Of a DNA stretch of 36,597 bases, positions 1-36,597 are shown in pieces (within the stretch, counting starts at the first letter, position 1; every line of letters starts with the position of its first letter). This DNA is from Helicobacteraceae bacterium. GTDB lineage: Bacteria > Campylobacterota > Campylobacteria > Campylobacterales > Sulfurimonadaceae. The translations under genes were made by a program, and so were the position numbers. The DNA lies in assembly GCA_015488775.1 (NCBI GenBank), contig WFNF01000039.1, positions 1 to 36,597 on the forward strand, read 5' to 3'. The notes beneath the pieces are model-generated. The model did not search any database, was not told the origin of the DNA, and saw nothing but the letters and a program-made list of their open reading frames with translations.

Positions 1-46
1 ATAATTGATTATTTTTAAAAAAATGCTTATTATTCTTAAAGATTTA

Positions 47-124
47 GTGTGTGTTATGTGGAATATATCGTTTTAACACACACTTTTGTGTGTTAATTGG
101 AAGATTTTGGCAATAACACACACA
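47..124. repeat. Nested inverted repeats of TAACACACA
   Basis: Four copies of a TAACACACA-type word lie in alternating orientation: 47-56 (reverse), 74-83 (forward), 87-95 (reverse) and 114-124 (forward). The inner pair forms a perfect 10-bp stem (73-82 with 87-96) around a CTTT loop. The outer pair (47-56 with 114-123) matches over 10 bp and encloses it. This could be a transposon-end or REP-like structure, an operator cluster, or part of a terminator for something left of the window. I cannot choose between these from one copy. Confidence 0.7.
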
Positions 125-133
125 ATGTTACTT

Positions 134-314
134 AAGTGGAGGTGTAAAATGCAAGTCAAGAAAAAATGAAAAATGGGGTCAGGAAAAATGGGGTCAGGAC
201 ACAACCCACTACCCACTACTTTTAAAAGAAATTAAGCTACAACGCTTATAAAACACGATGGAGTAAACAAGAGCGAGAAGCGCACTTAACTCTCCTGTGA
301 ATGAACCTCCACTT
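134..314. mobile_element. Possible small mobile-element scar
   Basis: A 10-bp perfect inverted repeat, AAGTGGAGGT (134-143) and ACCTCCACTT (305-314), brackets about 160 bp with no open reading frame. Inside are a 15-bp tandem duplication with core ATGGGGTCAGG and a short ACCCACT repeat. From memory, GGGGTCAGGACACAACCC-like sequence often sits next to REP-associated or IS200-like transposase genes. No transposase or target-site duplication is visible, so this is at best a non-autonomous remnant. It lies directly behind the stop codon of the transglutaminase-like gene at 321. Confidence 0.35.
169..217. repeat. Short tandem repeats
   Basis: The 15-mer with core AATGGGGTCAGG occurs twice head to tail (169-183 and 184-198). 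It is followed by two copies of ACCCACT (204-210 and 211-217). The contrast with the surrounding A/T-rich DNA suggests imported or slippage-derived sequence. Confidence 0.75.
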
Positions 315-320
315 TAGTGC

Positions 321-2192
321 TTATAACTTTTTAATCAAACTTTTTAACTCATCAAGCTCTTTTTTAGAGCTTGATTTTGAGTATCTTAGTTTATGGTAGA
401 GTCTGTTTATCTTATTTAGCTCAGGTATATTTATACTTTTTAAAAATATATTTATATCCTCATTAGCAGCTTTTTTATATCCAAGTTTTTCTAGTTTTTT
501 TAGTAGGGTATTTATAGGTTTTTGTGTTATATGTAGCTTTTCATCTTTTCTAAGTGAGATGCCTAGAAGGGTTGTTATAGATATAAAGATTAAAACATAA
601 AAAGTAAACTTTAGAGCAAAACTTGAATCATCTAAAAGCTTTTTTAGTATATTCATTTGCTTGTCTCTTGTGTAGTCAAGTATCCAGTTTTCTATGATGT
701 GTTTTAGATATAGGTAGTTTAAAGATAGTTCACTTATATATTTGTTTGGTTTTTCTTGAGATTCTATTTTTGAGGCATATATAGTTGGGTCTATGCGTTT
801 CCACTCTTTATCTATATATACTTCAACCCAAGCGTGAGCATCTGATTCTTTTATGATTAGGTAGTTTTTGTGTAGGTACTCTTTATTGCTTTTATAGCCT
901 GTTACTACTCTTGATGGGATGTTTAATGCACGAGCAAGTAGGGTGAATGTTGAAGCAAAATGAACACAGTATCCCTTTTTGTATTTGAATAAAAAAGATT
1001 CTTCAGGATTTTTTTCATCTATTAGAGGTTTTAGAGAATATATTAGCTCACTTTTTTTGAAGTAATTTATGAGATTATCTAAACTTTCCTGATCAGATGT
1101 TGACTTTAGTGTTTTAGCTAAGATGTTTAGTTGTGGGTATCTACTTTGATTAAAGTCAAGCGATATAGCTCTTTTGGCTTTTGAGATGTTTTCATGATTT
1201 TTACTTGAAAAATATGAGGTGATTTTATAGTGTGTTATATCTTTAATTGCTTTGTTTGAGATGATTACACTGTCATCATTTATCATAGAGTTTTTAATCC
1301 CCTCTTGGGCAAAATCTAAAGAGTATATGTATGGTTTATAGGTTGGGTACAAAGTAACTTTATAAGTTGTTTTTTTTGCCTTAGCTCTTAATGGTTTAAA
1401 GTAATGTTTTTTAAGTTTTATCTGCTTCCATGTGTCTGTGTATTTTGTGTAAAGAGTTGAACCTCTAAAGTATAAATCATCACTTTGTGGTACATCACCA
1501 TCAAAAAGTATCTCCATAACTATTCTACTTGATGGTACTAAAAGTGAACTTGAACCTATCGACATCTCCCCATCATGTGAGGTTCTTTTTATATCATCAT
1601 TTGTAAAACCATAGTTTGATGTCTCAAAACTTATGCGTGGGAAAACTAAAAAAAGTATAAGTACAATAGGCAGAGATAGTAAAAATATACTCATAGATTT
1701 TTTTAAAACTACACCTAAAGTTGTATTCATAACGCTCCATAAAAGCATAGTAGAAAAAGTAAAAATTGCAAACACCATATATAAAAGCATACTTATGGAG
1801 TTATAAAAGAAAAAAGAGAGTATTAGAAGTAGAGCAGGGGAGAAGAGTAGGTAAAAGTTTATACTTCCACTTAATCGTTGAAGCATAATAACATAGATTA
1901 AAGTTGAACTTGTAAGTTTTATAAAAACAGAAAAACGGCTAATCCCTGCGTAGTTCAACTCACCATAAAAACTTACAAATATAATGATCAAACCTAAAAA
2001 CATAAAACTGTTTACCAAGCTTTTACTGACATTTTTTACAAATATAATCATTAAACTAGTAAGTATTAAAAAGATTAACATAAAGCCGTTTAAATATGGT
2101 AGATGTGGTAAAATAGCCACTATAAGAGCTATATCTATGCGTCTAAGTGTAGATGGTTGTTTAGTAAGTGCTAAGGTGTTTAAGAATTTCAT
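321..2192 (-). CDS. Membrane transglutaminase-like protein (TgpA type)
   Basis: A 623-residue protein in the TgpA layout: about five to seven N-terminal membrane segments (residues ~20-185), a large region expected to be periplasmic, a transglutaminase core, and a further membrane segment near residues 525-545 before a short cytoplasmic tail. The Cys-His-Asp triad is present as C409 (KGYCVHFAS), H453 (DAHAWVEV) and D468 (RIDPT). It is the last gene of a moxR-DUF58-transglutaminase operon and overlaps the DUF58 gene by 32 bp, which suggests coupled translation. Proteins of this family are linked to envelope or peptide crosslinking or proteolysis, but the substrate is not known here. Confidence 0.85.
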   Translation of the reverse strand: MKFLNTLALTKQPSTLRRIDIALIVAILPHLPYLNGFMLIFLILTSLMIIFVKNVSKSLVNSFMFLGLIIIFVSFYGELNYAGISRFSVFIKLTSSTLIYVIMLQRLSGSINFYLLFSPALLLILSFFFYNSISMLLYMVFAIFTFSTMLLWSVMNTTLGVVLKKSMSIFLLSLPIVLILFLVFPRISFETSNYGFTNDDIKRTSHDGEMSIGSSSLLVPSSRIVMEILFDGDVPQSDDLYFRGSTLYTKYTDTWKQIKLKKHYFKPLRAKAKKTTYKVTLYPTYKPYIYSLDFAQEGIKNSMINDDSVIISNKAIKDITHYKITSYFSSKNHENISKAKRAISLDFNQSRYPQLNILAKTLKSTSDQESLDNLINYFKKSELIYSLKPLIDEKNPEESFLFKYKKGYCVHFASTFTLLARALNIPSRVVTGYKSNKEYLHKNYLIIKESDAHAWVEVYIDKEWKRIDPTIYASKIESQEKPNKYISELSLNYLYLKHIIENWILDYTRDKQMNILKKLLDDSSFALKFTFYVLIFISITTLLGISLRKDEKLHITQKPINTLLKKLEKLGYKKAANEDINIFLKSINIPELNKINRLYHKLRYSKSSSKKELDELKSLIKKL

Positions 2193-3039
2193 CTATACTC
2201 ATTTTTGTGGAATCTAGTCTTGTGTTAGGCATATTTATAATAAAATCTTTTTTAGTTTTTTCACACTCTAATGCCCATAAACAAAGTTGTGAAAGTTTTG
2301 ACTCTTTATCTTTTGCACAACTATTATAATCAAACACAAGCTCAAAATTTTCTTCATTGAAGTTGTACTCTTTAACATAAAGTTTGTTTTTAGAGGCGTA
2401 AAGTGGCCAGTGTATATTTGCGATTTTATCTGATGTTTGGAACTCTTTTATATTTTTAAAATCATCTAAATCTCCACTTATACTGTAGTTTAAGCTTAAA
2501 AACTTTTCTAAACTAATCCCTTGTGGTTTTGGGTAAACTAAGATATCATCAAATTTTTTTAACTTATAAAAAACTTGTTGAGGGAGTGGAAATTTTGATA
2601 GTAGCTTATAAGCTTCAAGTTTTTGAACACCCCTTTTTTCACAATATAAACTAAGTGAGCTAAATATAGTTTTATCAACATCATCTAAGAAAGTAATCTC
2701 TTTATCTTCTCTATCAGACAAATATATGTTGTAGGATATATTTTTTGCAGATACTTTAAAGTTTAAACTATTTGTTGTATCTGCGTAGAGTCTTGTTTTT
2801 TCTAAAGTAAAATCTATATCTTTTATATTTACTCTACCAAAATAGTAGGAACTTATCGCTATAGAAAATGTAAAAAACATAGCAAGATACACTATGTTAT
2901 AGTTATGGAAAAATGCTTGTGAAAACAGACCAATTAAAAGTAGTATAAGCAGATATATGTAGGGTGTAGGCTTTTCGTAAGCCTCCCTCTCAACATTTTC
3001 ATATCTGCGATATAAGGAGGCTTGCCATCTCTTTAGCAC
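2161..3039 (-). CDS. DUF58 domain protein
   Basis: A 292-residue protein with two adjacent hydrophobic segments (about residues 27-66). It ends in the DUF58 signature around KIANIHWPLYASKNKLYVKEY, with conserved Trp and Lys/Glu. DUF58 proteins accompany MoxR AAA+ ATPases and are VWA-like, probably acting in assembly of envelope complexes. I chose the GTG start at 3039: a strong Shine-Dalgarno (AAGGAGGG on the minus strand, 3048-3055) lies 8 nt upstream inside moxR, and no in-frame ATG exists nearby. It overlaps moxR by 41 bp and the transglutaminase gene by 32 bp, so the three are a tightly coupled unit. Confidence 0.83.
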   Translation of the reverse strand: MLKRWQASLYRRYENVEREAYEKPTPYIYLLILLLIGLFSQAFFHNYNIVYLAMFFTFSIAISSYYFGRVNIKDIDFTLEKTRLYADTTNSLNFKVSAKNISYNIYLSDREDKEITFLDDVDKTIFSSLSLYCEKRGVQKLEAYKLLSKFPLPQQVFYKLKKFDDILVYPKPQGISLEKFLSLNYSISGDLDDFKNIKEFQTSDKIANIHWPLYASKNKLYVKEYNFNEENFELVFDYNSCAKDKESKLSQLCLWALECEKTKKDFIINMPNTRLDSTKMSIDEILKHLSTY

Positions 3040-3883
3040 TACTTTTTCCCTCCTTAAGTTCTAGCCTATGTGCTACAATATACTCTAAAGTTTCGCTAAT
3101 ATCTGATGGTATAACATAGTCTCTACCATTGATTAAGGCATACGCACTCAATATCTTTACTATATCTAAAGAACCCCTAGTTGAGATACCATAGTAAAAC
3201 TTGCCTGAATCTCTTGAAAAGTTTAATATATTTTGTATAGAGTCTAAAATCTCATCACTTAGATAGATTTCATTGACTTTTCTTTTTAGTTCGTTTATTT
3301 TACTAAGTGGAAACTTTCTAAGCAAATTGTAATCAACACTTTTTCTTTGTAATATTGCTCTTTGAGCTTCTTTTGAAGGGTAGCCAAGACTTAAACTCAT
3401 AGCAAAGCGGTCAAGTTCAGATTGAGGAAGTGTATATACTCCATGCTCCTCTATGGGGTTTTTAGTTGCAATAACAAAAAAAGTATCATCTAGTTTATAT
3501 GTTGTAGAATCAACACTTACAGTTTTTTCACTCATAGCCTCTAAAAGTGCAGATTGTGTTTTTGCTGAGGCTCTGTTTATCTCATCTGCTAATACAAATG
3601 AGTTAAAAATTGGACCTTTTTTAAACTCAAAACTAGATGTTGAGGCATTAAATATATTTACACCTATTATGTCACTTGGCATCATATCTGATGTAAATTG
3701 CACCCTTGCAAAATCTAACTCTAAAATGGAAGCAAAAGCGTGTGCTAAAGTGGTTTTACCAACACCTGGTATATCTTCTATAAGTAGATGAGAATTAGCT
3801 AAAAAACATGTAAGAACAAGTTTAATCTCTTTCTCCTTACCGAATACAACTTTTGAAATTTCATCTACTATATCTTGAATCAT
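2999..3883 (-). CDS. moxR: MoxR-family AAA+ ATPase
   Basis: A 294-residue AAA+ ATPase with a Walker A (G40-V-G-K43-T44) and Walker B (LADE, about 98-101). It has the MoxR sequence EINRASAKTQSALLEAM and a sensor region near ATKNPIEEHG. MoxR ATPases remodel or insert metal cofactors into partner proteins, often with VWA proteins. It starts 2 bp after pgeF ends and runs into the DUF58 gene. It is the only moxR in the window, so it may also serve the Bat-type VWA operon at 32453-36038; that is inference. Confidence 0.92.
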   Translation of the reverse strand: MIQDIVDEISKVVFGKEKEIKLVLTCFLANSHLLIEDIPGVGKTTLAHAFASILELDFARVQFTSDMMPSDIIGVNIFNASTSSFEFKKGPIFNSFVLADEINRASAKTQSALLEAMSEKTVSVDSTTYKLDDTFFVIATKNPIEEHGVYTLPQSELDRFAMSLSLGYPSKEAQRAILQRKSVDYNLLRKFPLSKINELKRKVNEIYLSDEILDSIQNILNFSRDSGKFYYGISTRGSLDIVKILSAYALINGRDYVIPSDISETLEYIVAHRLELKEGKSSAKEMASLLISQI

Positions 3884-3885
3884 TT

Positions 3886-4608
3886 TTACTCTTTTATAAG
3901 TATTATCCCTGCTTGTCTTCCTGTAATATTATCTCTTCTATACGAGAAGTAACTTTGATCACAAGATGTACAAACTTTAGGATTATTTATATTGATGATA
4001 CCCTCTTTTTCTAACTGGTAGATTAATATAGAGTTGATATCTAAAAAAAACTTCTTGTTTTCCTCTTTTATGGAAAAATTGTAAGGTGTGGCTTCAAGCT
4101 CATGTGCTATCTCTTTGCCTACCTCATAACAATCTTGACAAATAGCAGGACCCAAGTCAACCTCTATATCTTCACTTTTGCAAAAAAAATTATCTCTCAT
4201 AGTATCTAAAGTGTTTTTAACTATGTTTTTTACAGCTCCTGCTCTTCCTGCGTGTGCAACTGCTATAACAGCTTTTGTTTTATCGCTAAAAAGTAAAGGT
4301 GTACAATCAGCACTCATTATCATTAAGGGTGTATTTGTTAGCTTTGTTACAAGTGCGTCACACTCATAGGGAGTGTTAAAATTATCTTTTTTGTCTACAA
4401 CTTTCACTATGTTGGAGTGTATCTGTTTCATGTGGGCTAATGAGTTTAGATTATAACTCATCTGATCAGATAAGATTTTATGGTTTTGTAAAACTATATC
4501 TTTGTTATCATTAACATGAAAGGCTAGGTTTAGGGAGTTATAATCTTTGCTAGATTTACCACCATCTTTGGTGGTAAATTTTTTGATGATATTTTTATTT
4601 AATCTCAT
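3886..4608 (-). CDS. pgeF: YfiH/PgeF family purine nucleoside phosphorylase-like protein
   Basis: A protein of about 240 residues of the laccase-domain (YfiH, Cu-oxidase_4) family. Signature segments are MSADCTPLL, AVAHAGRAG and GPAICQDCYEVG, which hold the conserved Cys/His metal site. In other bacteria members act on purine nucleosides and help peptidoglycan editing. The usual HAGWRG reads HAGRAG here, a small departure. The ATG at 4608 is preferred; an in-frame TTG at 4626 would add six residues and lengthen the overlap with the upstream lipoprotein gene. It lies in an operon with that lipoprotein gene and moxR. Confidence 0.82.
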   Translation of the reverse strand: MRLNKNIIKKFTTKDGGKSSKDYNSLNLAFHVNDNKDIVLQNHKILSDQMSYNLNSLAHMKQIHSNIVKVVDKKDNFNTPYECDALVTKLTNTPLMIMSADCTPLLFSDKTKAVIAVAHAGRAGAVKNIVKNTLDTMRDNFFCKSEDIEVDLGPAICQDCYEVGKEIAHELEATPYNFSIKEENKKFFLDINSILIYQLEKEGIININNPKVCTSCDQSYFSYRRDNITGRQAGIILIKE

Positions 4609-5872
4609 CTGGGACTTGGTAATCAAACATTTGATTTAATAACAGTTGCCCACTCATATTTTTTATAATTGTTTGTGCTTCAACAATTAAAGCATCTAAG
4701 TCTGTATTAGAAACATCTGGTGTATTTAGATGTAGGGTAGCTGTAATATTATTTTTACACATAGGTTTATTTAAGATTTTTGATGCATTTAAATCGTAAC
4801 CAGTTGTAGCTGTAACATCTTTGTTTTTTGCATCATAACATTTATACTCAAAACCGTTAAAATCTTCTATATCTATATAGTCTGTTTTACTAAATAGAGT
4901 TTTGAAATCAAAAACAAAAGTTGTATCAACAACAAAGAAAAAATCTTTTATTGTGTATTCAAAGTTTTTATTTGAACTTAGATTTTTTAATACATCAGGT
5001 ATAACATCTTGGTATGATTTATAATCAACCCCATCACCGATAAAATCAAGATTTTTTAAGTTTATATCTTTTGCTATAGTTAAAGCATTTGTAAAATCTG
5101 TTTTTGCAGTATCTAGTCTTGCAGTATCATTCATTGCAAAAACTTTATCCGTATCTTGATTTAAAACACTAACTGGATCAACTAATAGTGGAATGTATCC
5201 ATCTACATTTGTTTTATAGTAATTCAACTTACCATAACTGTATGAGCTTAAAAACTCTAGTTGGGCAGCTACTGTTAAAAGTACAACTCTCATAGCTTGC
5301 GCATTGTCATAAGTTAGACCATCTCCACTCCAGTATCTAAAAACATAGTTTTCATCAGGAAAAGATAGTTTTAATTTATCGCTTAAGTTTCTAAACTTTT
5401 TAGCTGAGTCTTGAGCAAGGCGGTTTACCTCATTTATATCTGTTATATTTACATCTATATTTGAGTTTACAAGATAGTCTGTAACACTTGAACTCTCAAA
5501 AGCTGTCATAAACTCTGTAACAATTTTATCGTAGTTTTTAATATCAAACGAAACTATACTTTTTAAGATTGGATCTTCTGTTAAGTCAAAAACATCCATA
5601 AATGCTAAAGCTGTGTCTATATCTGGACTTGTTTCACCATTTACAGGGTTTTCTAAAATAGTTCTAATTTTTGCAACTATCTCTTTATTACCTAAATTAG
5701 ATGTTAATAAACCCTCAAAAGTTGAAAAAGCTTTATTTACAGTTTCAGATTCATCAAGATATTTTTTCTTTGGTACTGGTGGTACATATTCTTTTTCATT
5801 GGTGTTTTGCTCACCACATCCACTTAAAAGTAATATTAGTACACTTGTACACATTAATAAGATTTTTTTCAT
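4595..5872 (-). CDS. Unknown lipoprotein, 425 aa
   Basis: I do not recognise this family. The start MKKILLMCTS... with lipobox LSGC (C19) marks it as a lipoprotein exported through Sec and lipidated. The mature part is acidic, rich in Asn, Asp and Thr, with no repeats and two later cysteines (about residues 351 and 378) that could form a disulfide. It is the first gene of the operon leading to pgeF, moxR, DUF58 and the transglutaminase gene, and its end overlaps pgeF by about 14 bp. By position it may work in the same envelope process, but nothing in the sequence shows its activity. Confidence 0.8.
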   Translation of the reverse strand: MKKILLMCTSVLILLLSGCGEQNTNEKEYVPPVPKKKYLDESETVNKAFSTFEGLLTSNLGNKEIVAKIRTILENPVNGETSPDIDTALAFMDVFDLTEDPILKSIVSFDIKNYDKIVTEFMTAFESSSVTDYLVNSNIDVNITDINEVNRLAQDSAKKFRNLSDKLKLSFPDENYVFRYWSGDGLTYDNAQAMRVVLLTVAAQLEFLSSYSYGKLNYYKTNVDGYIPLLVDPVSVLNQDTDKVFAMNDTARLDTAKTDFTNALTIAKDINLKNLDFIGDGVDYKSYQDVIPDVLKNLSSNKNFEYTIKDFFFVVDTTFVFDFKTLFSKTDYIDIEDFNGFEYKCYDAKNKDVTATTGYDLNASKILNKPMCKNNITATLHLNTPDVSNTDLDALIVEAQTIIKNMSGQLLLNQMFDYQVPDEIK

Positions 5873-6039
5873 AAAGTTCCTTTGTTGATTATCACTGAGC
5901 TATTTTATCATAAAGAGGGAAGATTTGGTGTATTTGTAAAGATACTATCTTAAAGTGTTACATTAAGCTACTCATTTACTATGGGTTATCTTAGAGTTAG
6001 TAATATTTGGTAATTAAATTAAATATTTCAAGGTTCTTT

Positions 6040-6879
6040 ATGAATAAATCAATTAAAACACTTCTTTTAAGTTCTGTTCTTGCTCTAGGTCTAAGTGCTC
6101 AAACTATAGTTACAGTTAATGGCGTAAATATTACAAGCGAAGATGTAAACAAAGTTTTACAAGAGGGAACTCAAGGTCGTTTTTCAACTTTGCCAACTCA
6201 AAAGCAACAAGAGCTTACTAAAAGGGTTGTTGATAATATGGTTGTTCAGGAATTAGTTTACGCAGATGCTAAAAAGTCTGGAGTTTTAAAGTCTAAAGAG
6301 TTCAAAACAGAGTTAGATAAAGTTATGGTTAATGTAAAAAAACAACTTGCTGCAAAAGTTTGGGAAAAACAAGAGTTTGCCAAAATTAGTGTGAGTAAAA
6401 AAGATGTTAAGGCTTATTATAACTCTCATAAAAGTGAATTTGTTGAGAAAGAGAAAGTTCATGCTAGGCATATTTTAGTAAAAACTGAAGATTCAGCTAA
6501 AAATATAATTTCACAACTCGCATTTTTAACTGGAGATGCTTTAAAAGCAAAATTTATAGAGTTAGCAAAAACTGAATCAACTGGTCCTAGTGGTCCAAAA
6601 GGTGGAGATTTAGGATCTTTTCCTCGTGGTCAAATGGTACCAGAGTTTAATGATAAAGTTTTCTCAATGCAAGTTGGCACTATAACAAGAGAACCTGTTA
6701 AAACTCAGTTTGGTTACCACATCATCTATCTTGAAGATAAAAAAGCTGGTAAAACTTTAACTTACAATGATGTAGAAAAGTTTATAGATCAAAAATTAAA
6801 ACTTGAAAAATTTAAGAAAAAGATGGAAACTAAGATGAAATCTTTAAAAGATGGAGCAAAGATAACTTACGCTAGATAA
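6040..6879 (+). CDS. peb4: Periplasmic peptidyl-prolyl isomerase, PEB4/SurA type
   Basis: A 279-residue protein with a Sec signal peptide (MNKSIKTLLLSS... to about SAQ), an N-terminal helical chaperone region, then a parvulin domain. The domain runs from about VHARHILVKT to GYHIIYLED, with GGDLGSFPRGQMVPEF in the middle. It closely matches the layout and length of Campylobacter PEB4 (Cj0596), a periplasmic chaperone for outer-membrane proteins. The ATG at 6040 is preferred over an upstream in-frame TTG (6007) because it begins a clean signal peptide and follows AAGG. It is divergent from the lipoprotein gene; the 167-bp gap should hold both promoters. Confidence 0.88.
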   Translation: MNKSIKTLLLSSVLALGLSAQTIVTVNGVNITSEDVNKVLQEGTQGRFSTLPTQKQQELTKRVVDNMVVQELVYADAKKSGVLKSKEFKTELDKVMVNVKKQLAAKVWEKQEFAKISVSKKDVKAYYNSHKSEFVEKEKVHARHILVKTEDSAKNIISQLAFLTGDALKAKFIELAKTESTGPSGPKGGDLGSFPRGQMVPEFNDKVFSMQVGTITREPVKTQFGYHIIYLEDKKAGKTLTYNDVEKFIDQKLKLEKFKKKMETKMKSLKDGAKITYAR

Positions 6880-6895
6880 GTTACTATAAATCATT

Positions 6896-7783
6896 ATGAA
6901 AGTAAATTATGAGTTTTTACTACCATCGCCAGTTGAAACTTTTAACTTTTATAATAGAAAAATCTATATAAAAAGGGATGATAAAATAAATCCCCTTTTT
7001 TCTGGAAACAAATACAGAAAACTACACTCATACTTTGATCAAGACTTAAGTAATATAGCTTTTATAATCTCTTATGGTGGAATCCAATCGAATGCTATGC
7101 TCTCCATTGCATCGTTTGCTTTTTTACATAATCTTAAATTTTTCTATATTGTCAAAAGTGTACCTAGCTTTTTAAAAGAGAACCCACATGGCAACTATGC
7201 TAAGGCTTTGGAATTTGGTATGAAAGTTATAGAAAAAGGTTATGATAATTTTTATGACAAAGTGGAAAAATACAAATATTTAAAACGCTCTATGTTTATA
7301 AATCAAGGTGGCGCTGATGATGCTGCTAAAGATGGGGTAGAAGAGCTTTCTCGTGAGATTGTAGATTTTATGATAGAAAATCAGATAGAGAAATTAAATG
7401 TTATAACTCCAAGTGGAACAGGAACAACATCTTTTTATCTTGCTTATTTTTTAAGTGAAATGGCCAATATCTACACAACTCCAACTGTCGCTGGAAAAGA
7501 AAACTTAATAAATCAGATGAAACAACTCGGCGATATACCAAATATAAATATCATAGATACTAAAAAAAGGTTTAAGTACGCTAAACCTTACAAAGAGTTT
7601 CTAAATATGTATCACTATCTTAAAAATTTTGATATTGATATTGATCTGATTTATGCTCCAAAAACACTTATCGCTTTAAAAGAAAACTTAAAAGATATTG
7701 ATGGGGATATTTTATATATTCACTCTGGTGGACTCATTGGAAATGAGTCTATGTTAAAGAGATATGAAAAGGATAATATCTAA
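6896..7783 (+). CDS. PLP-dependent deaminase/desulfhydrase-like enzyme
   Basis: A 295-residue fold-type II PLP enzyme related to 1-aminocyclopropane-1-carboxylate deaminase and D-cysteine desulfhydrase. The N-terminal KRDDKINPLFSGNKYRKL holds the probable Schiff-base lysine. ISYGGIQSNAML and the phosphate-binding TPSGTGTTSF are also present. The protein is shorter than typical ACC deaminase (about 330-340 residues), so the exact substrate is open. The gene follows the PEB4-type gene by 16 bp and ends overlapping the convergent beta-barrel gene by 4 bp. Confidence 0.8.
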   Translation: MKVNYEFLLPSPVETFNFYNRKIYIKRDDKINPLFSGNKYRKLHSYFDQDLSNIAFIISYGGIQSNAMLSIASFAFLHNLKFFYIVKSVPSFLKENPHGNYAKALEFGMKVIEKGYDNFYDKVEKYKYLKRSMFINQGGADDAAKDGVEELSREIVDFMIENQIEKLNVITPSGTGTTSFYLAYFLSEMANIYTTPTVAGKENLINQMKQLGDIPNINIIDTKKRFKYAKPYKEFLNMYHYLKNFDIDIDLIYAPKTLIALKENLKDIDGDILYIHSGGLIGNESMLKRYEKDNI

Positions 7784-8328
7784 AAGATATATTTAATCCC
7801 TAGAGTAAGTATATGTTGGTTTAGGTAAGAGGTAGTATCTGTTTTAAGAGAACCTAGATATCTATATGTTAATGTTGGTACAAAAGACTCTGTTACTTGG
7901 TAACCAACAGCCATAGATGGTGAAAATGCAAGGTGTGCTGGCTTTGTTTCAACTAAGTCACTAAGTCCTGTAACACCAAAGCCTAAACCTAAAGACGTGA
8001 CATAAGGAGTTTCATTTGTAAACTCATAATAGTATGAGAGTAGATATGTGCTGTTTACTAAAGTACCACTTGCTGCGATTGGTGTAGATGAATCTATAGA
8101 CTCCAACTCATTTTGTGAATAGTAAGTTGTAAGTGAAAATCTATGCTCTTTGTGTTTATATCCAATTTCACCAACTCCTGCAAAACCAGTTTTAAAATTT
8201 TGCTTGTTTGAGTTTATCTCAAAGTTATCTACATTTGTAGCACCAAGTCCAAGTTCTAAATAGATTCCGTTATCTGCATTTAGTGTACTTACAAAAAGTA
8301 GTGGTAATAATAATTTTTTAAAATTCAT
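7780..8328 (-). CDS. Small outer-membrane beta-barrel protein (hypothetical)
   Basis: A 182-residue protein with a signal peptide (cleavage probably after LNA) and alternating hydrophobic/polar strands rich in Gly, Tyr and Thr. It ends in LTLGIKYIF, a C-terminal Phe typical of outer-membrane barrels. The size suits an eight-stranded OmpW/OmpA-like barrel. No specific family is recognised. It lies 8 bp downstream of the YkgJ-type gene in the same orientation. Confidence 0.7.
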   Translation of the reverse strand: MNFKKLLLPLLFVSTLNADNGIYLELGLGATNVDNFEINSNKQNFKTGFAGVGEIGYKHKEHRFSLTTYYSQNELESIDSSTPIAASGTLVNSTYLLSYYYEFTNETPYVTSLGLGFGVTGLSDLVETKPAHLAFSPSMAVGYQVTESFVPTLTYRYLGSLKTDTTSYLNQHILTLGIKYIF

Positions 8329-8336
8329 TTTTTTCC

Positions 8337-8897
8337 TTATGAAAAGTTTTTGAGTGAAGATAAATGCATATTTATATATTTATCTTCACTTAAGCCATTA
8401 AACTTATAAAGTTCAACGGAGTTTTGAGTATCAAAATATACTACATTTTTGCTTATCATTTGCACCCATTCTAATGATCTAAGCCGTTTTTCATTAAAGT
8501 TTTCAAGTCTTTTGTGGTAAAAAGTATTATTTAACTCTCCATTATTATTAAAAAGGTTGTTGTTTTTTACAACAGCCTTACAAGTTGTATCAACAAGTAT
8601 ATCATCGAAGTACGGTGTAAGAGGGTAGATTATACATGCAGGTGGACGCTCATTGTAGATGCTACATCTATTGTCTTTTAAAAACTTACACTCTTTATCT
8701 TTAGGAGTAAGTTGCATTAAGATACGCCACTCATCATCTATTTTGGCAAAAAGTATAGCAAAATTTTTATATACAAGTTCAAAATCTTCGAGCAGAAGTG
8801 GAGCATGTGAAAACTTAAGACCTGAGCAACATGAGAGTTCACAACCCTCACAAGACTCAAACCCAAAATCTGTTTCATTTGTAATAGAGATATAAAT
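8337..8897 (-). CDS. YkgJ-family cysteine-cluster protein, probable ATT start
   Basis: A protein of about 186 residues with the YkgJ Cys pattern: N-terminal CEGCELSCC, then CKFLKDNRCSIYNERPPACIIYPL. Such proteins probably bind zinc or an Fe-S cluster. The first ATG in frame is at 8717, but that would remove the N-terminal cysteine cluster, which is clearly coded upstream (8718-8876). Between that region and the upstream stop there is no ATG, GTG or TTG. An ATT at 8897-8895 follows an AAAGGA Shine-Dalgarno (minus strand, 8911-8906) with 8-nt spacing and is my preferred start; another ATT lies at 8885. A sequencing error is the alternative. Confidence 0.7.
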   Translation of the reverse strand: MYISITNETDFGFESCEGCELSCCSGLKFSHAPLLLEDFELVYKNFAILFAKIDDEWRILMQLTPKDKECKFLKDNRCSIYNERPPACIIYPLTPYFDDILVDTTCKAVVKNNNLFNNNGELNNTFYHKRLENFNEKRLRSLEWVQMISKNVVYFDTQNSVELYKFNGLSEDKYINMHLSSLKNFS

Positions 8898-8899
8898 GG

Positions 8900-8905
8900 T
8901 ATAAT
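8900..8905 (+). promoter_or_regulatory. -10-like box just upstream of rsmG
   Basis: A perfect TATAAT ends 6 nt before the rsmG ATG (8912). If used, transcription would start at about the A of the start codon, giving a leaderless or nearly leaderless mRNA. No good Shine-Dalgarno precedes rsmG. Functional use is inference. Confidence 0.4.
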
Positions 8906-8911
8906 TCCTTT

Positions 8912-9487
8912 ATGAATATTAAACAAGAGTTATTAAACGATAATGTAATTTTACCAGAACAATTTTTTGATGATGTTGATATATATGTAGATACACTCCT
9001 ATCTTGGAATAAAATACACAATATGACAGGTGCAACTACTCCAAATGAGGTTAAAGAGTTTATTTATGATGCTCTATATCCTATACATTTTTTACCAAAA
9101 CTTAAAACTGTTCTTGACATAGGTACAGGGGCAGGTTTTCCAGGTCTAATTTTAGCTATGGCTTTAAAAGATACACATTTTACTTTAGTAGAACCACTTA
9201 GAAAAAGAGCTAGTTTTTTACAGTTTATGAAAGCAACACTAAAACTTAAAAATGTAAATGTTATAAATAAAAAAGTTGAGTTCATAACTCCACAAATATT
9301 TGACATGGTAACCTCTAGGGCAGTAACAGATACAGATATGCTTATGGAACTTTCGGCTCCACATATTGAAAAAGGTACATTATTACTCTTTTTTAAAGGT
9401 GAAAATGTCTATAATGAAGTGGATGAAAGTATGGATTATAAAATTATAAAACATAAAAAAAGACACTATCTTCTGATAGAAAATTAA
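8912..9487 (+). CDS. rsmG: 16S rRNA m7G527 methyltransferase RsmG (GidB)
   Basis: A 191-residue SAM-dependent methyltransferase. It has WNKIHNMTGAT near the N-terminus, the SAM-binding LDIGTGAGFPGLILA, and RKRASFLQF and SRAVTD further on, all typical of RsmG. It methylates N7 of G527 in 16S rRNA, and its loss gives low-level streptomycin resistance in other bacteria. It is the first gene of a plus-strand run of small genes and lies only 14 bp from the probable start of the divergent YkgJ-type gene. Confidence 0.93.
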   Translation: MNIKQELLNDNVILPEQFFDDVDIYVDTLLSWNKIHNMTGATTPNEVKEFIYDALYPIHFLPKLKTVLDIGTGAGFPGLILAMALKDTHFTLVEPLRKRASFLQFMKATLKLKNVNVINKKVEFITPQIFDMVTSRAVTDTDMLMELSAPHIEKGTLLLFFKGENVYNEVDESMDYKIIKHKKRHYLLIEN

Positions 9488-9496
9488 GGGTAAGGT

Positions 9497-9715
9497 ATGA
9501 TAATGAAATTGTTACTAATTTTGCTAGTTGTTGGGCTTGTATATTTTCTTTTTATAAAGAAAAAACCAAAAATTGCAAAAAATAAAAAAAATAAAAAAGA
9601 TGAAAACGCTGAAACTATGATTGAATGCTCTAAATGTGGTGTTTATGTTAGTGGTGATGAGATGATACTTAGTAATGGGAGTTACTTTTGTTCAAATGAA
9701 TGTCTTAAGGCTTAA
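9497..9715 (+). CDS. PP0621-type small membrane protein with Cys pairs
   Basis: A 72-residue protein: one N-terminal membrane helix (about residues 4-21), a very Lys/Asn-rich linker, then CSKCGVYVSGDEM and YFCSNECLKA, a four-Cys treble-clef-like metal site. This matches the PP0621 family of unknown function. Two in-frame ATGs (9497 and 9503) are possible starts. It lies 9 bp after rsmG and 2 bp before the next gene. Confidence 0.78.
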   Translation: MIMKLLLILLVVGLVYFLFIKKKPKIAKNKKNKKDENAETMIECSKCGVYVSGDEMILSNGSYFCSNECLKA

Positions 9716-9717
9716 AA

Positions 9718-10092
9718 ATGAAGCTTATAGGTTTTAAAGATATCCCATCAAACAATATCTTAAAAATAGACTCTTTTGATCAGATAGATACATACAATGT
9801 AAATAGTATTTTTTATGTAAATGGTGATGATTATCAACTGATAGATAGATGTAAAAAAAGCTCTTTAAAAGTTTTATCTAAGGCTGATACTATAAAAGAT
9901 TTGATAGTTTTATACAATAAAGATGTTGACATAATTTTAGTAGATGAAAATTTTGCTACTGAAGCTATGAATATTGCTAATAATTATCTATTTGATTCTA
10001 AAATTGCTGTTGAGGTAAACTCTTTAGATGATATAGAAAAATTTGTAAAAATTGGTGTAGATATATCTATACAAAAAGATATACTTGTTTAA
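9718..10092 (+). CDS. Hypothetical protein, 124 aa
   Basis: A family I do not recognise. It is a soluble, acidic protein without signal peptide or Cys residues apart from one near position 46. Alternating strand/helix pattern (IFYVNGDD, LIVLYNKDVDIILVDENF) suggests a small alpha/beta fold. The genes on either side overlap or nearly touch it, so it is probably co-transcribed with rsmG and the NlpC/P60 lipoprotein gene. Confidence 0.75.
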   Translation: MKLIGFKDIPSNNILKIDSFDQIDTYNVNSIFYVNGDDYQLIDRCKKSSLKVLSKADTIKDLIVLYNKDVDIILVDENFATEAMNIANNYLFDSKIAVEVNSLDDIEKFVKIGVDISIQKDILV

Positions 10093-10612
10093 GTTAATAA
10101 TTTTAGCAATAATTTTACTATCATTCACATCTTGTTCAACTAGGATGGCTAAAACATCTAAACACAAAAGCACTATACACCATAAATCTAAAAAACAATC
10201 ATCTAAAAAAGCTGTCCATACAAAAAAACACTCCTCAAACTCATTAGAGTTAAACAGACTATATGGTTTTTATGAAATATGGAGAGGAACCTCTTATAAA
10301 CTTGGTGGTTTAAGTGTAAGTGGAGTTGATTGCTCTGGTTTTATACAAAATACTTTTAAAAGTGTTTATAATCTTAAAATTCCTAGAACAACAAAAGAAC
10401 AGATGTATTTTGGTAAAAAAATATCTAAATATCAACTTAGTACAGGAGATGTTGTTTTTTTTAAAACAGGCTATAACACAAGGCATGTTGGGATATATCT
10501 TGAGAAAAATACCTTTATGCACGCTTCAACTTCAAAAGGTGTTACCATCTCATCTTTAAGCAATGATTATTGGAAAAACAAGTACTATATGTCAAGAAGA
10601 TTTGTTAAGTAA
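10085..10612 (+). CDS. NlpC/P60 lipoprotein, cell-wall peptidase
   Basis: A 175-residue lipoprotein (lipobox FTSC, C17) with a basic Lys/His/Ser-rich linker (residues 20-55) and an NlpC/P60 domain. The catalytic set is C83 (VDCSGF), H134 (TRHVGIY) and H146 (FMHAST). Family members cleave peptide stems of peptidoglycan. It starts with TTG at 10085, inside the end of the preceding gene; no ATG would keep the signal peptide intact. Confidence 0.88.
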   Translation: MFKLIILAIILLSFTSCSTRMAKTSKHKSTIHHKSKKQSSKKAVHTKKHSSNSLELNRLYGFYEIWRGTSYKLGGLSVSGVDCSGFIQNTFKSVYNLKIPRTTKEQMYFGKKISKYQLSTGDVVFFKTGYNTRHVGIYLEKNTFMHASTSKGVTISSLSNDYWKNKYYMSRRFVK

Positions 10613-10631
10613 TTTTTAACTATTTTTTTTG

Positions 10632-10658
10632 TATAATTCCAAACATTTTTTAAAAGGA
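10632..10658 (+). promoter_or_regulatory. Probable rplY promoter and RBS
   Basis: A perfect TATAAT (10632-10637) lies in the 52-bp gap before rplY, with AAGGA at 10654-10658 ahead of the ATG at 10665. The T-rich stretch upstream (about 10614-10630) fits the sigma70 promoters of Campylobacterota, which often lack a clear -35 box. Confidence 0.6.
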
Positions 10659-10664
10659 AACACA

Positions 10665-11201
10665 ATGTTAGAAGGAATACTTAGAGAGAGTACTGGTAAA
10701 ACGTCTGTAAAGGCATTACGTAAGGATGGTTATCTAATCGCTAACATTTATGGAAAAGGTCTTGAAAATATCAATGCTGCTTTCAAAATGAATGAGTTTA
10801 TCCGTGCTGCTAGAAATAAAGAAAATATTGCATTTGATGTAAATGTTGCTGGAACTGCTTTAAATGTAGTTGTACAAGGTTATGAGTCACATGCGCTTAG
10901 TGGTAATTTATTACACGTTGATTTAATGGTAGCTCAAGCAGGTGTAGAAGCTAATTACTCTGTACCAGTAACTACTGTTGGAACTCCAGTTGGTCTTAAA
11001 AATAAAGGTATGTTACATATATCTAAAAAACGTATTCAAGTTAAAGCTGCAATCGAAAATCTTCCAAACACAATTGAACTTGATGTTAATGATTTAGATG
11101 TTGGTGATTCTATACTTGTACGTGAACTAGCTGAAATTGAAGGTGTAACTTTCAAAGATGCTGGTCGTGTTGCTATACTAAGTATCATTAAAGCTAAATA
11201 G
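10665..11201 (+). CDS. rplY: 50S ribosomal protein L25 (CTC form)
   Basis: A 178-residue L25 of the longer two-domain general-stress/CTC type, which binds 5S rRNA. It begins LEGILRESTGKTSVKALRKDGYLIANIYGKG and ends in a beta-rich C-terminal domain (VNDLDVGDSILVREL). The ATG at 10665 with a good RBS is preferred to the in-frame TTG at 10629. The order rplY-pth-permease matches the one I recall from Helicobacter. Confidence 0.93.
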   Translation: MLEGILRESTGKTSVKALRKDGYLIANIYGKGLENINAAFKMNEFIRAARNKENIAFDVNVAGTALNVVVQGYESHALSGNLLHVDLMVAQAGVEANYSVPVTTVGTPVGLKNKGMLHISKKRIQVKAAIENLPNTIELDVNDLDVGDSILVRELAEIEGVTFKDAGRVAILSIIKAK

Positions 11202-11207
11202 TTTTTA

Positions 11208-11768
11208 ATGTACTTAATCGTAGGTCTAGGTAATCCTGGTGACAAATACTGCGATACAAGACACAATATAGGTTTTAAAGTTATTGACTCTTTAGTCTCT
11301 AGCTTTAAAGCCACTCCTATAAATAAAGCCTCATTTGAGGGTGAACTTTACAAAACTCCAAACTTTTTTTTATTAAAACCACTTACTTTTATGAACCTTT
11401 CTGGTAACTCAATTGCAAAAGTTAAAAATTTTTACAAAATTGATGAAGTTATAGTTATACATGATGATTTAGACCTGCCTTTTGGAACTTTAAAGTTTAA
11501 GCGTGGTGGATCATCTGGTGGACATAACGGTTTAAAATCAACTGATCAAAACATAAGTAATGATTACACTCGTGTTAGAATGGGTATAGGTAAACCTGAA
11601 CATAAAGGTGCAGTTGCTGATTATGTTTTAAGTGATTTTACTAAAGAAGAGGAAAAACATTTAGCTTCATGGATAGATAAAACTGTTACTTCTGTTTTAG
11701 CTTTAATGCAAAATGAGTTAGTAGAAGTTAAATCTAAACATAGTATTAAAAAAAATCCGTTATTATAG
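11208..11768 (+). CDS. pth: Peptidyl-tRNA hydrolase
   Basis: A 186-residue enzyme that frees tRNA from prematurely released peptidyl-tRNA. It carries GLGNPGDKY with N9, the catalytic H19 in DTRHNIGF, FLLKPLTFMNLSG, the Asp-containing VIHDDLDLPFG, and GGSSGGHNGLKS. Length and motifs are standard. It starts 6 bp after rplY. Confidence 0.96.
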   Translation: MYLIVGLGNPGDKYCDTRHNIGFKVIDSLVSSFKATPINKASFEGELYKTPNFFLLKPLTFMNLSGNSIAKVKNFYKIDEVIVIHDDLDLPFGTLKFKRGGSSGGHNGLKSTDQNISNDYTRVRMGIGKPEHKGAVADYVLSDFTKEEEKHLASWIDKTVTSVLALMQNELVEVKSKHSIKKNPLL

Positions 11769-11783
11769 GTAAAAAGATATTAC

Positions 11784-12857
11784 TTGCTTGCTTTTAAATA
11801 TATAGCCTTTCATTACCTTAAATACTTTTTGATAATTTTAACTGCATTAGTCACATTTATGGCTGGTTTTGACTATCTTGACTTTGCTGCATCTTTACCA
11901 GATTCTGCTAATCTTGTTTTACTTTACGTTATGTATAAAGTGTTTTTTGCTATAGATATGCTTTTACCTTTATCGTTAATATTTGCTATGATTGGTACTA
12001 AAATATATCTTATTAGAAGTAATGCCTTAGTATCTTTTTACTCTCTTGGTTACTCTAAAACACAGATTTTAGCCCCTTTTGTTTTTGTATCTGTTAGTGT
12101 AGTTATAATTTTTATCTCTCTTCATGCTACCTCGTTTGCAAGAGCAGATGAGTTTTCAAACAATATTAGAAAATACTCAACAAACCTAAAACCTACACAT
12201 AACCTCTTTTTCTCCTATGAAGATAAATATATATATTTTGGTGAGTTACAACCCTTAGCTGAACGTGCAAAAGATGTAAGAGTTTTTATAGCCCAAGATG
12301 AACAACTTCATATTGCCATTGTTGCAGATTCTGCAAGATATGATGGGAAATACTGGGTAATTGATGGTGCTTATCAAATAACTAAACCTTTAAATATCTC
12401 TGCTGCTTCGAATGGAGTAGATATAAAAGATTTGGATAGTATAAAAATTTTAAAAGGTTTTAGACCTAAGATTATTGATCAAGTACACGCGGGAAAAGTT
12501 AATTATACTATTGGTGATGCTTTTGATGCTGTTATGCTTTTAAGAACTCAAAATGTATCTATTGATAGAATTAAAAGTGCTATTTATAAAATATTTGTTT
12601 ATCCATTTTTTGTACCATCGTTAATTATTATAATATTTTTCTTTGTACCTATATCTTCTAGGTCAGTAAATATCTCTCTTTTCTCTTTTGGTGCTATTTT
12701 AGCTACTTTACTAATGTGGGGAGTGTTGTTTGCTCTTATTGAATTATCTAACAATAAAACTATCTCAAGTGAGATAGGTATAGTTTTGCCAGTTGTAATC
12801 TTGGCACTATTTGCAAGTTTTAGATGGTATAGAACATCTAAAGAGGGTCTTATTTAA
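11784..12857 (+). CDS. LptF/LptG-family LPS export permease
   Basis: A 357-residue YjgP/YjgQ-type permease: membrane segments near residues 10-30, 50-70 and 95-115, a periplasmic beta-jellyroll part (about 130-240), then three more membrane helices. LptF and LptG pair with the LptB ATPase to pull lipopolysaccharide from the inner membrane. I cannot separate LptF from LptG here. The start is TTG (11784), with no better ATG near. It overlaps the convergent rhlE end by 4 bp. Confidence 0.85.
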
Positions 12858-14107
12858 GACCTTCTTCTTCTGTTTGAGTTAGAGCTCGAATTGCCTCTTG
12901 AAGAGTTACCTCTATTTGAACCACGTCTTTTACCACCACCATTTTGTATAGGTTCTGCTACTATTGTAGGGTCAACTCTAAAACCCTCAATTTTTACTTT
13001 TGGTATAAGTTCATTAGTAAGTTTTTCAATATCTTTAAGATAATCTAACTCATCTACACAAACTAATGAGATAGCTTGACCACCTTTACCAGCTCTACCA
13101 GTTCTACCAATACGGTGAACATAATCTTCAGATATATTTGGTAGTTCAAAGTTAACAACATGTGGTAATGAATCTATATCTATACCTCTTGCTGCGATAT
13201 CTGTAGCAACTAAAACTTTTATATCCCCATTTTTAAAATCACTTAAAGCTTTTGTTCTTGCATTTTGACTTTTATTTCCATGTATTGCTGCTGCACTTAT
13301 ACCATCAGATTCTAACTGTTTAGTTAGTTTATTTGCACCATGTTTAGTTCTTGTAAAAACTAAAACCTGTTTCCAATCACCCTTAATTATAAGATGAGTT
13401 AAAAGTTCTCTTTTTCTAGCCTTATCAACTCTATGTACTACTTGATCAACTTTTTGGTTAGCTATGTTTGCTTTTGCAACTTCAATTAATACTGGAGAAT
13501 TTAAAAGTGAATCTGCCATTTTTTTAATCTCATTGGAAAAAGTAGCTGAAAATAGTAAATTTTGTCTTTTGCTAGGTAGAAGTTTTAATATCTTTTTTAT
13601 GTCGTGGATAAAACCCATATCTAGCATTCTATCTGCTTCATCAAGTACAAAAAACTCTAACTCTTTAAGTTTTATATTTCCTTGAGATATATGATCAAGT
13701 AAACGTCCTGGTGTTGCTACTAGTATATCTACACCTTTTCTTAAAGCTCTAACTTGAGGATTTATGCTAACACCACCAAAAATTACTGCACTGTTAATAT
13801 CTAGGTGTTTACTGTAAAGTTCAACACTTTCACCAACTTGCGCTGCTAACTCTCTTGTTGGAGTTAAAACAAGAGCTCTAATATTGTGTGCACTTGCTTT
13901 TTTCTTTGTATTATGAGTTAATATTTGTAACATTGGTAAGGTAAAACTTGCAGTTTTTCCTGTTCCAGTTTGTGCACCTGCTAATACATCTTTATGATCC
14001 AGTATAACTGGTATTGATTTAGCTTGTATAGGTGTTGGTTCTTTGTATCCTTGTTCTTCTATTGCTTTTAAAATTGGTTTTGATAAACCTAAGTTGTTAA
14101 ATGACAC
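12854..14107 (-). CDS. rhlE: DEAD-box RNA helicase, RhlE type
   Basis: A 417-residue helicase with all core motifs: Q motif near residues 2-30 ([10 protein letters not shown]), [59 protein letters not shown], and [13 protein letters not shown]. The C-terminal tail is rich in Gly, Arg, Ser and Asn (from about residue 390), a typical RNA-binding extension. RhlE helicases act in ribosome assembly and RNA turnover. It follows smpB by 2 bp and is likely co-transcribed with it. Confidence 0.93.
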
Positions 14108-14109
14108 TA

Positions 14110-14562
14110 TTAATAATCCTTCATAGCTCTTGCTATATCTCTTTTTTGATCTTTCTCTTTTAGGTCATTTCTTTTATCGTGTAGTTTTTTACCTTTTCCT
14201 AGTCCAATTTGAACTTTTATAAGGTTTCTATCGTTAAAATACAGTGACAACGGTAAAACATTTAATCCATCTTTATCTACACTACTACTTAGCTTAGCTA
14301 TTTGCTTTTTATGTAAAAGGAGCTTTCTACTACCTCGCTCCTCATGAGCGTAGTGAAAGTTAGTTGTACTAAGTACACCTATATGGGTATTAAATAGTAT
14401 TGCTTCTCCTCTAACAAACTTAACAAAAGAGTCTTTTAGATTAACTCTTTTTGCTCTAACGGCTTTTACTTCACTTCCACTAAGTACAATTCCAGCCTCA
14501 AGTTTTTCTATTATTTCATAGTCATGATAAGCTTTTTTGTTTCTTGCTATAGTTTCACCCAA
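14110..14562 (-). CDS. smpB: SsrA-binding protein SmpB
   Basis: A 150-residue SmpB, the partner of tmRNA in rescue of stalled ribosomes. Signature parts are [12 protein letters not shown] near the N-terminus, [13 protein letters not shown], and the basic C-terminal tail with [26 protein letters not shown]. The length is standard. No ssrA gene is visible in this window. It is divergent from the TPR gene at 14628. Confidence 0.96.
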
Positions 14563-14627
14563 AATGTATCCAATGTTTTTACAAAATTATACTACAATTA
14601 CGCAAAGAAACCATATAGGATAATTAA

Positions 14628-15209
14628 TTGAATACTTTTCAGATACTAATGTTGATGGCAACCGCCTTTTTTGCTTTTAAAGTTTATGAGCATATTACCT
14701 CACTAGAAGACAAAAAAAATGAAGATAATGATGATTCATCATCTAAAAGTGATGTTCTTAAAATGATTGAAGAAGCAGATGCTGCTTATGAAAATAAAGA
14801 TCTAAATAAAGCTGAGATGATACTAACGGAGGCTTTTGCTAGAGATAGAGATTCAAGTGTTGTTTTAAATAAACTAGCATTTATACAAGCAGAACAAAAT
14901 AAAAATGATATTGCTCTTACATCTTACCAAGCTTCACTAAAAATAAATGCTAAAGATGAATCTACACATTTAGCTTTAGCATCACTTTATAGAAAGATGG
15001 GAGATTTAGAACAGTCTGCTTACTATTATAATGAAGCATTTTTACTTGAAGATACTAATCCAATAGCCTTTTTTAATTACGCAAACCTTCTTGTTGATCT
15101 AAAAGATAATGAAAAAGCGATATTGTCATATAAAAGAGCTTTAGAGTTAAAACCTGATTTTAAAGAAGCACAAGATGCTTTATCTGAGTTAGAAACACAA
15201 GATGCATAA
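14628..15209 (+). CDS. Membrane-anchored TPR protein
   Basis: A 193-residue protein with one N-terminal membrane helix (about residues 3-20), an acidic linker with a DDSSSKS patch, then about four tetratricopeptide repeats from residue 45 on. The last repeat is clearest: NPIAFFNYANLLVDLKDNEKA followed by ALELKPDFKEA. It probably serves as a scaffold at the membrane; no partner is evident. The TTG start follows AGGATAATTAA. It overlaps the NYN-domain gene by 8 bp and opens the operon that runs on to hisD. Confidence 0.8.
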   Translation: MNTFQILMLMATAFFAFKVYEHITSLEDKKNEDNDDSSSKSDVLKMIEEADAAYENKDLNKAEMILTEAFARDRDSSVVLNKLAFIQAEQNKNDIALTSYQASLKINAKDESTHLALASLYRKMGDLEQSAYYYNEAFLLEDTNPIAFFNYANLLVDLKDNEKAILSYKRALELKPDFKEAQDALSELETQDA

Positions 15210-15918
15210 TCAAAAAAAACTTGCTATCTTAATTGATGCGGATAATGCACCTTCTAAGGCTATTGAAGGTCTTTTAGATGAAATTGCACTTTTAGGTGTA
15301 TCTAGTGTTAGAAAAATTTATGGTGACTTTACATCTGCAAATCTTAAGGGTTGGAAAAATATTTTAAATTCACATGCGATTGTTCCAGTTCAGCAGTTTG
15401 CTTATACTACTGGTAAAAATTCCAGTGATGCAACTTTAATTATAGATGCTATGGATCTGCTTTATACAAAAAATTTTGATGGTTTTTGTATAGTTTCAAG
15501 TGATTCAGATTTTACTAGACTTGCATTAAGAATAAGACAAGAGGGTTTAAGTGTATATGGTTTTGGAGAGAAAAAAACGCCAAAAGCTTTTGTTAGCTCT
15601 TGTGATAAATTTATATATATTGAAAATTTAAGAAGCGATGTAAAAAAAGAGAAAAAAGTTGTTGAACAAAATGTTACACGCAAATCTATATATTTATTTA
15701 TAGAAAATGCTATTAAAGACTTAAGTGACGCTGCTGGTTGGGCTATTTTAAATAAGGTCAAAGATAACTTAGTTACAAGAAATAGCGACTTTGATCATAG
15801 AAACTATGGAGCTAGAAACTTTTTAGATTTAGTTAAAAAGTGTAAGGATTTTGAGATTAGAGAGATAGACCCTTTTACACTAGAGCCAAAAATATCTGTA
15901 AGAATTAAAAGAAAATGA
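15202..15918 (+). CDS. NYN-domain nuclease-like protein with OST-HTH/LOTUS domain
   Basis: A 238-residue protein. The N-terminal NYN (PIN-like) domain carries the expected acidic residues: D12 and D14 in ILIDADNAP, the Asp in DATLIIDAMDLL, and SSDSDFTRL. The C-terminal part (about 160-225, with GWAILNKVKDNL and NYGARNFLDLV) looks like a winged-helix OST-HTH domain that binds RNA. Bacterial members are poorly studied but likely metal-dependent RNases. It is coupled to the TPR gene upstream and the Nif3-like gene downstream by short overlaps. Confidence 0.87.
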   Translation: MHNQKKLAILIDADNAPSKAIEGLLDEIALLGVSSVRKIYGDFTSANLKGWKNILNSHAIVPVQQFAYTTGKNSSDATLIIDAMDLLYTKNFDGFCIVSSDSDFTRLALRIRQEGLSVYGFGEKKTPKAFVSSCDKFIYIENLRSDVKKEKKVVEQNVTRKSIYLFIENAIKDLSDAAGWAILNKVKDNLVTRNSDFDHRNYGARNFLDLVKKCKDFEIREIDPFTLEPKISVRIKRK

Positions 15919-16637
15919 TTTTAAAAGATATTTACAATATACTAGATGAGATTTCACCTTTTTCCTTGCAAGAAAAATGGGATAATTCTGGATTAATGCT
16001 AGGATCATTTACTGATCAGATTAAAAATATATATCTTAGTATAGATATAGATATGCAGATGCTTGAAAATATGGAAGAGAACTCTTTAATTATAACTCAT
16101 CATCCTATTATATTTTCAGGTATTAAAAGTTTTAATACAGATATTTACCCATCAAACCTTTTAAATATTATGATCAAAAAAAATATATCCAATATAGCAA
16201 TGCATACAAATTTTGATAAAACACATCTAAATGATTATGTTTCATCTAAAATACTTGGTTTAGAAGTTTATAAAAAAGATGAATTTGTAAATTATATGAG
16301 ATGTGACATAGGTTTTGATCAATTAGTTGAAAAAGTTAAAAAAGCTTTTTGTAATGAAAAACTTAAATATGTAAAATGTAAAGACAAAATCTCTACAATC
16401 GCCTTATGCACGGGAGCAGGAGCCTCTATGTTAAACGAGATAGATGCAGATGTTTTTTTAACAGGTGACATAAAATATCATGATGCAATGGCTGCTAAAT
16501 CAATGGATTTAAGCCTAATAGATGTGAAACATTTTGAAAGTGAAAGCTTTTTTGCACAAATTATGCTAGAAAATTTGAAAAAATACTCACTTAGTGCTAT
16601 AATTTCACAATCGAAAAACCCTTTCACTTATGTGTAA
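15915..16637 (+). CDS. Nif3-like dinuclear metal protein
   Basis: A 240-residue member of the Nif3/DUF34 family, which forms hexamers with a two-metal site. Metal ligands are visible in ITHHPIIFSGIKSFN, AMHTNFD and the C-terminal DVKHFESE. GTP cyclohydrolase-like annotation is common, but the true reaction is not settled. It overlaps the NYN gene by 4 bp (ATGA) and lies just before the flgZ-like gene, in the same order as HP0959-HP0958 of Helicobacter as I recall it. Confidence 0.9.
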   Translation: MILKDIYNILDEISPFSLQEKWDNSGLMLGSFTDQIKNIYLSIDIDMQMLENMEENSLIITHHPIIFSGIKSFNTDIYPSNLLNIMIKKNISNIAMHTNFDKTHLNDYVSSKILGLEVYKKDEFVNYMRCDIGFDQLVEKVKKAFCNEKLKYVKCKDKISTIALCTGAGASMLNEIDADVFLTGDIKYHDAMAAKSMDLSLIDVKHFESESFFAQIMLENLKKYSLSAIISQSKNPFTYV

Positions 16638-16658
16638 CAGTACCCTTAAAGGAAATTA

Positions 16659-17381
16659 ATGAATCAACACTTACAACAACTTATAGATTTATCTCATGTA
16701 GATAAAGATATTGATGCTTTTGAACCACAAATTGAAGAAGCAAATTTAAAGCTAGAAACTGTTTTAGCAAAAAAAGAGACTAAAGAAAATCATATCGCTC
16801 AACTTGAAGTTGAGATTGCTGATGAAAGTGCTAAAAAGCAAAAAAATGAGATGCACATAGCAGAACTTAGTGCAAAACTTGAAGATAATTCAAAAAAAGG
16901 TTCAAGTGTAAAAACTGAACGTGAGATGAAATCACTTCAACTAGAAGAAGAGATTGCTAAAGAGCAACTATCTTTTGCAAATGAAGAGATAGTTAGACTT
17001 GATAAAATTATTGACTCTAAAAGTGAACAATCTGTGTCTGAAAAAGCTTTACTTGATGAGATTGATGCTTCAATTGCTGCAATAAAAAGTGATGTTGACG
17101 CAAAAATACAAATTATTGATAAAGATAGACAAGTTGTATTTATTAAAAAACAAGAATTGATATCTAAAATGAATCAAAAAGGTCTTGCTTTTTATCAAAA
17201 AATTAGACGTTGGGCTAAAAATACAACTGCTGTTGAAGTAAAACACCAAGCGTGTATGGGTTGTTTCATGGCAATTAATGATAAAGTTTATTCTGAAGTT
17301 ATAAAAGGGGAAGAGATTACTACTTGTCCTCACTGTGGAAGAATTTTATATATGCCTACACAAGAAGAGCAAAGCGCATAA
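16659..17381 (+). CDS. flgZ: Coiled-coil zinc-ribbon protein, HP0958/FlgZ-like
   Basis: A 240-residue protein: a long Glu/Lys-rich coiled-coil hairpin (about residues 1-175), then a Cys4 zinc ribbon (CMGC...CPHCG near 199-227). This is the layout of Helicobacter HP0958, which supports sigma54 (RpoN) stability and flagellar gene expression. The genes around it (Nif3-like before, waaA and an RluA-type synthase after) match the HP0959-HP0956 order, which strengthens the call. The flagellar role in this organism is inferred. Confidence 0.82.
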   Translation: MNQHLQQLIDLSHVDKDIDAFEPQIEEANLKLETVLAKKETKENHIAQLEVEIADESAKKQKNEMHIAELSAKLEDNSKKGSSVKTEREMKSLQLEEEIAKEQLSFANEEIVRLDKIIDSKSEQSVSEKALLDEIDASIAAIKSDVDAKIQIIDKDRQVVFIKKQELISKMNQKGLAFYQKIRRWAKNTTAVEVKHQACMGCFMAINDKVYSEVIKGEEITTCPHCGRILYMPTQEEQSA

Positions 17382-17385
17382 TCTT

Positions 17386-18552
17386 ATGTCAAGATGGTTT
17401 GAATATTTTTATGCCATCTTGAGTGTGATAATCTACATTATATTTCTCCCAGTTTTACTTTTTCTTTTAAGAAAGCCTAAATACAAAAAATCAATACCTG
17501 CTCGTTTTTTTCTAAAAAATAACCCTAGTTTTAAAGATAAAAGATTATGGTTTCATGTTTGTTCTTTAGGTGAAGCTAAAGCTATTGAACCCTTTTTAAA
17601 AGAGTATAACTCAAGAGTAAATATAAGTGTTATAACTCCAACTGGTTTTGAAGAAGCTTTAAAGTATGATGCAGATGTTAGGTTTTTACCTTATGAACTG
17701 TTTACACCATTTTGGGTTAAAAAAGCAGATGTTTTGGTGGTTTTAGAGGCAGAATTTTGGTTTATGTTTTTTAACTCTTTTGTAAAAAGAGGTGGAAAAA
17801 TAGTTCTTTTAAATGCTCGTATTAATGAGCGTTCATATAAGAAATATTATAAAATGAGATTTTTTTACAAAAGGGTTTTAGATTTATGCTCTTTAATATA
17901 TGTTCAATCTTATAAAGATAAAAAGAGATTTGAATCTTTAGGTACAAAAACTCAGGTTGAGGTAGTTGGAAATATAAAGTTAGCTAATGAGATAAAAGTT
18001 AGCAAATTTTATGAAAAAAGTGATATTGAAATTATTACAGCAGCTTCAACTCATGAAAATGAGGAGTTGTTAATCTTAAAAGCTTTTTTAGCATATAGGA
18101 AAGAAAATATCTCAAAACTTATAATTGTTCCAAGACATCCTGAAAGATTTTTAGATGTTTTTGATATTATAAAAGAAAATTGTGATGATTTTAATATCTC
18201 TTTGTTCTCAAAAACAGGTAATTTTGATTCAGATATAACTGTAGTTGATAAAATGGGTGAACTTATTAATGTTTATAACATAAGTGATGTAGTTATTTTA
18301 GGTGGAGCTTTTGAGAAAATTGGTGGTCACAACCCACTTGAACCAGCTCATTTTGGTGTAAAACTTATAAGTGGTGAAAATATATTTTTACAAAAAGAAC
18401 TTTTTAAATATATAAAAAATGTTCAATTTGTTAAAGATGATGAGCTGTTTGAAGCTTTACAAAATACACATAAACTGCCAAATGCTAGTTTAAGTGAAAG
18501 TTTTGATAATACTAAAGTTAAAGATATTATTGAAAATATAAAAAATTTATAG
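17386..18552 (+). CDS. waaA: Kdo transferase WaaA (KdtA)
   Basis: A 388-residue inner-membrane glycosyltransferase of family GT30 that adds Kdo to lipid A. It has an N-terminal membrane helix (about residues 8-28), the CSLGEAKA motif with probable catalytic E63, and the CMP-Kdo-binding GGAFEKIGGHNPLEPA. The ATG at 17386, 4 bp after flgZ, gives the usual N-terminus; an upstream start at 17335 would overlap flgZ by 47 bp and adds a basic stretch not typical of the family. Confidence 0.92.
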   Translation: MSRWFEYFYAILSVIIYIIFLPVLLFLLRKPKYKKSIPARFFLKNNPSFKDKRLWFHVCSLGEAKAIEPFLKEYNSRVNISVITPTGFEEALKYDADVRFLPYELFTPFWVKKADVLVVLEAEFWFMFFNSFVKRGGKIVLLNARINERSYKKYYKMRFFYKRVLDLCSLIYVQSYKDKKRFESLGTKTQVEVVGNIKLANEIKVSKFYEKSDIEIITAASTHENEELLILKAFLAYRKENISKLIIVPRHPERFLDVFDIIKENCDDFNISLFSKTGNFDSDITVVDKMGELINVYNISDVVILGGAFEKIGGHNPLEPAHFGVKLISGENIFLQKELFKYIKNVQFVKDDELFEALQNTHKLPNASLSESFDNTKVKDIIENIKNL

Positions 18553-18560
18553 GATAAAAT

Positions 18561-19298
18561 TTGAAAAAAGATAAAGCATATAAAATTTTAGCAACTCAAG
18601 AGGGCATATCAAACTCTCAAGCTAAAAACCTTATAGATAGAGGTTTAGTTTACGTTGCAAATAAAAAAGTTATGATTGCTCGTGGTGAGTTAGATATGAA
18701 AACTAAGTTTAATGTTCAAAAAGTTGAAAAAGTTAAGGTTATATTTCAAGATAAAGACATTTTGGTAGTTGATAAACCTGCTTTTGTTAACTCGGATGAG
18801 ATTACATCTCAGTTTAAGGGAGCAATACTTCTTCATAGACTTGATCGTGAAACAAGTGGTGTTTTGATGTTTGCTAAAAATGAAGAGTTTCAAGAAAAAG
18901 CTATAGAAGAGTTTAAAAAACAAAATGTTTATAAAGAGTATGTAGCTTGGGTTGATGGAGTTGTTACAGATGAGTTAGAGATAGATAAGCCTATACTCAC
19001 TGTTAAAAAAGATAACCGTGCAAACTCAACAATTTCTAAAAAAGGGAAACCTTCACACACTTTTATTTATCCAGAAGAGGTTTCAGGTAAAAAATCATTA
19101 ATTAAAATAGTAATTAAAGAGGGAAGAACACATCAAATTAGATGTCATCTTCGCTCAGTTAATCTACATATAATAGGTGATGAACAATATGGTGGAAGAC
19201 GCTCAAAAAGAGTTATGTTACATGCAAGAAATGTACAGATGTTTGATTATAATTTCACATCAGAATTACCAACAATATTTAAACACTTTTCACAGTAA
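18561..19298 (+). CDS. RluA-family pseudouridine synthase
   Basis: A 245-residue RNA pseudouridine synthase with an N-terminal S4-like RNA-binding part (residues 1-55, GISNSQAKNLIDRGLVYVANK), the catalytic HRLDRETSG with D95, and EGRTHQIRCHLRSVN. The target uridine is not predictable from sequence. The start is TTG at 18561, 8 bp after waaA and preceded by AGGA. The position after waaA matches HP0956 of Helicobacter. Confidence 0.9.
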   Translation: MKKDKAYKILATQEGISNSQAKNLIDRGLVYVANKKVMIARGELDMKTKFNVQKVEKVKVIFQDKDILVVDKPAFVNSDEITSQFKGAILLHRLDRETSGVLMFAKNEEFQEKAIEEFKKQNVYKEYVAWVDGVVTDELEIDKPILTVKKDNRANSTISKKGKPSHTFIYPEEVSGKKSLIKIVIKEGRTHQIRCHLRSVNLHIIGDEQYGGRRSKRVMLHARNVQMFDYNFTSELPTIFKHFSQ

Positions 19299-19307
19299 GG
19301 AGATTTT

Positions 19308-20600
19308 ATGTTAAAAACTAAAACAAGTAATGAAAATTTTAAAAATGAGTTTAATGAGCTTTTAACTCGTGGCGCTATGGATATGGATAATGTTTCTAAG
19401 ATAGTTGGAAATATTATTAATGAGATTAAAGAGAAAAAAAACTCTGCATTGATTGATCATATAAGTAAGTTTGATAATTGGACTCCAATGATGGACTCTG
19501 AGTTAAAAATAGATGTTAATGATATGAGAAAAGCTTATGATAATATAGACAGAGATTTAAAAGAAGCTTTACACATGGCTTACAATAGAATTAAATCTTA
19601 CCATGAAAAGCAGATGCCTAAATCTTGGTTTGACACTGAAGCTAATGGAACTATACTTGGTCAAAAAGTTACACCTGTTGATAAAGCAGGGCTTTATATA
19701 CCTGGTGGAAAAGCAGCATATCCTAGTTCACTTTTAATGAATGTTATCCCTGCACAAGTTGCAGGAGTTGAACAGATTGTAGTTTGTACACCAACTCCAG
19801 ATAATGAACCAAATGAACTTTTACTTGCTGCTTGTCATCTTTGTGGTGTAAGTGAAGTTTTTAAGGTTGGTGGTGCTAGTGCAATAGCTGCAATGGCTTA
19901 TGGGACACAGACTATACCTAAGGTTGACGTTATAACAGGACCTGGAAATATTTTTGTAGCTACTGCTAAAAAAATGGTTTTTGGTGAGGTAAATATAGAT
20001 ATGATTGCAGGGCCAAGTGAGATAGGAATCCTTGCTGATGATAGTGCTAAAGCTTCACATATCGCAGTTGATTTACTTTCTCAAGCTGAACATGATGAGA
20101 TGGCAAGTTCTATTTTGATAACTCCATCACAAGCTTTAGCTGATAGAGTTGAGATTGAGATAGAAAATTGGCTTTCAAAACTTAATCGTCAAGAGATAGC
20201 AAAAAAATCTATAGATGAACGTGGAGCGATTATTGTAACTCATGATATGGATGAGGCAGTTGCTTTAATGAATGAGATAGCACCTGAGCATTTAGAAGTT
20301 GCAACAAGTAGTCCTTTTGAACTTTTAAGTTCTATAAAACATGCTGGAGCGATTTTTTTAGGTTATAATACACCAGAAGCTATAGGTGATTATGTTGCTG
20401 GACCAAATCATACTTTACCAACTGGTGGAACTGCTAAGTTTTACTCACCATTAGGTGTTGAAAATTTTATGAAAAAATCATCAATAATCTCTTTTTCTCA
20501 AAAAGCTATTGATGCTATAGGTGAGCAGTGTGCAATGATTGCTGATACTGAGGGTTTAGATGCTCATGCTTCATCTGTAAGGGTTAGACTAAGTAAATAA
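19308..20600 (+). CDS. hisD: Histidinol dehydrogenase
   Basis: A 430-residue zinc enzyme that performs the last two oxidations of histidine synthesis. It carries YIPGGKAAYPSSLLM, the NAD- and substrate-binding TGPGNIFVATAKK, GPSEIGILAD, the zinc/substrate SQAEHDEMA, and GPNHTLPTGGTAKFYSPLG. Length and motifs are standard. A clear RBS (AAGGAG) precedes the ATG. It ends the operon begun at 14628; a stem-loop follows. Confidence 0.96.
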   Translation: MLKTKTSNENFKNEFNELLTRGAMDMDNVSKIVGNIINEIKEKKNSALIDHISKFDNWTPMMDSELKIDVNDMRKAYDNIDRDLKEALHMAYNRIKSYHEKQMPKSWFDTEANGTILGQKVTPVDKAGLYIPGGKAAYPSSLLMNVIPAQVAGVEQIVVCTPTPDNEPNELLLAACHLCGVSEVFKVGGASAIAAMAYGTQTIPKVDVITGPGNIFVATAKKMVFGEVNIDMIAGPSEIGILADDSAKASHIAVDLLSQAEHDEMASSILITPSQALADRVEIEIENWLSKLNRQEIAKKSIDERGAIIVTHDMDEAVALMNEIAPEHLEVATSSPFELLSSIKHAGAIFLGYNTPEAIGDYVAGPNHTLPTGGTAKFYSPLGVENFMKKSSIISFSQKAIDAIGEQCAMIADTEGLDAHASSVRVRLSK

Positions 20601-20605
20601 TATAT

Positions 20606-20635
20606 AAGACTTCTCTATAGATATAGAGGTGTCTT
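20606..20635 (+). terminator. Stem-loop after hisD
   Basis: AAGACTTCTCTAT (20606-20618) can pair with ATAGAGGTGTCTT (20623-20635) with one T-T mismatch and one G-U pair, loop AGAT. Only a short T run follows, so termination may be partial. It separates hisD from the GGDEF-EAL gene. Confidence 0.5.
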
Positions 20636-20662
20636 TAAGTTGAAATTAGTTAAAATATTTGA

Positions 20663-23656
20663 ATGGATATCAATTTATATATAATAATAATAACACTTAT
20701 TTTTTGGAGTGGTGTGATTATTTATACTTTTTCAAAATTTCTCTTATGTACTAATAATCATATACTATTTAAAACTTTTTATGGAAGTATCTCTTTCTTT
20801 TCTATTCATTTTTTACTTACTCAAATTTATAGCTTAATAGTTCTTTTGAGAGAAAACTCTTCTAGTTTACTTGAATATGTAGATTTTATAAATCTTCATT
20901 CTTTTTCTGTTATCAATACCATGTACGATGTGTTACTTTTATTGTTTACTTTTGGATTGCTTGTTTCAGGTGTAATCCAAAAATATGCAAAAACTATGAT
21001 GTCAAATGAGATTAAAAATAAAGTTTTAGCTATGGAAGCTGAAAACCAGAGAAGAGATACATTAAAACAAAATAATATTATTGAACTTTACGATTCTATA
21101 AATAAAATTAAAAATATGCTTTCATCTACAAAAAGTATTGATTTTATTTATAAAGAGTCTTTAAAACTTTTGAGTGAATCTGGACACTATGATGTTATGT
21201 TTTTTGGATTTTTTAAAGATTCAAAGCTTGATGTTAAGTTTTTCAGAGATTCAGCACTTATGCCATTTATTAGTAATGACACAGATATAAGATATAACGA
21301 AAATTTTACTCGAGAAAACAATCCAGCTATTGAGGTTATTGAGAGTCCAAATGTTATTGTAATTGAAGATGCGACTAAAGATATTAGGTTAAAAAATTTT
21401 CATTCTCAAATTAAATTTTCTGGTATAAAAAGTAGCATATCTCTACCTTTACGAATGTCAGTTTATCACTCTCCAATCGCGTCATTAACACTTTTTTCAA
21501 CCCAAAGCATTGTAGAAGATTCTAATGAAGTTGGAATATTAAAAGAGATAGTTGAATTAATTACTGCGAGAATTTTACTGATAGAATCAGAAGAGAAAAG
21601 AGAAGTTCAAGAGATAGAGCTGATGCAACAAAATGCTTTACTTGAAAAAATCATAGAAACTGTTCCTGCAAGAATTTTTTGGAAAGATACAAATTTAGTT
21701 TATCAAGGTTGTAATTCATCTTTTGCAAGTGATGCTGAAACAAGTGTAGATAATGTTGTCAATAAAACTGATAAAGAGTTAATTTGGAAAGATAATGCTG
21801 ATGAGTATAGTGCAGATGATAATTTTGTAATTGACAATAATAAAAATGTTATAAATAGAGTTGAAAAACAGGGTGAAAGATGGATTTTAACAAATAAGGC
21901 ACCATTTAAAGATGACTCTGGAAAGACTATAGGGGTAGTTGGTGTATATATAGATGTTACCTTACAAAAGCAAGCAGAAGACTACTTAAAAGAGAACGAA
22001 AAAAGGTTTAGAGAGCTTTTAGAACTTATCCCAAATGTTGCTATAAATGGGTGTAATGCCGCATTAGAGATATTGTATTGGAATAAACAGTGTGAAACTC
22101 TCTATGGTTATTCAAAAGAGGAAGTTCTTGGTAAACGAATTGATGAAATTTTATATAAAGATACAAAATTAAATAGTTTTAGTAAAGGGATAAAGGCTTG
22201 GATATCAAGTAACATTACTTTAGAATCAAATGATCAAATAATCAAATCAAAAGATGGTAATACTTTGGAGGTAAACTCATCTCATGTTTTATTAAATAGA
22301 TTAAGCTCATATCCTGAAATATTTAACATAGATATAGATGTAACATCTGAGAGAAAATCAAAAAGAAAATTAATTCAAGCAGCTAATTTTGACAATTTAA
22401 CTCAATTACCAAATAGATTTAATTTAGAGAAATATATTAAAAAGATTTTTGACTTAAAAGATAGACCTAAATTTGCTATGTTTTTTATGGATATAGATAA
22501 CTTTAAAAATATTAATGATTCTTATGGCCATAGTGTTGGTGATATGCTTTTGGTTGAAGTTTCTAAAAGACTAAACTCCTTTATAGACAAAAATGAGATT
22601 GTTGCTCGCTTTGGTGGTGATGAATTTATTATGATGTTAACTTATAAAGATAAAAATGATATTGCTCTTAAATCTAAAAAGTTAGTGAAGCTTATGCGGG
22701 AAACATTTTTGCTAGGAAACTCTGAATTTTACATCACTATGAGCATTGGTATAACATTTTTAGATACACAAGTTGATTCATATAAAAAGTTGTTACAACA
22801 AGCAGATAGTGCTATGTATAGTGCTAAAGATAATGGTAAAAATGTCGTAAACTTTTTTACAGATTCAATGACTAAAGAGGTAACTAAAAAAGTTAAGGTT
22901 GAACAACTTTTACGTGAAGCTATAAAAAATAACCTTTTACAATTATACTATCAACCTCAAGTCTCAATTAAAACAGGAAAGTTAGAGAGTTGTGAAGCTT
23001 TAATTAGATGGAAAGATTCAAATAGTGGTCAATTTATACCACCAGATATATTTATACCAATAGCTTTTCAAGCACACCTTATGGATGATATAAGTAGGTT
23101 TGTTATTGATGATACTTTGAAAACTTTGAGTATTTGGCAAGATAGTCAGTACAAGGATATTAAAATATATGTTAACCTACCATCAAACCAATTGCAAAAT
23201 GTTACTATGGTTAATTATATTTTAAGAGGTCTTGAAAAGTACAAGGTAAAACCTGAAAATTTTGGTATTGAAATTACAGAAGATCAAATTGTAAAGCTAA
23301 ATGATAAAAAAACACTTGAACATATACAAGCATTAAAGAAAATTGGTGTAACTTTAAGTATAGATGATTTTGGAACAGGATACTCATCTTTACAATACTT
23401 AATGAGTTTAGAGATTGATACTATAAAAATAGATAGAGATTTTATACTAAATTTAGATACTGATCATAATCAAATTTTAGTAAAATCTATAATTGCTATG
23501 ACACAAGCCTTAGGTTACAATGTAGTAGCTGAGGGTGTAGAAACTCAAGTTCAAAAAGAGTTCTTAATTGAGCATAATTGTAATCAAGCTCAGGGTTATG
23601 GTTATCATAAACCTATGCCTAAAGATGAATTTCAAAAACTTTTAGTACATAAATAA
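20663..23656 (+). CDS. Membrane GGDEF-EAL protein with GAF-like and PAS domains
   Basis: A 997-residue cyclic-di-GMP protein. Three membrane helices (about residues 4-28, 35-65, 78-105) are followed by a short coiled coil, a GAF-like sensor (about 140-310), two PAS domains (about 325-440 and 445-560), a GGDEF domain and an EAL domain. The cyclase loop is intact (RFGGDEF, about residue 650). The phosphodiesterase residues also look intact: EALIRW (about 777), EITE, and IDDFGTGYSSLQYL (about 900). Either or both activities are possible. It is a single-gene unit and may respond to a small ligand or redox signal; the signal is unknown. Confidence 0.93.
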   Translation: MDINLYIIIITLIFWSGVIIYTFSKFLLCTNNHILFKTFYGSISFFSIHFLLTQIYSLIVLLRENSSSLLEYVDFINLHSFSVINTMYDVLLLLFTFGLLVSGVIQKYAKTMMSNEIKNKVLAMEAENQRRDTLKQNNIIELYDSINKIKNMLSSTKSIDFIYKESLKLLSESGHYDVMFFGFFKDSKLDVKFFRDSALMPFISNDTDIRYNENFTRENNPAIEVIESPNVIVIEDATKDIRLKNFHSQIKFSGIKSSISLPLRMSVYHSPIASLTLFSTQSIVEDSNEVGILKEIVELITARILLIESEEKREVQEIELMQQNALLEKIIETVPARIFWKDTNLVYQGCNSSFASDAETSVDNVVNKTDKELIWKDNADEYSADDNFVIDNNKNVINRVEKQGERWILTNKAPFKDDSGKTIGVVGVYIDVTLQKQAEDYLKENEKRFRELLELIPNVAINGCNAALEILYWNKQCETLYGYSKEEVLGKRIDEILYKDTKLNSFSKGIKAWISSNITLESNDQIIKSKDGNTLEVNSSHVLLNRLSSYPEIFNIDIDVTSERKSKRKLIQAANFDNLTQLPNRFNLEKYIKKIFDLKDRPKFAMFFMDIDNFKNINDSYGHSVGDMLLVEVSKRLNSFIDKNEIVARFGGDEFIMMLTYKDKNDIALKSKKLVKLMRETFLLGNSEFYITMSIGITFLDTQVDSYKKLLQQADSAMYSAKDNGKNVVNFFTDSMTKEVTKKVKVEQLLREAIKNNLLQLYYQPQVSIKTGKLESCEALIRWKDSNSGQFIPPDIFIPIAFQAHLMDDISRFVIDDTLKTLSIWQDSQYKDIKIYVNLPSNQLQNVTMVNYILRGLEKYKVKPENFGIEITEDQIVKLNDKKTLEHIQALKKIGVTLSIDDFGTGYSSLQYLMSLEIDTIKIDRDFILNLDTDHNQILVKSIIAMTQALGYNVVAEGVETQVQKEFLIEHNCNQAQGYGYHKPMPKDEFQKLLVHK

Positions 23657-23757
23657 TTTAAGTGTCTAGTATAAATATTCTTTAAGGGAATTTAACTACA
23701 ATTCTATACAATAAACGTGATAATATATTAATTATTACACTTAAGGAGAGGATTAAT

Positions 23758-24240
23758 ATGATACATCCAATAATGGTACATTTTGCAGTAGTTTTACCAA
23801 TAGTAAGTTTAGTTTTTATAGTTTTGTATGCTCTGAAACCAAGTGAGATTATGTCTAAAATCTCTACAAGAGTTTTAGTGTTTTCAGCTTTATCTATGGT
23901 CGCAGCGTGGTACAGTGGTGGTCTTGAAGGTAAGGAAGTGTATCCTTTATTGACAAGTGATGCCACTAAGATACTTATTTCTCATAAGACACTTGGTTTA
24001 TACTTAGCAATTGCTTTAGGTGTGACTGCCATAATCAAACTAATTGGTTGCAAGATAAATAATTTTAAATTGGAGATGTTAGCTTTAGTATTATTACTTG
24101 GTGTAGTTGCTACAACATTTTATCAAGGTAAAATGGGTGGGTCTTTAGTCTATGAGCATGGCGCACATGTTGAAAAATATAGTGATGGTTTAGATGCTAT
24201 AGATGAACTTAAAGAACTAGATGATGAGGATGAGGATTAA
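23758..24240 (+). CDS. DUF2231 membrane protein
   Basis: A 160-residue protein with about four membrane helices (residues 5-26, 37-52, 75-95, 105-122) and the DUF2231 ending YQGKMGGSLVYEHGAHVEKY, followed by an acidic tail. Conserved His residues at H3, H8 (IHPIMVHF), about H79 and H136 may bind heme or metal, but this is not shown for the family as far as I know. It has a strong RBS (AAGGAG, about 23742-23747). The gene sits upstream of the molybdoenzyme operon in the same direction, separated by 247 bp with its own promoter. Confidence 0.85.
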   Translation: MIHPIMVHFAVVLPIVSLVFIVLYALKPSEIMSKISTRVLVFSALSMVAAWYSGGLEGKEVYPLLTSDATKILISHKTLGLYLAIALGVTAIIKLIGCKINNFKLEMLALVLLLGVVATTFYQGKMGGSLVYEHGAHVEKYSDGLDAIDELKELDDEDED

Positions 24241-24245
24241 TCCTC
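24232..24245 (+). terminator. Palindrome at the end of the DUF2231 gene
   Basis: GAGGATTAATCCTC is a perfect 14-bp palindrome spanning the stop codon and is followed by TTTCTT. As RNA it gives a 5-bp stem with a 4-nt loop, so it is a weak terminator candidate. Confidence 0.35.
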
Positions 24246-24438
24246 TTTCTTAAGCTTCAACTCCACTATTATATAGAGATTACTCTATATGATAATAATT
24301 ACTAATAAAACTTAAACTTTCCAAAATTACACACTCTATTTTATAAATATCAAGATTAACAACATTTTTTAGTGACAACTTATAAATTTTTAGCTATTAT
24401 CGCCTTAGCAGAAGGCCATAGGTTAAAGTAATTTATGG

Positions 24439-24454
24439 TAACTTATATAAGTTA
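24439..24454. promoter_or_regulatory. 16-bp palindromic operator candidate
   Basis: TAACTTATATAAGTTA is a perfect palindrome. It overlaps the start of the TATAAT at 24453-24458 and covers about -26 to -11 relative to the expected start of transcription. That is a usual place for a dimeric repressor, or for a MerR-type activator bound within the spacer. The spacing differs from the TTAAC-N4-GTTAA site of the Campylobacter Crp/Fnr-type regulator NssR, so the regulator is unknown. Confidence 0.55.
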
Positions 24455-24482
24455 TAATCTGTAAAAATAATAAATCAAGGAG
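24453..24482 (+). promoter_or_regulatory. Probable promoter and RBS of the molybdoenzyme operon
   Basis: A perfect TATAAT at 24453-24458 predicts transcription from about 24465, a leader of roughly 23 nt, and AAGGAG (24477-24482) ahead of the ATG at 24488. No clear -35 box is visible, as is common in Campylobacterota. The 24241-24438 stretch is A/T-rich and holds no gene I can see. Confidence 0.6.
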
Positions 24483-24487
24483 ATTTG

Positions 24488-25126
24488 ATGCAATTAGGTT
24501 TCTTAGTTGACCTTCATCTTTGTATGGGTTGTAAGGGCTGTGAAATCGCATGTAAGGTAGAGAATGAAGTTCCTCTATCTACATGGAGACTTCGTGTTAA
24601 ATATGTAGATATAGGTACTTTCCCGGAGACAAAACGTACGTTTACACCACTACGTTGTAATCACTGTGAACACGCACCATGTGAACGTATTTGTCCAGTT
24701 AGTGCACTACACTACATTGAAAATGGTATCGTTAATATCGATAAAGATAGATGTATTGGTTGTGCAAGTTGTGTTATGGCTTGTCCTTATGGAGCTATTT
24801 ATATAGATCCTGAAACTCAAACAGCAGATAAGTGTACATACTGTGCACACCGTATTGCGTCATCTATGATGCCTGCTTGTGTTGTAGCATGTCCTGTTGA
24901 AGCTAATATCTTTGGTGACTTAGATGATAAAACTTCTAATATATCAAGATATATTCAACAACATGAGTCAGATGTTCAGGTGCGTAAACCTGAAAAAGGT
25001 ACTGAGCCTCATCATTTCTATGTTGGTGCTGGTAGTGTTAACCTTAATCCTTTAGCTTCTAAAAGAGAAGAGGGATACAGTTTATTCAATAAAATTACAC
25101 ATCTTCCATTAGGAGGGCATCACTAA
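24488..25126 (+). CDS. Four-cluster Fe-S subunit of molybdopterin oxidoreductase (PsrB/NrfC type)
   Basis: A 212-residue electron-transfer subunit with four ferredoxin-type cysteine groups: CMGCKGCEIACK (C12, C15, C18, C22), CNHCEHAPCERICP, CIGCASCVMACP and CTYC...CVVACP. It has no signal of its own and is expected to be exported with the catalytic subunit. It should pass electrons between the NrfD-type membrane subunit and the molybdenum subunit. The ATG at 24488 is preferred over the TTG just before it. The last base of its stop codon is the first base of the next ATG (TAATG). Confidence 0.9.
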   Translation: MQLGFLVDLHLCMGCKGCEIACKVENEVPLSTWRLRVKYVDIGTFPETKRTFTPLRCNHCEHAPCERICPVSALHYIENGIVNIDKDRCIGCASCVMACPYGAIYIDPETQTADKCTYCAHRIASSMMPACVVACPVEANIFGDLDDKTSNISRYIQQHESDVQVRKPEKGTEPHHFYVGAGSVNLNPLASKREEGYSLFNKITHLPLGGHH

Positions 25127-26049
25127 TGATACATGAAACAATAGCTGCAACTAATGCAGTAGTTACACTAGACATACCTTTACCAGATATCTTTTGGGGT
25201 TGGTTTGTTACGATGAATATGTGGGCAAAAAGTATAGGTACTGGTCTTATATTTATGCTATTTTTACTATTAAGAAAAAATTCTAGTGAGATGAATGGTC
25301 TTAGAACACCTGTTATTATAATCTCTTTTGTTATGATGAATGTTTTCTTATTATTTACATTGGCAGATTTACATCAACCACTTAGAATGTGGCATATCTT
25401 CTTCTATCCTCATTGGACATCTGCAATTACTGTTGGTGCATGGATGGCATTGGTTTTTGTTGGTTTAGAATTTGTTATGATAGCTGTAATGTTAAGAAAA
25501 GAGAAATGTTTAATTACTAAAGATGCTAATGGTTTCTTTGATAAAACGCTGTTCTGGGTTACTCTTCTTGCTATTCCTGTTACACTATATACTGCGGGAA
25601 TTATGGCTGAGTCAACTGCAAGAGAATTATGGCAAATGCCAACTGAAGCTGTTCAAATGATTTTAGCTGCAACTCTTTCTGGTTCTGCTGCAATAATCTT
25701 GATTGGTGGTTCTAAGTTAAGTGATGAGAGTAAAAACTTTTTTGCTTCAATCTTAGGTCTTAGTGCATTAATGGCATTTACAGTTTATATGTCAGAATAT
25801 ATCTTTGGTGCAATGAAAGCTGAAGAAGTTGGTGCTATATTAGCATATGTAAAAGGTGATGGTGAATATGCAACTATGTTCTGGGTAGGACAATGGTTAG
25901 CTTACATTATACCTATGGTTTTAATCGGACTATACAGATCAAACAAAAACGCTTCATTATTAAGTCTTGCAGCAATACTTGCAATAGCTGGATTATGGAT
26001 AGTTAAACATGTATGGTTAGTTATACCACAATTATTACCACTTAGTTAG
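25126..26049 (+). CDS. NrfD/PsrC-type membrane anchor and quinone subunit
   Basis: A 307-residue integral membrane protein with about eight helices, of the NrfD/PsrC family that exchanges electrons with the quinone pool. Typical elements are the first helix with FWGWFVTMNMWAKSIGTG, ADLHQPLRMWHIFFYPHWTSAITVGAWM, and the later EYIFGAMKAEE. A strong Shine-Dalgarno (AGGAGGG, 25111-25117) precedes the overlapping ATG. With its neighbours it forms a B-C-A-ordered three-subunit complex. Confidence 0.88.
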   Translation: MIHETIAATNAVVTLDIPLPDIFWGWFVTMNMWAKSIGTGLIFMLFLLLRKNSSEMNGLRTPVIIISFVMMNVFLLFTLADLHQPLRMWHIFFYPHWTSAITVGAWMALVFVGLEFVMIAVMLRKEKCLITKDANGFFDKTLFWVTLLAIPVTLYTAGIMAESTARELWQMPTEAVQMILAATLSGSAAIILIGGSKLSDESKNFFASILGLSALMAFTVYMSEYIFGAMKAEEVGAILAYVKGDGEYATMFWVGQWLAYIIPMVLIGLYRSNKNASLLSLAAILAIAGLWIVKHVWLVIPQLLPLS

Positions 26050-26062
26050 GGAAGGGATATAA

Positions 26063-29000
26063 ATGTATTTACAAAGTAGAAGAACATTTTTAAAAGGTGC
26101 TGCATTTACTGTTGCTGGTGCAGCGATTGCTAATGGAGTTTTTGCTACAGATTCTGTAGCAGAATCAGTAAGTGATTCAAAGTTTACGAACACACCTGAT
26201 ACTATCTCTTTTTATCCTGATATAAAAGAGTGGGATAGTTTTAAAGAGTTAGATGGTACAGACTGGAAGCGTGGTGGTATTAATCGCCATGGTGTAAGAA
26301 GTGAATCAAATCCAGATGGTATTCAAGTAAATGACTATACAATTGTTCCAACAGTTTGTTCAAACTGTGAAGCTGGTTGTGGTCTTACAGCGTGGGTAAA
26401 CAAAAACGAATTTGAAAAGGGAATCCTAACTGTACGTAAGTATATGGGTAATCCACTTCATACAGGTTCTCGCGGTCGTAACTGTGCAAAAGGTTATGCT
26501 GTAACATCTCAAATGTACGATCCAGATCGTATACCTTTCCCAATAAAAAGAGCTCCAGGTTCTAAACGTGGTGAGGGTAAATGGGTTCGTGTTACATGGG
26601 ATGATGCAATGGAAGTTATCGGTAAAAAAATGCACGATACACTTGCAAAAGGTGATGAAGTTTCTAAAAAACAAATCATGTACCATGTTGGTCGTCCAAA
26701 TGAGAATGGCTTTGGTCCTCGTGTGCCACAATCTCTTGGAATTGATGGATACAACTCTCACACAAATATCTGTTCTGCAGGTGCTCGTGAAGGTACTATT
26801 CAATGGGCAAATGATGATAGAAACTCACCAGATTGGGCTAATGCTAATCTAATATTTTTACAATCATCGCATGCAGCTGATGCAGGTCACTACTTTCAAC
26901 AATCAGCAGGTTTAATTGCTGAAGCAAGAAAACGTGGTTCTAAAATGGTTGTTATTGACCCTCGTATGTCAAACTCTGCTGGTATAGCAGATCTTTGGAT
27001 TCCAGCTTGGCCAGGAACTGAAGCAGCTCTTTATTTATACCTAGCAAATCGTATTTTAAATGAAAATAAAAAAGATGGTTCAGCTATAGTAGATCATAAA
27101 TATGTAAAAGAGTGGCTAAACTGGGACAGATTAATGGCAAATAAAGATTATCTTAAAAAGATGATTGGTTATGGTTATATCTCTAAAATGCCAAAAGATG
27201 ATTCTTATGAGTCATTTATTGAGTTAGCAAAAGAGCTTTATTCTCCTTATACAAAGGAATTTGTAGTTAAAGAGTGTAAACTTGAGGGTATGGAGTATAA
27301 ACTTGATGAGCTTTGGGAACTTTTTGTTCCAGCTGGTGCTAAAATAGCTTCATATCTATGGCGTGCAGGAGCAATCGGTCACCGTGGTGGTTGGATGAAT
27401 ACTCGTGCAGGTTTCTTACCTCTTGCTCTAGTTGGAGCTATGCGAGGAGATATTGGTGGAGTAGGTATGCACCACTGGCACGAAATTTCTGTAGCTGGTA
27501 AAGGTGACAAGGCCACTGTAGCTGGAAAACACCCTAGTAAAACTGATGCATGGAATGAGATTGCTTGGCCACCTGAGTATCCAATATCAACATATGAAAT
27601 GGGCTTCATGATGCCACAAATGATGATGGATGATGAATGGCACAATAAATGGACAGAAAAAGGTCTTAAAATTCCTAAATCTATTGCTGTATATGTTCCA
27701 AGAATGCACAATCCACTTTGGATTAATCCAGATGGTTTCAGATGGATGGAAGCACTTAAGCGTGAAGATAAATTTGAATTAACATTTAACCTATCTCCAA
27801 CTTGGTCTGAGACTAACTGGTACTGCGACTATGTACTTCCTGTTGGACTTGCTGGTGAAAGAAATGATCAACAATCAACTCCATCTAAACCTGAACAAAG
27901 AATTGAGTTCCGTCAAGCTGTTCTTCGTGTTGCAGCTGAAAAATCTGGTTGGAAAGCAAAAGATCCAACTCGTGCAACACTAGAAGCACATATGAAATAT
28001 GGTCTTGGTGAAGTATGGGAAGAGTCAGAATTCTGGCCAAACCTTATATTCCACCATGTAGATAAAGATGGTAAATTAGGTATTAGAGATTACTGGGCAA
28101 GTAAAAAAGATCCATCTCGTTGTGTTAGTGTTCCTGAGTATTTTGATGCTGCGTTAAGTCTTTTACCAAGACTTAAAGCTGCTGCAACAAGTGATTCTAG
28201 ATATAAAAATGAGGAGTATCCTGTATACTCTTATATTAGAGATCATGGTGCATGGACTGAGAAAACTAATGTGTACAAACCTCAAGAAGAAGAGCTTGAA
28301 TTTGATGGTACACATTATATTGCTCACGGTCATAAACATCATAAAGATGAAGTTCGCAAGGATGAATTTGGTGCATTATGGGTTAAGGATGGTGAGTTAG
28401 AGAAATCTATTGGTATTGATGTTGATGGTAAATTGCATGAAGGTTTTCATACATTAAGTAAAAAACTTGAGTTCTTCTCTGAGTGGTTAACTGAATGGAA
28501 ATGGCCAGAATATGCAGTACCTATATATCCAAGAAATGATGCTGAAAATGATAAAATGGTAGAACTTGTAACACAAGTACACCATAAATATATGAAAGCA
28601 GATAATGAATTTGCACTAAATACTATTTATCGTTTACCATATAACATTCACACACGTTCTGTGAATTCTAAACATCTTATGGAGATATCTCAAAACCATA
28701 ACCCTGTTTGGATTTATACAAAAGATGCTGAGAAACTTGGTATTAAACGTGGTGATGCTATTAAGGTTCAAATTGAAGATACACTTTCAGGTATTAAAAG
28801 TGGTTACTTTATTGCCATGGCTGTGCCAACTGAAGCAACTCGTCCAGGTGTTCTTGCATGTTCACATCACGCTGGTCGTTGGAAACTTCAAAATTCTGTT
28901 GATATCCCTGGATTTGAACACAGCTTAGGTATCATGAGTTTAGGTTCTCCTAAAGTATCTATGACAAATGATGGTAAAGTTGGAACTATGACAACTACTG

Positions 29001-29353
29001 AGGGAATTAAACCTCATAAAGCATGGCAGTTTAAAGAGTACAACAGAGACTTAGATGATATTTGGTGGAATGGACTCTCTGGCGCATGGCAAAATGCTGT
29101 AGCTCCAGTTCATCCAGACCCAGTTGCTGGTAATCATGGTTGGCACCAAAAAGTTATTATCTCTAAAGCTGGAGCGAATGATAAAATTGGTGATATTCAT
29201 GTAAATTATGAAAATAATTTTAAGGTTTATAAAGCATGGCAAGCACTAGCTCGTCCACTTACAGTAGGTGATCAATGGCGTCGTCCATATCACATTAAGC
29301 GTCCAGTGAAACCTAGTCAAAAAGCTTACAAAGTTGAGATTAAAGACGTTTAA
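26063..29353 (+). CDS. Tat-exported molybdopterin oxidoreductase catalytic subunit
   Basis: A 1096-residue DMSO-reductase-superfamily enzyme. A twin-arginine signal (SRRTFLK, residues 5-11, then a hydrophobic Ala/Gly-rich stretch) sends it to the periplasm. One 4Fe-4S site is formed by C99, C102, C106 and C141. C237 in HTNICSAGAREG is the likely molybdenum ligand, as in polysulfide, thiosulfate, tetrathionate and arsenate enzymes and unlike NarG (Asp) or DMSO reductase (Ser). The usual GFHTLSKKLEFFSEWL element lies near residue 800. A His-rich insert (HGHKHHK, about residues 754-760) is unusual. Substrate and direction are unknown; size and a TtrA/ArrA-like KRGEGKW sequence favour oxyanion or sulfur chemistry. 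Confidence 0.88.
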   Translation: MYLQSRRTFLKGAAFTVAGAAIANGVFATDSVAESVSDSKFTNTPDTISFYPDIKEWDSFKELDGTDWKRGGINRHGVRSESNPDGIQVNDYTIVPTVCSNCEAGCGLTAWVNKNEFEKGILTVRKYMGNPLHTGSRGRNCAKGYAVTSQMYDPDRIPFPIKRAPGSKRGEGKWVRVTWDDAMEVIGKKMHDTLAKGDEVSKKQIMYHVGRPNENGFGPRVPQSLGIDGYNSHTNICSAGAREGTIQWANDDRNSPDWANANLIFLQSSHAADAGHYFQQSAGLIAEARKRGSKMVVIDPRMSNSAGIADLWIPAWPGTEAALYLYLANRILNENKKDGSAIVDHKYVKEWLNWDRLMANKDYLKKMIGYGYISKMPKDDSYESFIELAKELYSPYTKEFVVKECKLEGMEYKLDELWELFVPAGAKIASYLWRAGAIGHRGGWMNTRAGFLPLALVGAMRGDIGGVGMHHWHEISVAGKGDKATVAGKHPSKTDAWNEIAWPPEYPISTYEMGFMMPQMMMDDEWHNKWTEKGLKIPKSIAVYVPRMHNPLWINPDGFRWMEALKREDKFELTFNLSPTWSETNWYCDYVLPVGLAGERNDQQSTPSKPEQRIEFRQAVLRVAAEKSGWKAKDPTRATLEAHMKYGLGEVWEESEFWPNLIFHHVDKDGKLGIRDYWASKKDPSRCVSVPEYFDAALSLLPRLKAAATSDSRYKNEEYPVYSYIRDHGAWTEKTNVYKPQEEELEFDGTHYIAHGHKHHKDEVRKDEFGALWVKDGELEKSIGIDVDGKLHEGFHTLSKKLEFFSEWLTEWKWPEYAVPIYPRNDAENDKMVELVTQVHHKYMKADNEFALNTIYRLPYNIHTRSVNSKHLMEISQNHNPVWIYTKDAEKLGIKRGDAIKVQIEDTLSGIKSGYFIAMAVPTEATRPGVLACSHHAGRWKLQNSVDIPGFEHSLGIMSLGSPKVSMTNDGKVGTMTTTEGIKPHKAWQFKEYNRDLDDIWWNGLSGAWQNAVAPVHPDPVAGNHGWHQKVIISKAGANDKIGDIHVNYENNFKVYKAWQALARPLTVGDQWRRPYHIKRPVKPSQKAYKVEIKDV

Positions 29354-29360
29354 CTTTTAA

Positions 29361-29390
29361 ATTAAAGCCCACTTCAAGTGGCGCTTTAAT
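29361..29390 (+). terminator. Strong stem-loop between catalytic and chaperone genes
   Basis: ATTAAAGCCCACTT (29361-29374) pairs with AAGTGGCGCTTTAAT (29376-29390) over 14 positions with a single bulged G and a tiny loop. The downstream run is T/A-mixed rather than a clean T tract. It may terminate part of the transcripts, or protect the 3' end of the enzyme mRNA, and so keep accessory genes at lower levels. Confidence 0.6.
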
Positions 29391-29395
29391 ATAAT
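29390..29395 (+). promoter_or_regulatory. -10-like box before the TorD-type gene
   Basis: A perfect TATAAT begins at the last base of the stem-loop, 40 nt before the ATG at 29435. It could drive the accessory genes separately from the enzyme genes. In such A/T-rich DNA a chance match is possible. Confidence 0.4.
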
Positions 29396-29434
29396 TCCCC
29401 AATTAGAAAACTTCCCATAAAGGTACTTTATCAA

Positions 29435-30085
29435 ATGAATGATGAATTAAAACAAGAGCAGATTGCTCGTATAAATATATATGCACTCCTTTCAAGACTA
29501 ACAATGTCTGAAGTTGATGAAGGGCTATTAAAATCAATAGAAGAAGATGAAAATATGCTTTCATTTTTTCCAAGCTATGCTAAATGGAAAAAAAGAGATG
29601 AATATGATAGAAAACACTTGATTGAACAGTACCTCAATGTTGATTTTACTAACCTTTTTTTACTACACCTTATTCCGTATGAATCATTTTATACAAGAGA
29701 AGACCAGATGATGGAGACAGGTGGAGATAATCCTGTACAAGCTATATTTAATGCTTTTGAGTTTAGAGTTGAACTTGATAAAGCACGTGTTATGGCAGCA
29801 GATCACATAGGAATAGAGTTAGAGTTTATGTATGAGTTATGTAAAGCAGAACTAAAAGCTCTTGAAGATGGAGATTTAGAGATGGCAAAACAACTTGCCC
29901 AATTACAGTATGGATTTATGAGAGATCATATTGTAGAGTGGATGCCTATGTATTTAATAAATGTTAAAAATGAGTCAGGAACTGCTTTTTATTTTGATTT
30001 AGCTGATTTTGTTTTAGAGTTTATAATGAGTGACTTTCAATATTTAAGTGATTTAAAAGATAAAGAGTATAAATACATAGTATGA
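29435..30085 (+). CDS. TorD/DmsD-type chaperone for the molybdoenzyme
   Basis: A 216-residue all-helical cytoplasmic protein of the TorD family. It has the loop PYESFYTRED and the motif ADHIGIELEFMYELC, which corresponds to the conserved D-H-x2-E-L/F segment. Such chaperones bind the Tat signal of their own molybdoenzyme and hold it until the cofactor is inserted. Its place directly after the Tat-dependent catalytic gene makes that enzyme the expected client. It overlaps the next gene by 4 bp (ATGA). Confidence 0.88.
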   Translation: MNDELKQEQIARINIYALLSRLTMSEVDEGLLKSIEEDENMLSFFPSYAKWKKRDEYDRKHLIEQYLNVDFTNLFLLHLIPYESFYTREDQMMETGGDNPVQAIFNAFEFRVELDKARVMAADHIGIELEFMYELCKAELKALEDGDLEMAKQLAQLQYGFMRDHIVEWMPMYLINVKNESGTAFYFDLADFVLEFIMSDFQYLSDLKDKEYKYIV

Positions 30086-31182
30086 GTTTATTGACTTTAG
30101 ATGTTTCAAAATGTGTCCATACATCAAATAAATTTGCTATTTGTGATAAATGTGTTCAGTCTTGTCCGGTTGAGACAATCAACATTACTAATGGGCTTAT
30201 CTCTTTTACACCTAGTGAGTGTATCGGATGTGGCGGGTGTAATGCTGTATGTCCTACATCAGCATATGAACTAGATGAATTTAAGTCATTAAATTATGTA
30301 TTTGATTTTTTAGAGAATGATTTAGATCTTATTACTTGTAAAAGTGATCTTCCTTGTATTGCAGCACTTAGTGTTGAAGAACTATTAAGCTTAGCTCTAA
30401 TCTCTCCAAAGAGCTTAAAAGCAGACATTGGAACTTGTAATGAGTGTCCAATTGCTGAAAAAAATCTGCAAATAATTGAAGATAGAATTGAAGAGGTGAA
30501 TTTTGTTTTAGAAGCTATGGAGCAAACTAAATCTATATCTCTTGAAAATTTAGATATTGAAGAAGAGATTAAAGAAGTTGATGCACTTACAAGGCGAGAA
30601 CTTCTTTCTAAAACGGGATTAAAAAAAGCTGTTAGTATTAAGCAACGCTTTGAAAATAAAGTGGAAGCTGGTAATACTACTACTAAAGTTCATAATGTTA
30701 CAAGTGCTGATATTGCTAAAATAAAACAAAAAAGTATTCCAGATAAACGAAGTTTACTTTTAATGGCTATGAAAAGAGCTGTGGTTCCTACAAAGTTTCA
30801 TACTATTGACATTGCAGATATTAGTTTTATATCGCAAAAAGATTTAGATGAATCAACATGTACAAACTGCCAAATGTGTTACAGAATTTGTCCTACAGGA
30901 GCACTTTCTTCTGATGGAAGAGCTTCAGTTATTAATTTTAATCCACTTTCGTGTGTGCAGTGTCATAGCTGTCATGATGTTTGTGAGCCTGATGCTCTGA
31001 CACTAAGAAATACTTTTTCGCTCTCAAGCTTTTTTGATCCAAAGATTGAAACACTTGTACGTTTTAATATTAAACGTTGTGAAGAGTGTGGTAACTTTTT
31101 TGACTATCATGGTGGTGAGATTTTATGTCGAAGATGTATTATTGAAGAGGATGATACTAGAGAACTATGGGGGATTAAATAA
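30082..31182 (+). CDS. 24-cysteine soluble Fe-S protein in the molybdoenzyme operon
   Basis: A 366-residue cytoplasmic polyferredoxin-like protein without signal or membrane segment. Six groups of four cysteines can be drawn: C11/21/24/28, C47/50/53/57, C86/92/119/122, C260/263/266/270, C291/294/297/301 and C333/336/349/352. Groups 1, 2, 4 and 5 look like 4Fe-4S sites; group 3 is atypical; group 6 looks like a zinc ribbon or rubredoxin-like site. A long charged helical middle (about 125-235) separates the two halves. Being cytoplasmic, it cannot be the periplasmic electron carrier. A role in Fe-S or cofactor loading of the enzyme, or in cytoplasmic electron transfer, is inference. Confidence 0.82.
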   Translation: MSLLTLDVSKCVHTSNKFAICDKCVQSCPVETINITNGLISFTPSECIGCGGCNAVCPTSAYELDEFKSLNYVFDFLENDLDLITCKSDLPCIAALSVEELLSLALISPKSLKADIGTCNECPIAEKNLQIIEDRIEEVNFVLEAMEQTKSISLENLDIEEEIKEVDALTRRELLSKTGLKKAVSIKQRFENKVEAGNTTTKVHNVTSADIAKIKQKSIPDKRSLLLMAMKRAVVPTKFHTIDIADISFISQKDLDESTCTNCQMCYRICPTGALSSDGRASVINFNPLSCVQCHSCHDVCEPDALTLRNTFSLSSFFDPKIETLVRFNIKRCEECGNFFDYHGGEILCRRCIIEEDDTRELWGIK

Positions 31183-31607
31183 TGGATGAGGATATGCAAG
31201 ATATTGATACAATGAATTCTAATAATGAGATAAAAAATGAGACAAAACTTTATGGACTAATAGCAGAGTATGCAAGTTCTAATCGTTTGTTTGTTATGTT
31301 TAACAAACTTATTAAAAGTAAAAATAGTGATGCTATGATGATTCCAATGAATATTAGAGAGGATGATTTTTACTTTACACTTTCAAATATGAAAAAGTCT
31401 CATGTTAATGGAGCGTATATTGCATTAGAGTACCAAGAGAGAGCAGTAGAACTTTTAGATGAAACAGATGAATTTGTGCAGGTTTATAATAAATGTGATT
31501 TCGTTGTACGTGATGGTGAGCGGCTTCTTGGTACTTACTTAGAAAAGAATGGCGCTTTGGTTGGTGAAGCTTTAGTAGAAGAGATATACAAACAGTTTAT
31601 AAAATAA
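31182..31607 (+). CDS. Stand-alone degenerate AroE substrate-domain-like protein
   Basis: A 141-residue protein. After an acidic N-terminal tail, residues about 22-128 follow the pattern of the shikimate dehydrogenase (AroE) N-terminal domain: a KLYGLIAE strand, then MIPMNI, NGAYIALEYQERAVELLDE (compare NVT-P-K-E in AroE) and DGERLLGTYLEKNGALVG (compare DGRL-G-NTDG-G). The catalytic Lys is Q85 and the catalytic Asp position is E121, and the NADP-binding domain is absent. So it should not be an active dehydrogenase. The stop codon of the Fe-S gene overlaps its ATG (TAATG), so it is translationally coupled. The fold call is from motif alignment by eye. Confidence 0.65.
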   Translation: MDEDMQDIDTMNSNNEIKNETKLYGLIAEYASSNRLFVMFNKLIKSKNSDAMMIPMNIREDDFYFTLSNMKKSHVNGAYIALEYQERAVELLDETDEFVQVYNKCDFVVRDGERLLGTYLEKNGALVGEALVEEIYKQFIK

Positions 31608-31619
31608 AGGAAAATTATT

Positions 31620-32072
31620 ATGAATATGAAAGATTTAAATGAACTCAGAGGTGAGTTTGAACAGATGCAACAACAGATTTGTTCTGATGATAGTTGTGAT
31701 ACGGATGCACCTGAAGATTATCCTGATTATCTTAAGGCTATTTATTCAGAAATTATGCCTCCTCAAAAGAGTGGTATTTACTTCTCAAGATGGGATTTAA
31801 AAAGAATGGCTGAGCAACTTGACGAGTCTTTTGCTATTGATGTTCGTGAGAGAATGTTTCAAAAGTTTATGCAGTGGGTTGCAACTCCTGATGATTTTAA
31901 ATCTGTGATTGAATGTTTTAGTGAAAATATGGATTTTAAAAGTGAAATTTATAAGGAATATTCACAAAAATACCCTGCTACAAAAGAGATTTTTGATGTT
32001 AAGATAGAGAAGGTAGAAAATGCCAAACGCTATTTTGAAAAGGTTTATAATGAGTTTTTTACTGAGCATTAG
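31620..32072 (+). CDS. Unknown acidic helical protein, 150 aa
   Basis: I do not recognise this family. It is soluble, largely helical and acidic, with C21 and C26 in a CSDDSC motif near the N-terminus, a central SGIYFSRWDLKRMAEQL segment, and a charged C-terminal helix. It follows the AroE-like gene by 12 bp, with an AAAGGAAA RBS, and is the last gene of the molybdoenzyme operon. The operon position suggests an accessory role for the enzyme, nothing more. Confidence 0.75.
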   Translation: MNMKDLNELRGEFEQMQQQICSDDSCDTDAPEDYPDYLKAIYSEIMPPQKSGIYFSRWDLKRMAEQLDESFAIDVRERMFQKFMQWVATPDDFKSVIECFSENMDFKSEIYKEYSQKYPATKEIFDVKIEKVENAKRYFEKVYNEFFTEH

Positions 32073-32095
32073 GGAAGACTTTTAATAGTCTACCC
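32072..32095. terminator. Possible two-way terminator between convergent genes
   Basis: GGGAAGACT (32073-32081) and AGTCTACCC (32087-32095) form a nine-position stem with one A-A mismatch and a short T/A-rich loop. It sits exactly between the convergent ends of the molybdoenzyme operon and the Bat-type operon. Confidence 0.45.
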
Positions 32096-32453
32096 CCAAT
32101 AAATCCTCCTCTACATCATATTTATCTGAATCCTCTTTTGTAAAATGAGTCAAAAACTTTGTTAGATTTTGAATATCATCTTTTGAAAGGGCATTTACAA
32201 ATGTAAACATTATCTCTTGTTTTTGTGTTGTTGCTATACCTTTTTTAAAGTTATTAATCTTATTTGTAAGGTACTTTTGTTCTTTATTTGCAAGACTAGG
32301 ATAATAGTTACTTCCTTCGGCATTTGTACCATGGCAATTTGCGCATCCATTAGCATAGTATATTGTTTTTCCTTTCTCGTAGCTATTATCTTCTTTTGCA
32401 AAGAGATTTAGTGTGTGTAGTATAAGTAGTATTGTTAAGAAAGTAAGTTTCAT
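32082..32453 (-). CDS. Small periplasmic cytochrome c
   Basis: A 123-residue protein with a signal peptide (cleavage near LFA-KED) and one heme c site, CANCH (C37, C40, H41), in a class I monoheme cytochrome fold; a Met in EIMFTF (about residue 84) could be the sixth ligand. Its ATG overlaps the stop of batD by one base (TAATG), so it is translated as part of the Bat-type operon rather than with the convergent molybdoenzyme genes. That link is unexpected; it could be a client of, or electron carrier for, the Bat system. Confidence 0.85.
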   Translation of the reverse strand: MKLTFLTILLILHTLNLFAKEDNSYEKGKTIYYANGCANCHGTNAEGSNYYPSLANKEQKYLTNKINNFKKGIATTQKQEIMFTFVNALSKDDIQNLTKFLTHFTKEDSDKYDVEEDLLGVDY

Positions 32454-33598
32454 TATTTCACCTTTTTAAGTAGATTTTTTTTAATAGTATGAAAATTATG
32501 CTCTACATTTTTATAGAGTATCTCTTCTAAGAGTTGCACTTCGTGTGTAAATATATTGCCTTTATTTAAATTAATAAGCGTAAATATTAGTCCTGTTGGA
32601 GTCTCTGCCTCTTTTATAGTTTTGTACTCTTTTGAATACTCTTTTTTTCTAAAAGTAGGAGATTTTATTTTTGCTGTGAGGTAACCACTAAAAAATATAA
32701 TGATATAGATAAAGTATTTTTTAAATACTTCTGTATTTATGAATGGAGTTTCTTTTGGATACTCATCATTGTCCAAAAGTTTTGATGTCTCAATAGCTTC
32801 TACTTTTATATCCTGCTCTGGACTTGTTAAGGTATAAAATGTCTTTTTAGTTGGTGAGTATGCTTCTAGTTTTAGTGCAGGTATTATAAAGCTATTTTTT
32901 GCACTTAAGGCATAGATATACTCACGTTTAATAGCATAGCCTTTTTTTGTATTTTTGTTATAAAGATCATTTATTTCTGAAAATATAGTAACATCTTTGA
33001 TAGTGCTGATAGGTTTAAAACTTTGCTCTTCATAACCTTCTCCTTGCAATGTATAGATGATATTTACAGATTCATATTGATTTATATTTTTTTGTGTAAT
33101 ATTTGTGTTTAGCGTAAAGTCTCCAACTAAATCTACATCATGTTTTAGTTTCATTATGTTCAACTTGAGTGGCTTTACTTTTATAGCTGTATCGTGTGTT
33201 TGTGTAGCTATACTATCGTCGTGATCATCTACAACACTATGTGCAACTGCCTTATCGCTAGCTGTGCGTACTATAAAATTAAAATCTACAGATATATCTT
33301 TCGCATTAAGTCCAAATAGAAGATAAGTAAATTTAGCACTAGAATTATGTCTTTTTTTATCATCTACCTCTTTGTTGAGTAAAATTATTTTGTAATCATT
33401 GCTTTGTTTTGCTTGAAGAGAAAACATCATATTGTCAGTGTGATCTTTTTGTATTGTTGTAAATGTGATGACAAGTGCCTCTTTTGTGTAGGCACTTGTC
33501 TTGTTGGCAGTGAGTTTGTATTGTACAAGCTCTTTTGCTCCAGCATAACTCGTAAGGAGTAAAAATATTAATATAAATCTACCAAGGCTCTTTTTCAT
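32453..33598 (-). CDS. batD: BatD-like periplasmic membrane protein
   Basis: A 381-residue protein with a signal peptide (to about residue 20), a long beta-rich periplasmic region and one C-terminal membrane helix (about residues 290-306) with a short cytoplasmic tail. The layout and the early LTANKTSAYTKEALVITF segment fit BatD (oxygen-tolerance) proteins. An Asp/His stretch (HSVVDDHDDS, about residues 120-129) is present. It overlaps the VWA-TPR gene by 20 bp and is coupled to the cytochrome c gene. Confidence 0.8.
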   Translation of the reverse strand: MKKSLGRFILIFLLLTSYAGAKELVQYKLTANKTSAYTKEALVITFTTIQKDHTDNMMFSLQAKQSNDYKIILLNKEVDDKKRHNSSAKFTYLLFGLNAKDISVDFNFIVRTASDKAVAHSVVDDHDDSIATQTHDTAIKVKPLKLNIMKLKHDVDLVGDFTLNTNITQKNINQYESVNIIYTLQGEGYEEQSFKPISTIKDVTIFSEINDLYNKNTKKGYAIKREYIYALSAKNSFIIPALKLEAYSPTKKTFYTLTSPEQDIKVEAIETSKLLDNDEYPKETPFINTEVFKKYFIYIIIFFSGYLTAKIKSPTFRKKEYSKEYKTIKEAETPTGLIFTLINLNKGNIFTHEVQLLEEILYKNVEHNFHTIKKNLLKKVK

Positions 33599-35135
33599 CT
33601 GTATATCCTTTGTTTATTTTTTCATAAGCTTTATATGTAAACCTATAATTTCCTTTACGTTTTTTCGATGTTTTAAGTTTTTGTATCTTTTGTTTAGATT
33701 TTTTCTTACTTGATGTACCACTACCACTATCAGAAGAATTGCTTGAAGAGTTTTTACTTTTACTTTTACCTCCACTTTTATTCTTTTTATTTTTGGAACT
33801 TTTTTGCTGTTTATTATTTTTAGTATTACTTTGATTTTGTGGTAGCATTTTACTTACATCTTTTTTAGTTTTTAAATTCATTTTTCTTAAAAGGTTAAGA
33901 TTATACAGAGCATCTGCATCTTGATGTAGGGCAAGTGCATAGACATAGTACTCTTTGGCCTTGTTATATTTTTTTAGTTTTACTGCTATATTTGCAAGAT
34001 TATAATAGATTTTATGTTTAAGTAGTCTATCTTGTGTCCTGATTTGCATATAATATTTTGCTGCTTCTTTATAAGCACCAGCTTTATAGTAAGAAGTGGC
34101 AATATTGTAATAGCTCTTTACGGAAGGAGTTACTTTTGTAAATGCAATAGCAGACTCTTTATAGTTTTTTTCGTTGTACGCTTTTTGTGCTTTAGAGATA
34201 TGATAAAAGTCTAAAATACCTGCTTTACTAGGAAGTGGTAAAAATAACAATAGTGGAATAAATATAAAAAATTTTTGTGAAATTTTTGTTACTCCTAAGA
34301 AAAAAAGTATGATTGCCAAAAGTAAAGGGATAAAGAAAAGTTCCTTATATGTTTTTACTTCTATAGTCTTTTTTTTGGACTGCTCTGTTTGTAAATCATT
34401 TGACAATGTATTTATATCATCAAGAGTTTTAAGTTGATAATATTTTCCTTTGCTTGCATTAGCCAAATCTATCAGCATTGGATTTATTTTTGAGATGACA
34501 ATAGCATCTTTTATATTTTTAATATATCTACCATCTTTTTTAAGTGCTGCTCCACGAGTTGTAGCTGTAGCAACTATATAGGGGGTAATATTACCCTTTT
34601 TAAGAATGTTTGTGAGTTCTTGTATATTATGTTCATCACCACCATCACTAAATATAATTAAATTTTTTTGTTTTATTGGAAGTTTGCCAACTGTTGTAAA
34701 AAGATTTTTTAAATTTGTACTTTTTGTAAGTATATATTTTGGATTAAGTGCATCTAATGCCATCATACTAATCTCATAGTCATTTGTTGGTGGAGAGATA
34801 AGTAGGGTAGAAGAGGTGAATGCAAATAGGGTGAATCTATCTTTAGGATGTTCTTGTATAAGTTTTTTTATTGCTTCTTTAGAGAGTATATATCTTGTTG
34901 GCTGTATATCATCTGCTTGCATTGAATAAGAGGCATCAAGTGCTATTATGTAGTCATGAGAGTTGAAGTTTTCTTTTACATAAGCATTTTCATAGGCAGG
35001 TCTTGCAAAGGCTAAAAACATGAAAAATAGACTTAGAAATAGAAGTTTTATCTGTTTATTTGGCAGAGTTTGCTTTTTATAAATGTAGTAAATTGGGATA
35101 AGTCCAAATAAAATCCATGAATTTAGTAGTGTCAT
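33579..35135 (-). CDS. batB: VWA-TPR fusion (BatB/BatC-like)
   Basis: A 518-residue protein: two N-terminal membrane helices, a VWA domain (about 62-240) with a MIDAS start DASYS (D67, S69, S71), another pair of membrane segments (about 265-300), three to four TPRs (about 310-415), and a basic low-complexity tail rich in Ser, Lys and Asn (about 425-500). This is BatB and BatC in one chain, as seen in other bacteria. The VWA part should bind protein partners through a metal ion. It follows batA directly, with no gap. Confidence 0.87.
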   Translation of the reverse strand: MTLLNSWILFGLIPIYYIYKKQTLPNKQIKLLFLSLFFMFLAFARPAYENAYVKENFNSHDYIIALDASYSMQADDIQPTRYILSKEAIKKLIQEHPKDRFTLFAFTSSTLLISPPTNDYEISMMALDALNPKYILTKSTNLKNLFTTVGKLPIKQKNLIIFSDGGDEHNIQELTNILKKGNITPYIVATATTRGAALKKDGRYIKNIKDAIVISKINPMLIDLANASKGKYYQLKTLDDINTLSNDLQTEQSKKKTIEVKTYKELFFIPLLLAIILFFLGVTKISQKFFIFIPLLLFLPLPSKAGILDFYHISKAQKAYNEKNYKESAIAFTKVTPSVKSYYNIATSYYKAGAYKEAAKYYMQIRTQDRLLKHKIYYNLANIAVKLKKYNKAKEYYVYALALHQDADALYNLNLLRKMNLKTKKDVSKMLPQNQSNTKNNKQQKSSKNKKNKSGGKSKSKNSSSNSSDSGSGTSSKKKSKQKIQKLKTSKKRKGNYRFTYKAYEKINKGYTDEKEPW

Positions 35136-36038
35136 TTAGCTTCTCCTTTTTCCTAGAAGATATAAAAGTAGCAAAATACTAATTGCTAAAGGGTAGGGGT
35201 ATAGCATATGTTTGTTGAGGTAGTTTTGTGAACGAATACTACTTGGTTCAAGTGAGTTTAACTCTTTATATACATCTAATAAGCTTGTTGTGTCTTTTGC
35301 ATCAAAAGAGGCACCATTAGTATCTTTTGCTATTTTTTCTAAAAGCTTTGCATCATAATCACTTTTTTTTCCTAAACCTATTGTATAAATCTTAATATGA
35401 AGTTTTTTTGCAATATCTACAGCATCTGCAATTTTTGTGCTACCACTATTTTGATACCCATCAGTAATAAGAATTATAATTTTATTTTTTGCTTTTGCCC
35501 GCTCTAACATCTCTAATGAGCGTGCAAGACCATCCCCAATAGCAGTAGAATCTCCAGCCATACCAACTTCTAAAAAATCAAGCATATAGTTTAAAGAGTG
35601 CATATCATAAGTAATAGGCACTGGGCTAAAGGCATAAGAGCCAAAAATAACTACACCTACATTGTCATCAAATCTTTTTGTGACAAACTTTTTTATCAGT
35701 GAGAGTAAAATGTCAAATTTTGCTTTTTGTGTATCTTCAGCAGAGTAACCACTCTCACCCATAGAACCACTAGTGTCAATAGCAAAAACTAAGTCTCTAC
35801 CTTTTCTTTTGTTTGCAAGTTGATCATCATAACTAATTGGTGAGGCTAAAGATATAATCATCATTGTTAAGATTAATGAGTAAAGTATTCTTTGCATATT
35901 AAACCAATGAGTAGCATTGGAGAAGAGATTAAGATGTGGAAAAATTATTTTTTTGATTGTAAAAGGGCACTTGTATATACAAATTATTAAAATTAATAAA
36001 AGAAGATAATAAGGATGCTCAAATTCAAAATAGTTCAA
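35136..36038 (-). CDS. batA: VWA membrane protein (BatA-like)
   Basis: A 300-residue protein with membrane helices near residues 9-22 and 50-67, a VWA domain with an intact MIDAS (DTSGSM, D88, S90, S92; AGDSTAIGDGL; LITDGYQNSG), and a last membrane helix near the C-terminus. This is the BatA layout. It is the first gene of the four-gene minus-strand operon. In many bacteria moxR and DUF58 genes come just before batA; here a divergent Fic gene lies there instead. Confidence 0.88.
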   Translation of the reverse strand: MNYFEFEHPYYLLLLILIICIYKCPFTIKKIIFPHLNLFSNATHWFNMQRILYSLILTMMIISLASPISYDDQLANKRKGRDLVFAIDTSGSMGESGYSAEDTQKAKFDILLSLIKKFVTKRFDDNVGVVIFGSYAFSPVPITYDMHSLNYMLDFLEVGMAGDSTAIGDGLARSLEMLERAKAKNKIIILITDGYQNSGSTKIADAVDIAKKLHIKIYTIGLGKKSDYDAKLLEKIAKDTNGASFDAKDTTSLLDVYKELNSLEPSSIRSQNYLNKHMLYPYPLAISILLLLYLLGKRRS

Positions 36039-36101
36039 TAAATGTATCTTTTTCTTTTAATTATAACAAAAAAGCGTAAATACTTATGTTAAAATGGTTT
36101 T

Positions 36102-36597
36102 ATGAAATATAAACCACCCTATACAATCACATCTACAATTCTTATGCAAGTAAGTAAAATATCAGAGTTGATTTCTGATATAAAACATCTTGAAGCAAAA
36201 AAAATAACACCTAAACTTCGTAAAAAAAACTTAGTTCGTTCTATTACTGGTTCTTTACAGATTGAGGGAAATAGCTTTACTGAGGAGAAAGTTACTGCTA
36301 TATTGGATGGGAAGAGAGTTTTAGGCTCGATTAAGGAAGTTGAAGAGGTAAGAGGGGCTATTAAAGCTTATGAGATGCTTGGTGAGTATAACTACAAAAA
36401 ACTTAGTGATTTACTACACTCACATAAACTTATGATGGATACACTGCTAACAAATGCAGGAAAGTTTTGTTCTGGAAATGTAGGAATATATGGAAAAGAT
36501 GGAGTAAGTCATGTTGCACCTCCACCATATAGAGTTAACGAGTTAATGATAGATTTGTTTGATTGGCTTGCTACTACTAAAGAGCATCCTCTTGTAG
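36102..36597 (+). CDS. Fic-family protein, N-terminal part (cut by window end)
   Basis: The first 165 codons of a Fic/DOC protein, open to the right edge. The Fic N-terminal region is clear (SITGSLQIEGNSFTEEKV and EVEEVRGAIKAYEML). It includes the inhibitory motif S51-xxx-E55-G56, which in class II Fic enzymes blocks the ATP site. The catalytic HPFxxGNG motif would lie beyond the window. Fic enzymes usually transfer AMP to target proteins; target unknown. It is divergent from batA with a 63-bp gap. Confidence 0.85.
   Translation, partial: MKYKPPYTITSTILMQVSKISELISDIKHLEAKKITPKLRKKNLVRSITGSLQIEGNSFTEEKVTAILDGKRVLGSIKEVEEVRGAIKAYEMLGEYNYKKLSDLLHSHKLMMDTLLTNAGKFCSGNVGIYGKDGVSHVAPPPYRVNELMIDLFDWLATTKEHPLV

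Follow-up and report, generated by a model that had tools for sequence, protein, structure and literature searches.

A shikimate dehydrogenase-like pseudoenzyme domain linked to a molybdoenzyme in the Sulfurimonadaceae

The closest described relatives of the protein considered here are the shikimate dehydrogenases AroE and YdiB, which combine the domains PF08501 and PF01488. The AroE-like protein, AroEL, has the same fold, and its full-length relatives keep both domains. It differs from AroE in that the catalytic lysine is absent, the catalytic aspartate is not kept and the NADP domain is degenerate or missing, while the family has a new invariant motif, PMNIREDD, and a gene linked to a molybdoenzyme. 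Shikimate dehydrogenase domains have likewise been reused, without apparent catalysis and for protein–protein interaction, in the AROM-derived fungal repressors QutR, qa-1S and GaaX (PMC6528562); these, however, are eukaryotic multidomain transcription regulators with no molybdoenzyme link, and no common descent of the two instances of reuse is known. TorD, NarJ, DmsD and other redox enzyme maturation proteins resemble AroEL in being products of dedicated accessory genes in molybdoenzyme operons, and one TorD is encoded in the block described below, but AroEL has the AroE fold and not the all-helical fold of TorD or the ferredoxin-type fold of NapD. NapF, which carries four labile 4Fe-4S clusters, acts in the cytosol to mature NapA, and enzymes of this class commonly have dedicated chaperones (PMC10609526). 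AroEL is unrelated to NapF; it is the neighbouring ferredoxin-like protein that recalls NapF, having four 4Fe-4S motifs and a gene adjoining the chaperone gene for a Tat-exported molybdoenzyme, a likeness of motif count and context rather than of established homology. Among the papers searched, none links shikimate dehydrogenase to polysulfide reductase, or to Sulfurimonas together with molybdopterin.

The window analysed is the 36,597-nucleotide contig WFNF01000039.1 (assembly GCA_015488775.1) of a Helicobacteraceae bacterium placed in the Sulfurimonadaceae. It carries the genes of an FeS-NrfD-MopB molybdoenzyme followed by a four-gene block that includes AroEL:

24485..25126, + strand: 4Fe-4S electron-transfer subunit, TtrB/PsrB-like (assigned by models); adjoins MopB in L155–L170
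25126..26049, + strand: NrfD/PsrC-like membrane subunit (PF03916, E = 9.8e-16)
26063..29353, + strand: MopB molybdopterin oxidoreductase, 1096 residues, with a Tat-like signal; the presumed client (assigned by models)
29435..30085, + strand: TorD/NarJ-family chaperone, 216 residues (PF02613, E = 1.4e-15; TorD model, E = 2.5e-16, under its cut-off)
30082..31182, + strand: ferredoxin-like protein, 366 residues, four 4Fe-4S cysteine motifs and a CxxC...CxxC tail
31182..31607, + strand: AroEL short form, AroE substrate-binding domain plus C-terminal helix, 141 residues (profiles, AlphaFold2 model, dN/dS)
31620..32072, + strand: D150, a small conserved protein of no recognised family, 150 residues; the fourth block member

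A 22-bit match of the open reading frame downstream of AroEL to PF00621 (RhoGEF) is under the cut-off and was taken as spurious. Behind the block lies a convergent c-type cytochrome gene (32082–32453, − strand), and the gene for the FeS subunit is immediately preceded by one for a DUF2231 membrane protein (23758–24240, + strand). The presumed client is near-universal in the sampled Sulfurimonadaceae, and polysulfide reductase homologues have been noted in all sequenced Sulfurimonas (PMC4584964). None of the curated models was passed: MopB scores 117.6 bits against PhsA (cut-off 694) and 49 against TtrA (1750), and the FeS subunit 205 bits against TtrB (416). The closest solved relative of MopB, matched over residues 95–340 only, is the Thermus polysulfide/thiosulfate reductase 2vpw.

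The preliminary description of this DNA had recognised an AroE-like substrate-binding domain whose ATG overlaps the stop codon of the Fe-S gene. The overlap is of a single base, shared by the ATG and the TAA of gene 30082–31182, and the domain assignment is upheld by several matches. AroEL matches PF08501 (Shikimate_dh_N) with E = 1.4e-4 and 22.4 bits, under the curated cut-off of 27 bits, which is exceeded by its relative L135 with 31.4 bits. Nine NCBIfam AroE models also match AroEL, with E-values of 1e-6 to 1e-2. The AroE of Aquifex, 2hk9, is found by a profile of the N-domains of 35 relatives (E = 2.1e-5) and by a profile of the full-length relatives (E = 4.5e-8). The AlphaFold2 model (pLDDT 87.7, pTM 0.80) has an α/β AroE fold: its best 50 matches in the PDB all belong to the AroE/YdiB/SDH family, the top one with E = 1.1e-8, and among these 50 many superimpose at about 1.5–1.7 Å over some 100 columns. 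The profile matches and the predicted fold together rule out a chance likeness, and no match was obtained to PF02613, the all-helical TorD fold. The 141-residue reading frame ends without an NADP-binding Rossmann domain and its GAGGxxRA loop, as had been proposed. AroEL is thus an AroE-fold homologue consisting of the substrate-binding domain only. It is not the sole AroE of the genome, since contig C51 carries a separate full-length AroE frame of 281 residues; AroEL is therefore not the pathway enzyme.

The notable positions were located by alignment and, for the C-terminal helix, by modelling:

31344..31367, + strand: codons 55–62, family signature PMNIREDD, around strand 2 and helix 2 (alignment)
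31434..31436, + strand: codon 85, Gln at the position of the AroE catalytic Lys (alignment)
31494..31499, + strand: codons 105–106, invariant Cys-Asp at the V-N-T substrate-binding stretch of AroE (alignment)
31542..31544, + strand: codon 121, Glu at the catalytic Asp position (sequence, alignment)
31563..31601, + strand: codons 128–140, C-terminal helix, probably retained from a full-length form (AlphaFold2 model, tails of clade members)

The replacement of both catalytic residues, noted from the single sequence, bears up in the family. Gln85 aligns with the catalytic lysine, and lysine is found there in none of 35 family members, full-length N-domains included, so that loss of the catalytic lysine is shown across the family. 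Glu121 is placed at the catalytic aspartate through the motif GYNTD/GTYLE; this position is variable among the relatives and the glutamate is not conserved. Pro55, Met56, Asn57, Ile58, Arg59, Asp61 and Asp62 are invariant in the 35-row alignment, and the signature N-I/V-x-x-D/E-D/H/E-F/L recurs in 130 of 135 collected sequences, the five misses including one empty record and one wrongly picked ferredoxin reading frame.

The invariant Cys-Asp pair and an invariant glutamate in the former pocket region could indicate a small-molecule sensor: a ligand other than shikimate would occupy the old pocket, and the protein would regulate how active, or how strongly expressed, the molybdoenzyme system is; QutR, qa-1S and GaaX offer a precedent for non-catalytic reuse of the domain in regulation (PMC6528562). 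Yet the lysine, asparagine and threonine of the AroE pocket are not kept, and AroEL has no DNA-binding or signalling domain. Moreover, conservation is highest in the stretch PMNIREDDFYFT, which is not known as a substrate-binding motif of AroE. We consider a sensor unlikely.

Comparison of the window gene with five relatives gave dN/dS values of 0.07–0.16, synonymous divergence being near or above saturation in some of these pairs; less diverged pairs among the relatives fall below 0.1. Purifying selection on the short form is strong.

A scan of public genomes identified 80 AroEL loci in Sulfurimonas and other Campylobacterales. The close relatives are mostly of 139–159 residues, and a second large group, of about 250–280 residues, runs on into an AroE-like C-domain. 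A model of one full-length relative (pLDDT 92.1) matches complete shikimate dehydrogenases over its whole length with E = 4.6e-16. These longer proteins are not fusions with the 150-residue protein encoded downstream, because the AroE-like C-domain is present and the 150-residue gene stands separately behind it. Since these relatives keep the C-domain and the full-length model matches complete enzymes, the window protein is a shortened form of a full-length, AroE-derived pseudoenzyme family. The term stand-alone domain, used in the preliminary description, accordingly fits the 141-residue form, but not a family that includes full-length AroE-like pseudoenzymes.

In most of the full-length relatives the NADP loop is altered or degenerate to varying degrees; the full-length members of family f4, together with L133, keep a near-normal GAGxxA loop and give weak matches to PF01488, and these proteins may therefore retain a role linked to nucleotides. 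These features would also suit a residual enzyme, with full-length relatives binding nicotinamide nucleotide and reducing some substrate and the short form a decaying remnant. Such a reading is very improbable, as none of the 35 aligned members has the catalytic lysine, and the short form, far from decaying, is strongly selected and persists in whole genera.

Was the NADP domain lost once or repeatedly? On a tree of the partner proteins TorD and ferredoxin (96 loci), built by a quick method and with some long branches meeting, the short form needs seven changes, of which starred branches force at least six; for the full-length label at least five are needed. The counts by themselves give no direction. 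Regain of the same domain being unlikely, repeated loss is the natural reading, and the protein was probably shortened several times over. In the second of two versions of a tail comparison, which used 14-residue windows and the nearest full-length relatives only, the short-form tails of L124, L127 and L131 (f6) match the C-terminal region of the full-length proteins and those of L017, L020, L024 and L104, from the window clade, match its extreme end, and in no case did any of 500 shuffles do as well. For the window clade, no significant match to the C-terminus had emerged from the first version, which used 24-residue windows. The tail of the window protein does not itself match the full-length C-terminus; its best match is to a different helix (28, with 3.8% of shuffles as good), and it is for this reason assigned through its relatives. 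A C-terminal origin of the helix is unsupported in g14, where two of three tails match an earlier helix. The tail sequences suggest that in the f6 and window-clade lineages the NADP domain was excised internally and the C-terminal helix kept.

The order TorD-ferredoxin-AroEL-D150 is kept across the Sulfurimonadaceae and in families f4, f6, f7, f17, f18 and f22, and in many genomes MopB with its preceding FeS and NrfD subunits lies directly upstream. Homologues do not always sit beside the molybdoenzyme: in most Sulfurimonas the block is elsewhere in the genome, with FeS, NrfD and MopB still together in the loci inspected, and f23 retains all five genes at scattered positions. In the f23 loci L119, L120 and L123 AroEL lies directly behind dnaJ, at a distance from the molybdoenzyme and from the other block genes. 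In five f18 loci (L145, L146, L149, L150 and L151) a small cytochrome c-like gene adjoins TorD. MopB, TorD, ferredoxin and D150 are all present in genus g55 (L147, L148) and in L161 (f21), and no AroEL was found between ferredoxin and D150 in these three loci. AroEL is thus not strictly required by the enzyme, being either dispensable or replaceable.

A second molybdoenzyme system was seen in loci L137, L138, L140, L141, L142 and L143. In L138, L140, L141 and L143 a MopB gene lies near one of rhodanese type (the domains were checked for L141), and nearby are genes for an LRV-repeat protein, a D150 paralogue of about 120 residues and a NUBPL-type Fe-S carrier ATPase. AroEL was looked for in this system and none was found.

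Wherever the block is intact, the ferredoxin-like gene is directly upstream of AroEL. This adjacency, and the stop/start overlap in the window, would be in keeping with AroEL as a partner of the ferredoxin-like protein, structural or stabilising, that takes part in cytoplasmic electron transfer rather than in enzyme maturation. We regard this as improbable: MopB, which bears a Tat-like signal, comes with FeS and NrfD subunits of its own and so has no need of the ferredoxin as a periplasmic electron carrier, and the same block encodes TorD, a maturation chaperone.

The proposed link to the molybdoenzyme is borne out by co-occurrence as well as by the conserved block. Among 200 genomes of the family, with MopB scored as present at E < 1e-100, AroEL is found in 171 of 179 MopB-bearing and in 5 of 21 MopB-less genomes (Fisher's test, 7e-14, ignoring the shared ancestry of the genomes). 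By hand tally, 171 genomes have both, eight MopB only, five AroEL only and 16 neither; the listing does not name four of the 24 genomes scored as lacking AroEL, and these four were deduced from the match table. In a sample of 299 genomes of the order, MopB at the same threshold accompanies AroEL in 73 of 77 genomes, two matches resembling true AroE having been excluded and the four MopB-less exceptions being draft assemblies; this count, too, is uncorrected for phylogeny. A further 34 genomes have MopB only, many of them from f18 and f17; the f18 and f17 loci inspected carry a divergent short AroEL. The homologues are almost confined to MopB-bearing genomes rather than spread among genomes without the molybdoenzyme. 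AroEL is thus shown to be linked to, and to co-occur with, one molybdoenzyme.

Overall, we think it probable that AroEL is an AroE-derived pseudoenzyme without catalytic activity that helps, in the cytoplasm, to mature or assemble the FeS-NrfD-MopB molybdoenzyme. The location, the binding partner and the maturation role are inferred, the first because no signal peptide is seen, and nothing in the 141-residue form points by itself to a chaperone. On this proposal AroEL would descend from shikimate dehydrogenase with loss of catalysis, and in the window lineage with loss of the whole NADP-binding domain, the substrate-binding domain being reused as a binding module. It would work in the cytoplasm with the TorD chaperone, the four-cluster ferredoxin-like protein and D150, the block maturing a single Tat-exported molybdoenzyme ahead of export. 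Its likeliest mode of action would be to hold the ferredoxin or the folding catalytic subunit while clusters or cofactor are inserted, in the manner of NapF and NarJ-type factors. The occurrence of a D150 paralogue beside a NUBPL-type ATPase and a second molybdoenzyme fits such a role, and the analogy with NapF and the dedicated chaperones suggests that the block is most likely a module for maturation in which AroEL serves as the binding module.

More tentatively, and a little short of what we would call probable, the shikimate dehydrogenase fold may have founded a separate class of metalloenzyme maturation factors. On that view the NADP domain would have been lost by several independent excisions, since nothing beyond the former substrate-binding domain is needed. 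The Sulfurimonadaceae play a major part in sulfur cycling at vents and redoxclines. Proteins of the AroEL type could easily be misannotated as shikimate dehydrogenase, and a single gene neighbourhood spans the series from full-length pseudoenzyme to single domain. If the proposal is true, an unexpected fold would be added to the dedicated assembly factors of molybdoenzymes.
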